Positions 1 to 64,000 of a stretch of 64,000 nt of DNA are shown piece after piece. The position numbers and the translations under genes are program-made. Within the stretch, counting starts at the first letter, position 1; the number at the start of each line of letters is the position of its first letter. The notes under the pieces were generated by a model. It worked only from the letters and a program-made list of their open reading frames with translations. It was not told the origin of the DNA and searched no databases. Origin of the DNA: Rheinheimera riviphila (GTDB lineage: Bacteria > Pseudomonadota > Gammaproteobacteria > Enterobacterales > Alteromonadaceae); assembly GCF_004005945.1 (NCBI RefSeq), contig NZ_SACS01000004.1, positions 124,001 through 188,000 of the forward strand. The letters are read 5' to 3'.

Positions 1-464
1 ACGGCGAAGTGGTTGGTTATGGTGCTACTTCAGACGGTTACGACATGGTGGCACCCAGTGGAGAAGGCGCAGTGCGTTGTATGCAAATGGCAATGCAGGG
101 CGTAGGCGCGACCATTGATTACGTGAACACCCACGGTACCAGTACCCCGGTTGGCGATGTGAAAGAACTTGGCGCTATTCAACAAGTGTTTGCCGGTAAA
201 TCACCAGCGATCAGCGCGACCAAAGCGATGACCGGTCATGCCTTAGGCGCTGCCGGTGTGCACGAAGCGATTTATTCATTGCTGATGATGGAGCACGGTT
301 TTATCGCGCCATCGATTAATATCGGTGAACTGGACGCAGCTGCTGAAGGTTTGAATATCATCACAAAGCCAACAGAAGCTAAGCTGGAAACTGTAATGTC
401 AAACAGCTTTGGTTTTGGCGGCACCAATGCCACTTTAGTGATGCAAAAGTATAAAAAAGCATAA
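1..464 (+). CDS. fabB: 3-oxoacyl-ACP synthase I (FabB), C-terminal part
   Basis: Beta-ketoacyl-ACP synthase that elongates fatty acids by condensing malonyl-ACP with acyl-ACP in the cytoplasm. Its beginning lies outside the window; the reading frame is already open at base 3 and 153 residues remain. The visible half carries the catalytic histidine motif [11 protein letters not shown], the second motif [13 protein letters not shown] (Lys and His of the active site) and the glycine-rich end [10 protein letters not shown], all typical of the thiolase fold. FabB is preferred over FabF because of these motif details and because pdxB follows, as is common near fabB in gammaproteobacteria. A terminator stands about 60 bases downstream. 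Confidence 0.93.
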
Positions 465-480
465 TAAAAAAGTATAAAAA

Positions 481-506
481 GTATTGCGGTTAATTTTAAC
501 CGATAC
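481..506. repeat. inverted repeat between fabB and pdxB
   Basis: A near-perfect palindrome: CGGTTAA and TTAACCG separated by two bases, flanked by GTAT and ATAC with a two-base bulge on the left. It lies in AT-rich DNA with two copies of AAAAGTATAAAAA just upstream, the first overlapping the fabB stop region. It could be an operator for pdxB or part of the fabB 3' end structure; nothing in the sequence decides between them. Confidence 0.5.
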
Positions 507-524
507 GAGTTGCACTTTAACAAT

Positions 525-548
525 GCCACCAAGCGGTGGCTTTGTTAT
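525..548 (+). terminator. Rho-independent terminator after fabB
   Basis: Six G-C rich base pairs (GCCACC/GGTGGC) close a four-base AAGC loop and are followed by TTTGTTATTT. It sits between fabB and the pdxB start and probably ends the fabB transcript. Confidence 0.7.
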
Positions 549-594
549 TTCTGGCAGTCTAGAATGCGGTCACTTTTGGCGAACAGGGCCTGAA

Positions 595-1719
595 ATGAAA
601 ATTTACGCTGATGAAAATATGCCGTACGTGCAACAGTTTTTCGCTGATTTGGGCACTGTGCAGTTGGTCGATGGCCGGCAGCTCACTGCAGCACAGGTTG
701 CCGATGCTGATGTGTTGCTGGTGCGCTCAGTCACCCAGGTAAACGCCAAATTATTGTCGCAAAACAATTGCTTAAAATTTGTTGGAACTGCAACTATTGG
801 TGTTGATCATATTGATCAGGCTTATTTAACCAGTCGTGAAATCAGCTTTAGCAGCGCACCAGGTTGCAACGCCCAGTCAGTGGTGGAGTATGTGCTCAGC
901 AGCTTGTTTTTACTGGCCGAGCAACAGCAAAAACCATTACAGCAATGGACGGTGGGTGTGATTGGCGTGGGTCAGATTGGCTCGCGGTTGGTCAAAACAT
1001 TGCAGGCGCTTGAAGTGAAAGTGTTGCAATCTGATCCGCTACGCGCTGCCAATGAGCCTGATTTTCCACATCTGGATGTTGCCGATTTACTGACGCAAGT
1101 CGACGCCGTTAGTTTCCATGTGCCTTTGGTCAAATCAGGCGATTACCCAACATTAAAACTGATCAATCAGCAAAATCTGCAGCAGCTGCCTGCCCATGTC
1201 GCCATTATCAACGCCTCGCGCGGTGAAGTGACCTGCAATCAGGCGCTCTTGAACGAAGCAAAAAACGGCATCAAACGACCTTTGGTGCTGGATGTCTGGG
1301 ACAACGAGCCGAATGTACTGCTGGAGCTGGTTCCTTATACCCGGATCGCCACGGCGCATATCGCCGGTCATAGCATTGAAGGTAAAGCGCGCGGAACGGA
1401 AATGTTGTATCAGGCGCTGTGTAAAACACTGAAAATGGAGCCAAAACATCAGTTGCATGATTTTTGCCCGGTTCCAGTGATGGAAAAGCTGCAAATTTCT
1501 GCAAATTTTAGACTTTCAGATGTCCAAAATGTCTGCCGTATGTTATATGATGTTCGCCGTGATGACGCTTTATTCAGATTTCATCTGCAAGGTCATGGCT
1601 TTGACTGGCTCAGAAAACATTATCCGCCACGGCGGGAATTTAGTTCGTTGCAAGTGCAGCTGGATAATCCAGCTGTCGCAATACCAGAATTTTTAAATAA
1701 CTTAGGTTTTAGGTTTTAG
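595..1719 (+). CDS. pdxB: 4-phosphoerythronate dehydrogenase PdxB
   Basis: NAD-dependent oxidation of 4-phospho-D-erythronate, the second step of DXP-dependent pyridoxal phosphate synthesis. The 374-residue protein belongs to the D-2-hydroxyacid dehydrogenases: substrate domain first, a Rossmann nucleotide site GVGQIG at about 124-129, the INASRGEV and HIAGHSIEGK catalytic segments, then the C-terminal PdxB dimerisation domain. The start at MKIYADENMPYV matches the family; an in-frame ATG at 484 would add 37 residues that run through the fabB terminator and is unlikely. E. coli PdxB has 378 residues. The last codons and the stop lie inside a seven-base tandem repeat. asd follows 32 bases later. 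Confidence 0.95.
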   Translation: MKIYADENMPYVQQFFADLGTVQLVDGRQLTAAQVADADVLLVRSVTQVNAKLLSQNNCLKFVGTATIGVDHIDQAYLTSREISFSSAPGCNAQSVVEYVLSSLFLLAEQQQKPLQQWTVGVIGVGQIGSRLVKTLQALEVKVLQSDPLRAANEPDFPHLDVADLLTQVDAVSFHVPLVKSGDYPTLKLINQQNLQQLPAHVAIINASRGEVTCNQALLNEAKNGIKRPLVLDVWDNEPNVLLELVPYTRIATAHIAGHSIEGKARGTEMLYQALCKTLKMEPKHQLHDFCPVPVMEKLQISANFRLSDVQNVCRMLYDVRRDDALFRFHLQGHGFDWLRKHYPPRREFSSLQVQLDNPAVAIPEFLNNLGFRF

Positions 1720-1726
1720 GTTTTAG
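1702..1726. repeat. heptamer tandem repeat across the pdxB stop codon
   Basis: Three and a half head-to-tail copies of TTAGGTT. The pdxB stop codon (1717-1719) lies within the third copy, so gain or loss of one 7-base unit would shift the frame of the last residues. It resembles a replication-slippage site. Confidence 0.8.
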
Positions 1727-1751
1727 CAGCCAGCATTAGGGGAAACAAACT

Positions 1752-2771
1752 ATGGCGCAGCAATTCGACGTCGCAATTTTAGGTGCAACTGGTTTAGTCG
1801 GTCAGCATCTGATTGAAATTCTTGAACAACGTGATTTTCCGGTAAAACGGTTAATCCCTTTAGCAAGTAGTCGTTCTGCTGGCGGGTTTGTCACCTTTAA
1901 GGGAAAAAAAGTCGAAGTGCTGGATGCCGATAAGTTTGATTGGTCCGAAGCGCAAATTGGTTTGTTTTCCGCCGGTGGCAGTATTTCTGCTATTTATGCA
2001 CCAAAAGCCGCTGAAGCTGGTTGTGTGGTGATCGACAACACCTCGCATTATCGCTACGAAGCCGATATTCCATTGGTAGTACCGGAAGTGAATCCACAGG
2101 CGATTGCCGACTACCGCAACCGCAATATCATTGCCAATCCAAATTGTTCGACCATCCAGATGCTGGTGGCGTTAAAGCCTATTCACGACGCTGTTGGCAT
2201 TAGCCGGATCAACGTTTGTACATATCAATCGGTAAGCGGTGCCGGGCAGCAAGGCATCGAAGCACTGGCCAAAGAAACGGCGCAGTTACTCAATGGCCGG
2301 CCGGTGGAAGGCGACGGCAAGTTCAGCCGTCAGATCGCGTTTAACGTGATCCCGCAAATTGATGTGTTTATGGACAACGGCTACACCAAAGAAGAAATGA
2401 AAATGCACTGGGAAACCCAGAAAATCATGGGCGACGACAGTATTAGCGTCAACGCCACTGCGGTGCGGGTACCGGTGTTTTATGGTCATGCCGAAGCGGT
2501 GCATCTGGAAACCCGTCATCCAATCAGCGTTGAGCAAGTCAAAGCGCTGCTGGCCAATGCGCCAGGTGTAGTATTGCTGGAAGATAACGCCGATTTCCCA
2601 ACTCAGGTTGGTAATGCGCAAGGTCAGGACGATGTGTTTGTTGGCCGTATTCGCCAGGATATTTCGCACGAAAACGGCATCAACCTGTGGGTGGTGGCTG
2701 ATAACGTGCGTAAAGGCGCCGCGACCAACAGTATTCAGATCGCTGAACATTTAATCCGCGATTATCTGTAA
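1752..2771 (+). CDS. asd: aspartate-semialdehyde dehydrogenase
   Basis: Reduces aspartyl-4-phosphate to aspartate semialdehyde with NADPH, the branch point to lysine, diaminopimelate, threonine and methionine. The 339-residue protein has the N-terminal nucleotide motif GATGLVG (11-17), the catalytic cysteine Cys132 in NPNCSTIQ, the SVSGAGQQG glutamine segment and VRVPVFYGHAE with the substrate Arg and catalytic His. It occupies the place of the E. coli usg gene (pdxB-usg-truA); here the catalytic residues are present, so I read it as a true enzyme. A clear Shine-Dalgarno AGGGGA precedes the ATG. A strong terminator follows. Confidence 0.93.
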   Translation: MAQQFDVAILGATGLVGQHLIEILEQRDFPVKRLIPLASSRSAGGFVTFKGKKVEVLDADKFDWSEAQIGLFSAGGSISAIYAPKAAEAGCVVIDNTSHYRYEADIPLVVPEVNPQAIADYRNRNIIANPNCSTIQMLVALKPIHDAVGISRINVCTYQSVSGAGQQGIEALAKETAQLLNGRPVEGDGKFSRQIAFNVIPQIDVFMDNGYTKEEMKMHWETQKIMGDDSISVNATAVRVPVFYGHAEAVHLETRHPISVEQVKALLANAPGVVLLEDNADFPTQVGNAQGQDDVFVGRIRQDISHENGINLWVVADNVRKGAATNSIQIAEHLIRDYL

Positions 2772-3115
2772 ATTACATCTGCGAAGTTACTGCGGTAAGT
2801 CACACCACAACTGAACAAGAAAGGCTCCTGCGGGAGCCTTTTTACTTACGGTTCTTTTCTCGTATGATCCTCATCCATATCGTTTTCCTCCATCGGGCCG
2901 CTTAAGATTCGCGCAAAGTCGCAGATAACCAGTGAAATAGCGGGCTTTCTGCGGGCGGTTCGTCGCATTGACTGCTGATCTGGTTTAGAATTCAGAACAA
3001 AGTGACTGTGCAATGTGGAACATTGTTTGCAGGAGCACCTTATCAAAAGTGTAAAAGTGATGGCACCGCAGTTTACTGGTGACCAATTGACACCAAAGCG
3101 GTTAGGGAATTTTGA
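2772..3115. other. intergenic region between asd and fimV
   Basis: These 344 bases hold the asd terminator and a small perfect inverted repeat (CAATGT, three bases, ACATTG) at 3011-3025. The fimV promoter should be here, but I could not assign convincing -35 and -10 boxes. A minus-strand open frame of 92 codons spans most of the gap and overlaps the fimV start; nothing in it looks like a real protein. Confidence 0.5.
2821..2843 (+). terminator. Rho-independent terminator after asd
   Basis: AAGGCTCC pairs perfectly with GGAGCCTT around a TGCG loop and runs into a T tract. It separates the pdxB-asd unit from fimV. Confidence 0.9.
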
Positions 3116-6100
3116 ATGCATCAACTGCGATTATTAATCCTGTTGCTGATTGTCAATTTTATGACGGTTGCAGTGGCGGATACCACCGCCAAATTGCGTG
3201 GACCGAAAGAGTTTGACGCGCCAGCAGTCACCCGGCTGGGTCCGTTGTCGGCCCGCGACACTTTATGGCGTTTGGCCGAACAAGCAAGGCCCGATCCCCG
3301 GCTGAATATGTATCAAGTGATGCATGCGCTTTACTTAAAAAATCCTGATGCCTTCCTCGAACAAAATTTTAATCATCTTAAACCAGGCTCTTACCTGGAA
3401 ATCCCGACGATCCGCGAAATTCTTGCGATCAATGCGGTAGAAGCACAACGCAAATCTGAAAACGACGACCGGGTCTGGGCGGAGAAAATTCGTGGTGTTG
3501 CCAATGCCAAACCGGATGAAAAAGCTGCCCGTCAGCAAGATGTCGCCAAAGCCACCAAACAGATCACCGAAGAATTAAGTCGGGTTGAATCACAGCAAAC
3601 CGAGCAAATGAGCGACATTCGCAATCGACTTGGCGCATCGATGGCCAATGTTGAAACCATCGTCGTCGAAAATACGCAGCTGAAAAAACAACTGGATACC
3701 GTGGTTGAAGAACTGACGCTGGTGAAAAGTAAACTGGATAAAGACAGCGAAATTCAAACCCAGTTGCAGCAGCTATTGTTACAACAAACCGAACTTTTAG
3801 AGCAACAGCGCGAACAAATCAGAAAAGCCGAAGAAGGGTTTAATTTTGCCGAAACCTGGCAAAAACTTGCCTCTAGTCCGGTCGGCTGGGCGATTGCGGC
3901 CTCGTTGCCTGCCATTATGTTACTGCTGATTATCGTGTCCTTTATTCGTCGCCGTGGCCAAAAAGCCGCCGCTGTGGTGTCTGCTGCGACAGCATCGCCA
4001 ACCGTTGATCCGAACTATCGCTCACCGTTGCCGCCACTCGATGACAGTCTGGACTTTGATGAAAGCAGCCTGATTAACCTCGACGATTCATTACTGAATG
4101 ACAGTTTAAATTCCGGCATTCGGCTGGATGACGACAACTTTGTGCCCAAACCAGCCAAATCGATGGCGGCGACCGACTTTGCTGACGATTTACTGGATGA
4201 TAATTTTGATCCGCCAAGCCGCAAAGCCAGTTCTGAATTTGATCTGGATGATTTACTTGATGATCCGCTGGATGAGCCGGTTGCCACACCACGCACCGAA
4301 TTTGATGCCAATAACATCCTGTCCGGTGACGATTTATCATCGTTGTTTGATAATCTGGAAGAAGAACCGGCCTTTACTGCCAAAGAAGATTTTGATCCGA
4401 AAAATATACTGTCTGACAATGACTTAAGTTCGTTGTTCGACAACTTGGATGAAGCTGAAGATCCGGATGACATTTTCGCTCAGGCGCTGGCTGCGCAGCA
4501 GAGCGAAGCTGCTGACATTGAAAAAGCCAATGATGCCGATGACTTACAATCTAATCAGCCACTGGCCGCTGATGCATTGCAAAACGCCGCAGCACAAGCC
4601 GACGAATTTGATGAATTGCTGGAAGAAATCGAATTAGATATTCCAGCCGATGCCGACGATATGATGTCGTTGGACGAAGAGTTTGATATCGATGCGTTAA
4701 TGGCTTCGACCCAAGCGGTACAGCAAAGCACGGCAGCGCCGGTTGCTGCACCAACAACAACGTCAACAGCAGCACCCATGCAAATGGACGACGATGATTT
4801 TGATATTGATTCGTTGTTGGCGGCGAATGCCGAACCCACTAAGGTGCAAAAAGTGGCGGCGATGGAGAGTGCTGAGCCAAATCTGACTGCTGCCGACTTT
4901 GTTGCCGATATGCCTGAAAGCGAACCGGCCAGTACCTTTGACAGCTCAGAGTTGGATGCTTTTGCTGAATCGCTGGCCGAAGAAACGCTGGCTGAATCTG
5001 AAGTGACCGAACTTAGTGATGACGATTTGGCGTTAGTTGCTGCCGAGTTTGCACTGGAAGATGAACATATCACCGAAGCGGTTGAGCCGGATGAAGCGGA
5101 TCTGGCCAGCGAACTTGACGATATTCTGTCGGAAGTGGCTGAAATCCGCGCGCAGAGCCAGTTACATGCTGCGACATTGGCTGAGCTATCGTTGCCGGGA
5201 TCTGCGCTGGCGCAAGCCGCTGAAGATTTCGAAGAAGCACAAATTTCGGTGGCTGATGTCAGTTCAATGTTGCAAGACAATGATGATGACGAGCCAGATT
5301 TTGTAGCATCAGCATCAGAACTGCAGACGCCGGCAGAGTTTTCGGAATTGACCGACAATGACGAAATTCTGCTGGATGATTTTGAACCTACTGCGTCGAA
5401 AACTGCCTCTGCCGGGCCTGAAGATCTGAGTGAGTTTGTCACCCTTGATGACCACGACGCCGCTAAAACTCCGATGCCGGATTTAGAAGAGCTGGACGAC
5501 AATTCGGTCAGTCGGCTCTATGAATCATTGTCGTCGGTAGAAAGACCGAGCAAAGTATTGGATGAATATCCGGAACTTGAATTGTCGGATGATCTGCTGA
5601 GTGATAGTGATGCCGATATTATTTTCCCGGACGATGATCTGACGGACGAAGCGGCTTTACTTGATACCGCCTTTGCCAGCGTTGTTGACGCAGATAGCGC
5701 TGTGGTCGGCAATGCACTGGCGACCGACCCAACGATATTATCTGAGCTTCATGCACTGGAACATACCAATTTTGATGAAATGTTATCTGAACTGGACCAG
5801 TTTGAAACAGCCTCGGTAGCGCCGGAGCAAGATCTGCAGTCAGCAAAACGCGTGCTGGCAGAGCTTGATGCGTCGCAGTATACGCAACAAAATACCGAGG
5901 TTGCCGCTGCCGATCATGATATTCCGGATTATGTGCATATCGACAAGTTGCTAGCGGCTTCGGAAGATGACGAACTGGAACCGGTCAATAAAGGTGTGCT
6001 TAATATTGATGTCGGGCTGGCTGATTTTGAAGATTTAATTTCCGCCGACGAAATGGGTGATGTTGATCACGCCGATGCTGGTTACGCCGGACGACTCGAT

Positions 6101-6223
6101 TTAGTCAGGGCCTATAACGAAATTGGTGATGCCGACAGCGCCGGGCAACTAATTAAAGAGATCCTGGCATCCGATGCGCCCGCGCACGTGAAGCAAGAAG
6201 CGTTAACGCTGCAGCAAAGCTAG
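3116..6223 (+). CDS. fimV: FimV-family polar hub protein
   Basis: Large inner-membrane protein of the FimV/TspA family, which organises cell-pole functions and type IV pilus assembly in relatives. The 1035 residues comprise a signal-like hydrophobic start (about 4-21), the FimV N-terminal/LysM-like domain (about 35-110, with the LGPLSARDTLWRLA segment), a coiled-coil stretch (about 140-250), one membrane segment (about 256-276) followed by IRRRG, a very acidic low-complexity cytoplasmic region, and the short C-terminal FimV domain (about 985-1030). The acidic region has imperfect repeats of the type NILS-x-DLSSLFDNL. truA follows 149 bases later. The identification rests on architecture and position, since the middle is not conserved. 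Confidence 0.9.
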   Translation: MHQLRLLILLLIVNFMTVAVADTTAKLRGPKEFDAPAVTRLGPLSARDTLWRLAEQARPDPRLNMYQVMHALYLKNPDAFLEQNFNHLKPGSYLEIPTIREILAINAVEAQRKSENDDRVWAEKIRGVANAKPDEKAARQQDVAKATKQITEELSRVESQQTEQMSDIRNRLGASMANVETIVVENTQLKKQLDTVVEELTLVKSKLDKDSEIQTQLQQLLLQQTELLEQQREQIRKAEEGFNFAETWQKLASSPVGWAIAASLPAIMLLLIIVSFIRRRGQKAAAVVSAATASPTVDPNYRSPLPPLDDSLDFDESSLINLDDSLLNDSLNSGIRLDDDNFVPKPAKSMAATDFADDLLDDNFDPPSRKASSEFDLDDLLDDPLDEPVATPRTEFDANNILSGDDLSSLFDNLEEEPAFTAKEDFDPKNILSDNDLSSLFDNLDEAEDPDDIFAQALAAQQSEAADIEKANDADDLQSNQPLAADALQNAAAQADEFDELLEEIELDIPADADDMMSLDEEFDIDALMASTQAVQQSTAAPVAAPTTTSTAAPMQMDDDDFDIDSLLAANAEPTKVQKVAAMESAEPNLTAADFVADMPESEPASTFDSSELDAFAESLAEETLAESEVTELSDDDLALVAAEFALEDEHITEAVEPDEADLASELDDILSEVAEIRAQSQLHAATLAELSLPGSALAQAAEDFEEAQISVADVSSMLQDNDDDEPDFVASASELQTPAEFSELTDNDEILLDDFEPTASKTASAGPEDLSEFVTLDDHDAAKTPMPDLEELDDNSVSRLYESLSSVERPSKVLDEYPELELSDDLLSDSDADIIFPDDDLTDEAALLDTAFASVVDADSAVVGNALATDPTILSELHALEHTNFDEMLSELDQFETASVAPEQDLQSAKRVLAELDASQYTQQNTEVAAADHDIPDYVHIDKLLAASEDDELEPVNKGVLNIDVGLADFEDLISADEMGDVDHADAGYAGRLDLVRAYNEIGDADSAGQLIKEILASDAPAHVKQEALTLQQS

Positions 6224-6372
6224 TCAGCTGTTGCGATAGATGAGCTTGTTAAGCTTGTCGCGGTGGATCAGCGCGGCACAGTCACAGCTTGAAAAACAGC
6301 ACGGTCTTGCTGCACCCGTTGGGATTTGCCAGCTGCTTTGTTATACTCGCGCCGGTTTAACGAGGAGTGGGC

Positions 6373-7158
6373 ATGCGCATCGCATTGGGAATTGAATATG
6401 ACGGCACCGGTTTTTTTGGCTGGCAGCGTCAGCGGGAAGTGAACAGCATTCAGGGCGAGCTGGAAAAAGCGCTGAGCCAGGTCGCCAACGAACCCATCGA
6501 AATTTTCTGTGCCGGTCGCACTGACGCCGGCGTGCATGGCACAGGCCAGGTCATTCATTTTGACAGCAGCGCCGTGCGGGATATGCGTGGCTGGATCATG
6601 GGTGCTAATTCCAATCTGCCGACCGGCATTGCCGTGCGCTGGGCCAAACCGGTCAGCGAAGAGTTCCATGCCCGTTTTTCTGCGACGGCTCGCCGTTATC
6701 GTTATGTCATTTACAACCGCAAATACCGTCCGGCCATTTTGGGCCAGGGCTTAAGTCATTATCATCAGGATTTAGACGTCAGCCTGATGCAACAGGCCGC
6801 GCCTTTGCTATTGGGTGAACATGATTTTTCGTCATTCCGCGCTATTCAGTGTCAATCCAACACGCCATTTCGCAATCTGATGCATTTACAAATTGAACGC
6901 TATCAGGACTTTATTGTCATTGATATCAAGGCTAATGCCTTTTTACATCATATGGTGCGCAACATTACCGGTAGTTTGCTGGAAATCGGCATGAAAAAAC
7001 GTCCGCCACAGTGGCTGGGTGAATTGCTGGCGGCCAAAGATCGGACTTTAGCAGCGGCGACGGCCAAAGCGGAAGGGCTGTATTTGGTGGCTGTTGATTA
7101 TCCGGCGCAGTTTGAAATTCCGACCTCGCCTATGGGGCCGTTGTTTTTGCCGGATTAA
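6373..7158 (+). CDS. truA: tRNA pseudouridine(38-40) synthase TruA
   Basis: Isomerises uridines 38-40 in the anticodon arm of many tRNAs. The 261-residue protein starts [20 protein letters not shown], as the family does, and has the catalytic aspartate Asp51 in GRTDAGVH. The ATG at 6373 has GAGGAG six bases upstream; a GTG two codons earlier falls inside that ribosome-binding site. The C-terminal part ([21 protein letters not shown]) is also typical. It lies between fimV and accD as in many gammaproteobacteria. Confidence 0.96.
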
Positions 7159-7461
7159 ACCCGTCATCCTTGAGGATTCGGGGTTGTTGGCCGCCTTCAC
7201 TCGCCCCAGTCACATAGACTGCTATGCTCCTGGGGTCTCGCTCAGTTGCCGCCTACCCGAATCTTCAATGATTTTGGGTATAAACCCTGGTCGTATGCTC
7301 TGGACTGACCTGTTTCAAGGCGACAGCTAAGACCAGTTTTTTATGTTCGGCTGCGCACCTTTATGTTTTAATAACCGCCGTTTGGCATGTTTTCGCTGAA
7401 TTTTGCCTAAGTTCAGGCTATTTGTGCGCGAAAATCGTCCAGTGTAGACAAAGGAATCCTT
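7159..7461. other. intergenic region between truA and accD
   Basis: About 300 bases without a gene. The first third is a long imperfect hairpin element, described separately. The remainder must hold the accD promoter, which I could not place with confidence. The accD ribosome-binding site AAAGGAA lies just before the ATG. Confidence 0.5.
7171..7267. repeat. long imperfect hairpin (palindromic intergenic element)
   Basis: Outer arms TGAGGATTCGGGG and its near complement ACCCGAATCTTCA (11 of 13 paired) enclose a second stem in which CCCCAG pairs with CTGGGG and CATAG with CTATG around ACTG. The whole element is about 97 bases. It resembles the REP/MITE-like palindromic units scattered between genes in Alteromonadales chromosomes. 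Only one copy is visible in this window. Confidence 0.6.
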
Positions 7462-8334
7462 ATGAGTTGGTTAGAAAAAATCCTGCCCAGAACCTCGTCG
7501 TCAGCGCGTCGTAATATCCCGGAAGGGGTCTGGACTAAATGTACGTCCTGTGAAGCGGTGTTGTACAAAGCAGATCTGGATCGCCAGCTTGGCGTTTGCC
7601 CAAAATGCGATAACCATATGCGCATCAACGCCCGCGAGCGTCTGGCCAGTTTTCTTGATACCAATACCGGTGTTGAACTGGCTGCCGAGCTCGAGCCGCA
7701 GGATATTCTGAAATTTAAAGACAGTAAAAAATATAAAGACCGGATTGTCGCAGCACAAAAAGAAACCGGCGAAAAAGATGCCATGGTGGTGATGCGCGGT
7801 TCTCTCAAAGGCATGCCGATTGTGGTCGCCAGCTTTGAATTTAATTTTATGGGTGGCTCAATGGCGTCCGTCGTGGGTGCCAAATTTGTCAAAGGCGTTG
7901 AGTTTGCGCTGGAACACAAAGTGCCCTTCGTTTGTTTCTCCGCTTCTGGCGGCGCGCGGATGCAAGAAGCCTTGTTGTCCTTGATGCAAATGGCCAAAAC
8001 CAGTGCCGCTTTGGCCAAACTGAGTGAAGCCGGTCTGCCGTATATTTCGGTGTTGACGGATCCGACCATGGGTGGTGTTTCAGCCAGTTTAGCCATGTTG
8101 GGTGATGTAAATATCGGCGAGCCAAATGCGCTGATTGGTTTTGCCGGTCCGCGAGTGATTGAACAAACCGTGCGGGAAAAACTGCCGGAAGGTTTCCAGC
8201 GCAGCGAATTCCTGCTGGATCATGGTGCCATTGATATGATTGTTGACCGCCGCCAAATGCGCGATACAATTGCGCGATTAGTTGCAAAATTCATGCGACT
8301 GCCTTCTCCGGTGTCGGAGAATCGCGTCGCCTAA
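7462..8334 (+). CDS. accD: acetyl-CoA carboxylase, carboxyltransferase beta subunit
   Basis: With AccA it transfers the carboxyl group from biotin carboxyl carrier protein to acetyl-CoA, giving malonyl-CoA for fatty acid synthesis. The 290-residue protein has the N-terminal zinc ribbon, Cys27, Cys30, Cys46 and Cys49, and the crotonase-fold core with [12 protein letters not shown] and [10 protein letters not shown]. Start and length match the family, and AAAGGAA lies ahead of the ATG. folC begins six bases after the stop, so the two are probably co-transcribed. Confidence 0.97.
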
Positions 8335-8340
8335 GGCGTT

Positions 8341-9627
8341 ATGAACTCTTCTGCGTTAACAACAAGCCAATCGTGTCAGACCCTGACCGATTGGCTTGCG
8401 TTTATTGAACAAAGCCGTCCTATTGATCAAATTGAACTGGGCCTGACGCGGGTGCAAACCGTCGCAGCGCGCGGTGCATTACAGCAGTTACCCGGCATCA
8501 AAATTCTGCTGGCCGGCACCAACGGCAAAGGCTCCAGCGCCCGTTGTCTGGAACAACTGTTGCTGGCGCAAGGTTATTCGGTTGGCGTGTACACTTCCCC
8601 GCATTTACTGCAATTTAATGAACGGCTGCGCCTGAATGGCGTCGATGCTGCCGATGCGTTATGGGTGGCCGGACTGCGTGAAGTCGACCAACTGCGCGCT
8701 GAGGTGCCGCTGACTTATTTTGAATTCACTACACTTGCGGCTTTTGCCATGCTCAAGCAGCAACAGCCGGATGTTTGCATTATTGAAGTCGGTCTGGGCG
8801 GGCGTTTAGACGCCACCAACATTATTGAACCGGATGCCTGTGTCATTACGACCATCGACTTAGATCATCAGGATTGGCTTGGCAACGATCGCGAAAGTAT
8901 CGGCCGCGAAAAAGCCGGTATTTTCCGCCAAGAGCGCTTGGCCATAGTTGGTGATTTAGATGTACCGCAGTCGATATTGGCCGAAGCTGTACGGCTATCG
9001 GTGCCGCTGCGTCTGGTCAATCGTGATTATCAGTATCAGCTGGCCGAAGATGGCTTGTCATGGCAGTGGCAGGGGAAAAGCACCCGGCTGACCGATTTAC
9101 CGCTGGTAAAGTTGCCGCTGCAGAATATCGCCACCTGCCTGGCATGTCTGGAAGCGCTGCAGTTATTGCCGCCGCCAGCCAAGATTGCTACAGTGTTGGC
9201 TGAGCTAACTTTAGCCGGACGGATGCAATGGCTGCAACAGCAACCGGCTATTTTACTGGATGTGGCGCATAATCCGCAGTCGGCGGCTTACCTCGCATCA
9301 CAACTTGCTTTGCTTGCACCCCGTTATCAGCGCATTCATGTGTTGGTGGGCATGCTCAAAGATAAAGACATGCGACAAAGTCTGGCCGATTTTGCCGGAC
9401 TGGTTAGTACCTGGCATTGCGCCGGTTTACCGCCGCCGCGTGGTGCCACTGGTGAATTACTGGCAGCTCAGTTACCGGATGGGGCAAATGTTGTTTGCTA
9501 CCCCGATGTAGCAACAGCCTGGGCTACTTTGAGTACAGATCTTCACGACACTGATTTAGTGTTGATTTTTGGTTCATTTGTCACTGTGTCGCAGTTTTTA
9601 GCACACTGGCAACAGGGAAACGTATGA
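8341..9627 (+). CDS. folC: bifunctional folylpolyglutamate synthase / dihydrofolate synthase
   Basis: Adds L-glutamate to dihydropteroate and then to reduced folates in the cytoplasm. The 428-residue protein has the Mur-ligase ATP motif AGTNGKGS (58-65), the EVGLGGRLDATN metal and nucleotide segment, and DVAHNPQSAAYL near the C-terminal domain. It begins right after accD, and its TGA stop overlaps the ATG of dedD by four bases, which suggests coupled translation. Confidence 0.96.
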   Translation: MNSSALTTSQSCQTLTDWLAFIEQSRPIDQIELGLTRVQTVAARGALQQLPGIKILLAGTNGKGSSARCLEQLLLAQGYSVGVYTSPHLLQFNERLRLNGVDAADALWVAGLREVDQLRAEVPLTYFEFTTLAAFAMLKQQQPDVCIIEVGLGGRLDATNIIEPDACVITTIDLDHQDWLGNDRESIGREKAGIFRQERLAIVGDLDVPQSILAEAVRLSVPLRLVNRDYQYQLAEDGLSWQWQGKSTRLTDLPLVKLPLQNIATCLACLEALQLLPPPAKIATVLAELTLAGRMQWLQQQPAILLDVAHNPQSAAYLASQLALLAPRYQRIHVLVGMLKDKDMRQSLADFAGLVSTWHCAGLPPPRGATGELLAAQLPDGANVVCYPDVATAWATLSTDLHDTDLVLIFGSFVTVSQFLAHWQQGNV

Positions 9628-10394
9628 CCGAAGTATTTAAAAACCGGCTGATTGGCAGTGCCATTTTGATTGTAGCTGCCATTGTGTTTTTACCGGATTT
9701 ATTAGATGGCCAGAAACAAGTGGTCAAAGATGATTTTAAAGCAGTGCCGGAGCGTCCTGAATTTGCCGCTGTCGCGCAGCAACAGGTGTTTGCACAGGAT
9801 CAGCATGATGCCAGTCGTCAACAGGCGATGACGGTACCAACCGACACCAGCCCGGCCTTAGACGACCCGTCAGCTGCCGGCAGTACGACTGATCCACAAC
9901 CCGGGGCTGTGACTGATCCAACTGTAACCGATCCAGCTTTGATTGATAAAGAAGCGATCGATAAAGCAGCGACCGATCCTGCACCAACCGACACATTGCC
10001 GGATCAAACTTATGCTTCTGTCGATACCGACAGTGCTGCGGCGAAACCTGTAACCACAACTGCAACAGCCAGTCCCGCTGTGACGGAAGCCAAGCCTGTC
10101 GCCGAGAAAGTGGTGGTTCCGCCAAAGCCGTTAACAGAAGCGGCCTGGGTGGTGAAAGTGGGGTCATTTGGTAAAGAGCAAAATGCCAATGCGTTAGTCA
10201 GCAAATTACGGCAGGCTGGTTTTGCCACCTTCAGCCGGAAAATCACCAATGGTCAGGGCCAAACCATGATTAGCGTGCTGGTGGGGCCGGATCTGAAAAA
10301 AGAGCAACTTGAACGTAGCCTGCCACAACTACAACAACTGGCTGCGGTGAAGAACTTAAAGGTGATGGCCTTTTCACCGGTTGAAAATAATTAG
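9624..10394 (+). CDS. dedD: DedD-type SPOR domain cell-division protein
   Basis: Inner-membrane protein that binds denuded septal peptidoglycan during division. The 256 residues show one N-terminal membrane helix (about 8-25), a long linker rich in Asp, Thr, Pro and Ala, and a C-terminal SPOR domain (about 174-250) beginning AWVVKVGSFG. The linker carries short repeats of the form TDPxxTDPA. The ATG overlaps the folC stop (ATGA). Position between folC and cvpA is the same as in E. coli. Confidence 0.9.
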   Translation: MTEVFKNRLIGSAILIVAAIVFLPDLLDGQKQVVKDDFKAVPERPEFAAVAQQQVFAQDQHDASRQQAMTVPTDTSPALDDPSAAGSTTDPQPGAVTDPTVTDPALIDKEAIDKAATDPAPTDTLPDQTYASVDTDSAAAKPVTTTATASPAVTEAKPVAEKVVVPPKPLTEAAWVVKVGSFGKEQNANALVSKLRQAGFATFSRKITNGQGQTMISVLVGPDLKKEQLERSLPQLQQLAAVKNLKVMAFSPVENN

Positions 10395-10453
10395 CCTAAC
10401 CGGCGCGCCTTTTGGTAGAATGCGCGCCGTCATCGAGCAGCCTTTGGAAGCAC

Positions 10454-10957
10454 ATGGTCTGGGTTGATTATGCCATTCTGGCAATAATTGGATTATCGAC
10501 TGTCATCAGTCTGGTCCGCGGTTTTGTAAAAGAAGCCATTTCACTGATCGTCTGGATCACAGCGTTTTTCGTTGCCAGTCATTATTATCCCTATCTCGCC
10601 CCCTTTTTCTCCAATATTGAAAATTTACTGATCAGAAATGCAGTCGCCATTGGCTTGCTGTTTGTCAGCGCGCTATTGCTTGGCGGACTGATTAACTATC
10701 TGGTTGGCAAGCTGGTTCACTCCACGGGGTTAAGCGGCACCGACCGTTTGCTTGGTGTGTTGTTTGGCGCCTTGCGTGGGGTGTTGGTGGTCAGCGCTGT
10801 GTTGTTTTTTCTGGACGCTTTTACGCCTTCAGCTGGATCAGACTGGTGGAAAGCCTCAGTTCTGATCCCCGAATTCGACTTTATTATTGAATGGTTTTTC
10901 AGTTACCTGAAAGACAACTCGAGTTTTATGCAACAGGCATCCGTGCTGACGAGGTAA
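10454..10957 (+). CDS. cvpA: CvpA family membrane protein
   Basis: Small polytopic inner-membrane protein needed for colicin V production in E. coli and linked to envelope stress tolerance; its biochemical role is unsettled. The 167-residue sequence starts [15 protein letters not shown], nearly the E. coli start, and has four predicted hydrophobic segments (about 5-22, 28-46, 63-85 and 100-120) with the conserved [20 protein letters not shown] motif. An in-frame start 42 bases upstream would add a polar stretch absent from relatives. purF follows after six bases. Confidence 0.94.
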
Positions 10958-10963
10958 GGTTCC

Positions 10964-12478
10964 ATGTGTGGTATTGTTGGTATCGTAGGTAAATATCCGG
11001 TCAATCAGGCCTTGTACGACGGTTTAACCGTGTTACAACATCGTGGTCAGGATGCGGCAGGGATCGTCACCGTCGACCAGGACCGGCTGCGGCTGCGCAA
11101 GGCGAATGGCCTGGTGAAAGATGTATTTGAAGAGCGCCATATGGAGCGGTTGTCGGGCAATATTGGCATCGGCCATGTCCGTTATCCAACGGCGGGTTCT
11201 TCCAGCACCGCTGAAGCTCAACCGTTTTATGTCAACAGTCCTTTTGGTCTGGCACTGGCGCACAATGGTAATTTAACCAACGCCGAACAAGTCAAAGCAG
11301 AATTGTTTAAAGTGGCTCGTCGTCACGTTAATACCAGTTCTGATTCTGAAGTATTACTCAATGCCCTGGCGCACGAACTACAGGGTGACGGCTCGATGCA
11401 ATTGATGCCGGAAGCAATTTTCCGCGCCGTGACCAATTTGCACCGCAAAGTGCGTGGTGGTTATGCCGTGGTCGCGCTGATTATCGGCCATGGTTTAGTG
11501 GCTTTTCGCGACCCGCATGGCATTCGGCCACTGGTGATGGGGAAACGTGAAACGGCACTGGGCACCGAATATATGGTGGCTTCAGAAAGCGTGGCACTTG
11601 ATGCTGACGGTTTCACCGTGCTGCGGGACGTGTCCCCGGGCGAAGCAGTGTATATCACCGAAAATGGTGAGTTATACAGCCAGCAATGTGCGGAAAACCC
11701 AACCTACACCCCATGTATTTTTGAATACGTTTATTTTGCCCGCCCTGATTCGACCATTGATAACGTGTCGGTGTATGCATCACGGGTCGCGATGGGTAAA
11801 AAACTGGGCGAAAAAATCAAAAAAGAATGGGCACATCTGGATATCGATGTGGTTATTCCAATTCCTGAAACCAGTAACGACGCGGCGCTGCAAATTGCCA
11901 CCGAACTGGGTTTACCTTATCGCCAGGGTTATGTGAAAAACCGTTACATCGGCCGGACCTTTATTATGCCGGGCCAGGGCGAGCGGAAAAAGTCGGTGAA
12001 GCGTAAACTCAATGCCATCTGGCAAGAGTTTAAAGGCAAAAACGTGTTGCTGGTGGACGATTCAATCGTGCGCGGCACCACCTCAGAGCAAATCATTGAT
12101 ATGGCGCGTGAAGCTGGCGCCAATAAAGTGTATTTCGCTTCTGCGGCGCCGGAAATCCGCTTCCCGAACGTGTATGGTATTGATATGCCGTCGGCCAACG
12201 AGCTGATTGCGCATGGTCATGATGTGGAAAGCATTTGTAAAATCATTGGCGCTGACGGTTTGATTTTCCAATCGTTGCCAGATTTAGTCGAAGCCGTACG
12301 CAGTCAGAATCCCGATATCAAAAAGTTTGAAACTTCAGTGTTCGACGGCGTTTATGTCACCAATGACATTACCCAGGAATACCTGAATAAACTGGATGCT
12401 TCGCGTAACGATGCCAAAAAAGGCAATAAAACAGCGTTAATGGCCGGAAATCTGGAAACCTATAACGAAGGGAACTGA
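10964..12478 (+). CDS. purF: amidophosphoribosyltransferase PurF
   Basis: First committed step of purine synthesis: glutamine and PRPP give 5-phosphoribosylamine. The 504-residue protein starts MCGIVGIVG, so the processed N-terminus exposes the nucleophilic Cys of a class II glutamine amidotransferase. The PRPP-binding loop [13 protein letters not shown] is at about 362-374 in the phosphoribosyltransferase half. Length equals E. coli PurF (505). It ends the cvpA-purF unit before a terminator. Confidence 0.97.
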
Positions 12479-12493
12479 GTTCTGGCAAGATAC

Positions 12494-12528
12494 TTCAGAT
12501 CAAACATCAGATAAAACATCAGATAAAA
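12494..12528. repeat. 12-base tandem repeat after purF
   Basis: Two exact copies of CATCAGATAAAA (12505-12528), preceded by a degenerate third unit. They lie between the purF stop and its terminator. Confidence 0.7.
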
Positions 12529-12530
12529 CA

Positions 12531-12560
12531 AGGGGAGCTGCTGCTCCCTTTGCTATTTTT
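12531..12560 (+). terminator. Rho-independent terminator after purF
   Basis: AGGGGAGC pairs with GCTCCCTT (one G-U pair) around TGCT and is followed by TGCTATTTTT. Confidence 0.75.
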
Positions 12561-12596
12561 AACACAGACCTTCTGCTGATCCAGGCAAGACTGTCG

Positions 12597-13196
12597 TCAG
12601 TGCGTAAACACCGGCTGGAACCCTGAGCTCCATAAAATAGCGGTAGACGCTAATACACACACCAATAAAATCAGGCCACAAGTGACGACCGAGCTGGCGT
12701 AAATAAAACCCCGCTCTTCCGGGATGTGCATCAAAATTGGCACACCGACGTACAGCAGATAGACCGAATAAGACAAACCCGCCAGCCCAACCAGCATCAC
12801 AAACCACAGTTCCGGATACAAGGCGGCGATCCCCACCATAAATAATGGCGTGGACGTATAGGAAGCCAGTTCCAGGGTTTGGGTGTACGTTGGTTCCGAG
12901 CCAAAGGTATGTGCCATCCAGTGCGCTAAATAACCCAGCGCAAACACACCGAGGATCAGCGCAAAATACATGGCGGTACCGAGCATCAACGCGCTGTCGG
13001 ACGTTAAGTGAATGGGTTCACCCACGCCAATGCTCCAGCCAATATGAACGGCAGAGACGTAAGCGCAAATGGAAGGGATAAGAGCAACGAGCATGATGTG
13101 AATTAAACTGTAGCGTAAACTTTCGTGACGAGCGTCAATGGTATGCCATTCTTCTTTCGGGTGGGCATACAGCCCCCATAAATGGTTTAGTATCAT
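12597..13196 (-). CDS. Yip1/YohC-like membrane protein
   Basis: A 199-residue protein with five predicted membrane helices, beginning MILNHLWGLYAHPKEEWHTI. The start motif (short N-terminus, then P-x-x-E-W) and the helix pattern place it in the Yip1 domain family, to which E. coli YohC belongs. The biochemical function of bacterial members is unknown. It is last in a minus-strand series ppiB-lpxH-miaE, 147 bases beyond miaE, so it may have its own promoter. It converges on purF. Confidence 0.75.
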   Translation of the reverse strand: MILNHLWGLYAHPKEEWHTIDARHESLRYSLIHIMLVALIPSICAYVSAVHIGWSIGVGEPIHLTSDSALMLGTAMYFALILGVFALGYLAHWMAHTFGSEPTYTQTLELASYTSTPLFMVGIAALYPELWFVMLVGLAGLSYSVYLLYVGVPILMHIPEERGFIYASSVVTCGLILLVCVLASTAILWSSGFQPVFTH

Positions 13197-13343
13197 TTTT
13201 ATTATCCTTGTCGACTGCTGTACTGATGGTGTCTGAGCGACAACGTAACACTCATGATTAAGTTATGACCAACAGAACAGCACTCGTCAAGTATTGACTG
13301 AGTTCAGGGCTAAATAGCCAGCTTTAAACCGGGCATCCGCTGT

Positions 13344-14102
13344 TTACACCGGACAGCCGCTATGAAATTTAAAGTCCTCATCGGCCGTGGAAATCAGCTC
13401 TGCTTCCAGCTTGCCAAAGAAGTCCACTCTGGGTTTGATATCAGTTTTGGACATCACCTGCGCTAGCTCCAGATAATCGGCAAAATGGCGGGCTTCGGAG
13501 CGCAGCAACGAGACGTAAAAAGCGCCGAGTTCAACATCCACCAGCTCGGCCAGTTTGGCAAAACGTTCGCAAGAACGGGCTTCAATATAGGCGCCACAAA
13601 TCAGCTTATCGATCAGGATTTGCGGCTCATGGGTTTTGCAGCTTTGGACCAATGTTTTGGCATAACGACTGGCGGTGATATTTTCATAAGGAATGCCCCG
13701 TTGCTGCATGATTTCCAGCACCTGGCAAAAATGATGTAACTCTTCGCGGATCAGTAATACCATCCGGTCAATGATCAGATTGGAATGGGCAAAATCAGAA
13801 CGGCCAATAATGCTTTTATTTAGTTTCTCTGCTTGTTTTAAGCTTTGCACATCACCGTTAAACCGATATGCGAAATCTTCAAAGGGTTTCAGCCAGTGCA
13901 ACAACGTGGCGGAGCTTTCCTGATCGCAGGCATACCGGCGTAGCAAGTACATCGCCGTTTGTGCTGCTTTTAGCTCACAAATCAGATGGTCCTGCAGCAG
14001 AACGGCCAAACGTTCCGCTTTTACTGCTTCTTCCAGCCAGCGGGATGGGGTTTCGCATTGTAAAAAGCCGAGGATTGGCGTCAGTAGGTCATTGTTTTTC
14101 AT
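13344..14102 (-). CDS. miaE: tRNA 2-methylthio-N6-isopentenyladenosine(37) hydroxylase MiaE
   Basis: Diiron monooxygenase that hydroxylates the isopentenyl group of ms2i6A37 in tRNA. The 252-residue all-helical protein has ferritin-like metal ligands: the EAVKAERLA and CELKAAQTA helices, EELHHF, EARSCERF and RSEARHFADYLELA. These E and ExxH patterns fit MiaE. It lies 49 bases downstream of lpxH on the same strand. The presence of miaE implies that miaA and miaB are encoded elsewhere. Confidence 0.9.
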   Translation of the reverse strand: MKNNDLLTPILGFLQCETPSRWLEEAVKAERLAVLLQDHLICELKAAQTAMYLLRRYACDQESSATLLHWLKPFEDFAYRFNGDVQSLKQAEKLNKSIIGRSDFAHSNLIIDRMVLLIREELHHFCQVLEIMQQRGIPYENITASRYAKTLVQSCKTHEPQILIDKLICGAYIEARSCERFAKLAELVDVELGAFYVSLLRSEARHFADYLELAQVMSKTDIKPRVDFFGKLEAELISTADEDFKFHSGCPV

Positions 14103-14151
14103 CAGTTACTCCATACTGCAATGCGGAATTTGTTGCTAAACTGGCAAGGTG

Positions 14152-14904
14152 TTAAAGCTGTGGCTCGGTGGCCAATGCGCAAAAATGCAGAGTCCACTCA
14201 TGTTCGGTAATCGCGAGATAAGAGCTTTGTTGATACCAATCACCGACCACATAACGATAAGCTGGCTGGCCATCGAGCCCCTGAAATTCGTGGACTGCTG
14301 GTCTATGTGTGTGGCCATGAATTAAATACTGCACCTGGTATTCATGCATCACTTTGGGCACTTCATCCGGTGTGACATCCATGATCATGGCAGTTTTTTG
14401 CTGTTTATCCTGCTTGCTGATGCGCCGTGCTTTACGCGCCAGATGCTGGCGATACCACAAAGGTGTGGATAAAATCAGCCATTGCCACCAGGGCTGGTCC
14501 CACCAGGATCGGAATTTCTGATACTGAAAGTCCAGCGTGCAGAGGCTGTCGCCATGCATCAACAGCGCTTTTTTACCATACAAATCAGCGATGTGATAAG
14601 GCGGTAATAACTCGAATCCGGCGCGCTTGGCAAAGGTTTTTTTCAGCAGGAAATCGCGGTTGCCGTGACAGAAGTACAGCAGTACGCCTTGGGATTTTAA
14701 AGCGCTCAACGCATCCGCGACCTGAGTCAGTAGGGGGGCAGGGTTGTCATCACCAATCCAGACTTCAAATAAATCGCCGAGAATATACAAGGCATCGGCG
14801 TTAACGGCTGTGTTGTTCAGAAAATCGAGAAACGCCGCGGTAATATCCGGGCGTTCCTGACTTAAATGCAAATCCGCGATAACAAGGGTTAAGCCCTTAG
14901 CCAT
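14152..14904 (-). CDS. lpxH: UDP-2,3-diacylglucosamine diphosphatase LpxH
   Basis: Hydrolyses UDP-2,3-diacylglucosamine to lipid X and UMP in lipid A synthesis, at the inner membrane. The 250-residue metallophosphoesterase has the two-metal motifs IADLHLS (Asp11, His13), [20 protein letters not shown] and HGHTHRP in order. It overlaps the ppiB stop by eight bases, as is usual for this pair in gammaproteobacteria, and miaE follows. Confidence 0.96.
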
Positions 14905-15391
14905 GCAGTTCTGCTTTTTCGATCACCACGTTTTCTACCGGCACATCGGCGTGGCCAAATTTACGACCGGTAGCAACTGCGCGGATTTTATCGACCACGT
15001 CCATGCCTTCAACGACTTCAGCAAACACACAGTAGCCCCAGCCTGAAGAATTTTCTGAGGTGAAGTTCAGGAAGCTGTTGTCAGCGATATTGATAAAAAA
15101 TTGGCAGGTTGCAGAATGTGGGTCATTGGTGCGGGCCATTGCCACTGTGCCTTTTTTGTTTGGCACTTTGTTGTTGGCTTCGTTTTTAATCTGACCTTTG
15201 GTTTCTTTTTGTTCCATGTCTGGGGTAAAACCGCCGCCCTGGATCATAAAACCGTCAATCACCCGGTGAAAAATGGTGTTGTCGTAAAAACCGTCTTTGA
15301 CATAACTTTTGAAGTTTTCCACGGTAAGCGGGGCTTTGTCGGCAAATAACTGTAATTTAATCACGCCGAAATTGGTGTGTAAGCTGACCAT
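14897..15391 (-). CDS. ppiB: peptidyl-prolyl cis-trans isomerase B (cyclophilin)
   Basis: Cytoplasmic cyclophilin that speeds proline isomerisation. The 164-residue protein shows [32 protein letters not shown] and [16 protein letters not shown], the catalytic Arg, Gln and Phe positions of the family. Two ATG codons stand in tandem; the second (15391) gives the E. coli length of 164 and places AAGGA seven bases upstream, while the first adds one Met. It heads the ppiB-lpxH-miaE series, divergent from cysS. Confidence 0.96.
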
Positions 15392-15548
15392 CATTCAATC
15401 CTTCTGTAGGGGCTATAAAATTTGGCGCTAGTTTAGCGCAACCGTGGCTGAACACAAAGCCAGATCGAGCGCCAACAGACCGTAGCCGCGCTTAAACACC
15501 GGTGTTACACTATCGCTTTTTCGCTGTCAGCGTTTATCCGAGGAAATC

Positions 15549-16928
15549 ATGTTACAGATTTACAATACCCTGAGCCGTCAAAAAGAGACGTTTGTGCCAA
15601 TGCAACCAGGCAAAGTCGGCCTTTATGTCTGTGGTATTACAATTTATGATTTCTGTCACGTTGGCCATGCCCGTACTTATGTGGCTTTTGACGTTATCAA
15701 CCGCTATTTGCGCTTTTCCGGTTATGACGTCACTTATGTGCGCAATATCACCGATGTTGACGACAAAATTATCCGCCGCGCCAATGAAAATGGTGAAAGC
15801 TGTGATGCATTAACGGCCCGCTACACCGAAGCCATGCATGCTGATTTTAACGCGCTGAGTTTATTACCTGCCGATATCGAGCCACGGGTCACCACCCATA
15901 TGGCTGAAATCATTGAATTAATTCAAACGCTGCTTGAGAAAAAGCATGCCTATGTCGCCGTCGATGGTGATGTGCTGTTTGATGTAAGCACCTATGAGAA
16001 ATACGGTCAGTTGAGCCAACAAAATCTGGATATGCTGCAAGCAGGCGCCCGGGTGGAAGTGGATCAAAGCAAAGACGATCCGCTGGATTTTGTGTTGTGG
16101 AAAATGGCCAAACCAGGCGAGCCGAGCTGGGAATCGCCATGGGGCGCGGGTCGTCCGGGCTGGCATATCGAATGTTCGGCGATGAGTGCCAAGCATTTAG
16201 GTGCGCATTTTGATATTCATGGCGGTGGTTCTGACCTGCAGTTCCCGCATCATGAAAACGAAATTGCCCAGTCATGCTGCGCGCATGGAACCAAGTACGT
16301 CAATACCTGGATCCACACCGGTATGGTGCAGGTCGACAAAGAAAAAATGTCCAAATCTTTAGGCAATTTTTTTACCGTCAAAGACGTATTGGCCGAATAT
16401 AACCGCGAATCAGTGCGTTATTTCCTGATTTCCAGCCAGTATCGCAGTCAGCTCAATTACAGCGCTGAGAACCTGCAGCAAGCGCATGCGGCTTTAGGGC
16501 GTCTTTACACCGCACTGCGTGGCGTGACACCAGCAACTGAAGTTGCACTCGACAGCGTTTATGTGGCGCAGTTTAACCAAGCGATGGATGATGATTTTAA
16601 TACGGCGCTGGCACTGCCGGTATTATTTGAACTGGCGCGTGAAATTAACAAAGAAAAAGAGCAGAACCCGGCGAAAGCCTCAGAACTGGCCGCTGTGCTG
16701 GTGAAACTGGGTGAAGTGCTGGGTATTTTGCAAGGCGATGCTGAAACTTTCCTGCAGGCCGGCGGTTCTGATGACGATGTGGCAGAAATTGAAGCTTTGA
16801 TTGTCAAACGCAATCAAGCCAGATTAAACAAGGATTGGGCGGCTGCTGATGAAGCGCGTGCCGCACTGACTGCCAAAGGCATTGTGGTCGAAGATAAAAA
16901 CGGTGTCACCAGCTGGCGTCGTGGCTAA
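15549..16928 (+). CDS. cysS: cysteine--tRNA ligase
   Basis: Class I aminoacyl-tRNA synthetase that charges tRNA-Cys. The 459-residue protein has the zinc cysteine Cys28 in YVCGITIYD, the HIGH-type motif HVGH (37-40), the second zinc segment HIECSAMS and KMSKSLGN at about 266. The ATG follows CGAGGAAATC. It is transcribed away from ppiB and ends at a terminator shared with convergent folD. Confidence 0.98.
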
Positions 16929-16961
16929 TCGACTATTGCTAACTTAGCAAAAGTAAAAAAC

Positions 16962-16988
16962 AAAAACGCGGCTGGACCGCGTTTTTTT
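16962..16988. terminator. bidirectional terminator between cysS and folD
   Basis: AAAAACGCGG pairs with CCGCGTTTTT around CTGGA. A T tract follows on the plus strand and an A tract precedes it, so the hairpin can end both cysS and the convergent folD transcript. Confidence 0.9.
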
Positions 16989-17027
16989 ATGGCTGTTGTG
17001 TTTAAAACAGCCGATCACAACCAAGGC

Positions 17028-17888
17028 TTAGCTTAAATCGTGAAACTGCTCGCAAGCTTCCAGCGTGTTTTCAATCAAACAGGCGACGGTCATCGGGCCA
17101 ACGCCACCAGGTACTGGCGTGATAAAACGAGCATGTTCAACCGCTTTAGTAAACTCGACATCACCGACTAACTTGCCGGAATCCAATCGGTTAATACCAA
17201 CATCGACCACCAGCGCACCTGGTTTTACCCAATCGCCCGGAATAAATTCTGGTTTACCAACAGCCACCACTAATAAATCTGCGCGGCGCACTTGCTGCTC
17301 CAGGTTCTTGGTGAATTTGTGGCAGATGGTGGTGGTGCAACCGGCTAATAACAGCTCCAGCGCCATTGGACGGCCGACAATGTTGGAAGCGCCTACCACG
17401 ACAGCGTCCATACCGCGGATTTGCACTCCGGTGCTCTGCAGCAGCTTAATAATGCCTTTGGGTGTACAAGGACGTAGTGCCGGCATCCTTTGTGCTAAAC
17501 GGCCAATATTGTAAGGGTGGAAACCGTCGACGTCTTTCAACGGATTAATCCGTTCCAGGATGGCGGAAGCGTCTAAACCAGCTGGTAACGGCAATTGCAC
17601 CAGAATACCATCGATGCTGGTATCGGCATTAAGCTCGTCAATCAAATCGAAGAGTTGCTGTTGTTTGGTGTCAGCAGGTAGGTCATAAGAAAAGGAAGCA
17701 AAACCGACTTCTTCACAGGCTTTGCGTTTGCTGCCAACATACACTTGCGACGCCGGATCGGCACCGACTAACACGACCGCTAGGCCAGGTGCCCGTTTTC
17801 CTGCTGCCAGTCGTTGCTGAACTCGCAGTGCCACTTGTCCGCGGGTCGCCTGAGCAACTGCTTTACCGTCAATAATTTGTGCTGCCAT
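17028..17888 (-). CDS. folD: methylenetetrahydrofolate dehydrogenase / cyclohydrolase FolD
   Basis: Bifunctional cytoplasmic enzyme converting 5,10-methylene-THF to 10-formyl-THF with NADP. The 286-residue protein has [13 protein letters not shown] (catalytic Tyr and Lys), [12 protein letters not shown], and the [13 protein letters not shown] and [11 protein letters not shown] signatures. I start at [12 protein letters not shown], preceded by AGAGG; an in-frame ATG 57 bases upstream would add residues absent from the family. 10-formyl-THF feeds PurN, also encoded in this window. Confidence 0.96.
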
Positions 17889-18072
17889 CAAGCGCCTCTG
17901 ATCCAAATCTGAAAAGTTGCCGTATTTTCTCACAGCAGGCCACAATGCGCCAAGTACAATGGTTGGCGCGGCGGAAATTTCTGTAAAATCAGTGAAATTG
18001 CATGCTTTTGCAGCGGAAAACCGCCAGAAGGTTCAAATTATAGGCAAACAGTTTTTTTCACTAAAAAAACGT

Positions 18073-18101
18073 TTGACGCATACGGGGTCGGGTTGTAATA
18101 T
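18073..18101 (+). promoter_or_regulatory. sigma-70 promoter of the Pro-Arg-His-Pro tRNA operon
   Basis: TTGACG, a 17-base spacer and TAATAT, followed by a GC-rich discriminator (TGCGCCCC), as is usual for stringently controlled stable-RNA promoters. It lies 30 bases upstream of the first tRNA. Confidence 0.85.
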
Positions 18102-18130
18102 TGCGCCCCGTTGCACTAGTGTAACGTAGT

Positions 18131-18207
18131 CGGTGATTAGCGCAGCTTGGTAGCGCACTTGGTTTGGGTCCAAGGGGTCGCAAGTTCGAATCTTGCATCA
18201 CCGACCA
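18131..18207 (+). tRNA. tRNA-Pro (TGG), copy 1
   Basis: Acceptor CGGTGAT/ATCACCG, anticodon loop TTTGGGT with TGG, T loop TTCGAAT and encoded CCA; 77 nt. First gene of the tRNA operon. Identical to the copy at 18485. Confidence 0.97.
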
Positions 18208-18244
18208 TCTTTAAGTTGGTATGCGCTCTGTGACTGCACTTGTT

Positions 18245-18321
<77 letters not shown>

Positions 18322-18353
18322 CTCACTTAAAGATATGTTTGAATTGAGACCGT

Positions 18354-18430
18354 GGTGGCTGTAGCTCAGTTGGTAGAGCCCCGGATTGTGATTCCGGTTG
18401 TCGTGGGTTCGAGCCCCATCAGCCACCCCA
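18354..18430 (+). tRNA. tRNA-His (GTG)
   Basis: Acceptor GTGGCTG/CAGCCAC with the extra 5' G at -1 opposite C73, anticodon loop TTGTGAT (GTG), T loop TTCGAGC, encoded CCA. Close to the E. coli tRNA-His sequence. Confidence 0.97.
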
Positions 18431-18484
18431 TTCAATTCAGGACTTCGGTCCAAATAAGTTCTACGAAATCAAAGAGTTCATAGT

Positions 18485-18561
18485 CGGTGATTAGCGCAGC
18501 TTGGTAGCGCACTTGGTTTGGGTCCAAGGGGTCGCAAGTTCGAATCTTGCATCACCGACCA
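18485..18561 (+). tRNA. tRNA-Pro (TGG), copy 2
   Basis: Identical over all 77 positions to the tRNA at 18131, and last gene of the Pro-Arg-His-Pro operon. Two equal copies in one operon suggest a local duplication kept by gene conversion. Confidence 0.97.
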
Positions 18562-18683
18562 TTCTCCCTCAAAAAGTTTCTGTTCAAATTTACGCTCAAC
18601 TCATCGTTCTATCCTAATTACAGCTATTTTCTTAGTACTTCTTCAATTCGATGCAACTGCCGAAACAAATTGCTTTATCGCCG

Positions 18684-19028
18684 CTAAACCCTGGCTGGTG
18701 CCTGATCCCGGCTCGTGCTCATCGTCACTGAATTCGTAATAATCTCGACCCGCAGATCGGTTTTTGCAACACTGCAACAAGCGAAGATAATGCCGGAGTT
18801 CAGTTCTGTTGCAGTTAGCTTTGCAGTATTTTCAATGATCTGTTCGACCTTGCCGCTAATCAGACGGCATTTGCACATGCCACAGCCACCGGCCTTACAC
18901 CCATGCGGAATGTTCACACCGTGCAGCAGCGCGCTTTGCAGCACCGTCTGGTTAGGTGAAATATCGATGATTTGATGGGCTAATTGCATGCGATAGCGGG
19001 GTGCGGGCGCGAACCAAGACTTGAACAT
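18684..19028 (-). CDS. small 2Fe-2S ferredoxin-like protein
   Basis: A 114-residue protein with a plant-type ferredoxin fold. Cysteines Cys44, Cys49 and Cys52 (C-x4-C-x2-C, in HGCKAGGCGMC) and a fourth in FACC (Cys84 or Cys85) can bind a [2Fe-2S] cluster. The N-terminal extension contains MFKSWFAPAPRYRM. The gene lies between a tRNA operon and fadE, on the fadE strand, 160 bases past its stop. An electron-transfer role is likely; the partner is not identifiable. Two extra cysteines (Cys54 and one of Cys84/85) are unusual. Confidence 0.8.
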   Translation of the reverse strand: MFKSWFAPAPRYRMQLAHQIIDISPNQTVLQSALLHGVNIPHGCKAGGCGMCKCRLISGKVEQIIENTAKLTATELNSGIIFACCSVAKTDLRVEIITNSVTMSTSRDQAPARV

Positions 19029-19118
19029 TGTTGTGACATCCTGTCCCGAATTTATTAATTAGCATAGTCGACAAAAAAGGAAAAACCAGTGTTTTGGTAA
19101 CGCCGACAGTCGGGCATA

Positions 19119-19143
19119 ACAAAAGCCGGCGCTATGGCCGGCT
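19119..19143 (-). terminator. Rho-independent terminator after fadE
   Basis: AGCCGGC and GCCGGCT pair around six bases. On the minus strand the hairpin is followed by TTTTGTT, the right orientation to end fadE. Confidence 0.8.
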
Positions 19144-19187
19144 AGTCATCTTAAACGCTTTGATATTGCTAGGGCTATAGATCCCGC

Positions 19188-21653
19188 TTAAGCAGCTTGT
19201 TCAGTCTTGCTTGCTGGTTTGGCATCAAACAGCGACTTATCAGCAGCCAGATCGATTGGATCAAAATCATCAACATTAATCACATGCAATCGACCTGCTT
19301 CAGCAATCCGCAGTTTCTCAGCTTCAGCCTGACTCAATACACCAAGCTCCAGACCCAGATCAGCCACTTCACCTAAACGATAGAATGGCAGACGTTTATT
19401 CGCAGCATGCACCACTTTATCAAACAGCGGTTCGGCGGCCAGAATGTCAGTCAGCGCTTTTTCCAGCAGACCTAACTGATTGTTTGGCTCCTGCGTCAGA
19501 TACAAGTGGCTACCAAGCCGTGTGCGGGCTTCACAAGGCGTTTGCATGATGCGTGCAACCTTGTGGTCCAGCGCGTCACTTGGACGGCGCAGCAAGCGGC
19601 CCCAAGGGAATACCACACGTTTCAGCACATTCGCCACAATCCGGTTCGGGAAGTTGTCGAACAGTTCATCCAGCGCCAGCTGTGCTTTGGCCAGATTGTC
19701 TTCACAGCCCCATTGCACCAGCGGTAAATCCTGCACCTGACGACCTTCATCGTGGTACTTTTTCAAAATGGTCGACGTTAAATACAGCATCGACAGGATA
19801 TCTCCAAGGCGGGCAGAAATCCGCTCACGGCGTTTTAAGTCACCACCCATGGTCGCCATCGCAATATCTGACATCAACGCCAGAGAAGCACTGAAGCGAT
19901 TCATCTGCTTGTAGTAACTGGCCGTTTCATCTTTAACCGGTGCATGCGAGAACGCGGCGTTGGTTAAAGACAACCAGAAGGTACGGAAGAAGTTACTGAT
20001 GCTAAAACCGATATGGCCAAATAAAGCGCGGTCAAAGGCGGTGACTGCAGCGCGTTCGTCATCTAGCTGGGCAGCTTGCAGTTCAGCAAGTACATATGGA
20101 TGACAACGAATAGCACCCTGACCGTAGATAATCATGTTGCGGGTCAGAATGTTAGCGCCTTCAACAGTAATCGCCACCGGCGCACCCTGATAACCACGGG
20201 CTAAATAGTTGTTCGGGCCCATACAGATGCCTTTACCACCATGCACGTCCATCGCATCAATCACCGCCTGACGCATCCGTTCAGTCATGTGATATTTGGT
20301 GATAGCAGAAATCACCGACGGTTTTTCGCCTAAATCAATCGAGCCAACGGACATCGTTGTTGAAGCGTCGGCCATATAAGCGTATCCGCCAATCCGCGCC
20401 ATTGCTTCTTCCACGCCTTCCATTTTGCCGATTGGCAATTTGAACTGACGACGAATACGGGCATAAGCACCGGTCGCCATCGCCGCAGCTTTAATACCGC
20501 CGGTACTGTTCGAAGGCAGGGTAATAGCGCGGCCCACCGATAAACATTCCACCAGCATCCGCCAGCCTTGACCAGCCATTTTTGGACCGCCAATGATGTA
20601 ATCAAGCGGCACAAAAATATCGTCGCCCTGAGTCGGACCATTCTGAAATGGTACGTTTAACGGGAAGTGACGACGGCCGATTTTCACGCCAGGTGTGCTG
20701 ACCGGGATCAACGCACAGGTAATACCTAAATCGGTTTTATCACCCAGCAGATTGTCCGGATCCTGCAACTTAAACGCTAAGCCAAGCACGGTAGCAATCG
20801 GCGCCAGCGTGATATAACGTTTGTTCCAGGTCAGACGCATACCGAGAATTTCTTCACCTTGCCATTGGCCTTTACAGACAATACCAAAATCCGGGATGGC
20901 GCCGGCATCAGAACCGGCTTCCGGTGACGTCAGGGCAAAACATGGCACTTCTAAACCTTTGGCCAAACGCGGCAGGTAATGGTCCTGCTGCTCTTTGGTG
21001 CCATAGTGCTGCAGCAATTCGCCTGGGCCAAGCGAGTTAGGTACGCCAACGACGCTCGATAACACCATGCTTTTGCTGGTTAATTTTTGCAGTACACAAG
21101 ATTGAGCGAAAGCTGAAAATTCCAGGCCGCCATACTGCTTTTTGATGATCATGGCAAAGAAGCCCTGATCTTTTAAATATTGATACACTTCCGGCGCTAA
21201 ATCGGCGCGGTCATGCGTGGTGTGCCAGTCATCAACCATCGCCAACAGCGTTTCGACCGGGCCATCCAGGAAGGCTTGTTCTTCGGCGCTCAGGCGTGGT
21301 TTTGGAAAATTGTGCAGCTTATGCCAATCCGGGTTGCCACGAAATAAATCACCTTCCCACCAGGTGGTACCGGCATCGATGGCTTCTTTTTCCGTGGTGG
21401 ACATTTCCGGCATAATTTTGCGGTACAGTTTTAACAGCGGTTTGGTGATATGTTGCTGGCGAATGCTGGCAATATTCAAAGGAATGGTGATAGCGGCAAA
21501 AATCAGCCAGCTAACAATGCCAACAGTTCCGGCGAAAGTGCCGGCGACTAATAAAGCGGCGATAGCGCCGGTAAACAAGGTAAGGCTGGCCCGGTGATAG
21601 GCCAAAATGCCGATTGCAAACAGCAACGCAGCGATAAAGATTAACACATCCAT
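19188..21653 (-). CDS. fadE: acyl-CoA dehydrogenase FadE
   Basis: First step of fatty acid beta-oxidation: FAD-dependent oxidation of acyl-CoA to trans-2-enoyl-CoA. The 821-residue protein begins with two hydrophobic segments (about 3-18 and 25-58), consistent with membrane association, then the acyl-CoA dehydrogenase domains, with [14 protein letters not shown] and [18 protein letters not shown], and the long C-terminal extension typical of FadE (E. coli 814). A FadR-like operator lies 15 bases ahead of the start codon. The YafJ gene is divergent, an arrangement also seen near E. coli fadE. Confidence 0.96.
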
Positions 21654-21667
21654 AATTATCTCCAGAT

Positions 21668-21684
21668 AAGAGGTCTGACCACTA
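21668..21684. promoter_or_regulatory. FadR-like operator ahead of fadE
   Basis: On the minus strand the 17 bases read TAGTGGTCAGACCTCTT. The core TGGTCNGACC matches the FadR consensus, and 12 of 17 positions agree overall. It lies 15-31 bases upstream of the fadE ATG, where binding would block transcription, so FadR repression relieved by long-chain acyl-CoA is the likely control. Confidence 0.75.
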
Positions 21685-21883
21685 ACGGGTTTAGCCTAAA
21701 GTGGATCGGCCGAAGATGCAAGTGATTCCTGCTTCAGTGTAGTTGATTCAGTGTCAACTTTTCTGGTTAGACCTGCGCAATGTCGGTTTTACAGGCAAAA
21801 TGGCTGGTTTGGGGTTGTGGATATCCGCTGAACATTGCTAACCTCTGGATCTAATAAATAGGAATATCCAATCAAATAAATAT

Positions 21884-22657
21884 ATGTGTGAACTGCTGGG
21901 GATGTCGGCGAATGTGCCGACCGATATTTGTTTTAGCTTTAAAGGTCTGAAGGAGCGGGGCGGTAATACCGGTCCGCATAAAGACGGCTGGGGCATTGCT
22001 TTTTATCAGGGCAAAGGTGTCACCACCTTTAAAGACGCCCAGGCCAGTCATCAGTCAGAAGTCGCGAAGTTGGTCACCGATTACCCGATAAAAAGTAATG
22101 TGGTGGTCGGGCATGTACGTCAGGCCAATCGCGGCCGGGTAGCGCTGGAAAATACCCATCCGTTCACGCGGGAATTATGGGGACGTTATTGGACATACGC
22201 TCACAATGGCCAGCTAAAAGACTATAAATCCTTGCCACAAGGCCGCTTTAAAGCAGTGGGCACCACCGATAGCGAATCAGCTTTTTGTTTTATTTTGTCG
22301 GAGCTGGCCGCACGTTACCCCGATAAACCACCCGCCCGTAAGCAGCTGTTTCGCTTGATTAAAAAGCTCTCTGATCGATTAAAACAGCAGGGCGTGTTTA
22401 ACTTGTTGTTATCGGATGGCGAATATTTATTTTGTTATTGCAGCACTAAATTGCACTGGATCACCCGCCGGGCGCCGTTTGGCACTGCGCAGTTATCCGA
22501 TGTGGATGTCGATATCGATTTCAGTCAGGAAACCACCCCCAATGACGTGGTTACAATCGTCGCGACCTTGCCACTAACCACCAACGAGCGGTGGCAAGCA
22601 ATGGCACCAGGCGAAGCTTGTTTGTTTAAGGCTGGTGAAAAGGTTGAACTGCTGTAA
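21884..22657 (+). CDS. yafJ: YafJ-type class II glutamine amidotransferase
   Basis: A 257-residue protein starting MCELLGMSANVPTD. Removal of Met would expose the nucleophilic Cys of a class II (Ntn) glutaminase domain. Supporting motifs are HKDGWGIAFYQG, GHVRQANRG and the oxyanion segment YAHNGQL. It is a stand-alone amidotransferase domain, so the amide acceptor is not known; E. coli YafJ is the closest named relative. The stop codon lies in the loop of a 9-bp hairpin. Confidence 0.85.
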   Translation: MCELLGMSANVPTDICFSFKGLKERGGNTGPHKDGWGIAFYQGKGVTTFKDAQASHQSEVAKLVTDYPIKSNVVVGHVRQANRGRVALENTHPFTRELWGRYWTYAHNGQLKDYKSLPQGRFKAVGTTDSESAFCFILSELAARYPDKPPARKQLFRLIKKLSDRLKQQGVFNLLLSDGEYLFCYCSTKLHWITRRAPFGTAQLSDVDVDIDFSQETTPNDVVTIVATLPLTTNERWQAMAPGEACLFKAGEKVELL

Positions 22658-22666
22658 GTTCAACCT
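22641..22666. repeat. hairpin spanning the yafJ stop codon
   Basis: AGGTTGAAC and GTTCAACCT pair perfectly (9 bp) around an 8-base loop that contains the TAA stop. No T tract follows, so it is not a classical terminator. Confidence 0.6.
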
Positions 22667-22707
22667 GTGTTGACGTGGATCTGGGTTTTGAATAGCTAAA
22701 CGCAGAA

Positions 22708-23490
22708 CTACTGCGGCTGATAGGTGCTCAGCTGCACATCAAATTGTTCAACATCATCTTCTGATTGCCACAATCGAACCAGCAGATAATCCAGCTCCGG
22801 TGCCAGCCAGGCATAGACCTGTTTATCCGGGCCCTGGCCATAACGCTCAATGCGGATGGCTTTGACCTTGCCATAAGGCAATGACAACCACTCTTCAGTC
22901 GCCACTTTGTATTTGTAAGTGCGGGTTTCACCATGACGGTTCAACACGTCGTAGACAAAATCAGTTTTACCCTGTTGGATATCCAACACAATCTGGCCGT
23001 GGAAACTGAGCATGTCCAGCCATTGCTCATTCCATGGAATTTGTTTGACGACCTGCTTTTTTTCGGTTTTTAACTGTTTCTGCGCCCAATCGAGGCTCAG
23101 TTCATAATGACGACTTGGGCCAGTGCCTGAGCGTTGCATCAGATAATGACTTGGTTTGAGCCGCCCTTGTTCAATCACAAACCGCGAACGCTCTTTGCGT
23201 TCATCTTTAAAGACTAACCAGCTGATTTTGCTGTTATAACCAAGTTCATAACCGACACCATCCCGTTTTAAATAACGTGAAGCTTCGCCATGTTTTTTAC
23301 CGGATCGGAAGATTTGATAACTGGCTTCAAATGGCTTAAAGCCAACGGCTGCATCGGTGGCTACAGGGGCGATAGGTTTAGTTGTTGCTTCTGTTGCAAC
23401 AGTAGTCGTTTGCGCGGCAACCATCTGCGAAATGGCAAGGCAAAAAAATGACGCCATCAGGCGCCATTTATGAATTGTCGTGATCATCAT
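22708..23490 (-). CDS. DUF3108 domain periplasmic protein
   Basis: A protein of about 260 residues with a signal peptide (MASFFCLAISQMVAAQ) and a DUF3108 domain, recognisable from FKPFEASYQIFRSGKKHGEA and the alternating beta pattern through LAPELDYLLVRLWQ. The function of the family is unknown; it is exported and often follows purM-purN in gammaproteobacteria. The start is uncertain. I chose the tandem ATG at 23490, which overlaps the purN end; ATG at 23457 would leave a shorter signal peptide and no overlap. Confidence 0.8.
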   Translation of the reverse strand: MMITTIHKWRLMASFFCLAISQMVAAQTTTVATEATTKPIAPVATDAAVGFKPFEASYQIFRSGKKHGEASRYLKRDGVGYELGYNSKISWLVFKDERKERSRFVIEQGRLKPSHYLMQRSGTGPSRHYELSLDWAQKQLKTEKKQVVKQIPWNEQWLDMLSFHGQIVLDIQQGKTDFVYDVLNRHGETRTYKYKVATEEWLSLPYGKVKAIRIERYGQGPDKQVYAWLAPELDYLLVRLWQSEDDVEQFDVQLSTYQPQ

Positions 23491-24124
23491 CGTCGGCATA
23501 TCCATGGTCTGATAAAATCTGGCCATCCAACAATGCCTTATCTGCCTGCTGTTGTAAACGTCCCTGACAAAACCAACGTACCACTAGCGGGTAAATGCGG
23601 TGTTCCTGATCGTGTACACGCCCGGCTATTTCTGTTGCATCGTCACCGGCAAAAATAGGCACTTTGGCCTGTAATACCACAGGTCCACCATCGAGCTCTG
23701 CTGTTACAAAATGCACGCTGCAGCCATGCTGGGTGTCGCCGGCATCCAATGCGCGCTGATGCGTATGCAAACCCTGATATTTTGGCAATAACGAAGGGTG
23801 AATATTTAATAAACGTCCCTGATAATGGCCGACAAATTCAGGCGTTAAGATGCGCATAAAACCGGCCAATACCACTAAATCAGGCTGAAAACTATCGATG
23901 CTCTGCAGCAATGCCGCATCATAACTTTGCCGATCCGGGTACGCTTTATGGTCGAGTACCACAGCCGGAATATCCGCTTCTGCGGCGCGCTGCAAGCCAA
24001 AAACCCCGGTTTTATTGGAAATGACGGCGCTGATGCGACCGGCAATAAAGCCAGCCGCACAAGCATCGATGATGGCCTGCAGATTTGAGCCACTGCCTGA
24101 AATCAGTACAACGATTGATTTCAT
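23468..24124 (-). CDS. purN: phosphoribosylglycinamide formyltransferase PurN
   Basis: Transfers formyl from 10-formyl-THF to GAR in purine synthesis. The 218-residue protein has ISGSGSNLQAIIDAC, the catalytic NIHPSLLPKYQGLHTH segment and TAELDGGPVVLQ. It begins six bases after the purM stop. The C-terminus ends in the acidic tail HGYADDDDHDNS, longer than in E. coli PurN (212), and runs into the next gene. Confidence 0.97.
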   Translation of the reverse strand: MKSIVVLISGSGSNLQAIIDACAAGFIAGRISAVISNKTGVFGLQRAAEADIPAVVLDHKAYPDRQSYDAALLQSIDSFQPDLVVLAGFMRILTPEFVGHYQGRLLNIHPSLLPKYQGLHTHQRALDAGDTQHGCSVHFVTAELDGGPVVLQAKVPIFAGDDATEIAGRVHDQEHRIYPLVVRWFCQGRLQQQADKALLDGQILSDHGYADDDDHDNS

Positions 24125-24130
24125 AAGGAA

Positions 24131-25183
24131 TTAAGCATTCACGCCAGGGATCACAACCTGTGCTTCGCCTTCAGCAGCTGCTTGAATTTCACCCAGGTGC
24201 CAGGCAGTTTCGCCAGCGTCCTGCAGGAATTTCAGTGCCGGAGCCAGATTGTCAGCACTCACCACCACAATCATTCCCACGCCACAGTTAAAAGTGCGGT
24301 ACATTTCGTGACGGGTGACGTTGCCTTGTTGCTGTAACCAGTCAAACACGGCTGGCCACTGGTAACTTTGTTCATTACAAACAGCTTTGGTCTGTTCAGG
24401 TAAGACCCGCGGGATATTTTCCCAGAAACCACCGCCAGTGATATGACACAGCGCGTGTACCGGAACCGCTTTAATCAGTGCCAGCAGGTTTTTCACATAA
24501 ATGCGCGTCGGCGCCATTAAATGGTCGGCCAGGGTTTTGCCTTCCAGCATCACGTCTGGAGTTTGACCGCTGACTTCGATAATTTTACGAATAAGAGAGA
24601 AACCGTTGGAGTGCGGGCCTGAAGAAGCCAGCGCGATGATCTGATCACCAGCTTTGACTTTAGAACCGTCGATGATGTCGGCTTTTTCAACCACACCAAC
24701 GCAGAAACCGGCGATGTCGTAGTCGCCTGCATGGTACATGCCCGGCATTTCAGCGGTTTCGCCGCCAACCAGGGCACAACCAGATTGTTCACAACCATCA
24801 GCGATGCCATTGACCACACTGGCCGCTACATCAACATCTAATTTGCCGGTGGCATAATAATCGAGGAAAAACAATGGCTCAGCACCCTGAACCACGATAT
24901 CGTTGACGCACATAGCGACTAAATCGATGCCAACGCTGTCGTGGCGATTTAAGTCGATGGCCAGTCTTAACTTGGTACCGACGCCGTCAGTGCCCGATAC
25001 CAGAACTGGTTCTTTATAACCGGCTGGGATTTGACACATAGCGCCAAAACCACCGAGGCCACCAATTACTTCTTTGCGGGTGGTACGTTTAACAGCACCT
25101 TTGATCCGGTCGACTAAAGCCTCACCAGCATCAATATCTACGCCTGCATCTTTGTAACTTAACGAAGTTTTTTGTTCGCTCAC
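24131..25183 (-). CDS. purM: phosphoribosylformylglycinamidine cyclo-ligase PurM
   Basis: AIR synthetase: ATP-dependent closure of the imidazole ring. The 350-residue protein closely follows E. coli PurM (345), with [35 protein letters not shown] and [14 protein letters not shown] chose the GTG at 25183 ([12 protein letters not shown]), with GAGG seven bases ahead; a TTG six codons upstream overlaps that ribosome-binding site. purM-purN form one unit. Confidence 0.97.
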
Positions 25184-25313
25184 GGTAATCCTCGATGGCA
25201 AAATGAATACGGGTCAAAAAATCCGCCGCATTTTACCCTGTTCTGGCGTCAGACAAAAGGATTAAGGCTCGGCTGATGCAGTTTACTTTATGGTATGACC
25301 TGATCGCATGACA

Positions 25314-25724
25314 TTATTGCATCACGTTGCTCATCGCCTGACTGATATATTCACGCACACTTAAATGGACGTCTTTGGTGATTTTGTGAAAGCACAACGA
25401 TGCCAGCGGAAACTCGCGGTTGTTGTAGTTCAGACTGACATAAGGTGCAGTTTCATCGGCTTTTTGATGGATCCATTCGCCACCAACCACACTGATAAAA
25501 ATCTGTCCGAGATAAGCGGCGTAAATATTACACAAGGTAAACATATGCTCGTCACTGAAGCGTTGTTGACGATTGACTTCATGTAGCCGGCTTAAAATGG
25601 TATCGACCAGCGACAAGCTTTCCAAATTGAAATCAAGGTTGATTTGGTATTCTTCTGAGGCAAACTGCACTGCATCGGCAGCACATTGCTGCATTAAATT
25701 ATTAAGTTCTGGTTGAGTGCTCAT
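25314..25724 (-). CDS. small protein of unknown function coupled to a LysR gene
   Basis: A 136-residue soluble protein with no signal peptide or membrane segment. The middle, ANIYAAYLG-type text IYAAYLGQIFISVVGGEWI followed by a small beta-rich part (PYVSLNYNNREFP) and FHKITKDV, resembles small uncharacterised bacterial proteins with an AYLG...GGEW core, possibly of the DUF3806 type; I cannot confirm this by eye. Its ATG overlaps the LysR stop by four bases, so the two are translated together. It is the last gene of a minus-strand run cmoA-cmoB-lysR. Confidence 0.7.
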   Translation of the reverse strand: MSTQPELNNLMQQCAADAVQFASEEYQINLDFNLESLSLVDTILSRLHEVNRQQRFSDEHMFTLCNIYAAYLGQIFISVVGGEWIHQKADETAPYVSLNYNNREFPLASLCFHKITKDVHLSVREYISQAMSNVMQ

Positions 25725-26632
25725 AGCGGACTTCCTGTTTTGCCATGGATGGCAAGGATCAATTGACGGAGTTGCCGGCTACCCGGCCCTAATTTTTCTT
25801 CTTTAGGTGTTAACAGTGACATTGGTGCCAGTCGCTCCGAGCTTTGGGTCAGTGGCAACCGGCGCAAAACGCCTTCTGCAATCAGGTTTTTTACCAGATG
25901 TTCGGGCAACCAGCAAAAGCCAATACCACTTTTGATGATTTCAATCGCCTCATAAAAGTTACTAACGGTCCAGCGCTGCTCGGCTTTGAGCCAGCCGCCC
26001 GGGCCTTCCATTGGTTTGCTGGCGGTATCGCGGATCACAATTTGTAGATGTTGACTCAGTTCATCTAAATCCAGCTGTTTATGCTGCGCCAGTGCGTGCG
26101 CGGCACCAATCACCGGAATAAGATGAGCCACACAAATCGGCTCGCCCAAATAACCGCGTGGGATGACCCCTGTTGCGGCAATGACTAAATCAGCTTTACC
26201 TTCCAGAATGACTTCGGTGGTGCCGGTGATCACGGTGTCGATAATTTGGATCCGGCTGCCGCGACTCAGCGGATGAAATTGCGCCAAGGCCTGGTATAAA
26301 AATTCTTTTGGGTACACCAGCTCGACCGCAATGCGGATTTCCGGTTCCCAACCCATATCAATACTGGCGGCAAGTAGCTCTAAGTCTTCAATTTGCTGGG
26401 TCAGAATACGGGAGCGGCGTAGCATCACATCACCGGCTTCGGTTAAAAAGGCTTTGCGGCCAATTACCTGCAGCAGTTCGACACCAAGTTGGTTTTGCAG
26501 TTTTGCCACTGCATGATTCAGGCTGGACTGGCTTTTATTGAGTAAATCGGCCGCCTGAGAATAACCGCCGGCATCGACTACGGCCTGCAAAATGCGCCAT
26601 TGCTCCAGAGTCGATTTTGGCCGGTACGGCAT
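25721..26632 (-). CDS. LysR-family transcriptional regulator
   Basis: A 303-residue regulator with an N-terminal winged helix-turn-helix (about 8-66, with GGYSQAADLLNKSQSSLNHAV) and a periplasmic-binding-type effector domain (about 92-290). An excellent ribosome-binding site, AAGGAGAATT, precedes the ATG. It lies 17 bases after cmoB on the same strand, so it may be read from the cmo promoter, which is unusual for a LysR gene: most are divergent from their target. The following gene is translationally coupled. Ligand and targets are not apparent. Confidence 0.88.
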   Translation of the reverse strand: MPYRPKSTLEQWRILQAVVDAGGYSQAADLLNKSQSSLNHAVAKLQNQLGVELLQVIGRKAFLTEAGDVMLRRSRILTQQIEDLELLAASIDMGWEPEIRIAVELVYPKEFLYQALAQFHPLSRGSRIQIIDTVITGTTEVILEGKADLVIAATGVIPRGYLGEPICVAHLIPVIGAAHALAQHKQLDLDELSQHLQIVIRDTASKPMEGPGGWLKAEQRWTVSNFYEAIEIIKSGIGFCWLPEHLVKNLIAEGVLRRLPLTQSSERLAPMSLLTPKEEKLGPGSRQLRQLILAIHGKTGSPL

Positions 26633-26649
26633 AATTCTCCTTCTGCCAA

Positions 26650-27615
26650 TCAGGCAGTTGCAATAATTACCGCCCGCAATGGGGCCGGATAACCTTCGAT
26701 GGTTTTACTATGATCAGTCGGGTCGAGAAAATCAACCAGACTTTCATTTTCCATCCAGTTGGTTTTACGTTGTTCATCGAGTGAAGTCTGATTTAAATCA
26801 ACCACTTTGGCATCATTAAACCCAACGCGTTGCAACCAGCCCAATAAGGCGTCACAACTTGGAATAAACCAGACATTGCGCATTTTGGCATAACGTTCAC
26901 CCGGCACCAGCACGGTAGTGGCATCGCCTTCGACCACCAAAGTTTCCAGTACCAGCTGGCCACCAGGGCGCAATTGGTTTTTCAGTTGCTGTAAAAAGTC
27001 GATCGGTGATTTACGGTGATAGAGCACACCCATCGAAAATACCGTGTCAAAGGCTTTTAACTCCGGCATCTCGTCGATACCAATCGGAATTAAATGCACC
27101 TTTGGATCCGGATTAAAATGCTTAATGGCTTCAAATTGGGCGTAAAACAACTGACTTGGATCAATGCCAACCACAAATTCGGCACCAGCGCCGCGCATCC
27201 GCCATAAGTGATAACCGCTGCCACAACCGACATCTAACACCAGCCGATGCTGCAATGGCGCCAAATGAGGTAACACCCGATCCCATTTCCAGTCCGAACG
27301 CCATTCGGTGTCAATCTGTAATCCGTGTAGCGTAAAAGGGCCTTTGCGCCACGGCATCAGTTGTTTCAGCAACACTTCTAATCGCTGTTTGGCGCCTGCC
27401 GACAGTTCATCGGCATGACCAAAACTAACCTGTTCGGTCAATTCGATGGCGGTGGTTTGAGTTTTTGGTAAGTGAGCCAGGACTTTTTGCCACTGCTTAA
27501 AATCGCCGTGCAGTGCTTCTTTGCGCCAGTTGGCCAATTGCGCCGGCAACACTTCTAACCATTGATGCAAAGCGTTTTGGGCGATTTCGCCGTAAAACTT
27601 ATTAAATTCAAGCAT
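26650..27615 (-). CDS. cmoB: tRNA U34 carboxymethyltransferase CmoB
   Basis: Uses carboxy-S-adenosylmethionine to carboxymethylate 5-hydroxyuridine at the tRNA wobble position, giving cmo5U. The 321-residue protein closely follows E. coli CmoB (323): [25 protein letters not shown], the methyltransferase motif [10 protein letters not shown], and ADFLDP-type [19 protein letters not shown] at the end. The ATG at 27615 ([12 protein letters not shown]) matches the family and overlaps the cmoA end by eight bases. Confidence 0.97.
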
Positions 27616-28354
27616 CTGATGGCTCCGGTTCTTTAATCGCGACCATGGAGCAAAAATTAAAACACTGGAACCAAACCACACTGCTGCTAAAACCGGCCTG
27701 CCGGAAGCGCTGTTGATGTTCCTCAATAGTATCCGGCAACATCACATTTTCCAGCGCACTGCGTTTTTGGCTGATTTCCAGTTCACTGTAGCCATTGGCG
27801 CGTTTAAAATCATGATGTAAATCAATCAGTAATTCATGCGTTTGTGGGTTATCCAGCACAATTTTTTCTGACAGAATAAAGATACCACCCGGTTTTAATC
27901 CCTGATAAATCCGCGCCACCAGTTCATCCCGATGTTGCTTTGGCAAAAATTGCAGGGTGAAATTGCTCACCACAATAGCCGCGTTATTAATTTCCACGTC
28001 ACGGATGTCAGCAAGTAACACTTCGAGTGGCACGTCCGAGCGAAATGATTGTAGGTGGCGCTGACAACGCTCAACCATCGCCGGGCTGTTATCAATCGCG
28101 ATAATCCGGCTTCCGGCATCCGTCAGTTGGCGGCGCATGGCGAGACTGGCAGCGCCTAACGAACAGCCTAAGTCATAATAACGGCTTGCAGGCTGCTGGT
28201 ACTTTTGCGTCAGTTTGCCGATGGTTTGCACTATGGTTTGATAACCCGGCACCGAGCGCTGGATCATGTCCGGAAAGACTTCAGCGACCGTGGCGTCAAA
28301 GCAGAAATCCTGGATCTGAGCCAAAGGCTCGGCGTAAATAAAATCTTTTTGCAT
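27608..28354 (-). CDS. cmoA: carboxy-S-adenosyl-L-methionine synthase CmoA
   Basis: Makes carboxy-SAM from SAM and prephenate for CmoB. The 248-residue protein has [20 protein letters not shown], the methyltransferase-fold motif [12 protein letters not shown], and [11 protein letters not shown], all as in E. coli CmoA (247). I start at the ATG giving [12 protein letters not shown]; a TTG eight codons earlier is possible. cmoB overlaps its end. The pair serves tRNAs decoding by wobble at Ala, Ser, Pro, Thr, Leu and Val codons. Confidence 0.96.
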
Positions 28355-28456
28355 AATAAAATCAGGGCTGAGCGGCAATAATGCGTTAGTTTAACCGATT
28401 TCATCGCAGCATCGTAACCCTGTCGCCTGATTATCCGTTGGGTTGGCAGCCTAAAG

Positions 28457-29317
28457 TTAAAATAGCTGCAGCTGTGGTTTTGGTGATGCAACGGTCGAGA
28501 CAGGCCATGGAGCTAAGACTGGATGGGATATGCCGGATAGTTGTAAAAAATCAGCCGCAAACTGCCGCGCTAGTAAGGGTGCTTGCGCATTGTCCGGCGT
28601 GTGAAAAAATGCGTAAGGGGTGCAACCTTGACTGCACCACTGCTGCATTTTCTGCAACCAGGGCTGATAAAATGGCCGGTTTGCTGCGAGATCGTCCAGT
28701 CCAATAAAGCGAAACACCGGCTGAAGAGTGAGCGCTATGGCATGTACGGGTAGCCGTGGCTTTTTCTGCTGCGCATCGATCAGTGCGGCGGTATCCGCAG
28801 GCACCGAGAACAAAGCTCTGCTATCGAGACATAACCGCTCCGTGTGAGTGGCTCGAAGTTGCTGATGTAACGCCTGTTGCTGCTGTGCTTTATCGAAAAA
28901 CGCCGGATGGCGCACTTCCAGAGCACAGGGGTAGTCGGCTCGTATTTGTTGCAGTAATGACGACAGATAAGGGAGCTGTGCCGGGCCAAAACTCGCCGGC
29001 AGCTGCAGATGAATAAAACCAATTTTGTGTTGTAGCGGCCGGATCAACCTCAGCCAGTTTTCCAGTTCCGCTGGTTCAGCAAACTGATGGCTGACTGACT
29101 TTGGCACTTTAAAGTTAAAGCGGAATGTTTCAGGACTTTGCTGATCCCAGCGGGCGATCATTTGTGGTGATGGCGCGGCATAAAATGTAGTGTTTCCTTC
29201 AACAGCATTGAAAAACCGACCATACTGGGATAAAAAAGTGGCAGGCTGACTGTCATTGCTAAAAAGGCTGTCGCGCCAGCGTGGATTCGCCCACATCGGG
29301 CAGCCGAGATAGTACAT
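28457..29317 (-). CDS. DUF72 (YecE-like) protein
   Basis: A 286-residue protein of the DUF72 family, a TIM-barrel fold of unknown function related to E. coli YecE, often near cmoA. It starts MYYLGCPMWANPRWRDSLF; FFNAVEGNTTFYAAP, FKVPKSVSHQ and CALEVRHPAFF are conserved positions. AAGGAAC is seven bases ahead of this ATG. The frame is open far upstream, but that stretch is a tandem repeat and is not like family members. cmoA follows after 102 bases. Confidence 0.88.
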   Translation of the reverse strand: MYYLGCPMWANPRWRDSLFSNDSQPATFLSQYGRFFNAVEGNTTFYAAPSPQMIARWDQQSPETFRFNFKVPKSVSHQFAEPAELENWLRLIRPLQHKIGFIHLQLPASFGPAQLPYLSSLLQQIRADYPCALEVRHPAFFDKAQQQQALHQQLRATHTERLCLDSRALFSVPADTAALIDAQQKKPRLPVHAIALTLQPVFRFIGLDDLAANRPFYQPWLQKMQQWCSQGCTPYAFFHTPDNAQAPLLARQFAADFLQLSGISHPVLAPWPVSTVASPKPQLQLF

Positions 29318-29320
29318 TGT

Positions 29321-29380
29321 TGTTCCTTGAAAAATTGTTCCTTGGATAGTTGCCCCCTGAAAAGGTGTCGACTGCAAGGT
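29321..29380. repeat. 15-base degenerate tandem repeats carrying a Shine-Dalgarno sequence
   Basis: Four consecutive 15-base units, the first two sharing TGTTCCTTG, the others degenerate. Read on the minus strand the units contain AAGGAACA, so the ribosome-binding site of the DUF72 gene is itself one unit of the repeat. They lie in the divergent promoter region shared with the GGDEF gene. Confidence 0.7.
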
Positions 29381-29438
29381 AGCAAATTGTGACCGCCGCT
29401 GATAGCTGGCTTTCATCCATTGCAGAAAGAGTATCACA

Positions 29439-32282
29439 ATGAAGTTATGGCGTGTGTTGATGACCTGGTTTGTAGTGGGCTGCATGTTCTTCAGCGCTGG
29501 TTTTGTTGCCTTGGCCGCAGATCCGCAGTTGCCGCCAACAAAGCTGAAAATTGCGATTAGCAACGATACCTACCCATATACCTATTTGGACAAACAGGAA
29601 CAACCCGGTGGCCTGGTGGTCGATTGGTGGCGGACTTTAGCCAAAGCGCAAAATATTGAGATTGAGTTTCAGGCCGTCGACTGGGCGAATATCATGGAAT
29701 TATTGGATTCCGGCCAAGTCGACATTATCGGTGGCATGGCGGTGACTGCCGAGCGGCAGCAAAAATACCTGATGGGGAGTTTGGTGACGGATGTGCACAG
29801 TAATGTGTTTTTACATCGTGACTTAGTGCACGTCAACACGCTGGCACAGCTAGCTCCGCACATTGTCGGAGTGGTGAAAAACTCCGGCAATATTGCAGCT
29901 ATCAACAGCAAACAGCCGGGTTTGACGCTGAAAACCTACGAAAATACCACCGCGATGTATGATGCAGCGCTGGCCGGTCAGATTAAAGCTTTTGTCACCA
30001 TGGACCGGCTCACCCCCCGTTATCCGGAATTCGAACGGCTGAATCAGCTGTATCCGGTGTTTAAAAAGTTACCCTTGCATAAACTTGAACTCACTTATGG
30101 TTTGCGCAAATCGGACGAGCAACTTGCATCGAAACTGGCGCAGTGGGCAAAGCAATTACCTGCTGATTTAACCGACAAGCTCCAACGACGTTGGCTGAGC
30201 GGCGCCAGTACCGATGATTCTTTGCTGCTGTCATTGTCGGTGGGCAATCAGCCGCTAATGGGCGTATCCCCAAGCGGGCAGCCACAAGGGTTGTTAGTCG
30301 ATTTGTGGACCTTGTGGTCGGAAAAAACCGCGACCCCAATTGCGATAGTGCCGGATATCAGTAGTTCCGGCATTAAAAGCCTCAGCCAGGGGCGGGTCGA
30401 TATTCATATGGGCTATCCGCTGCAACCGTCGTCCGGCACCGATTTGCAATCGGCCTATCAGGTTTATAACTTCAGCTCGTCTTTTTATTACCCAAAAAAT
30501 ATGCCGGTGTCCAGCCTGGCCGATGTCAAACTACCGGTGGGGATTTTTACTTCAGCCGGCTATTATCAGCAACTGCGCAACGATTTTCCCAATCTGGTAT
30601 TGCAACAGGTGAATACGCTGGATGAAATGTTGTTTGCGGTTGAGCGCAGACAAATTGCCGGATTTTTTGGCTCAGATTTAGTGATGCAGCACCGCTTGTT
30701 GCTTACCCAGAGTGACACCTATAAAGCGCTTGATTATCCAAGGTTTAATAGCCCGTTATATGCTTTGGTGCGTGAAGGGAACACCATGCTGGCCAATAAA
30801 ATTGCCCAAGGTTTTGCCGCTTTGACTCAGGATCAACTGGAGGCCGTTGAAAAACGCTGGATTAACCAAAGTGACTTTGCCTATTTTGCCAAGTTTCGGC
30901 AGCAAGTTCCTTTAACCACCGCCGAAAAAGATTGGCTAAGCCAGCACCCGCAATTAAAAGTAGGGGTACTCGCCGATTGGGCGCCAATGGAATTTATTGA
31001 TGAGAATGGCCAGTTCAGCGGCGTCACGCAGGATGTACTACATAAGTTAAATCAACGGCTGGGAACCAATTTTGTCGCGGTGCCGTTTCAGCATTGGGAT
31101 GATTTGCAACAAGCCTTTCGTGATGGGCAACTGGACGTCGTTGCCAATATGTCGGATCTGCCGGAGCGACGTAAATATGCCGCATTTAGCATTAATTTTT
31201 GGCCATTACAGTGGACGCTGATTAGCCACAACAGCACCGCTGAAATCAGTCAGCTGAAACAACTTCAGGGAAAAAAGATTGCAGTGCTGAAAGAGTATCA
31301 AATTGCGAAGTATTTCGAACTGAATTTTCCAACTATTGCGTTATTACATGTGGAAAGCCTGGATGAAGGTCTCAAAGCGCTGCAACGGGGGGAAGCGGAT
31401 TTTGTGGTGGACACCGTGGTATCGTCCGGCCGGGCATTGCGCCAAACCGAAAACCGCAATCTACGGATGCACTTACCCACCGATATGCCAACTTATCCTT
31501 CGCTCTTTGCCGTGCGTAAAGACTGGCCGGAACTGTTGAAAATCCTCGATAAAGGTTTAAAAACCCTGACCGAAGCCGATCGCTCGGAAATTCTCGATCG
31601 CTGGTTTACAGTTGAAATCCGCCAGGGTGTCGATGAAGGCAAAGTGGCTGATTTGATTCTGCAAATTGTCGGAATCGGGGTGTTTTTGCTGGCGCTGGTG
31701 TTTTTCTGGAATATGTCGTTGCGCCGGGAAATAGGTTTACGCCGCGATATGGAGCAAAAAATGAGGTTTATGGCGACCCATGATGATTTAACCAAACTGG
31801 CCAACCGCAATTTACTGGAAGAACGGCTGACGCAGGCGCTGCATCAGCATGCCAGGCATCATGAAAAACTGGCGTTATTGTTTTTAGATTTAGATGGTTT
31901 TAAAGAGGTAAACGACCGCTTTGGCCATCATGTTGGCGATGAGTTACTGATTAAAGTGGCCGATGTATTGAATCATTGTGTGCGTAAAAGTGACACCGTG
32001 GCGCGTTTTGGTGGTGATGAGTTTGTGATATTGCTCACAGCCATGCTCGATAAAGATGATGCGGCCATTGTGGCCGAGAAAATTCTGCTGCATTTATCCA
32101 CGCCACTGCAGTTGTCGGCCTGTTCGGCGCAGGTTGGCGCCAGTATTGGCATCGCCTTGTATCCGGATAATGGCACTGATAGCCAGCAAATGATGAAAGC
32201 CGCCGACAGTCTGATGTATCAGGCAAAACAACAGGGCAAAGGCTGTTACCGCTTTAGTCAGGGCGCAACATCTGCGCTTTGA
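29439..32282 (+). CDS. diguanylate cyclase with three periplasmic solute-binding sensor domains
   Basis: A 947-residue membrane protein: signal peptide (1-28), three consecutive bacterial extracellular solute-binding family 3 domains (about 33-255, 262-493 and 510-730; for instance KLKIAISNDTYPYTYLD and QLKVGVLADWAPMEF), one membrane helix (about 741-760), and a cytoplasmic GGDEF domain. The active-site loop is canonical (GGDEF 858-862) and an RxxD inhibitory site (RKSD 849-852) stands five residues before it. It probably synthesises cyclic di-GMP in response to amino acids or similar ligands bound outside. It is monocistronic and divergent from DUF72; aspS follows with its own promoter. Confidence 0.9.
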   Translation: MKLWRVLMTWFVVGCMFFSAGFVALAADPQLPPTKLKIAISNDTYPYTYLDKQEQPGGLVVDWWRTLAKAQNIEIEFQAVDWANIMELLDSGQVDIIGGMAVTAERQQKYLMGSLVTDVHSNVFLHRDLVHVNTLAQLAPHIVGVVKNSGNIAAINSKQPGLTLKTYENTTAMYDAALAGQIKAFVTMDRLTPRYPEFERLNQLYPVFKKLPLHKLELTYGLRKSDEQLASKLAQWAKQLPADLTDKLQRRWLSGASTDDSLLLSLSVGNQPLMGVSPSGQPQGLLVDLWTLWSEKTATPIAIVPDISSSGIKSLSQGRVDIHMGYPLQPSSGTDLQSAYQVYNFSSSFYYPKNMPVSSLADVKLPVGIFTSAGYYQQLRNDFPNLVLQQVNTLDEMLFAVERRQIAGFFGSDLVMQHRLLLTQSDTYKALDYPRFNSPLYALVREGNTMLANKIAQGFAALTQDQLEAVEKRWINQSDFAYFAKFRQQVPLTTAEKDWLSQHPQLKVGVLADWAPMEFIDENGQFSGVTQDVLHKLNQRLGTNFVAVPFQHWDDLQQAFRDGQLDVVANMSDLPERRKYAAFSINFWPLQWTLISHNSTAEISQLKQLQGKKIAVLKEYQIAKYFELNFPTIALLHVESLDEGLKALQRGEADFVVDTVVSSGRALRQTENRNLRMHLPTDMPTYPSLFAVRKDWPELLKILDKGLKTLTEADRSEILDRWFTVEIRQGVDEGKVADLILQIVGIGVFLLALVFFWNMSLRREIGLRRDMEQKMRFMATHDDLTKLANRNLLEERLTQALHQHARHHEKLALLFLDLDGFKEVNDRFGHHVGDELLIKVADVLNHCVRKSDTVARFGGDEFVILLTAMLDKDDAAIVAEKILLHLSTPLQLSACSAQVGASIGIALYPDNGTDSQQMMKAADSLMYQAKQQGKGCYRFSQGATSAL

Positions 32283-32294
32283 TGATGAAGGGCA

Positions 32295-32322
32295 GTGACT
32301 TTAACCATCTTTTCTATATAAT
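32295..32322 (+). promoter_or_regulatory. sigma-70 promoter of aspS
   Basis: GTGACT, a 16-base spacer and a perfect TATAAT, about 50 bases upstream of the aspS start codon. Confidence 0.7.
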
Positions 32323-32373
32323 TGGCGCTCATTTTCAGTGTCAAGTTTCAGTACCGGTAGAAAGGATCAGTGC

Positions 32374-34161
32374 ATGCGTAGTCATTATTGCGGTTTGTTG
32401 AACGCACAACACGTCGGGCAACAAGTTTCTCTGTGCGGTTGGATCAACCGTCGTCGTGACCTCGGAGGTCTGATTTTTGTGGACTTGCGCGACCGTGAAG
32501 GTCTGGTGCAGGTGTTTTTTGATCCAGATTTAACCGACATGTTCGCTGCGGCTGCAGAACTACGCAACGAATTTTGCGTGCAGATCAAAGGCGAAGTGCG
32601 GGCCCGTCCTGATTCTCAAATTAATAAAGATATGGCCACCGGTGAAGTGGAAATTTACGCTTCAGCTTTAACCATTCTGAACAAAGCCCCAGCGTTACCG
32701 CTGGATTTTAATCAGAACAACAGCGAAGAGCAGCGCTTAAAATACCGCTATTTAGATATCCGCCGTCCGCTGATGAGCGACCGCTTAAAATTCCGCGCTA
32801 AAGTCACCAGCTTTGTCCGTAACTTTATGGACAGCAACGGCTTTTTAGATATCGAAACGCCAATCCTGACCAAAGCAACCCCTGAAGGCGCGCGTGATTA
32901 TTTAGTACCAAGCCGCACTCATAAAGGCCAGTTTTTCGCATTACCACAATCACCACAGCTGTTTAAGCAGTTGCTGATGATGGGCGGCATGGACCGTTAT
33001 TATCAGATCGTCAAATGTTTTCGCGACGAAGACTTACGCGCCGATCGTCAGCCTGAATTCACCCAAATCGATATCGAAACCAGCTTTATGACCGCTCCTC
33101 AGGTGATGCAGGTCACCGAAGAAATGGTGGTGTCGATGTTTAAATCGATGCTGGACGTTGATTTGGGCACCTTGCCACAAATGACCTATTTAGAAGCGAT
33201 GCGCTTATACGGCTCAGACAAACCGGATTTACGCAATCCGATGCAGTTTGTCGACGTAGCTGATTTATTAAAAGAAGTCGACTTTAAAGTATTCTCAGGC
33301 CCGGCCAACGATCCAAAAGGTCGTGTTGTGGCGCTGAAAGTGCCAGGCGCCGCTGAAAAAGTATCGCGTAAAGACATCGACACCTACACCGCTTTTGTTG
33401 GCATTTATGGTGCCAAAGGCTTGGCCTGGCTCAAAGTAAATGACGTGACGCAAAGCCTGGAAGGCATTCAATCACCGGTCGCTAAGTTCTTAACTGCCGA
33501 TATCGTCAGCGAAATTTTAAGCCGCACCAGCGCACAAAATGGCGACCTGATTTTCTTTGGTGCCGATCGCGCCAAAGTGGTGTGTGAAGCGATGGGCGCA
33601 CTGCGCTTAAAAATCGGTGAAGATTTAGGTATTACGCAACCAGGCTGGAAACCGCTGTGGGTCATTGATTTCCCGATGTTCGAAGAAAACGATGATGGCA
33701 GTTTTTCTGCGGTGCACCATCCGTTTACTTCACCACTGGATACAGCTGCGTTTTTAGCCACGGAAACCGGTGCATTGGAATTGGGCTCGTTACTCTCTAA
33801 CGCCTACGATATGGTGTTAAATGGCACTGAATTAGGCGGTGGCTCGGTGCGTATTCATACGCCAGAAGTACAAGCCAAAGTATTCCAGTTGCTGGGGATC
33901 AGCGATGAAGAAGCGGCTGAAAAATTTGGTTTCTTATTAGAAGCCTTACGTTACGGCGCGCCACCGCATGCTGGTCTGGCGTTCGGTCTGGATCGTTTAG
34001 TGATGTTGATGACCGGTGCCACGTCTATTCGTGACGTGATGGCGTTTCCAAAAACGGCGACTGCCGCTTGCCCGCTGACTGATGCTCCAGGTTTTGCCAA
34101 CCCGCAACAACTCGCGGATTTAGGCATTGCTGTAGTGGTAAAAGCTGACGCTGCGCACTAA
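32374..34161 (+). CDS. aspS: aspartate--tRNA ligase
   Basis: Class II synthetase charging tRNA-Asp. The 595-residue protein has the N-terminal OB-fold anticodon domain ([22 protein letters not shown]), motif 2 ([20 protein letters not shown]) and motif 3 ([18 protein letters not shown]), plus the bacterial GAD insertion. The ATG at 32374 has AAAGGA upstream and gives [10 protein letters not shown], as in relatives. A terminator follows 72 bases after the stop. Confidence 0.98.
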
Positions 34162-34232
34162 AACTAACACAGCACTGCCGCTGCGGTGGTGCTGGTGGTG
34201 CTGAAGTATGCACTGCCATTTTAGCTTTCAGG

Positions 34233-34257
34233 CGGCGACATCATAGTCGCCGTTTTT
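34233..34257 (+). terminator. Rho-independent terminator after aspS
   Basis: CGGCGAC pairs with GTCGCCG around six bases, followed by TTTTT. Confidence 0.88.
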
Positions 34258-34318
34258 ATCTGCGGGTTCAGGCATTTTCACCGATACCGTAGTGTTTCGA
34301 ATTTTGATGGAGTACAAC

Positions 34319-35062
34319 ATGGCAGGTCATAGTAAATGGGCCAATATGAAGCACCGCAAGGCGCGTCAGGATGCCAAAAAAGTGAAGATATTCACTAAGT
34401 TAATTCGTGAATTGACAGTTTCAGCCAAGCAGGGGCCGGATCCGGATGGCAACCCGCGTCTAAGAACGGCGATAGCCAAAGCGCTGGTCAACAACTTGTC
34501 GCGTGATGTGATTGAGCGGGCGGTCAAACGTGGTGCTGGTGACAGCGGCGGCGAGAATTTCGAAGAGCTGGTCTACGAAGGTTATGGCCCAAATGGCGTG
34601 GCGATTATTGTCGAAACCCTGACTGACAACCATAAAAGAACCGTGGCCGATGTGCGCAGCGCCTTTACCAAATATGGTGGCAACCTAGGCACCAATGGCT
34701 CGGTATCCTATATGTTCGCCCGCCAGGGATTATTAAGTTTTGCGCCAGGGGTCAGCGAAGATCTGCTGATGGAACAAGCGCTGGAAGCGGGCGCCGATGA
34801 TGTTGTCACACATGACGATGGCTCCTTTGAAGTGGTAACCACGCCTGAGGCTTTTGTTGATGTACAAGAGGCGTTAGCTCGGGCAGGGTTACAGGCCGAA
34901 CATGCTGAAGTCAGTTTAGTTCCTGCGACCAAAGCTGAAATCGGCGCAGATACTGTGGTTAAATTCTTTAAACTCATTGATATGTTAGAAGATTTTGACG
35001 ATGTGCAAAACGTCTATCACAATGCTGATATCGCCGACGATGTCATGGCGCTGGTTGAATAA
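34319..35062 (+). CDS. yebC: YebC/PmpR family DNA- or ribosome-associated regulator
   Basis: A 247-residue protein of the conserved YebC/TACO1 family, described both as transcription regulators and as factors that relieve ribosome stalling. [21 protein letters not shown] at the start and VSYMFARQG and EAGADDV later are hallmarks. The start is at 34319 with a GGAG box; an ATG nine codons earlier is not family-like. It leads the yebC-ruvC-ruvA-ruvB series, the usual gammaproteobacterial order. Confidence 0.96.
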
Positions 35063-35065
35063 GGG

Positions 35066-35587
35066 TTGAACATAATTCTTGGTATTGACCCTGGTAGCCG
35101 GTTGACCGGTTATGGTGTGATCCGCCAGCAAGGTTCGAAGTTTGAATATGTCGCCAGCGGCTGTATCCGGATGACGCTTGGCGAAATGCCGGATCGGCTG
35201 AAGCAAATTTTTGATGGCGTGAGTCAGATCATCGAACAAACGCAACCCACGGTATTTGCGATTGAGCAGGTGTTTATGGCGCGCAATCCAGACTCAGCGC
35301 TGAAACTCGGTCAGGCACGTGGCGCAGCCATCGTTGCGGCAAAGGTCGGTGGACTGGATGTTTACGAGTATTCAGCGCGTCAGGTGAAACAATCGGTGGT
35401 CGGCACCGGCGCAGCCGATAAAACTCAGGTGCAGCATATGGTGCGTACCTTGTTGAAATTACAGGCCAACCCGCAGGCCGATGCCGCAGATGCATTGGCC
35501 GTTGCTTTGTGCCATGGTCATACCCAACAAAGTTTGATCAGCATGGCCGGGCAGGCTAGTAAAACGGTACGTGGCCGTTTAAGGTAA
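35066..35587 (+). CDS. ruvC: crossover junction endodeoxyribonuclease RuvC
   Basis: Holliday-junction resolvase that nicks two strands symmetrically; works with RuvAB. The 173-residue protein has the catalytic acids of the RNase H fold in [16 protein letters not shown] and the C-terminal [10 protein letters not shown]. No ATG is near the conserved N-terminus. The TTG at 35066 gives the same length as E. coli RuvC (173), but the only purine-rich site, AAGGG, abuts it. An ATT three codons later would have ideal spacing. The start lies four bases after the yebC stop. Confidence 0.95.
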
Positions 35588-35660
35588 AACTGCTTCGACA
35601 CTGCTGGAACATCACCACCCAAATGCAACTAATTCGCATGAATATGCAGGTAGAAAAATA

Positions 35661-36284
35661 ATGATTGGTCGACTCCGTGGCATTATTGCCGAAAAACAAG
35701 CGCCAGATCTGCTGATTGAAGTCGGTGGCGTCGGTTATGAAGTGCAATTACCGCTGACCAGCTTTTACACTTTGCCAGCGGTTGGTCAGGAAACTACCCT
35801 CTATACCCATTTTGTCGTGCGCGAAGATGCACAATTACTTTATGGCTTTGCCAATCCGACCGAACGCAGTTTGTTCCGCCAGCTGATTAAAGCCAACGGC
35901 ATTGGCCCCAAAATGGCGCTGACGATTTTATCCGGTTTAACTGCCAGCCAGTTTGTGCGTTGTGTACAACACGACGATATCAGCACCTTGGTAAAACTTC
36001 CTGGTGTCGGTAAAAAAACTGCCGAGCGGTTGTTAGTTGAAATGCGCGACCGTCTAAAAGACTGGGGCTTGTCAATTGCAACACCTGTGACTGACCACTT
36101 AGTCTTGGGTGATGACGAAGTGCAGAGCTTTCAACTTAAAGAAACGCCTGAATCCGATGCTATCAGTGCGTTAGTTTCATTAGGCTATAGCCAGGCGCAA
36201 GCCGCTTTGGCGGTGAAAAAGGTGTATCATGCTGGCTTAACCAGCGAGCAACTAATTAAAGCATCATTAAAATCAATGATTTAA
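35661..36284 (+). CDS. ruvA: Holliday junction branch migration protein RuvA
   Basis: Tetrameric junction-binding subunit of the RuvAB motor. The 207-residue protein has the N-terminal OB fold ([28 protein letters not shown]), two helix-hairpin-helix motifs ([17 protein letters not shown] and [19 protein letters not shown]) and the small C-terminal domain that contacts RuvB. I saw no LexA box upstream, so damage induction is not shown by the sequence. Confidence 0.97.
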
Positions 36285-36372
36285 TCAGTGATTTAATTTA
36301 CAGATAACTTGGCAACACCAGCCTGATAGTGTTCAGTTTAGTTTTCAGAGCATCGACTCCAGAGAGTAGCCC

Positions 36373-37389
36373 ATGATTGAAGCGGATCGTTTAATTGCCC
36401 CCGGCGCCAGCCGTGAAGATGAAGTGATCGATAGGGCGATCCGGCCAAAATCGTTGGCGGATTACACCGGGCAGACCCATGTCCGCGAGCAAATGGCGAT
36501 TTTTATCGAAGCGGCACGGGGGCGGGGTGAGCCGCTGGATCATTTATTGATCTTCGGACCGCCTGGTTTGGGTAAAACCACCCTGGCGATGATTGTTGCC
36601 AATGAAATGGGCGTCAATATCAAACAAACGTCCGGGCCAGTGCTGGAAAAAGCCGGTGATTTAGCGGCGCTTTTAACCAATCTTGAACCCAACGATGTAC
36701 TCTTTATCGATGAAATTCATCGACTAAGCCCAGTGGTTGAAGAGATCCTCTATCCGGCGATGGAAGACTATCAACTGGATATTATGATTGGCGAAGGTCC
36801 GGCCGCGCGTTCGATTAAACTGGATTTACCACCATTTACCTTAGTCGGTGCGACCACCCGAGCCGGCGCCTTAACGTCGCCATTGCGGGATCGGTTTGGC
36901 ATTGTACAGCGGCTGGAATTTTACAAAGTAGAAGAGCTGGCGCAAATCATTCTACGCTCGGCGCATTTCCTGAATCTACAGCTTGAATTACCTGCTGCGA
37001 CTGAAATTGCCCGACGTTCGCGGGGTACACCACGGATCGCCAATCGGCTGTTGCGCCGGGTGCGCGATTTTGCCCAGGTTAAATCCAATGGTGAAGTGTC
37101 GATGGACGTCGCCAATCAGGCGCTGTTGATGGTCGATGTCGATGCGCAGGGTTTTGATTACATGGATCGCAAGTTATTGCTGACCATTATCGAAAAATTT
37201 ATGGGTGGACCGGTCGGACTTGATAACCTGGCGGCGGCGATTGGCGAAGAAAAAGATACTATTGAAGATGTGATAGAACCCTTTTTAATTCAGCAAGGTT
37301 TTATCCAGCGCACCCCAAGAGGGCGGATCGCCTCACCGCACGCTTACAAGCATTTTGGTTTCGATTTGCCGGCAACCAAAGAAGATTAA
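36373..37389 (+). CDS. ruvB: Holliday junction branch migration ATPase RuvB
   Basis: AAA+ motor driving branch migration. The 338-residue protein has Walker [10 protein letters not shown], Walker B DEIHRLSP, sensor 1 GATTRAG, the arginine finger region [13 protein letters not shown] and the C-terminal winged helix ([13 protein letters not shown]). It ends the ruv series at a terminator. Confidence 0.98.
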
Positions 37390-37412
37390 TCAGCTTTGAA
37401 CTTTGCTATGAC

Positions 37413-37434
37413 AGGCAGCTCAGGCTGCCTTTTT
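37413..37434 (+). terminator. Rho-independent terminator after ruvB
   Basis: AGGCAGC pairs with GCTGCCT around TCAG and is followed by a T tract. Confidence 0.85.
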
Positions 37435-37458
37435 GTTGTATTTCAGTTTGTTACAGGC

Positions 37459-37485
37459 AAAAAAAAGCCCGCTTAAGCAGCGGGC
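37459..37485 (-). terminator. minus-strand Rho-independent terminator
   Basis: GCCCGCT pairs with AGCGGGC around TAAGC. On the minus strand it is followed by at least eight T residues. No minus-strand protein gene precedes it, so it most likely ends the predicted small RNA. Confidence 0.85.
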
Positions 37486-37631
37486 GAATGCAACAAGTTG
37501 AAGTAGAACTTCAAAAATCCAGGGAACATGTTTGACTAGCCCGACTCAATCCGAAGACAAATCCAACTAATCTGTGATCTTTACTACAGTGAAACACCCT
37601 CGGGTCACACCGTTGCGCTAGCTCAGAACAC
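37459..37631 (-). ncRNA. predicted orphan small RNA between ruvB and tolQ
   Basis: A minus-strand transcript of about 173 nt is bounded by a good sigma-70 promoter and a strong terminator. Its sequence can fold: CTAGC and GCTAG (37536-37540 with 37617-37621) could close a domain of about 85 nt containing an ACCC/GGGT hairpin, and a perfect 7-bp hairpin (TTGAAGT/ACTTCAA, 37498-37514) precedes the terminator. It does not look like 6S, tmRNA, SRP RNA, RNase P RNA or Spot 42. It includes an 18-codon ORF (37473-37529) without a clear ribosome-binding site. Function unknown. Confidence 0.5.
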
Positions 37632-37637
37632 GGGCGC

Positions 37638-37666
37638 ATTCTAGGGAATTAGACTATTTACTTCAA
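37638..37666 (-). promoter_or_regulatory. sigma-70 promoter of the predicted small RNA
   Basis: On the minus strand: TTGAAG, a 17-base spacer and TAGAAT, followed by a GC-rich start region. Directed toward the terminator at 37459-37485. Confidence 0.6.
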
Positions 37667-37861
37667 ACGAGAAAAATTGACCAAATTCATTAGAAAAAAT
37701 AATGCGAATATTAATTCATCTTTAGTGAATATCAAGTGGCATCTTAATGTAAGCCAATATTTTAAAGGCTCCTAGCCTCTCAAGATGAACATATTATGAA
37801 TATTTGAGATTATTTTTTTCATGATTAACATGCGCAAGTGCGGCTTTTGACTCTTTGTCGT

Positions 37862-37903
37862 TGAATCTCGGTGATTCATCGTAAAAAGTGAACTTTTACC
37901 GAG
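37862..37903. repeat. two inverted repeats upstream of the tol operon
   Basis: TGAATC and GATTCA pair around five bases (37862-37878), directly followed by GTAAAAAGT and ACTTTTAC (37881-37899), with CTCGGT and ACCGAG also able to pair across both. They are about 85 bases upstream of the tol promoter and could be operators or an RNA structure. Confidence 0.5.
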
Positions 37904-37982
37904 TGTAGGTCTCCATTCATTGGGTTTGGCATCAGATCCGCGCACATTTGGAACTATTTTTGCAATTGCGGATGATGCGCTG

Positions 37983-38011
37983 TTGAGTTAGTCAGCTTGC
38001 TCCAATATCAT
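37983..38011 (+). promoter_or_regulatory. sigma-70 promoter of the tol-pal operon
   Basis: TTGAGT, a 17-base spacer and TATCAT. Transcription would begin near 38018, downstream of an in-frame ATG at 37997, which supports the later GTG start of tolQ. Confidence 0.65.
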
Positions 38012-38062
38012 AGCGCCCAAATAGGTAGTTTTATTTCAGCTTTTTTTCAGAGGTACGTGCAG

Positions 38063-38749
38063 GTGACTGGTCAACTTTCAATTTTACACCTTATTCTTGG
38101 CGCCAGTATTCCGGTGATGTGCGTGATGCTCATCCTCAGCGCCGCATCCATTGTGTCCTGGGCCATGATCATCCAGCGCAGCAAAGCGTTAAAAGAAGCC
38201 ACTGAAGATACCCGCAAGTTTGAAGATCGGTTCTGGTCTGGTGTTGATTTATCTAAGCTGTACAACGAAGTCAGTGCCCGTGCCAACGTCAGCGGCATGG
38301 AATCGTTATTTAAAGCAGGTTTTAAAGAATTCGCCCGTCTGCACAAAACCAACGCCCGTCAGCCAAGCGCGGTGATGGAAGGCACCCAAAGAGCAATGCG
38401 GGTGTGTCTGTCGCGTGAAGTTGAACGACTTGAAATGCATTTACCTTTTCTGGCAACTGTTGGGTCTATCAGCCCATACATCGGCTTGTTTGGTACCGTT
38501 TGGGGCATCATGACCTCATTTATTGCATTGGGTGCGGTGCAACAAGCCACATTAGCGATGGTCGCGCCTGGTATTGCCGAAGCGCTGATCGCAACGGCCA
38601 TTGGTTTATTCGCAGCAATTCCAGCTGTTATCGCCTACAACAGATTTTCGCACCGGGTTGAACAACTCGAAAATGCTTATGCCAACTTTGTCGAAGAGTT
38701 TTCGAACATTCTGCATCGTCAGGCAGTTAGCGGTGGAGACGGTCAATAA
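38063..38749 (+). CDS. tolQ: Tol-Pal system proton channel subunit TolQ
   Basis: With TolR it forms the proton-motive-force motor that energises TolA at the constriction site. The 228-residue protein (E. coli 230) has three membrane helices (about 12-34, 132-154 and 166-188) and the ExbB/TolQ/MotA signature [18 protein letters not shown]. The GTG at 38063 is nine bases after AGAGG and gives the family length; an upstream ATG at 37997 lies before the predicted transcription start. Its stop overlaps the tolR start. Confidence 0.93.
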
Positions 38750-39180
38750 TGTACGTGCGCAAAAAACGCCGGATGGTCGCTGAAATTAACGTCGTACCTT
38801 ATATCGACGTGATGTTGGTGCTGTTGATTATCTTTATGGTGACCACACCGATCATTACTCAGGGCGTTAAAGTTGAGTTACCTAAATCCAAAGCAGAACC
38901 TATTGAGCAAGTCAAAGACGGCAAAACGCCGATCGTTGCGACCGTCGATGAAGCTGGTTTGTATTATTTTGAAAAAGACGGCGTCAACAAAGGCCCGTTT
39001 AATGCCGAGCAATTGCAGGCTGAAGTCACTGATTCGCTGACCATCGAGCCTGGTACTCAGGTGATTATTAAAGGTGATGGTCGGGTGACTTATGATTCAA
39101 TCATCTTATTGCTGAATTTATTAAAAGAAGCCGGAGCGCCGGCGGTTGGTCTGATGACAGAAGACGTGGAGTCCAAATAA
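38749..39180 (+). CDS. tolR: Tol-Pal system protein TolR
   Basis: ExbD/TolR family partner of TolQ: short cytoplasmic N-terminus, one membrane helix (about 15-37) and a periplasmic domain. The 143-residue protein has the NVVPYIDVMLVLLIIFM segment with the proton-carrying aspartate Asp20. Its ATG overlaps the tolQ TAA by one base. Confidence 0.96.
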   Translation: MYVRKKRRMVAEINVVPYIDVMLVLLIIFMVTTPIITQGVKVELPKSKAEPIEQVKDGKTPIVATVDEAGLYYFEKDGVNKGPFNAEQLQAEVTDSLTIEPGTQVIIKGDGRVTYDSIILLLNLLKEAGAPAVGLMTEDVESK

Positions 39181-40101
39181 ATGGATCCAGCGTTTAAAAA
39201 AGCGCTGCAACTCTCTGGTGGTGCGCATGTACTGCTGATTGTAGCGATGTTAGTCAATTTCAGTTTTTTTGATGACAACGAAGTGATCATTGTCCCGCTG
39301 TATGCTGCGAGCAATGCGCCGTTGATGGCCAGTGTGGTTGAAAATCCGGAGTTAAAAGAAGCGGAAAAAGCAACCAAGAAAAAACCTGAGCCGAAAAAAG
39401 AAGAACCGGTGAAAGAACCGCCTGAAAAGGAAGAACCAAAAGAAGATTTGCAGAAAAAGCAGGAAGAAGTAAAAAAACTGCAGGCTGAAAAAGAAGCGGA
39501 AGTGAAAAAGAAGCGCGAAGCCGATGTTGCGCTGAAAAAGAAAAAAGAAACGGAAAAGAAGAAAGAATTAGAGAAGAAAAAGGCTGACGACAAAGCCAAA
39601 CAGGAAAAGAAAAAGAAAGATGAGTTAGCGAAGAAGAAAAAAGCTGACGAATTAAAAAAGAAAAAAGCCGATGAGCTGAAAAAGAAAAAAGCTGACGAGT
39701 TAAAGAAAAAGAAAGCTGAAGATAAAAAGCGACAGCAAGAACTTGAGCGCCAGGCCGAAGAACAGTTGATGGAAGACGAGTTGGCTGAAGAAGCGGACGA
39801 AGCTCGTCGGGCAGCACGGCAAGGGCAACAACTGACTGAAAAGCAGCGACATGTTGCCATGATTGTTGAACGAGTTCGCCAAAACTGGTTTACTGATGAC
39901 ACAATGAACGGTAAAGAGTGTGTCATTTCGCTGAGTCTGGCCAGTAATGGGTTTGTAATTAATATGAATGTTGTAGGTGGCGATGCCGGTGTGTGTAATG
40001 CCGCGGTCAATGCAATCAACAGGGTAGGGCGTTTTCCAATGCCTGAAGATCCGGATTTAAATGCCGAATTCAGACAATTGACGTTACCATTTAAAAAATA
40101 A
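39181..40101 (+). CDS. tolA: cell envelope integrity protein TolA
   Basis: Spans the periplasm and pulls on Pal-TolB. The 306-residue protein has one N-terminal membrane helix (about 12-32), a long charged helix rich in Lys, Glu and Ala with repeats of KKKADEL (about 55-205), and a C-terminal globular domain III (about 215-306) with two cysteines (KECVISLSL and [13 protein letters not shown]) as in other TolA proteins. It starts right after the tolR stop. Confidence 0.93.
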
Positions 40102-40112
40102 ACAGAGACCTG

Positions 40113-41471
40113 ATGACAATGATATTGAAGTGGATCGGAAAAACAGCAATTTTCGCCTTGGCAGTGGTTGCGTTACAAGCAAAAGCCTCGCTCGAAATTG
40201 TGATTACTGAAGGTGTGGATTCGGCGCGGCCGATCGCAATTGTTCCATTTACTTTTGTCGGCCAGAATCAACCGACACAAAACATAAGCCAGATTGTCGC
40301 TGCCGACTTAATGCGTAGCGGTAAATTTAATCCGGTGAATGTGATGCGGATGCCGCAACAGCCACAAAACAGCAGCCAATTTAATGCGGCTGCCTGGGCA
40401 AAAACCGGTATTGAAGCAGTTGTTATGGGGACAGTGAAAGAAGTTGGCCTTGATCGTTACACGATTAATTATGAGCTGGTCGACGTAGTAAAAGCCAATG
40501 GCGGTGTTGGTCAGCCAATGATGAATTCTGCTGGCCGTATGGTCGCAGGGGCAAATCATATTCTGCATTCCAGTGAAATTACCATCGCTGGTAAATTGTT
40601 CCGGCAATATGCGCATCGGGTCAGCGATGTTATTTATGAAAAATTAACTGGCGAACGTGGTGCTTTTTCAACCAAAATAGCTTATGTATTAGTAAGAGAT
40701 AAACAAGAGTATCGTTATCAGTTAGTTGTTGCCGATTATGATGGTGAAAATGAGCAAGTTCTGCTGCGTTCAAAAGAACCTTTAATGTCGCCAACCTGGT
40801 CGCCGGATGGTACCAAACTGGCTTACGTGACATTTGAACGTAAACAATCGCAGATTTATATTCAGGATGTTTATACCGCTCGCCGTAGTATTCTGACCTC
40901 ATTTAAAGGTATTAACAGTGCACCGGTCTGGTCACCAGATGGTCGGAAAATGGCGATGACATTGTCAAAAGATGGCAATACTGAAATATACGTGATGGAT
41001 ATTGCGTCAAAATCACTGAATAAACTGACGAATCATCGCGCAATTGATACCGAACCGAATTGGGCACCAGATAGTCAGACAGTACTTTTTACATCTGAAC
41101 GTGGCGGAAATCCGCAACTTTATACTGTAGATATCAACACAAAAGCAACAACTCGTGTTACTTTTGATGGTGAACAGAATTTAGCGGGTAAATTTACTCC
41201 TAACGGGCAAGCAATTGTTATGGTAAACCGGACCAACGGTCAGTATAATATTGCGCGCATGGATAGGACTACCCGTCAAATGCAAGTGCTGACTCGCACT
41301 TATTTGGATGAGTCACCAAGCATTGCGCCTAACGGCTCAATGATAATTTATAGTACTTTGCACGGTTCGTCACAAGTACTGGCACTGGTGTCCATGGATG
41401 GTCGCTTTAAAGCTAGGTTACCAGCAGTGAATGGTCGGGTAAAATCGCCAGCCTGGTCGCCGTTTTTATAA
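40113..41471 (+). CDS. tolB: Tol-Pal system periplasmic protein TolB
   Basis: Periplasmic beta-propeller that binds Pal and TolA. The 452-residue protein has a signal peptide (about 1-26), an N-terminal alpha/beta domain and six WD40-like repeats with the recurring [28 protein letters not shown] and [15 protein letters not shown] units. It follows tolA by 11 bases and precedes pal by 40. Confidence 0.97.
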
Positions 41472-41511
41472 AATACAAAAATTTGGTTAATCGTTTTACT
41501 AAGGAAAAATC

Positions 41512-42021
41512 ATGAACTTAAATAAAGTTTTAAAAGGTTTGTTAGTAGCAGTGCCAGTGCTGACTTTAGCTGCATGTAGCTCTAACAATGACACTGACGC
41601 CGGTGCTTCTAACGAAGTAGCAAACCAGCCAGTACAAGCTGTTGACCAAGGCATGAGCGATGCAGAACAACTGCGTCAGCAATTAGAAGCCCTGCGTCAG
41701 CAAAACACTATTTACTTCGACTTCGACAAGTCAACAATCCGTTCTGAATTCGCTTCAGTTCTGGATGCTCACGCTGCTTTCCTGCGTGCTCGCACGACTA
41801 TCTCTGTAACTGTTGAAGGTCACACTGACGCTCGCGGTACTCCAGAGTACAACATTGCACTGGGCGAGCGTCGTGCTCAATCAGTTCAAAGCTACCTGGC
41901 AAACCTGGGTGTTGCTGCTGGTCAGCTGTCTGTAGTTAGCTACGGCGAAGAAAAACCAGTTGACGCTGGTAACACTGAAGATGCGTTTGCTAAAAACCGT
42001 CGTGCAGTTTTAGTATACTAA
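41512..42021 (+). CDS. pal: peptidoglycan-associated lipoprotein Pal
   Basis: Outer-membrane lipoprotein that grips peptidoglycan through its OmpA-like domain. The 169-residue protein has a lipobox LTLAAC with lipidated Cys22 and an OmpA-C domain (about 62-169) with IYFDFDKSTIR and VEGHTDARGTPEYNIALGERR. AAGGAAAA precedes the ATG. Codon use is more biased toward frequent codons than its neighbours, fitting an abundant protein. Confidence 0.97.
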   Translation: MNLNKVLKGLLVAVPVLTLAACSSNNDTDAGASNEVANQPVQAVDQGMSDAEQLRQQLEALRQQNTIYFDFDKSTIRSEFASVLDAHAAFLRARTTISVTVEGHTDARGTPEYNIALGERRAQSVQSYLANLGVAAGQLSVVSYGEEKPVDAGNTEDAFAKNRRAVLVY

Positions 42022-42040
42022 TCTGATTTTGTGAGTGTGC

Positions 42041-42913
42041 ATGGACGTTAAGAAGTCACTGATTACAGCATTATCGCTGATCAGCATTGCAGTATTAGCG
42101 AATCCGGCGCCAGTCGCCGATTTAAGCCGTAGCAGCAATAAAACTTTCGGTGCACAAAACAGTGCGCGGGCCGGTTCTGTCGAAGAACGGCTCGCTGCAT
42201 TGGAACGTGTCGTGGAAGCCAGGGCATCTGCCCAGCTTGAGATGCAGCAGCAATTGCAGACTTTACTTGATGAAGTCAGCGAATTGCGCGGTACCACAGA
42301 AGTGCACAATCACAAATTAGAAGAGATATTGCAGCAACAGCGCGATATCTATCAGGAAATTGACCGCCGGTTAGGTGGCCAGAGTTCTACAGGTGGTGCA
42401 GTGCAGTCAAATGCGCCAGCATCTGTTGAACCTCAAGCTTCTGTTCCTGCGGGCAATCCCGCCGCCGTAGTTGCAGCCGATCAGGTTGCAGCTTCGGAAG
42501 CGGCTGCTACACAAGCTGGTGCTTCGGCGACATCGACGATGAGCGAAGGCCAAGCGTACGAGCAAGCAATCAACTTCGTGATTAAAGATAATAACTACGC
42601 CGCAGCTATCCCAGCGTTTGAAAGTTTTATCGAAAATTACCCAAATTCAGAATACACGTCAAATTCGCACTATTGGTTGGGACAGCTTTATTATCAAAAG
42701 TCTGATTTTCCAAAGGCGCAAACTCACTTTGAACGTGTCGTCAAACAGTATCCAAATTCTTCTCGTGTACCTGATGCTTTAGAAAAGCTCGGTATGGTCG
42801 CTGAGAAACAAAACGATTTAGTTGCAGCGAAGCGTTTTTACAATCAACTCATTAAAAGCTTCCCTAAATCAAAACCTGCAGCAAAAGCCCGGAAAAAGCT
42901 GGAAACAATGTGA
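42041..42913 (+). CDS. cpoB: cell division coordinator CpoB (YbgF)
   Basis: Periplasmic protein that couples Tol action with peptidoglycan synthesis at division. The 290-residue protein has a signal peptide (about 1-22), a coiled-coil trimerisation region (about 45-110), an Ala/Ser/Gln-rich linker and three TPR units from about 168 (EQAINFVIKDNNYAAAIPAF, YWLGQLYYQKSDF, KLGMVAEKQNDL). Last gene of the tol-pal operon. Confidence 0.93.
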   Translation: MDVKKSLITALSLISIAVLANPAPVADLSRSSNKTFGAQNSARAGSVEERLAALERVVEARASAQLEMQQQLQTLLDEVSELRGTTEVHNHKLEEILQQQRDIYQEIDRRLGGQSSTGGAVQSNAPASVEPQASVPAGNPAAVVAADQVAASEAAATQAGASATSTMSEGQAYEQAINFVIKDNNYAAAIPAFESFIENYPNSEYTSNSHYWLGQLYYQKSDFPKAQTHFERVVKQYPNSSRVPDALEKLGMVAEKQNDLVAAKRFYNQLIKSFPKSKPAAKARKKLETM

Positions 42914-42930
42914 TTGTTGTTTTCGAAAGA

Positions 42931-42954
42931 AACCGCCGAAAGGCGGTTTTTTTT
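42931..42954 (+). terminator. Rho-independent terminator of the tol-pal operon
   Basis: AACCGCC pairs with GGCGGTT around a GAAA tetraloop and is followed by a long T tract. Confidence 0.93.
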
Positions 42955-43180
42955 GCCTAGATTTTATGGCCGTCCTTAAGTTGGCTGCAGCAAATTTTTA
43001 GTTCAGATATGCAGCGCAAGCCTCGAGGTTGTCGAAATTTTCTATATCGGGGAAACTTATAGGGCTGATTGCTTTGTCCTCACGACAGTTCATTATTGTT
43101 CGATTAAGCAACAACTTGATTTTTTTTGCTGGCATTTTAAGCAGTCAGCAGTGCTAAATGGCGTTTTTGGCAGATTTTGG

Positions 43181-43208
43181 TTGCACTGGGCGTGTAAATA
43201 AGTAAGAT
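43181..43208 (+). promoter_or_regulatory. sigma-70 promoter of the tRNA-Lys array
   Basis: TTGCAC, a 16-base spacer and TAAGAT, 16 bases before the first tRNA-Lys. Confidence 0.7.
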
Positions 43209-43223
43209 ATGCCTCCGCGACAG

Positions 43224-43299
43224 GGGCCATTAGCTCAGCTGGTAGAGCAGCGGACTTTTAATCCGTTGGTCGATGATTCGAATTCATCATGGCCCACCA
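43224..43299 (+). tRNA. tRNA-Lys (TTT), copy 1
   Basis: Acceptor GGGCCAT/ATGGCCC, anticodon TTT in CTTTTAA, T arm GATGA-TTCGAAT-TCATC, encoded CCA; 76 nt. Differs from the other copies by a compensatory C-G acceptor pair. Confidence 0.97.
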
Positions 43300-43325
43300 C
43301 TTTCGCGCAAACAATAGATTGAACT

Positions 43326-43401
43326 GGGTCATTAGCTCAGCTGGTAGAGCAGCGGACTTTTAATCCGTTGGTCGATGATTCGAATTCATCATGACCCACC
43401 A
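43326..43401 (+). tRNA. tRNA-Lys (TTT), copy 2
   Basis: Acceptor GGGTCAT/ATGACCC, anticodon TTT, T arm as in copy 1 (GATGA/TCATC), encoded CCA. Confidence 0.97.
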
Positions 43402-43418
43402 GTTCAGTCCTATCGTTT

Positions 43419-43494
43419 GGGTCATTAGCTCAGCTGGTAGAGCAGCGGACTTTTAATCCGTTGGTCGATGGTTCAAATCCATCATGACCCACCA
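43419..43494 (+). tRNA. tRNA-Lys (TTT), copy 3
   Basis: Acceptor as copy 2; T arm GATGG-TTCAAAT-CCATC, so one compensatory T-stem pair differs from copies 1 and 2. Encoded CCA. Confidence 0.97.
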
Positions 43495-43514
43495 CTTTCT
43501 CGACATCCCGTTTG

Positions 43515-43590
43515 GGGTCATTAGCTCAGCTGGTAGAGCAGCGGACTTTTAATCCGTTGGTCGATGGTTCAAATCCATCATGACCCACCA
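43515..43590 (+). tRNA. tRNA-Lys (TTT), copy 4
   Basis: Identical to copy 3 over 76 nt. The spacer before it (ACTTTCTC...) also resembles the one after it, suggesting a recent duplication. Confidence 0.97.
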
Positions 43591-43662
43591 CTTTCTCCGA
43601 TAGTTTTTCTCCTTCGAAAACCCGTGTATAATGCGCCACCCCTAGATTGTTGGATGGTCAGC

Positions 43663-44721
43663 ATGAATCAAGCAATGCAGTTTAATGAACTTGAATATGT
43701 CTTCCCGAAAAAGCCGTTGCCATTAAGCGCTGACGACAAACAAGCCTATAGAACCCGTATTAAACAATTATTAAAGCAACAAGATGCGGTGTTGGTCGCC
43801 CACTATTATACCGATCCGGAAATTCAGGCCTTGGCTGAAGAAACCGGCGGTTGTGTCTCTGACTCGCTGGAAATGGCCCGTTTTGGCAACCAGCACTCCG
43901 CCAAGACGCTGATTGTCGCCGGTGTGAAATTCATGGGCGAAACGGCAAAGATCCTGACTCCTGAAAAAACTGTGCTGATGCCGACGCTGGAAGCGACATG
44001 TTCGCTGGATTTAGGCTGTCCGGCTGATGAGTTTACAGCCTTCTGTGACGCGCATCCAGACCGCGTGGTCGTCGTTTATGCTAATACCTCAGCCGCAGTA
44101 AAAGCGCGTGCCGATTGGGTCGTGACGTCGTCAATTGCGTTAGATGTGATTGAGCACTTAGACAGCGAAGGCAAAAAGATTCTGTGGGGCCCGGATCGCC
44201 ATTTAGGCGCTTATGTGCAAAAGCAAACCGGTGCCGACATGTTGTTATGGCAGGGCGCCTGTATCGTCCACGACGAGTTTAAAGCCAGTGCGCTGATCGA
44301 GCTTAAAAAGCAGTACCCACAAGCTGCTGTGCTGGTGCATCCGGAATCGCCGGCCGCAGTTGTCGATTTAGCGGATGCGGTTGGCTCAACCAGTCAACTG
44401 ATTAAAGCCAGCCAGACCATGCCGAACGAGATGTTTATTGTGGCGACCGACAAAGGCATTTTCTACAAGATGCAACAAGCGATGCCCGATAAGACCTTTA
44501 TCGAGGCTCCAACCGGCGGTAACGGCGCAACGTGCCGCAGCTGTGCTCATTGCCCGTGGATGGCGATGAACGGTCTGAAGGCGATTGAAGAAGCGTTAAC
44601 GGATGCCAGCGGCCACGAGATTTTTGTCGACGGCGCTTTGCGCGAGCGGGCGTTATTGCCACTGGATCGGATGCTCAGTTTTGCCAAAACCAACAGAGTT
44701 GCGGTCAAAGGTAACGCTTAA
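43663..44721 (+). CDS. nadA: quinolinate synthase NadA
   Basis: Condenses iminoaspartate with dihydroxyacetone phosphate to quinolinate in NAD synthesis. The 352-residue protein has three cysteines at the expected [4Fe-4S] positions: Cys113 in EATCSLDLG, one in GACIVHDEF and one in the C-terminal [10 protein letters not shown]. The start at [12 protein letters not shown] is family-like; the frame is open back into the last tRNA-Lys, which cannot be coding. A TATAAT at 43627-43632 suggests its own promoter 30 bases upstream. Confidence 0.96.
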
Positions 44722-44782
44722 TTGTTAAAATAGCGGCTTTGCTGAAAATAGCAGCGAAAAGCCACGTTATTGCAATTTGTTG

Positions 44783-44811
44783 TTGCGTGGTGCGGTGAAT
44801 TTACCTAGTAT
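44783..44811 (+). promoter_or_regulatory. sigma-70 promoter of tRNA-Ser
   Basis: TTGCGT, a 17-base spacer and TAGTAT, followed by a GC-rich discriminator, 25 bases before the tRNA. Confidence 0.7.
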
Positions 44812-44836
44812 AGCCGCGCTTGCGCAAGCAAGTTCC

Positions 44837-44926
44837 GGAGAGATGGCTGAGTGGCTGAAGGCGCACGCCTGGAAAGTGTGTTTAGGTTAATCCCTAACGA
44901 GGGTTCGAATCCCTCTCTCTCCGCCA
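44837..44926 (+). tRNA. tRNA-Ser (GGA)
   Basis: Acceptor GGAGAGA/TCTCTCC, anticodon loop CTGGAAA (GGA), long variable arm typical of class II tRNAs, T loop TTCGAAT, encoded CCA; 90 nt. Confidence 0.97.
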
Positions 44927-44934
44927 CATACATC

Positions 44935-44970
44935 AACAAAGCCCCGCACGAAAGTGTGGGGCTTTGTTGT
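44935..44970 (+). terminator. Rho-independent terminator after tRNA-Ser
   Basis: CAAAGCCCCGCAC pairs with GTGTGGGGCTTTG (one G-U) around GAAA, followed by TTGTTTC. Confidence 0.93.
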
Positions 44971-45090
44971 TTCAGGCGATAGCATGTGGCTGATTAGGCA
45001 TTCAAGTAAGGCCAACTTTGCCGAACTATTACGCCTGGACATGGCTATTTGCTAGAATCTGAGTGTTGTTTTTACCAATCTGGATATCCG

Positions 45091-46233
45091 ATGCTGTGTC
45101 AATATTTCGCTGCTGATCAATGCCGCTCCTGTCAGTTACTCGCTACTCCCTACAGCGCGCAGCTTGATGAGAAACAGCAGCAATTGCTCAGATTGCTTCC
45201 ATCGTTGCAAGATACCGTGGTGCTGCCGCCAGAAGCCAGTGCTGAAATGCATTTTCGCAATAAAGCCAAAATGGTGGTGATGGGCACGGCGGCAAACCCG
45301 GTGCTCGGGATTGTGAATCATCAGCAGCAATCCATCGATTTAACCGCTTGTCCGCTTTATCCCACAGAGTTTATCCAGGCTTTTGCCCAGATCACGGCCT
45401 TTATTCAGCTGGCTGGCTTGCAGCCCTATGATGTGACCACGAAAAAAGGTGAGCTCAAGTTTGTGCTGCTGACCCGTAGCAGCGCCACCGGTCAGTGGAT
45501 GCTACGTTTTGTGATGCGATCGCAAAACTGTGTGGCCGCGATGCGCAAGCATTTACCGTCCTTATTGCAACAATGGCCACAACTTTTTGTTTGCTCGGTC
45601 AATCTGCAGCCTGAGCATAAAGCCGTGCTTGAAGGCGATGTTGAAATTTTGCTGACCCGTCAATCGATGTTGCCGGAAATGCTGAACGATGTACCGATGT
45701 ATATTCAGCCGCAAAGTTTCTTCCAAACCAACCCGGTATTGGCAGCCAAGTTATATCAGACCGCCAGAGACTGGACCGCTGAATTACCTTTGGTACAGAT
45801 TTGGGATTTGTTCTGCGGTGTTGGCGGTTTTGCCTTACATCTGGCGGCACCGGGCAGAACGCTCACGGGGATCGAAATCTCTGAGTCTGCCATCGCCTGT
45901 GCTAGCTTGTCGGCGGCAGAGCTGGGTCTGGACAATTTTCAATTTCAGGCGCTCGATGCTGCAGCTTTTGCCAAAGCCCAGCAGCAGCGACCTGATTTGT
46001 TAGTCGTCAACCCGCCAAGAAGGGGCTTGGGGCCGGAATTATGCGCCACTGTTGCCAGGCTTCAACCTGGCTGGTTACTCTATTCCAGCTGCAACCCACA
46101 AACTTTAAGTAGCGATTTAGCCTTGCTTACGGAATATCAACTTCGAAAAGTACAGCTTTTTGATTTGTTTCCGCATACAACCCATGCCGAAGTGCTGTGT
46201 CTGCTCCAACTTTCTCCTTCTGCCAAAATCTGA
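45091..46233 (+). CDS. rlmC: 23S rRNA (uracil(747)-C(5))-methyltransferase RlmC
   Basis: Iron-sulfur SAM-dependent methyltransferase modifying U747 of 23S rRNA. The 380-residue protein starts MLCQYFAADQCRSC with cluster cysteines Cys3, Cys11 and Cys14 and a fourth in LTACPLYP, then FRNKAKMVV, the SAM site WDLFCGVGGFALHL and the catalytic VNPPRRG and YSSCNPQT. It matches E. coli RlmC (375) closely; the shorter start at 45091 is family-like. Confidence 0.95.
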   Translation: MLCQYFAADQCRSCQLLATPYSAQLDEKQQQLLRLLPSLQDTVVLPPEASAEMHFRNKAKMVVMGTAANPVLGIVNHQQQSIDLTACPLYPTEFIQAFAQITAFIQLAGLQPYDVTTKKGELKFVLLTRSSATGQWMLRFVMRSQNCVAAMRKHLPSLLQQWPQLFVCSVNLQPEHKAVLEGDVEILLTRQSMLPEMLNDVPMYIQPQSFFQTNPVLAAKLYQTARDWTAELPLVQIWDLFCGVGGFALHLAAPGRTLTGIEISESAIACASLSAAELGLDNFQFQALDAAAFAKAQQQRPDLLVVNPPRRGLGPELCATVARLQPGWLLYSSCNPQTLSSDLALLTEYQLRKVQLFDLFPHTTHAEVLCLLQLSPSAKI

Positions 46234-46837
46234 TTTGTTCGGTGCCTTGTCTATAAAAGTGCAACAGCTTTCATGCTGAAGTCTGATCTGCGCCAATTTA
46301 ATGCACGACTATTAAAAAATGAGCGCGCTGTTATTCGTTGCAACTTTATAGCGCATCACAATACCCCATTTGGTGCATAGGAGGTTGGCTGCTGTTTCAA
46401 TTATTTAGTCAGATATCATCGTTGTTTCTACATCAATTTCACGGATCTATGTAACATTTTGTTACTTATGTGCAACACCTTGATATCTTTCGATTGGTTT
46501 CGATTTTTCTGTTGATGACATCTGCCTGTATCGCTGTTTCCCGCGCCTTTTCGCATTTAATCTATATTTTTCATGCTTATGAATATTTTTTTTGGATGAA
46601 TTTTTTTGGTTATAACAAAAAAACGAAAATTTTTTATATCCTATTCCAATATGGGATAGGAAATATTTTGTGATCTGCTGTGGTTTTGTGTAACTGTATG
46701 TTTCGTGCACGGTCGGTGTTTTTTAGCGTAATTCACCGTGGTGTAACAATAAGGCCATTGATCGGAACTTTGCGGCGAGACAGAAACAAAGTCAGATTGA
46801 TGAGACATAAAAGCAACTAAAAAATCCAGGAATCAAT
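46234..46837. other. AT-rich intergenic region upstream of the TonB-dependent receptor
   Basis: About 600 bases with much higher A+T than the flanks, especially 46430-46680. It contains the near-palindrome at 46639-46661 and a weaker inverted repeat (CGGTG/CACCG, 46714-46738). Short open frames on both strands here have no recognisable protein features. It should contain the receptor promoter and operator. Confidence 0.6.
46639..46661. promoter_or_regulatory. 23-base near-palindrome, possible operator
   Basis: TCCTATTCC and GGGATAGGA form a near-perfect palindrome (19 of 23 positions symmetric) inside AT-rich DNA about 180 bases ahead of the receptor gene. Symmetry and size suit a dimeric repressor; the protein that would bind is unknown. 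Confidence 0.4.
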
Positions 46838-49816
46838 ATGCACAAGAATCTTCCAGTAAAGCTCTCCGCCATTGCGCTGGCGGTTGGCTTTTGTTTTGCT
46901 ACCCCAGCTTTTGCCGACAACTCTTCAGGTTCGGTTTATGGTCAGGCGAAAGCCGGCTCGACGGTAACCGTGGTCAGTGCTGATACCGGCCTGACACGTC
47001 AGGTGACTGTTGACAGCAGCGGTCGTTACCGTTTTGCTACTTTGCCGACCGGTAAATACAAAGTGACCAGCGATGGTCAGACCCGCGATATCACCGTTGC
47101 TATCGGTACCGGTTCAGCTGTTTCTTTTGATGATGGCAGTACTGAAGTCATTACCGTGACTGGTAACCGTATTTCGGCAATCGACGTCACTTCGGTGGAA
47201 TCGACCACTGTATTTACTGCTGATCAGCTGGAAATGTTACCGGTTGGCCGTAACCTGACCGCTGTTGCATTGTTAGCTCCTGGTACTGTTGCCGGTGATT
47301 CTGGTTTTGGTAATCTGGCGTCATTTGGTGGCGCGTCCGTTGCTGAAAACGGTTATTACCTGAACGGTTTTGATATTACCAACACCCGTACATTGACGGA
47401 ATTTGCTGCCCTGCCATTTGATGCGATTGCCCAGCAACAGGTCAAAACCGGTGGTTATGGTGCTGAATATGGCCGTTCTTTGGGCGGTGTAGTTAACGTT
47501 GTTAGTAAAAAAGGTACGAATAACTGGGAATTTGGTAGTTCACTTTATCTGAAGCCAAAATCATTGCGCGCGTCAGCTAAAGATTCATATTCTTATGACC
47601 CTGCGGTTAAAGCTTATCAGACCTTCCGTTCGTCGGACGATCGCGACAACCGCTCACTAGTGGTACAAGGTGGTGGTCCGCTGATCGAAGATACGTTGTT
47701 TATCTACGGGATGATCGAAGCGAATGATAACGAAGAAAACGATTATGACAATGGTAACAGCGGCCGCAATACCTTTAATGAAACTATGGATTCACCCATA
47801 GCGTTGTTGAAAATTGACTGGAATATCAATGAGCATCACATCGTTGAATTTACTGGTTTACGTAATAAAACTGAAGAAAATCGGATCGACTACATTAAAC
47901 CTGTCAACGAATCACATACCGGTTATCACGGTACAGTGACCAACGACCGGATTTTCCATAAGGGTGGTAATATTCTCATCGGTAAATATACCGGTATTAT
48001 CACTGACGAATTTAATATCTCGGCCACTGTTGGCTCGATTAAAAACGAAATTTATACCACACCAGACCGTTTAGACGGTTGGGAATGTCCACGGGTGTGG
48101 GACGGCCGGACCAACCCGTCCTTGGATTACAAAGGTTGCTGGAACCAACAACAGGCGACTCTTCGTGATACCACTTTTGGTCCGGATACCGATGAACGTT
48201 TGGCCTATCGGTTAGATGCTGAATATCGTTTAGGTGACCATACCATCCGTGCCGGTCTGGATTTGGATACCTGGACTTCAGGGAAAGCGGGTACCGTGTA
48301 TACCGGCGTTGGCCACAATAACTATTACTACCGCTATTACCGGGTGGGCGCTTCGGGTTCAACAGTCAATGGTGTGCGCTTAACGCCAGGCACTGAGTTT
48401 GTCCGGACCTGGGATGCCGGTTCTGGTTCTGCTGAATATGAAGTAGAACAAGAAGCTTTTTATATCGAAGATAGCTGGCAGATCACTGACAATGTGATGC
48501 TCTACGGCGGTTTACGTTCAGAAGGTTTCAGCAATACCAACGCCAGCGGCGAGAAGTTTGTCGAAGCGAAAAACAACGTGGCACCACGCTTAGGCTTCTC
48601 GTGGGATGTCAATGGCGATTCCAGTCAAAAAGTGTACGGTACTGTAGGCCGTTATTATATTCCGGTACCGGCAAATACCAACATTCGTGCTGCGGGTCTG
48701 GAGTGGTTTGACACCCGTTATTGGCTGTTTGATGGTCAGATGGATCCGAAAACCGGTGCGCCAGTGAAGTTAGGCACTGAAATTGGCTCCTTTACGGCAG
48801 CGCCGCGGGTCGCCGCCAATCCTGGTACCATCGCTGTGACCGACTTAAAACCAATGCACCAGGATGAATTAATTCTTGGTTACCAAACCGATTTAATCGA
48901 CGCCTGGAGCGGTGGTGTGAAGTTTGTCACCCGGAAAGTTCAGGACGGGATGGACGACTACTGTTCGCACCAACCGTTTATCGACTGGGCTGAAGATCAG
49001 GGTTATGACAACTTTGATTACCATAGCATGGCCGGTTGTATCATTATGAACCCAGGTCGTGATTTTAAGCTGATGGTAGATGTCAATGGCGACGGTAACC
49101 TGGTGGAGTCGGTTATTCCTAACAGCTATATGAAATTGCCAGAGTATGACCGTACTTACAATGCACTGGAATTCAGCGTCAGCCGTGATAAACAAGATGG
49201 CTGGTATCTGAACGCTTCTTATACCTTAGCGAAAAGTGAAGGTAACATTGAAGGTTACGTCAACTCGACGCTGGAACAAAATGATGCTGGTTTAACTCAG
49301 GACTTCGACCACGAGCGGTTCCAGACCAATACTGATGGTTATCTGCCAAACGATCGTCGCCATACCCTGAAAATTTACGGTGGTTATGATGTGACGGATG
49401 AAATTATGGTATCGGCCAACCTGAATATCGCTTCAGGCCGTCCGGTGAACTGTAACGGTTATGTACCATTAAGTGGTTTGGGGGTCGATGCGGCGGGCTT
49501 GAACAACTATGGTCCTTCCGCATTTTATTGCATGAATGCCCAAGGCGTCAGCCAACCGACCACCCGTGGTCAGGAAGGCCGTACACCATGGACCAAAGAC
49601 GTTGGTATGTCGGTTAGCTACATCCCGGAATGGGCTGATAATAAGCTGACGTTACAAGCCACTGTCTACAACTTGTTTAATACGCAGGAAGTGGTGAAAT
49701 ACAATGAAACAGGTGATTACGATCGTGCCGTTACTCGTCAGAACCTGAACTTCAAAACACCAACCGACTTCCAAACACCACGCAGTGTGGATTTGACAGT
49801 TCGTTACAACTTCTAA
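46838..49816 (+). CDS. Oar-like TonB-dependent outer-membrane receptor
   Basis: A 992-residue outer-membrane protein: signal peptide (1-26), a carboxypeptidase-regulatory-like beta-sandwich (about 30-95), a TonB-box-like EVITVTG (about 103-110), plug domain (about 115-230, with YYLNGFDITNTRTL and VKTGGYGAEYGRSLGGVVNVVSKKG) and a beta barrel ending VDLTVRYNF with a terminal aromatic. This architecture is that of Oar/OmpA-related receptors, thought to import peptides or large molecules. A loop has VDVNGDGNLVE, like a calcium-binding loop. It is flanked by its own upstream region and terminator, so monocistronic. Substrate not apparent. Confidence 0.9.
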   Translation: MHKNLPVKLSAIALAVGFCFATPAFADNSSGSVYGQAKAGSTVTVVSADTGLTRQVTVDSSGRYRFATLPTGKYKVTSDGQTRDITVAIGTGSAVSFDDGSTEVITVTGNRISAIDVTSVESTTVFTADQLEMLPVGRNLTAVALLAPGTVAGDSGFGNLASFGGASVAENGYYLNGFDITNTRTLTEFAALPFDAIAQQQVKTGGYGAEYGRSLGGVVNVVSKKGTNNWEFGSSLYLKPKSLRASAKDSYSYDPAVKAYQTFRSSDDRDNRSLVVQGGGPLIEDTLFIYGMIEANDNEENDYDNGNSGRNTFNETMDSPIALLKIDWNINEHHIVEFTGLRNKTEENRIDYIKPVNESHTGYHGTVTNDRIFHKGGNILIGKYTGIITDEFNISATVGSIKNEIYTTPDRLDGWECPRVWDGRTNPSLDYKGCWNQQQATLRDTTFGPDTDERLAYRLDAEYRLGDHTIRAGLDLDTWTSGKAGTVYTGVGHNNYYYRYYRVGASGSTVNGVRLTPGTEFVRTWDAGSGSAEYEVEQEAFYIEDSWQITDNVMLYGGLRSEGFSNTNASGEKFVEAKNNVAPRLGFSWDVNGDSSQKVYGTVGRYYIPVPANTNIRAAGLEWFDTRYWLFDGQMDPKTGAPVKLGTEIGSFTAAPRVAANPGTIAVTDLKPMHQDELILGYQTDLIDAWSGGVKFVTRKVQDGMDDYCSHQPFIDWAEDQGYDNFDYHSMAGCIIMNPGRDFKLMVDVNGDGNLVESVIPNSYMKLPEYDRTYNALEFSVSRDKQDGWYLNASYTLAKSEGNIEGYVNSTLEQNDAGLTQDFDHERFQTNTDGYLPNDRRHTLKIYGGYDVTDEIMVSANLNIASGRPVNCNGYVPLSGLGVDAAGLNNYGPSAFYCMNAQGVSQPTTRGQEGRTPWTKDVGMSVSYIPEWADNKLTLQATVYNLFNTQEVVKYNETGDYDRAVTRQNLNFKTPTDFQTPRSVDLTVRYNF

Positions 49817-49851
49817 GCAGCCTTGGTTAAAACCAACAATGATTAGAATCT

Positions 49852-49875
49852 AAGCCCTCTTCGGAGGGCTTTTTC
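49852..49875 (+). terminator. Rho-independent terminator after the receptor gene
   Basis: AAGCCCTC pairs with GAGGGCTT around TTCG and runs into TTTTC. Confidence 0.9.
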
Positions 49876-49949
49876 ATCTTAATGCAGCAGGAAGCAAGGG
49901 GTATTGCAGTCATGTGAGCGACAGCGGCTGTCGACTGCGATGGTAAAAA

Positions 49950-50993
49950 TTACTTCACACCAATTCCGGTCTGATACTCTTCTGCGGTAAGGGTACAATG
50001 CCGGTTTCTGCCGGCCTGCTTTGCCGCATATAAAGCCTGATCTGCCATTTTTACCACCTGCACCGGTTCGATCTGATTGACTGGGATCATCGATGCAATA
50101 CCAATCGATACTGTGACCACAGCGCCGCTGGTCGGTGTGACGTGTTGAATGGTTAAAGCTTCAACACCTAACCTGATTTTTTCGGCCAGAAAACAAGCGC
50201 CATCCAGTGCGGTGTTTGGCAACACCAGACAAAACTCTTCCCCGCCATACCGGGCGGCCAGATCGCCAGGCCTGGTACTACTGTGCTGAATGACTTTCGC
50301 CACTTTTTGCAGCGCCCAGTCACCTTCAACATGACCAAAAGTATCATTAAAGACTTTAAAAAAGTCGACATCGATCATCAGCAGCGACAGTGGCAACTGA
50401 TCTCTGATGGCTTTTTTCCATTCAATTTCCAGATGTTCATCAAAATGGCGCCGGTTTGATAAACCTGTCAGGCTGTCGGAGCGCATCAATCGTTCCAGCG
50501 CCAGATTACTGGCCTGCAACTGTTGTTGACTGTTTCTGAGCGCCCGGTTGATTTCATCCCGTTGGCGCAGGGCGATATAAGCTTTGGAGTGATATTTGAT
50601 CCGCGCGACCAATTCCAGTGCATCCGGTAATTTCACCAGATAGTCATTGGCGCCCATTTCAAACGCCATACTTTTGACTTTGGCGTCGTCTTTGGCCGAC
50701 AACACAATAATCGGGATCTCGCGCAAGCTGTCATGTGCACGATACTGTTTTACCAAATCCAGACCATCCACGCCTGGCATAATCAGATCCTGCAAAATCA
50801 CTGTTGGCTTGATGGTCAGTGCTGCGTCCAGTGCCTTGTCCGGATCGGAACAAAAGTGAAAATCGATGCCTTCTTCCGGCAGCAAGATCCGGCGAATAAC
50901 TTCGCCGACCAACGCCTGATCATCAATTAACAGGACCATGGCATTCTGGCTATAGTCGAGAAAAGAGGGTGGGGATAAGTGATCCGTTGGCAA
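49950..50993 (-). CDS. wspR: WspR-type response regulator diguanylate cyclase
   Basis: Output of the Wsp pathway: phosphorylation of the receiver domain activates cyclic di-GMP synthesis. The 347-residue protein has a receiver domain (about 18-138) with acidic pair Asp24-Asp25, phosphoacceptor Asp69 in LQDLIMP and Lys121, a coiled linker (about 145-172) and a GGDEF domain (about 172-340) with active GGEEF (250-254) and an RxxD I-site (RPGD 241-244). It is last in the wsp operon, 29 bases after wspF. Start at 50993 or at Met19 are both possible. Confidence 0.92.
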   Translation of the reverse strand: MPTDHLSPPSFLDYSQNAMVLLIDDQALVGEVIRRILLPEEGIDFHFCSDPDKALDAALTIKPTVILQDLIMPGVDGLDLVKQYRAHDSLREIPIIVLSAKDDAKVKSMAFEMGANDYLVKLPDALELVARIKYHSKAYIALRQRDEINRALRNSQQQLQASNLALERLMRSDSLTGLSNRRHFDEHLEIEWKKAIRDQLPLSLLMIDVDFFKVFNDTFGHVEGDWALQKVAKVIQHSSTRPGDLAARYGGEEFCLVLPNTALDGACFLAEKIRLGVEALTIQHVTPTSGAVVTVSIGIASMIPVNQIEPVQVVKMADQALYAAKQAGRNRHCTLTAEEYQTGIGVK

Positions 50994-51022
50994 AATTGAA
51001 TCCTTCTTAAGTTAATCAAATA

Positions 51023-51979
51023 TCAGCACAATTTGATCAGTCGCTCAGCGATGCGATCAAGGGGTAATACTTCAGTCACCGCATTTAAATGCACGGCCGC
51101 TTTGGGCATCCCATAAACAGCGCTGCTGGCCTGGTCTTGCGCAATGGTAAACCAGCCTTTATCTTTCATTTTTTTTAAGCCGGTGGCGCCATCAAATCCC
51201 ATGCCGGTTAACAAAATGCCGATGGCAGTGCCAGACCAGTTGCACACCAGACTCTCAAAGAACACGTCAATTGAAGGTTTAAACAGGCTAGGTGATGGCG
51301 TGTCGGAATAGTAAAACTCGCCTTGTGCTGATAAATGCAGATGTTGATCGGCAGCTGCCAGATAAACAGTGCCGGATTTCAGCAGTTCGCCGGCGGTTGC
51401 TAACTGTACCTTCATTGATGCCTCTTGCCCGAGCCAGCTGGCCATCCCTGAGCTGAACTTACCATCCAAGTGCTGAACTATCACTATAGCTGCTGGAAAA
51501 TCCGCTGGCAGGGCTTTGATCAATTCATTGAGGGACGCCGGACCGCCGGTTGAAGCGCCAATCGCGACGACGGTGAGCTGCTTGTCAGCGGCTACCTGGC
51601 GGATTTTTGGGGTGGTTGCCGGTTTCAGCAGTAGCAGTTGCTGCTGAATTTTACGTAACAGCAGTTCGGCGGTGGTTTGTTCATTCAGGGCGATGTAATC
51701 ATTGGCACCCAAGCCAAAAGCTTTAAATACCAGTTGGGTATGGTCGGTGCCATCGGTGGAAAACAGCACCAGTGGGCAATGAAAACTCTGGCGCAGCAGC
51801 ACAATGGATTCGGTTAAAAACAGCGGTTGTATTTCAACCAGCAGCAAATCGACCGGCATTTTTTTTTGCTGTAACAAGGCTTGCGCCGGATCGGCAACCA
51901 CCCAGCAGAGCTGATGTTTTGTTTGCAGCGCCTTGAGCAAGGCGGTCGATTCAACGGCGCCGATAATGCCAAGCTTCAT
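51023..51979 (-). CDS. wspF: WspF-type chemoreceptor glutamate methylesterase (CheB)
   Basis: Removes methyl groups from the receptor WspA, damping the pathway; loss of WspF in pseudomonads locks the system on. The 318-residue protein has an N-terminal receiver-like domain (1-118) and a CheB catalytic domain (about 133-318) with an intact Ser143-His170-Asp263 triad (GASTGGP, VQHLDG, GMGFDGATG). The receiver part is degenerate: the acidic pair is replaced (LGIIGAVE), Glu49 stands where the phosphoacceptor Asp is expected (LLLVEIQP), and the conserved Lys is missing. Its ATG overlaps the wspE stop. Confidence 0.9.
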   Translation of the reverse strand: MKLGIIGAVESTALLKALQTKHQLCWVVADPAQALLQQKKMPVDLLLVEIQPLFLTESIVLLRQSFHCPLVLFSTDGTDHTQLVFKAFGLGANDYIALNEQTTAELLLRKIQQQLLLLKPATTPKIRQVAADKQLTVVAIGASTGGPASLNELIKALPADFPAAIVIVQHLDGKFSSGMASWLGQEASMKVQLATAGELLKSGTVYLAAADQHLHLSAQGEFYYSDTPSPSLFKPSIDVFFESLVCNWSGTAIGILLTGMGFDGATGLKKMKDKGWFTIAQDQASSAVYGMPKAAVHLNAVTEVLPLDRIAERLIKLC

Positions 51980-54258
51980 AAACCGGATGCTCCTATTAGT
52001 CTGTGCACGGCTTCATATAATGATTCGTCATGAAAGCTTGATTTTGCCAGATAATAATCTGCCCCGGCATCCAAGCCCAATTGTTGATCCTCGGCCCGAT
52101 CTTTGTAGGAGACAATAATCACCGGCAGGTTATACAGCCTGGCGTCGGCCCGCACCAATTTGACCAATTCAATGCCATTCATCCGTGGCATATCGATGTC
52201 AGTCACCAATAAATCAAAGGCGCCTGAGCGCAGCATTGACCAGCCTTCCAGGCCATCAACGGCAACGGTGACCTGATAACCTTTACCGGTCAGCAGCTTA
52301 CGTTCAAGCTCCCGCACTGTTAACGAGTCATCCACCACCAGCACTTTTTTAACCGCAACGGCCGAGCTATGGTCTGTCAGGTGACCAATCTGGCCTTGTT
52401 TGAGTAAAGTATGAGCCGTGGTTAACAAGTCATCGGTATCCAGAATGAGCACCGGGGTGCCGTCAGACAAAATTGCGCCAGCAGCCACTGCTGATAAATG
52501 ACCCAATCTGGAGTCCATCGGCAGCACCACCAGACTTTGCTCGCCGATGAACCGTTCAATCGACAATGCTATTTTTTGGTCTCGATCCTGAAACAGCATC
52601 ACGCCCATCCCCAGTGGATCCGGTTGACCTTCTTTCAGGCCAAGCAACTGGGATAACAATAAAATACTGATGGCGTCACCATTCCACCAGAAATGCGGCC
52701 GACCTTCGACAATCACCAGCTGCTCTTTTGGCAGGCGCAGCATCTGTTCAATCCGGTGTAATGGCATGGCGTACATTTCGGTGCCGACTTCGAAAATGAC
52801 ACAACGCACGACCGAGACCGTGACCGGTAGTTTTAACTGAAAGGTACAACCTTGCCCAGGTCGGTTTTTTAGCGCAATCTGGCCGCCGAGTTGCGTGATC
52901 TCGTGCTGCACCACATCTAAACCAACTCCGCGGCCGGAAAGGGCACTGACTTGTCGCGCCAGACTAAAATCAGGTAAAAACAAAAAGGCCAGCAGCTCTT
53001 GTTCATCCATGGTGCGGACGGCTTCGGCGGTCGACAGCTGTTTCGCCAGAATGCGGTTTTTGATGTTTTCGAGATCAATGCCATTACCGTCATCACTCAG
53101 TTCAATCTGCAAAAAGCCGGCGGCATGGCGGGCCGTCAGTTGCAATGTAGCTGGTGCCGGTTTACCCGCCTGTAGGCGTTGCGCTGTGGACTCGATGCCA
53201 TGGTCCACTGCATTGCGCAGCAAATGCACGAGCGGCGCTTCCAGTCGTTCCAGAATATTCCGATCCACTGCTGTGTGGTGACCTTCAACCAAAAATTGCA
53301 CTTGTTTATCCAGTTGTGTGGCGAGTTCATAAACCAGCCTGGCTTTACCGGTCAGTAAGTCAGCAAAAGGCCGCATCCGGCAGGACAAGGCGGTGTCATA
53401 CATTTGCTGGTTCAGTAACATGGCATCCCAGCTCATGTGTTCATATTGCTGAATACTATGCTGAATTTGGTTTTGGGTCGTTTGCAGTACTTTGGTGAGC
53501 TCGGTCAGATTGTGAAATACATGGTCAGGTAGCTGATATTCCATCAGCATTTCACGTAATGACTCCAGCAGTTTTCGACCATGGAGCTGGGTCTTTTTGA
53601 CTCTGATCAGATCAGTCGAGAACTTCTGCGAATTTTTACTAACCACCAATGCACGGCTGGCTAAATCCAGCAATAAATCTAAGCGCTCGGCATTCACCCG
53701 CAAGGTGTGATTGCGATGTTCGGTGCTTTCCTTGTCGGAATGCGGCAAAGGCGGCGCTGCGACTGGTGTTGGCGGCAAAGCGGCGCTGGCTGGCTGCGGT
53801 TGTGGCGGTGAAGCCATTTCAGCTGCCGGTGCCTTTGATGCCGTTGACGCCGTTGCTGCTGTTGACAATAAAGGCTGCCCGACAGCGTATTGCCGGGCTA
53901 TTGCCGCCACCAGTTCAGCAAGTTCCGGTACCGGCTGGCCATTGGCGATCGCTAATAACATGGCCGAAGCTTGCATCAACAATTGGATATGCAGTGGCAA
54001 TAATTGACGCTGGCCGCGCATTGCTTCAACCAGCAGTTCTTCCATCACATGGGCAAGATCAACGGCCTGGTGGACGCCTACCAGCCGGGCAGCGCCTTTT
54101 AATGAGTGCGCGGCCCGCATGCAGGCTTCAAGTTGCTGCTTATCCTCCGGCTGTTGCAGTAGCTGAATTAACCCCAGATCCAGCGCCTGGGTTTGTGACT
54201 GCGCTTCCAGTAAAAATAATTCGAGCAGTGAGGCGTTCTGCAATTGGTCTTCGGTCAT
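51976..54258 (-). CDS. wspE: WspE-type hybrid histidine kinase (CheA-REC)
   Basis: Receives the WspA signal and phosphorylates WspR and, in known systems, WspF. The 760-residue protein has an HPt domain with His51 (AAHSLKGAARL), a Pro/Ala-rich linker (about 135-185), the dimerisation region, the kinase ATPase domain with HLLRNAVDHGIES, LSDDGNGID and SGRGVGLDVV, a CheW-like domain, and a C-terminal receiver with acidic pair in VLVVDDS, Asp687 and a conserved Lys. The start at 54258 overlaps the wspD stop (ATGA). Confidence 0.93.
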   Translation of the reverse strand: MTEDQLQNASLLELFLLEAQSQTQALDLGLIQLLQQPEDKQQLEACMRAAHSLKGAARLVGVHQAVDLAHVMEELLVEAMRGQRQLLPLHIQLLMQASAMLLAIANGQPVPELAELVAAIARQYAVGQPLLSTAATASTASKAPAAEMASPPQPQPASAALPPTPVAAPPLPHSDKESTEHRNHTLRVNAERLDLLLDLASRALVVSKNSQKFSTDLIRVKKTQLHGRKLLESLREMLMEYQLPDHVFHNLTELTKVLQTTQNQIQHSIQQYEHMSWDAMLLNQQMYDTALSCRMRPFADLLTGKARLVYELATQLDKQVQFLVEGHHTAVDRNILERLEAPLVHLLRNAVDHGIESTAQRLQAGKPAPATLQLTARHAAGFLQIELSDDGNGIDLENIKNRILAKQLSTAEAVRTMDEQELLAFLFLPDFSLARQVSALSGRGVGLDVVQHEITQLGGQIALKNRPGQGCTFQLKLPVTVSVVRCVIFEVGTEMYAMPLHRIEQMLRLPKEQLVIVEGRPHFWWNGDAISILLLSQLLGLKEGQPDPLGMGVMLFQDRDQKIALSIERFIGEQSLVVLPMDSRLGHLSAVAAGAILSDGTPVLILDTDDLLTTAHTLLKQGQIGHLTDHSSAVAVKKVLVVDDSLTVRELERKLLTGKGYQVTVAVDGLEGWSMLRSGAFDLLVTDIDMPRMNGIELVKLVRADARLYNLPVIIVSYKDRAEDQQLGLDAGADYYLAKSSFHDESLYEAVHRLIGASGL

Positions 54259-54938
54259 TTCAGTTCCTTTAACAGCGCCTGATGTAACAGATCCGCATCC
54301 AGCAACGTCAGATTGAACCCTTGCCACTGGACGACCGTCAAAGTTATTTTTCCTAAAGTAGAACCAGATTTAAGCTGTACCGGCTCAGTGGGTGGCTGGG
54401 GCAGCCGGACCAAGCCATGGATCTGATCAACCGGTAACACCAAAGCCGCCGATTTATGCTGCACGATCAACATGCGCGGCCAGCTGGTGTTTTGCGCAGC
54501 GGTGATGCCCAACAGCCGGTGCAACGAAATACAGGGCACCAGCAAACCACGTACATTGCAGACCCCCAACAAAGCTTTATTTAATCGATGTGGCACAGCG
54601 CGGACTTTTTGCGGCTGGGTAATTTCTTGTAACACGGCACTGGCAATGCCAAACCATTGTTGATTAAGCCGGAACAGCAACCATTGTTGAGTTGCCGTGG
54701 TCTCTGTTTGCGCCTCGTTTGTTGCGCTCAAGGCCGTGGTATCGCTCAACAAGGCGGTGCTGTCGGTAGGCGCAAATTGATCGCGCAGCTGTGATGCCGC
54801 ATCGGCATAGACATCACAATTGCGGCAATGCACAACGGTCGCCAGTTTTTCGCAACTGCGATCGCCAAAAATACCAACCGACTTCCAGCAGGTGATCAAG
54901 GGTTCCTGGGGCAAATTTGTCGGGCTGTCAGGGGCCAT
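54255..54938 (-). CDS. wspD: WspD-type CheW-like coupling protein with Cys-rich N-terminus
   Basis: Coupling protein linking receptor and kinase. The 227-residue protein has an N-terminal extension with four cysteines (Cys17, Cys29, Cys38, Cys41 in the pattern C-x11-C-x8-C-x2-C, with HCRNC), a low-complexity linker rich in Thr and Ala, and a CheW domain (about 85-225). A similar Cys segment is known to me in pseudomonad WspD. It could bind a metal or act as a redox sensor; neither is established here. Two bases separate it from wspC. Confidence 0.88.
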   Translation of the reverse strand: MAPDSPTNLPQEPLITCWKSVGIFGDRSCEKLATVVHCRNCDVYADAASQLRDQFAPTDSTALLSDTTALSATNEAQTETTATQQWLLFRLNQQWFGIASAVLQEITQPQKVRAVPHRLNKALLGVCNVRGLLVPCISLHRLLGITAAQNTSWPRMLIVQHKSAALVLPVDQIHGLVRLPQPPTEPVQLKSGSTLGKITLTVVQWQGFNLTLLDADLLHQALLKELK

Positions 54939-54940
54939 GG

Positions 54941-56290
54941 TTAACCTCCACTCGTTGCCAGACGTTGTTCAATTAAGGCTGCCGCCGCCACGTCACCTTT
55001 GGCTTTGAGCAATCTGCTGAGCTGGGCGATGGTTCTGCTGTGCAACGGATCATAATACAGCGACTTGCGGTAATATTTTTCGGCGTTCGCGCTGTCGCGG
55101 TTGCTGTCATAGATCAATCCCCACCAATAAAACAACTCCGCAGAAGGCCCGGCTTGCTCGTAACCGGCGGCGCAACATTGCAATGCTTCGGCTAAAAATC
55201 CTTGATTGGCCAGTTGTTCTATTGTTGCCAGCATATTTGCAGCATTTGTAACCTTTGCTTGCTGGTTGTCGACTGTTTTGGTCGGGTCGTTGATTTTTAC
55301 CGCTGGTCGTTGGCTTTTTCCTGCGATGGCTTGCCTTGGTAGTGTTGACCCCGCTGCCGTTTTTACCGATCCCGGCATATTTTTACTGGCTACATTTTTG
55401 CTGGCTAAATTATTGCTGCCCAAGGTGCTGCCCAAGGGTTTGTTGTTAAGCAAAGTACTTTTTTTAGCGATGCTGGCTGGCGCTGGCGGCAGCTGGGTAT
55501 TGGCATAAGCAAAACACTCAGCTTTGGCCAAAGATTGCATGCCAGCCCGGCTAAATACGCCTGCTTCTGCCGGGCCGGAAAATAAATAGCCGGTCGATTT
55601 CAGCACCTGGCGTAATAAAGAGACAGCTTTAATTTGGGTGGCAGTATCAAAGTAAATCAACAGGTTGCGGCAAAAAATAAGGTCGTAGCTGGTGTTGCCT
55701 AATGCGCCGGCAGCAAACAAATTGCCATAGTTAAAGCGAACGAGGGCGCGAACCCCGGGTTTTAACTGATAACAACCTTTAGCGCTGCTGTCGAAATACC
55801 GGTCGCGCAAACCAGTGTCAGTCTCCCGGAATGAATTCTCCCGATACAGTCCAATTGCAGCTTGTTCCAGCACCTGCCGATTAATATCGATGGCATCAAT
55901 CACAAATTGTTGGGGCGCAACACCGGCGTTCAGCAAGTAGATCGCAATTGAATACGCTTCTTCCCCCGATGAACAGGGCAGGCTGAGGATCCGGATTGGG
56001 GTTGCCGGATCTGCGGATTTCAGTTGCTCTTTTAGCAGTTCAGCGACCAGTTCAGCCATCAGCGCAAATGATTTCGGGTAGCGGTAAAACCAGGTTTCCG
56101 GCACCATCATCGCTTCAACCAGCGACAGCCACAGATCCGTCGACTGTTGTACGCCTTGCAGATACTGCTCGGCGCTACATTGAAATTTCTGCATCTGCTG
56201 CTGCACCACGCGGTCCAGCATACTGCTGCCAACCGACTGAATATCGAAGCCGATCCTCTGATACAACAGCTGACTGATCAATTCATTCAT
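54941..56290 (-). CDS. wspC: WspC-type chemoreceptor methyltransferase (CheR) with TPRs
   Basis: Methylates WspA glutamates. The 449-residue protein has the CheR N-terminal helical domain (1-70), the SAM methyltransferase domain with ILSLPCSSGEEAYSIA, YDLIFCRNLLIYF and FSGPAEAGVF, a low-complexity linker (about 275-350, with repeated ASKN), and C-terminal TPR units (about 355-445) with YRKSLYYDP. Its ATG overlaps the wspB stop by eight bases. Confidence 0.92.
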   Translation of the reverse strand: MNELISQLLYQRIGFDIQSVGSSMLDRVVQQQMQKFQCSAEQYLQGVQQSTDLWLSLVEAMMVPETWFYRYPKSFALMAELVAELLKEQLKSADPATPIRILSLPCSSGEEAYSIAIYLLNAGVAPQQFVIDAIDINRQVLEQAAIGLYRENSFRETDTGLRDRYFDSSAKGCYQLKPGVRALVRFNYGNLFAAGALGNTSYDLIFCRNLLIYFDTATQIKAVSLLRQVLKSTGYLFSGPAEAGVFSRAGMQSLAKAECFAYANTQLPPAPASIAKKSTLLNNKPLGSTLGSNNLASKNVASKNMPGSVKTAAGSTLPRQAIAGKSQRPAVKINDPTKTVDNQQAKVTNAANMLATIEQLANQGFLAEALQCCAAGYEQAGPSAELFYWWGLIYDSNRDSANAEKYYRKSLYYDPLHSRTIAQLSRLLKAKGDVAAAALIEQRLATSGG

Positions 56291-56792
56291 CCGGCTGCGC
56301 CTGCGTTTTTTGTAACAACAGCCGGACGTCGTCTGGTAATAACGCAGCCAGTTGGATCCGTTGGATCAATCCGGACGAATGTTGCTGAACTTCGGCCAGA
56401 TAATGATGATCAGCGACCTGGACATTGGCTGAGGTCCAGGCCGCTGTCGGCAGCCGCACAAATCGGTTTACTTTCTCCAGCAGTAAACCAAGGATTTGCT
56501 GATGCTGATGCTGATGCTGAACCTTGACCAGCACCAGTCTGGTACTGGCTTTGTGGACTGCAGGCCTGCCTAACAAACGCTGGTACAGATCGATCACCGG
56601 CACCACCTGACCTTGGTAATACAATAACCCACAGAGCCAGTCCGGTGTGGCCGGTAACTGTTTTAACGGCTGGACACTCAGCACCGTATCCACCTGCACC
56701 GCCTGGATGGCATAAAAATCAGCAGCAATCTGAAACAGCAAATACAAATCACTGGTGGCGCTTTTGGCGTGAAGCTGGTTATGTTGTGGCAT
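56283..56792 (-). CDS. wspB: WspB-type CheW-like coupling protein
   Basis: A 169-residue single-domain CheW protein (YLLFQIAADFYAIQAVQVDTV, GLLYYQGQVVPVIDL). It probably couples WspA to WspE. A stretch QHQHQHQ is encoded by nearly four copies of a six-base repeat at 56498-56521. It starts four bases after the wspA stop. Confidence 0.9.
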   Translation of the reverse strand: MPQHNQLHAKSATSDLYLLFQIAADFYAIQAVQVDTVLSVQPLKQLPATPDWLCGLLYYQGQVVPVIDLYQRLLGRPAVHKASTRLVLVKVQHQHQHQQILGLLLEKVNRFVRLPTAAWTSANVQVADHHYLAEVQQHSSGLIQRIQLAALLPDDVRLLLQKTQAQPDE

Positions 56793-56795
56793 AAG

Positions 56796-58430
56796 TTACA
56801 CTTGAAACCTGTTGACCCCAAGTCGCAGTCCGTTGGCAACTTCATTCATATTGTCGATAGCGCTCGAGGTTTGCACCAGCGATTGCACGGTTTGCGACGA
56901 TGCATCACTGAGTTGACTCAGTGCCTGATCAATTTGTTCCGCATTGATCGCCTGAGTTTGCATTCCTTCATTCACCAACTGAATTCTTGGTGCTAAATCT
57001 TGAACATGTTCAATGATTTGCGATAACTGTTCACTAACCTGGATCATATCGGCCGAGCCACGGCGAACTTCTTCGGCAAACTTATCGATGCCCATCACAC
57101 CGGCTGCAACCGCAGACTGAATTTCCCTGACCATCTGTTCAATGTCAAAAGTTGCGATGGCCGTTTGATCCGCCAACCGTCTGATTTCATTGGCGACCAC
57201 GGCAAAACCTTTGCCATATTCGCCGGCTTTTTCTGCTTCAATCGCGGCATTGAGCGACAGCAGGTTGGTTTGATCCGCCACTTTCACAATGGTAATGGTC
57301 ACCTGATTAATGCCACTGGCTCTTTCACTTAATAACGCCAGTTTGTTACTGACCAGCTCCGCTGCAGCGGACAGATGACGCATCACTTCGTCCATCCCTT
57401 TGACTGAGCTTTGGCTGGCTTCGGCCAGGCTGGCGGTATATTCAGCGGTATCGGTCACTTCACTGACGGTGCTGACCAATTCTTTTGACGTGCTGACGAT
57501 TTGTTTGGTGGTGGCGCCAATTTCGGTGGTGGTGGCGGCAGTTTCAGTCACGGTGGCTTGTTGCTGTTTTGACGTCGCGGCAATTTCGGTAATCGCTGTG
57601 ACCAATTGCACTGCGGAACTCTGTGTCTGATACACCAAATCGCGCAATGAGGTGGTCATTTGATTAAATCCTTGCAGGATCAAGCCAAATTCGTCGTTGT
57701 GCTGTTGTTTCAACTGGATGGATAAATTGCCTTCGCCAATTTTTTGCATCGCCGCCAGAATGGTGTTCACCGGCGTCAGGATGGATCGACGCAATAGCGC
57801 GCCACAAGCGGTTGCCAGCAACACTGACAGCAGAATACACACAATGACGGTCGTTTTGTTCTGACTGATATTTTTATGTAGTTGCAGCACCGCACGCTGA
57901 AAATTCCCGGTATTGAGTTGGACCATTTGGTCCAAAGTGGCGCGGCTTGTTATCCAGACTTTTTGTTGTCCATCGAGGATAGATTGCAGATCCGCGGGCT
58001 GGTTGCTGCTGATCCCCTTCAGAAAGGATTGACTGGCACTAAAATAGTCGTTGAGCTGTTGTTGCAAGATCCGGTATTGGTTCTGGTCTTCATCCAGTGT
58101 AATGGTCGCCTGATAGCCGGTATAAAGCTCTTTGATGTGCTGTTCCAGCCGGATGATTTCCTGCACCTTCGCTTGTTCCGCATTGGACTGAGCGGCGGCT
58201 GCCACTTGTCGTTCGTGCATCACATCGATGGTGTGAAGCCAGTGATCGGTGATGGATATTCTTAATTCTCTGGCCAAATTACTGCCAGCAATATCGTATT
58301 TTTCGATGTTGGTGATGTTCTCTTCATTGTCGTTGCCATTTTGAAAAAACAGCGCACCTGAAATCACAATAATCAACACAATCAGCGCAAAACTCAGATT
58401 TATACGCTGGCTTATCGTTAATCCTTTCAT
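56796..58430 (-). CDS. wspA: WspA-type methyl-accepting chemotaxis protein
   Basis: Surface-sensing receptor at the head of the Wsp pathway. The 544-residue protein has a membrane helix (about 12-31), a periplasmic helical domain (about 32-195), a second membrane helix (about 196-216), a HAMP domain (about 216-270) and a cytoplasmic signalling hairpin with the conserved tip VADQTNLLSLNAAIEAEKAGEYGKGF. GAGG precedes the ATG at 58430; a GTG two codons earlier is an alternative. First gene of the operon. Confidence 0.92.
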   Translation of the reverse strand: MKGLTISQRINLSFALIVLIIVISGALFFQNGNDNEENITNIEKYDIAGSNLARELRISITDHWLHTIDVMHERQVAAAAQSNAEQAKVQEIIRLEQHIKELYTGYQATITLDEDQNQYRILQQQLNDYFSASQSFLKGISSNQPADLQSILDGQQKVWITSRATLDQMVQLNTGNFQRAVLQLHKNISQNKTTVIVCILLSVLLATACGALLRRSILTPVNTILAAMQKIGEGNLSIQLKQQHNDEFGLILQGFNQMTTSLRDLVYQTQSSAVQLVTAITEIAATSKQQQATVTETAATTTEIGATTKQIVSTSKELVSTVSEVTDTAEYTASLAEASQSSVKGMDEVMRHLSAAAELVSNKLALLSERASGINQVTITIVKVADQTNLLSLNAAIEAEKAGEYGKGFAVVANEIRRLADQTAIATFDIEQMVREIQSAVAAGVMGIDKFAEEVRRGSADMIQVSEQLSQIIEHVQDLAPRIQLVNEGMQTQAINAEQIDQALSQLSDASSQTVQSLVQTSSAIDNMNEVANGLRLGVNRFQV

Positions 58431-58687
58431 CCTCACCTCGGTATTGTCCGGTTTCTTTTTCGAAGATAAATGTGCTGCAATGGCACGGGCAAAAGCATCG
58501 TGAATTTACCGAATGTATGATTGCCGTTGTCAAACAGAGCACAGCAACCTTGCCATTCAACCATAGCCGATTTCGGAACTTATGGCAGGGCAGATTGAGT
58601 GAAAGCTGCTGGGCGATCAAAAATGCAGGGTTGTGTCAAAGGTGCTTGTGAGGACGATTCGAGAAGCGTTGACAAGCAACCAACAAT

Positions 58688-59215
58688 TCAGGGGGTTGCA
58701 GTAACACAAGCTGCCACTGGCGGTAACTGCAGACGATTCAGCGTGATGAGCTGCTTGTCGGAAAACACCAGCTGATAAATGATGCCGTATTCGGTTTCCG
58801 CCATCGCTGCAATTTGCTGACCTGATAACAACGCTGCCAACGCTGGCGTGGTGTTGCTATGGCCAACCACCACTGCCGACTGCTGGTTTTGTTGGAGCTG
58901 TGCTGCGAATTGCGCTAGTTGGGCGGGATCATAAGGCTGGAGTTTACGATCTTGTTGGGACAAGGCTTTGGCGGTCATCATCGTTCGTTGGTAGGGCGTA
59001 TGAAAAAGCTGCGGCAGTGCAACGTCTTTTAACAAGGCTGCCAGCGCCGCGGCTTGCTGTTGGCCACAAGCTGACAACTCTGGATCTGGCTTGGTGGCGG
59101 CTTTTTCGGCGTGGCGCACCAGAAACAACTGATAAGAGGTTGCCATAGCGCTGCTGCAAAACAGCAAACTGGTGATGCAGCCAGTCTGCAACAGCTGTTT
59201 AAAACTCGATGTCAT
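58688..59215 (-). CDS. periplasmic histidine phosphatase family protein
   Basis: A 175-residue protein with a signal peptide (about 1-25, ending SSAMA) and a short histidine phosphatase domain: FLVRHAEK with the phosphorylated His, YQRTMMTAKAL with the second Arg, and VVVGHSNTTP with the second His. A periplasmic phosphomonoesterase is likely; the substrate is unknown. It is 258 bases upstream of wspA on the same strand, so it may be a separate unit. Confidence 0.85.
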   Translation of the reverse strand: MTSSFKQLLQTGCITSLLFCSSAMATSYQLFLVRHAEKAATKPDPELSACGQQQAAALAALLKDVALPQLFHTPYQRTMMTAKALSQQDRKLQPYDPAQLAQFAAQLQQNQQSAVVVGHSNTTPALAALLSGQQIAAMAETEYGIIYQLVFSDKQLITLNRLQLPPVAACVTATP

Positions 59216-59412
59216 GTAATGAATTCCTTAATCTAACTTATTGAGAATGAGCGATTCATGATGCCATTACCTTAAAGCGCCTTCCTCCGGCCTGCAATCA
59301 CAAATGTCAGCAGGTGAAAAACTGCGATCCTATTTTTATAAAAATTTTTACCCCTTTTTTCCTGCCCGGACGTCAAAGGTCAGACTCTTACTTGAAAGAA
59401 AGGATCGGTACT

Positions 59413-60048
59413 ATGACAACTGCAAGCAACGTCCTGAATATGTTTCAACCCCGTTTTACAGCAGCGGCTGGCGCTGCGATGCTGATAACTTTGGCCCTGT
59501 TTCAATTGATGACAGCTTTAGTGACATCCGGATCCTACCAAACTGCCGCGACCAGCACCGTCATTGATATTGGCTGGACTGAACCACGAGCAGAGCGGCC
59601 GGTCGAGACCAAACCAAAATTGCAGCCGCCACCGATGGTCACAGTGGCGCCAAAAATATCAGTGCAGTCTGAACCTGTGTCCGGAGAATTGTTTCCAACC
59701 GGCGGGCCGACACCAGAAATCCAGATCAACACCAGCGCTGCGTTACCGGGGCTGCAGCAACCTGCCGACCGCGAACCATCACCGATAGTGCGGATCAATC
59801 CTAAATATCCGGTAAATGCCGCCAGAGAGGGCATCGAAGGTTGGGTGCAGCTGCGGTTTAGTGTTGACGCCACCGGCAGTGTGACTGATATTGAAGTGAT
59901 TGCAGCCCAGCCACAGCGGGTATTTGAGCAAGAAGCAATCCGGGCATTAAAACGCTGGAAATATCAGCCATCAACGCTGGATGGTGCCGCAGCGGCGCGC
60001 AGTGGCTTGCAAGTGCAACTGGATTTTAATCTGGATGCTTCAGAGTAA
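59413..60048 (+). CDS. tonB: TonB family energy transducer
   Basis: A 211-residue protein: cytoplasmic N-terminus, one membrane helix (about 15-38), a proline-rich spacer (PPPMVTVAPK) and a C-terminal TonB domain (about 120-205) with PKYPVNAAREGIEGWVQLRF and ALKRWKYQPS. It should transmit proton-motive force to outer-membrane receptors, perhaps including the receptor at 46.8 kb. Start at 59413 follows AAAGGA; the open frame extends 33 codons upstream without family features. No exbB or exbD lies nearby. The ECF sigma gene follows. Confidence 0.88.
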   Translation: MTTASNVLNMFQPRFTAAAGAAMLITLALFQLMTALVTSGSYQTAATSTVIDIGWTEPRAERPVETKPKLQPPPMVTVAPKISVQSEPVSGELFPTGGPTPEIQINTSAALPGLQQPADREPSPIVRINPKYPVNAAREGIEGWVQLRFSVDATGSVTDIEVIAAQPQRVFEQEAIRALKRWKYQPSTLDGAAAARSGLQVQLDFNLDASE

Positions 60049-60128
60049 TGATGTGTCAGTGTGATGAATAGAAACACAAAGCGATGTGACTGATTGTATC
60101 TTTTGTACAAGCGGTGCCGGAGGTGTCG

Positions 60129-60716
60129 ATGGGATGGAAACAAATCAGTGGCCGGTTGGGCTTGACCAAAGCAGACAGCCAGCAGTGGATGACCGACTAT
60201 CAGCAAACCGGTGATCAGGTGCTGTTAGCAAAACTGTTTACGTTGCATGCAGATGCGCTGTATTTCTTTTTACTGCGGCAAAGTAACGCCGAACTCGCGG
60301 CAGATATCAGTCAACAAAGCTGGCTGAAATTGCTGGAGCAACGCGACCAGTTTCAAGGCGGCTGCAGTTTTAAAACCTGGCTGTTTACCCTGGCACGTAA
60401 CGCGCTGCTGGACGAATTTCGCCAGCAGCAGCGTTGGGGCTTGACGGAAATAACGGAAATAACGGAAACCACACTGTTTCCAGCGACGGACGCCAATCCG
60501 GCCGAGCAACAATTAGCAGCGCAGCAGCAACAGCAGCAACTTGATTTGGCGATCCAACAACTGCCGCTGTTGCAGCAAGAAGCGTTGTTGTTACAGCTGG
60601 AAGGTTTTTCATTGGCTGAAATCGCGCTGATTGCCAACAGTAACGCTGAAACCGTCAAAAGCCGGTTGCGCCATGCCAGAACCATGTTGGCCAGTTTAAT
60701 GGAGGAAAAACCATGA
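60129..60716 (+). CDS. ECF-family RNA polymerase sigma factor
   Basis: A 195-residue sigma factor with region 2 (about 30-95, with FKTWLFTLARNALLDEFRQQQ) and region 4 (about 140-190, with EIALIANSNAETVKSRLRHARTML). The linker holds TEITEITET, encoded by a nine-base tandem repeat. GGAGG precedes the ATG at 60129. The downstream membrane gene overlaps by four bases and is probably its anti-sigma factor. The target regulon is unknown. Confidence 0.88.
   Translation: MGWKQISGRLGLTKADSQQWMTDYQQTGDQVLLAKLFTLHADALYFFLLRQSNAELAADISQQSWLKLLEQRDQFQGGCSFKTWLFTLARNALLDEFRQQQRWGLTEITEITETTLFPATDANPAEQQLAAQQQQQQLDLAIQQLPLLQQEALLLQLEGFSLAEIALIANSNAETVKSRLRHARTMLASLMEEKP
60444..60470. repeat. nine-base tandem repeat in the sigma-factor linker
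   Basis: Three head-to-tail copies of ACGGAAATA (last unit imperfect). Units are a multiple of three, so copy changes keep the frame and only alter linker length between regions 2 and 4. Confidence 0.8.
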
Positions 60717-61378
60717 AACGTTCGGAAGAAGAACTGGAACAACAGCTGCAACAATGGTATCAGCAGTCGCGGCAGCAAAACGCGATGCCGGAGGCGGTTA
60801 AAAAACAGCTGACTGCGCAGATTGCCGCAACTTCCCAGCCAATATCAGGCTGGCAGCGGTTGATACCATGGATGTTGCAGCTGTTGAGCTGGCGGAATAT
60901 TCAGGCGCTTACCGCCGTGGTGGCGCTTGGTGTCGGTTGGCAGTTATTACATCAGCAGCATACCTATTATCAAATCAGCCAAACACTTGATGTGTATCCG
61001 GTGCAGGTGCATCAGCTGACCACGCAAGAAGCTGCCGGATTGCCGACAGCAGTCACGGCAGCAACCGTCCAGCGTCAGGCGTTGTTTCAGCAGAAATATC
61101 AGGACTACCTGCAGGCGAGCGCTAACCATAAGACCCAACGGCAGCTGATTGTGTCGCGCCAGTTCAGTGATGAGGACGGCTGGCATTTGGATATTTGTCA
61201 GCAAATGCAGTTACAACTGACCAGCGAATGGCTGGCCGAATTTAAACTGCAGCGCCAGTGGACGGAGCCGCAGTGGCAACAACTACAAGCAAGTGAATGG
61301 CTGCAGGTGACGACGGGCGCAGAAGGGCAAATTCTGGCACTGCAGCGCAGCGAACAACCGCCCAACTGTGCACCGTAA
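60713..61378 (+). CDS. putative membrane anti-sigma factor
   Basis: A 221-residue protein: Gln-rich cytoplasmic N-terminus (1-55), one membrane helix (about 62-79) and a periplasmic part (about 80-221). Its ATG overlaps the sigma factor stop (ATGA). The arrangement and topology suit an anti-sigma factor, but the zinc-binding HxxxCxxC motif of ZAS-type anti-sigmas is missing, so the assignment rests on context. No recognised domain. Confidence 0.6.
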   Translation: MKRSEEELEQQLQQWYQQSRQQNAMPEAVKKQLTAQIAATSQPISGWQRLIPWMLQLLSWRNIQALTAVVALGVGWQLLHQQHTYYQISQTLDVYPVQVHQLTTQEAAGLPTAVTAATVQRQALFQQKYQDYLQASANHKTQRQLIVSRQFSDEDGWHLDICQQMQLQLTSEWLAEFKLQRQWTEPQWQQLQASEWLQVTTGAEGQILALQRSEQPPNCAP

Positions 61379-61470
61379 AATCAGTAATACGGTTGTATTG
61401 CTGTTGTGAGGAGGCGGATAGCGGTAAACTAGGCGCTGATTTATATCCCAGCCTGGAATTCCGCTCCGCC

Positions 61471-61974
61471 ATGCAAGAATTGATTTACCTGCGTTCGTAC
61501 CCCGACTCAATCCAGCACCAAGTTGCGCAGTTATTGCTCCAGGGCAAACTGGGCAGCACCCTGCAAAAACGCTATCCAGAGCAGCAACATGCTATTCAGA
61601 CCGATAAGGCGTTGTACGAGTTGACGCTGAATTTGAAACAGCAGTTTATGAAAAGCAGCGACCCGATCAGCAAAGTGCAGTTTGATCCGAAAATTCATGT
61701 CATCAACAATGCACTGGGAACGCACACCCAGGTCAGCCGGGTGCAGGGCTGCAAACTGAAAAGTAAAAGTGAAATCCGTGTCGCCAGCTTGTTAAAACAA
61801 CTGCCGTTGCCAATACTGCAGATGGTGGTGGTGCATGAACTGGCGCATTTGCGGGAAAAAGATCACAACAAAGCGTTTTATCAATTGTGCCAGTACATGG
61901 AACCCCAGTATCATCAACTGGAACTGGATTTGCGACTGTTTCTGACTTGGCGCGACAGTGCTGAAGGAGTTTGA
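61471..61974 (+). CDS. YgjP-like M48-type metallopeptidase family protein
   Basis: A 167-residue protein with a zinc-metallopeptidase signature HELAHLREKDHNKAFY (HExxH plus a downstream Glu/His), similar to the YgjP/DUF45 family. E. coli YgjP has been reported as a UTP pyrophosphatase; whether this smaller protein is proteolytic is not known. The ATG at 61471 fits family N-termini better than the long upstream frame. The next gene starts two bases after its stop. Confidence 0.82.
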   Translation: MQELIYLRSYPDSIQHQVAQLLLQGKLGSTLQKRYPEQQHAIQTDKALYELTLNLKQQFMKSSDPISKVQFDPKIHVINNALGTHTQVSRVQGCKLKSKSEIRVASLLKQLPLPILQMVVVHELAHLREKDHNKAFYQLCQYMEPQYHQLELDLRLFLTWRDSAEGV

Positions 61975-61975
61975 T

Positions 61976-62443
61976 ATGGCCGAACCAACTGCACCAACGC
62001 ATATTTTTGTCTACGGTTTATTGACCTTCCCTGAGATTGTCAGCGCCATTACCGGCCAGAATTTTACAATGGTGCCTGCGGTCTTAACGGGGTATCGGCG
62101 GTTTGGTTTATCCAAAAGCCCGTTGGATACACCGGTGCCAGTGTTACTGGAAGATGCTGGTTATCGTCAGACTGGCCAGTTGTTGTTAGATGTTGATGCG
62201 GCTTCGGTGGCAAAATTAGATTTTTTTGAAGATCTGGACTCCGGGCATTATGTCAAAACGCGGGTGCGGGTCGAAGCAAAAGGCCAGTGGTTTCAGGCTT
62301 TTTGTTATAGCGCAGGCCCGGCATTACAACCTTATGCCACGGGTGACTGGCAGCCGGAATTGGTTTCGGCGGCGGCAAAAGCCGATTTAATTAATAGATT
62401 GATCCCACAGATGTTAGTGGCAATCGCTGATCCGGTGACATGA
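61976..62443 (+). CDS. gamma-glutamylcyclotransferase-like protein
   Basis: A 155-residue protein of the AIG2/GGCT fold: IFVYGLLTFPEIV (the YGxL substrate loop) and LDFFEDLDSGHYVKTRVRV with the conserved acidic pair in the middle. A role in glutathione or gamma-glutamyl peptide breakdown is possible. AAGGAG lies ahead of the ATG, and the gene is tightly linked to the metallopeptidase gene upstream. Confidence 0.82.
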   Translation: MAEPTAPTHIFVYGLLTFPEIVSAITGQNFTMVPAVLTGYRRFGLSKSPLDTPVPVLLEDAGYRQTGQLLLDVDAASVAKLDFFEDLDSGHYVKTRVRVEAKGQWFQAFCYSAGPALQPYATGDWQPELVSAAAKADLINRLIPQMLVAIADPVT

Positions 62444-62537
62444 CACAACACCGGTCCAGCTTCCAACGTCGATTTAGCAGGCTTGTGCTGCACTATTCGA
62501 AGACGTTGCCACCCATGCTGGGATCCCAGAAGGTTAT

Positions 62538-63845
62538 ATGCTCAGATTAACAATGCTGGCGAGTCTGTTGTGGTGGTCGGTTTCGGCTGCCGCTGCGCCA
62601 TCCATCAATGAATTTGCCAACGAATTCCATCAGGAATTCAGCCGGAAGATGGCAAAAAATAAAATCCCCGGTGGCGTCTACGTCATTGTCAAAGATGACA
62701 AAATTGTCCGGGTCGGCGCTTATGGGGTACGTTCCCGCAATGCGAAAGCCAAAATTGACGCCAATACCGTATTCCGGCTGGCATCGGTGTCAAAAACCTT
62801 TGCTGGCGGATTGGCCGCGCAAGTGGCGCATGAAGGCCGTTTCAGCATGCAGGACAAAGTCACCAAATACGTGCCGGGCTTTAAATTTCGCAGCCCCAAT
62901 ATGACCGCTCAGTTAAAAATTGAACATCTGCTGGCGCAAAATGCCGGCGTCAGCCCGAATGCGTTTGATGATTTGATTGAAGCCAATATGACGCAGGCGC
63001 AAATATTACCCAGATTCGCTAAGATCAACCCCCGTTGTCAGCCGGGCAAATGTTATGGCTATCAAAATGTGTTGTTCAGCCTGATTGAAACTGTGCTGCT
63101 CAAAACCACCAATACGCCGTACGAGCGGCTGATTGAACAACGTATTTTTAAACCGCTGCAAATGCACAACGCATCTGTGGGTTATTCAGCATTCCTCGCC
63201 AGTAAAAACCGTGCCATGCCACATGTGAAAATTCGCAGTGGTTGGGGCGAAGCCAAGGTAGTTCCGACTTATTATCGGGTGAACCCGGCGGCTGGGGTCA
63301 ATGCCAGCGCGATGGATATGGGCAAGTGGCTGATCGCTAAACTTGGTCATCAGCCAAGGGTGCAATCACCGGCCGTGCTTTTGGATATTCAGAAACCACG
63401 GGTGAAAACGTCCGATAATTTGTCCGGCCGCACTTTTGGCCCTTATGTGACGACGGCGCATTATGGTCTGGGAACCCGCATTTATCAGTTTGGTAAACAT
63501 AAATTGTATTACCACGGTGGTTTGGTGCGGGGTTATCGCACCGATTTGTCTTATTCCAGCGAAAAAGGCCTGGGGTTAGTGGTGTTATTGAATGCACAAA
63601 GTAACCTGGTGGCAGAGCTTTCCAGTTATTTCTGGGCAACCATGCTCGATACCCAGCCCCAAGTCACACCACCGGCTAAACGCAAAAAGAAAGTACGCAA
63701 AGTAGCGCAGCAGCTGGAACCGCTGTTTTCGCCGGATGAGTTGGATGAAACCGCGCCTTGGTTTGTACCGATGCAGTTACCAGAATTGGAAGACAGCCAG
63801 TTGGCGTTGTGGTCGGCTGAGGATTGGGAGCAACCAGCGCCTTAA
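62538..63845 (+). CDS. serine hydrolase of the class C beta-lactamase family
   Basis: A 435-residue exported protein: signal peptide (about 1-21), serine beta-lactamase-like domain with SVSK (S-x-x-K, in RLASVSKTFAGG), YQN (Y-x-N, in CYGYQNVLFSL) and YHGGLVRGYR near the third motif. A lysine-rich segment and a 50-residue tail (EPLFSPDELDETAPW onward) follow. Such proteins act as penicillin-binding-like peptidases or esterases; antibiotic hydrolysis is not implied. It begins 95 bases after the preceding gene. Confidence 0.86.
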   Translation: MLRLTMLASLLWWSVSAAAAPSINEFANEFHQEFSRKMAKNKIPGGVYVIVKDDKIVRVGAYGVRSRNAKAKIDANTVFRLASVSKTFAGGLAAQVAHEGRFSMQDKVTKYVPGFKFRSPNMTAQLKIEHLLAQNAGVSPNAFDDLIEANMTQAQILPRFAKINPRCQPGKCYGYQNVLFSLIETVLLKTTNTPYERLIEQRIFKPLQMHNASVGYSAFLASKNRAMPHVKIRSGWGEAKVVPTYYRVNPAAGVNASAMDMGKWLIAKLGHQPRVQSPAVLLDIQKPRVKTSDNLSGRTFGPYVTTAHYGLGTRIYQFGKHKLYYHGGLVRGYRTDLSYSSEKGLGLVVLLNAQSNLVAELSSYFWATMLDTQPQVTPPAKRKKKVRKVAQQLEPLFSPDELDETAPWFVPMQLPELEDSQLALWSAEDWEQPAP

Positions 63846-63880
63846 GGCTGGCTGCACTGCTGCTTTGCGTCTGCTGATAC

Positions 63881-64000
63881 TTATTGGCGCTGATATAGAT
63901 CCAGATAAAAATCCAGCGTGACGGCGGGCAGTTCGTGCATCAGATGCTGCCGCACCTCCGCGGTGAGCCGATAGCCCAACGGGATCATTTGCAGCAGTTG
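63881..64000 (-). CDS. C-terminal fragment of an unidentified gene
   Basis: A minus-strand frame is open from the right edge to a TAA at 63881-63883, giving the last 39 residues (ending LDFYLDLYQRQ). Codon use fits a coding frame and it is convergent with the hydrolase gene. The rest is outside the window, so no function can be given. Confidence 0.45.
   Translation of the reverse strand, partial: QLLQMIPLGYRLTAEVRQHLMHELPAVTLDFYLDLYQRQ

Follow-up and report, generated by a model that had tools for sequence, protein, structure and literature searches.

The best-described system that resembles the small RNA (sRNA) gene reported here is gcvB. In the available parts of the published accounts, the E. 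coli gcvA-gcvB region has two 15-bp ATTAG-n5-CTAAT repeats whose centers map to positions -65 and -43 relative to the gcvB start (PMC5002191), and the GcvA consensus is T-N11-A containing CTAAT (PMC3658693). As for the GcvB RNA, those parts place Con-I in a domain rich in G and U and Con-II between +124 and +161 (PMC3658540), and they describe both elements as common to GcvBs (PMC3658540, PMC9409037). R2 is described there as highly conserved, but it may only serve to repress cycA (PMC9409037).

Csr/Rsm-type sRNAs have been described in Alteromonas (Aln1a-c) and Pseudoalteromonas (Pf1-Pf3) (PMC5864184, PMC11882849). Like the RNA reported here, they are sRNAs encoded between genes, and the bacterial family is the same. 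The two were compared by GGA count alone; our RNA has 3 GGA motifs, and the available text gives 9 to 25 for Pf1-Pf3. Many GGA motifs are expected of a Csr/Rsm sRNA, and this assignment was rejected. A start-site study of Alteromonas macleodii Te101 reported 127 chromosomal sRNAs, and neither ruvB nor tolQ appeared in the available portion of its main text (PMC5864184); an RNA of the type described here may be among the 127. We found no description of a ruvB-tolQ RNA in the accessible text of the open-licence literature.

The window that we analyzed was a 64,000-nt stretch of the Rheinheimera riviphila genome. The locus of interest was the 673-nt gap between the ruvB stop codon (37389) and the tolQ start codon, which was taken as the GTG at 38063. 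A first-pass annotation had proposed that the minus strand of this gap encodes an orphan sRNA with a promoter and a terminator of its own, and the features that we assigned to the locus are shown in Table 1. The terminator stem (37485-37467) was GCCCGCT-GCTTA-AGCGGGC, which was followed by 8 T nucleotides and located about 150 nt past the promoter. The predicted 5' end near 37631 agreed with the promoter and with the operator spacing described below.

Table 1. Predicted features of the sRNA locus (positions in the window)
Feature	Position	Strand	Basis or remark
IR1 ATTATTTTTTCTAAT	37689..37703	-	9/10 vs ATTAG-N5-CTAAT; center 37696, -65 from predicted start
IR2 GTCAATTTTTCTCGT (weak)	37667..37681	-	5/10; center 37674, -43 from predicted start
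-35-like hexamer TTGAAG	37661..37666	-	pattern scan
-10 hexamer TAGAAT	37638..37643	-	pattern scan; 17-nt spacer to TTGAAG
Predicted sRNA, ~172 nt	37460..37631	-	both ends predicted from sequence
Hairpin just 5' of conserved seed	37536..37570	-	covaries among 33 sequences
Candidate seed A GUUCCCUGGA, R2-like	37518..37527	-	invariant in 20/20 rows of alignment A1
Candidate seed B CUUCAACUUGUUG (CUUCAACACUUGUUG in other genera)	37491..37503	-	conservation among copies
18-codon ORF M-F-P-G-F-L-K-F-Y-F-N-L-L-H-S-P-A-A-stop	37473..37529	-	judged not a gene
Intrinsic terminator and T tract	37459..37485	-	pattern scan

The pattern scan found the promoter and the terminator, yet alone it was weak evidence: a 1.4-kb region contained 7 promoter-like sites versus 2.3 in shuffles and 2 terminators versus 1.5 in shuffles. 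Folding of 174 nt yielded -53.3 kcal/mol (z = -1.9), and 5 of 200 shuffles folded equally well. That pattern scans alone barely exceed shuffles would fit a locus with no transcription, in which a promoter and a terminator stand by chance between genes, but the conservation, synteny, covariation, and operator described below make this very improbable. The gene was judged to be above chance because of its conservation, its covariation, and its conserved operator. An antisense or leader role was rejected, as the RNA sits between ruvB and tolQ and is antiparallel to both.

At gathering score, an Rfam search of the whole window yielded nothing but nine tRNAs, and no family was found in the gap. A permissive search of the gap yielded weak, mostly terminator-like matches such as isrD (E 0.022). 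ArcZ and SdsR carry a UUCCCUGG seed, and their promoters and loci differ from those of the RNA in the window; neither family was matched in Rfam scans of the gap and of 19 loci. The 5' end GTxTTCTGAGCTAGCGCA (37600-37631) was common to copies from distant clades (L045, L048, L155, L166, and L183). It contains CUGAGCUA, an 8-nt complement of the tRNA stretch UAGCUCAG. This complementarity was not significant, and we claim no link to tRNA because shuffles reached at least 8 nt in 25 of 300 cases.

The sRNA gene is present in one copy in its own genome. When a 261-nt query was used in BLASTN, 36 of 98 related genomes yielded a match: 22/22 in the genus (own genome included), 36/59 in the family, and 0/39 outside the family. 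The family count includes weak, uninspected matches in four genomes (G036, G043, G050, and G052) and a match in G033 that was probably due to chance because the covariance model placed the copy of that genome elsewhere. Copies in the genus aligned over most of their length, and copies elsewhere aligned mostly over the 3' ~75 nt and sometimes over the 5' ~35 nt. All 30 BLAST-found loci contained GTTCCCTGGA, then CTTCA(AC)ACTTGTTG (TTAA in one), and then the terminator.

A pattern that required GTTCCCTGGA, TTCA, and ACTTGTTG was found in at least 119 stretches of a named genome collection. The 80 matches whose source names were listed came from Rheinheimera, Alishewanella, Alkalimonas, Arsukibacterium, Alteromonas, Pseudoalteromonas, Bowmanella, Aestuariibacter, Salinimonas, and their kin, as well as from unclassified gammaproteobacteria. 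Matches in a Blastocatellia genome (L036) and an unclassified bacterium (L056) were dropped as chance. The homologue set consisted of the 117 other loci among the 119 stretches listed, and the operator set consisted of 113, since four loci with a short upstream region were dropped. Because the search pattern required them, the pattern letters are conserved in the 117-locus set by construction; thus, their invariance rests on the BLAST-found set (30/30 loci, 20 of which form alignment A1).

The position of the RNA gene was also conserved. In 116 of the 117 homologous loci listed, ruvB and/or tolQ adjoined the RNA gene in antiparallel order. The RNA gene was located between the two genes and antiparallel to both in 90/90 stretches that held both, and its position fit in the 26 further stretches that held just one. 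The 8-kb stretch of the Aliiglaciecola locus L045 contained neither ruvB nor tolQ. In the Aliiglaciecola copy (L045/L025), the promoter and both ends were conserved away from these genes.

We also searched 295 genomes of the order with a covariance model (model R1) of the 3' part of the RNA, and 37 were matched: 22 of the 24 genomes listed for the family and 15 of the 271 others. Among these 15 outside-family matches, the GcvA-type repeat was present in 5/5 f15 copies and in the 3 inspected of 6 f20 copies. The inspected f20 copies were located between ruvB and tolQ. In the case of the f15 copies, tolQ was ~3 kb away and no ruvB was found in the 7-kb stretch. In one f15 genome, a prolyl-oligopeptidase-like ORF that diverges from the RNA separates the RNA gene from ybgC (L172:444-3495). 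The matches in f9 (L176) and f27 (L189) were taken as false because they had no repeat upstream and no ruvB or tolQ. The inspection left out G158 (f6), G330 (f7), G100, G166, and G180 (f20), and second hits in G039 and G174.

The hairpin just 5' of GUUCCCUGGA had a similar placement in nearly all of 38 Rheinheimera-type copies despite very different sequence. As judged from 33 sequences and 11 pairs, 96.1% of the cells were standard pairs. Two-sided changes occurred in 9 of the 11 pairs, with as many in 6 of 500 shuffles, and 74 cells were changed on both sides versus a shuffled mean of 20.7, a number that 0 of 500 shuffles reached. Sliding the hairpin partner by 1 to 3 columns reduced the pairing to 37 to 54%. 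For the 19 Pseudoalteromonas-type copies, two-sided changes occurred in 5 of 10 pairs (as many in 1 of 500 shuffles), and the number of pair types was not raised (9 versus 9.3). The last stem pair of the terminator was also compensated among homologues (U-A, G-C, or C-G). The first-pass annotation had named conserved stems with compensatory changes as supporting evidence, and we found them: 22/22 genomes in the genus had the RNA, and the hairpin covaried.

The probability that seed A was unpaired in the RNA of the window was 0.83 to 0.94 at letters 3 to 7 and 0.31 to 0.65 at the other letters. Two structural observations were made in other groups. A small hairpin with an invariant GGATAAAACC was present in 19/19 Pseudoalteromonas-type copies (alignment A3, columns 83 to 92), and, in the f15 copies (L170-L172, L175, and L177), two stems flanked a U/G-rich sequence that was TTGTTTTGGTAGTGTGATTG or closely similar to it. 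By eye, this U/G-rich sequence occupies the place of the GcvB R1 seed.

The first-pass annotation had also noted an 18-codon Phe-rich ORF and thought that the RNA might have a dual function. The frame is indeed uninterrupted in the window, and the same 18 residues are encoded in this frame by two named homologues. However, its ATG was missing in 69 of the 117 homologues listed, and the remaining 48 yielded 33 different frames. Because the frame was not conserved in these copies, a dual function is not supported, and we consider a dual-function RNA or a small-protein gene for this peptide to be highly unlikely. Taken together, the conservation, synteny, and covariation backed the view that the sRNA has an independent gene, complete with promoter and terminator, and the minus-strand promoter, ~172-nt RNA, and intrinsic terminator in the gap were confirmed from sequence and conservation.

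The first-pass annotation missed two putative GcvA repeats, IR1 and IR2, which by sequence match are at the positions published for the GcvA repeats of E. coli gcvB; the IR1 match was strong and the IR2 match was weak. The center of IR1 was 53 nt from the start of the -10 hexamer in the window. A ATTAGTTTTTCTAAT sequence or a near variant was found upstream of almost all copies. Specifically, 111 of the 113 loci listed had an IR1 that matched in at least 8/10 positions and was followed, 52 to 54 nt after its center, by a -10 box; dinucleotide-preserving shuffles yielded a mean of 1.9 and a maximum of 5 in 30 runs. When loci were tallied by the IR1-to-(-10) spacing, 75 were at 52 to 53 nt and 38 at 54 to 55 nt; the numbers at other spacings were 17 (40 to 41 nt), 15 (42 to 43 nt), and 10 (56 to 57 nt). 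IR2 was modestly enriched: 98 of 111 loci had a match of at least 5/10 located 21 to 23 nt past IR1, versus 43% in local shuffles.

All 10 Rfam-recognized GcvB loci of other families adjoin gcvA. The gcvB strand carried a repeat of at least 7/10 with a -10 box 53 to 54 nt on in 10/10 of these loci, in a test that used a 7/10 threshold and a spacing of 50 to 56 nt, that mononucleotide shuffles of the 113 loci passed in 32.6, and that 3 of the 10 loci also passed on the wrong strand. In the genome of the window, ATTAKTTTTTNTAAT with at most 1 mismatch occurred 11 times versus 9 times for the reversed control; there were two exact occurrences, one of which was that of the sRNA gene. Because the repeat alone was not rare, the operator argument rests on position and conservation.

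In this genome, the Hfq gene was present, and GcvA was identified on contig C20 at 461.9 bits (cut-off, 288). The gene for gcvT had ATTATTAAATCTAAT upstream and a second repeat, ATTAGCAGAACTAAT, ~350 nt further up; a ~300-nt leader was located between the GcvA-type repeat and gcvT (L227:1100-1500). No such repeat was found at 2 or fewer mismatches in the 3.9-kb locus of its own gcvA. Each of 20 further genomes yielded a single gcvA match at E <= 1e-80, and the gcvA start was placed by a script in 14. In 13/14 genomes (raw count), the 400 nt preceding gcvA contained a repeat that matched in at least 8/10 positions; three of the 13 (G162, G066, and G069) belong to GcvB-bearing families. A 9-10/10 repeat was present there in 10/14; in G003, the script found no repeat of at least 8/10 in this region. 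An inspection by eye of 12 of the 20 genomes, which left out G078, also revealed gcvA repeats in G132, G072, G096, G026, and G045.

The inspection by eye further revealed a short ORF that diverges from gcvA, begins like a signal peptide, and is preceded by a repeat of the ATTAG-N5-CTAAT type in ten genomes (G051, G048, G025, G035, G058, G026, G045, and three f15 genomes; loci L317, L320, L325, L326, L328, L327, L329, L321, L323, and L324). By eye, this ORF takes the place beside gcvA that gcvB holds in other families. The arrangement was not found at gcvA in G039 or in the own genome of the window.

The GcvA assignment was made from sequence, T-N11-A sites are common in the LysR class, and only one of the 26 matches to the GcvA model in the genome was above the cut-off. 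Thus, a different LysR-type regulator that recognizes a similar half-site might drive the RNA, with no relation to glycine. We regard this as improbable, since the 15-bp repeat recurs at the gcvA promoters of relatives and the spacing is identical to that of gcvB promoters.

We next consider how the RNA itself compares to GcvB (RF00022; gathering score, 42 bits). RF00022 was found above the cut-off in 10 of 98 genomes and in 0/59 in the family, with filters whose stringency loses some weak matches, and no RF00022 match was found in the window copy up to E 5. The copy in G048 matched RF00022 at 28.8 bits over positions 1 to 204, starting near the predicted start and below the cut-off; RF00022 was the best Rfam family for this copy, and CACUUCCUGU was aligned to UUCCUGGA. 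In a 19-locus scan, three more copies (L166, L168, and L169) matched the full RF00022 model at 19.6 to 21.2 bits (E 1.7 to 4.5), and other Rfam families outscored RF00022 on shorter stretches of these copies. Such sub-threshold scores prove little alone because unrelated places in the same genomes reached 27 to 38 bits.

The reciprocal comparison used covariance model R1, which was built from window-type RNA alone, with no GcvB included. In L206, the model matched the 3' end of the GcvB at 25.9 bits (E 4e-4, a rough value), and it matched the same place in the GcvBs of L210, L202, and L208 at 10.7 to 12.2 bits. One unrelated terminator scored 12.5 bits, and six other GcvBs yielded a terminator match at most. 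The two RNAs also share a hairpin, a UUCC(C)UG stretch, and a terminator in the same order. CUUCCUGU is presumably Con-II (R2), and two models aligned UUCCCUGGA to CUUCCUGU(A), which is similar but not identical. A 14-letter G/U-rich motif, which we take to be Con-I, was obtained from the GcvB loci of other families. This R1 seed motif had 0 to 1 mismatches in 10/10 GcvBs versus 4 to 6 mismatches of 14 in 111/111 of the RNAs listed. Unlike GcvB, therefore, the RNA in the window lacks R1; it also scores under the Rfam gathering score, and its gene is located between ruvB and tolQ rather than beside and divergent from gcvA. In addition, its R2-like stretch reads GUUCCCUGGA, and another conserved sequence, CUUCAA(CA)CUUGUUG, comes after it.

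Because the matches were below the cut-off and the R1 seed was missing, the RNA was not filed as GcvB. The same differences could mean that the sRNA is activated by GcvA and not descended from GcvB; that is, an unrelated gene acquired a GcvA promoter and, by convergence, a UUCCCUGG seed. The missing R1 in all 111 RNAs listed, the different locus, the sub-cut-off matches to Rfam GcvB in few copies, and the exported-protein-like ORF that occupies the site beside gcvA in ten genomes are consistent with this origin. On the other hand, the match of the G048 copy to the GcvB model over its full length, the weaker matches in three more copies, the reciprocal matches of covariance model R1 to GcvB 3' ends, and the shared order of elements point away from it, and we consider it unlikely. 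Descent from GcvB with loss of R1 appears to be the most likely history. The "orphan" part of the first-pass description was not borne out, because the GcvB-type promoter architecture and the weak reciprocal model matches point to GcvB.

The search for targets yielded no conserved one, as judged from seed-complement patterns near start codons in 8 genomes and from homologues in the genus. The pattern TCCAGGGAA-N0-18-ATG had 24 matches in the 8 genomes versus 8 for the reversed control, and 8 of the 24 were the sRNA gene itself (counting a doubled match in G015). RCAACAAGT-N0-18-ATG had 326 matches versus 310 for the control; in the own genome, the numbers were 54 and 21. Among the matches listed, the mRNA for an S9 peptidase in G038 was perfectly complementary to the RNA over 15 nt at the ribosome-binding region (L228:1490-1520). 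The S9 peptidase was rejected as a conserved target; 22 genomes were searched for homologues, and TCCAGGGAA was absent at the start codon in 21/21 genus homologues whose start was shown (L298 was left out).

This locus, which separates two housekeeping genes in a marine-type bacterium, looks like a real, widely conserved gene for a small regulatory RNA. We favor, with moderate confidence, the reading that it is a trans-acting sRNA gene activated by GcvA, the glycine-sensing LysR-type regulator, and probably a strongly diverged relative of GcvB located between ruvB and tolQ. The promoter looks as if it were built like that of gcvB, and the body seems to be so changed that standard RNA searches miss the RNA. 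When glycine is plentiful, GcvA would bind IR1 and IR2 and activate the promoter. The sRNA is probably Hfq dependent, and its U-tail would bind Hfq. UUCCCUGGA (R2-like) and CUUGUUG would then pair with the ribosome-binding regions of mRNAs and repress them, and the most likely effect would be to damp the import or degradation of amino acids and peptides. R1, the dominant G/U-rich seed of other GcvBs, is absent.

More tentatively, the GcvA regulon may have been rewired in the Alteromonadaceae and two further families. In such a case, GcvB would have moved to the ruvB-tolQ locus without R1 and would use R2 and a new second seed, and the old site beside gcvA would be occupied by a gene that is under GcvA control and encodes a short exported protein. 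A natural GcvB-like RNA with an R2-like seed and without R1 would allow a direct test of what R2 does. Given that R2 may only repress cycA according to the available part of the published account (PMC9409037), a relative that relies on R2 would be informative. The finding would also mean that Alteromonas, Pseudoalteromonas, and Rheinheimera possess a glycine-responsive sRNA overlooked by annotation at Rfam gathering scores.
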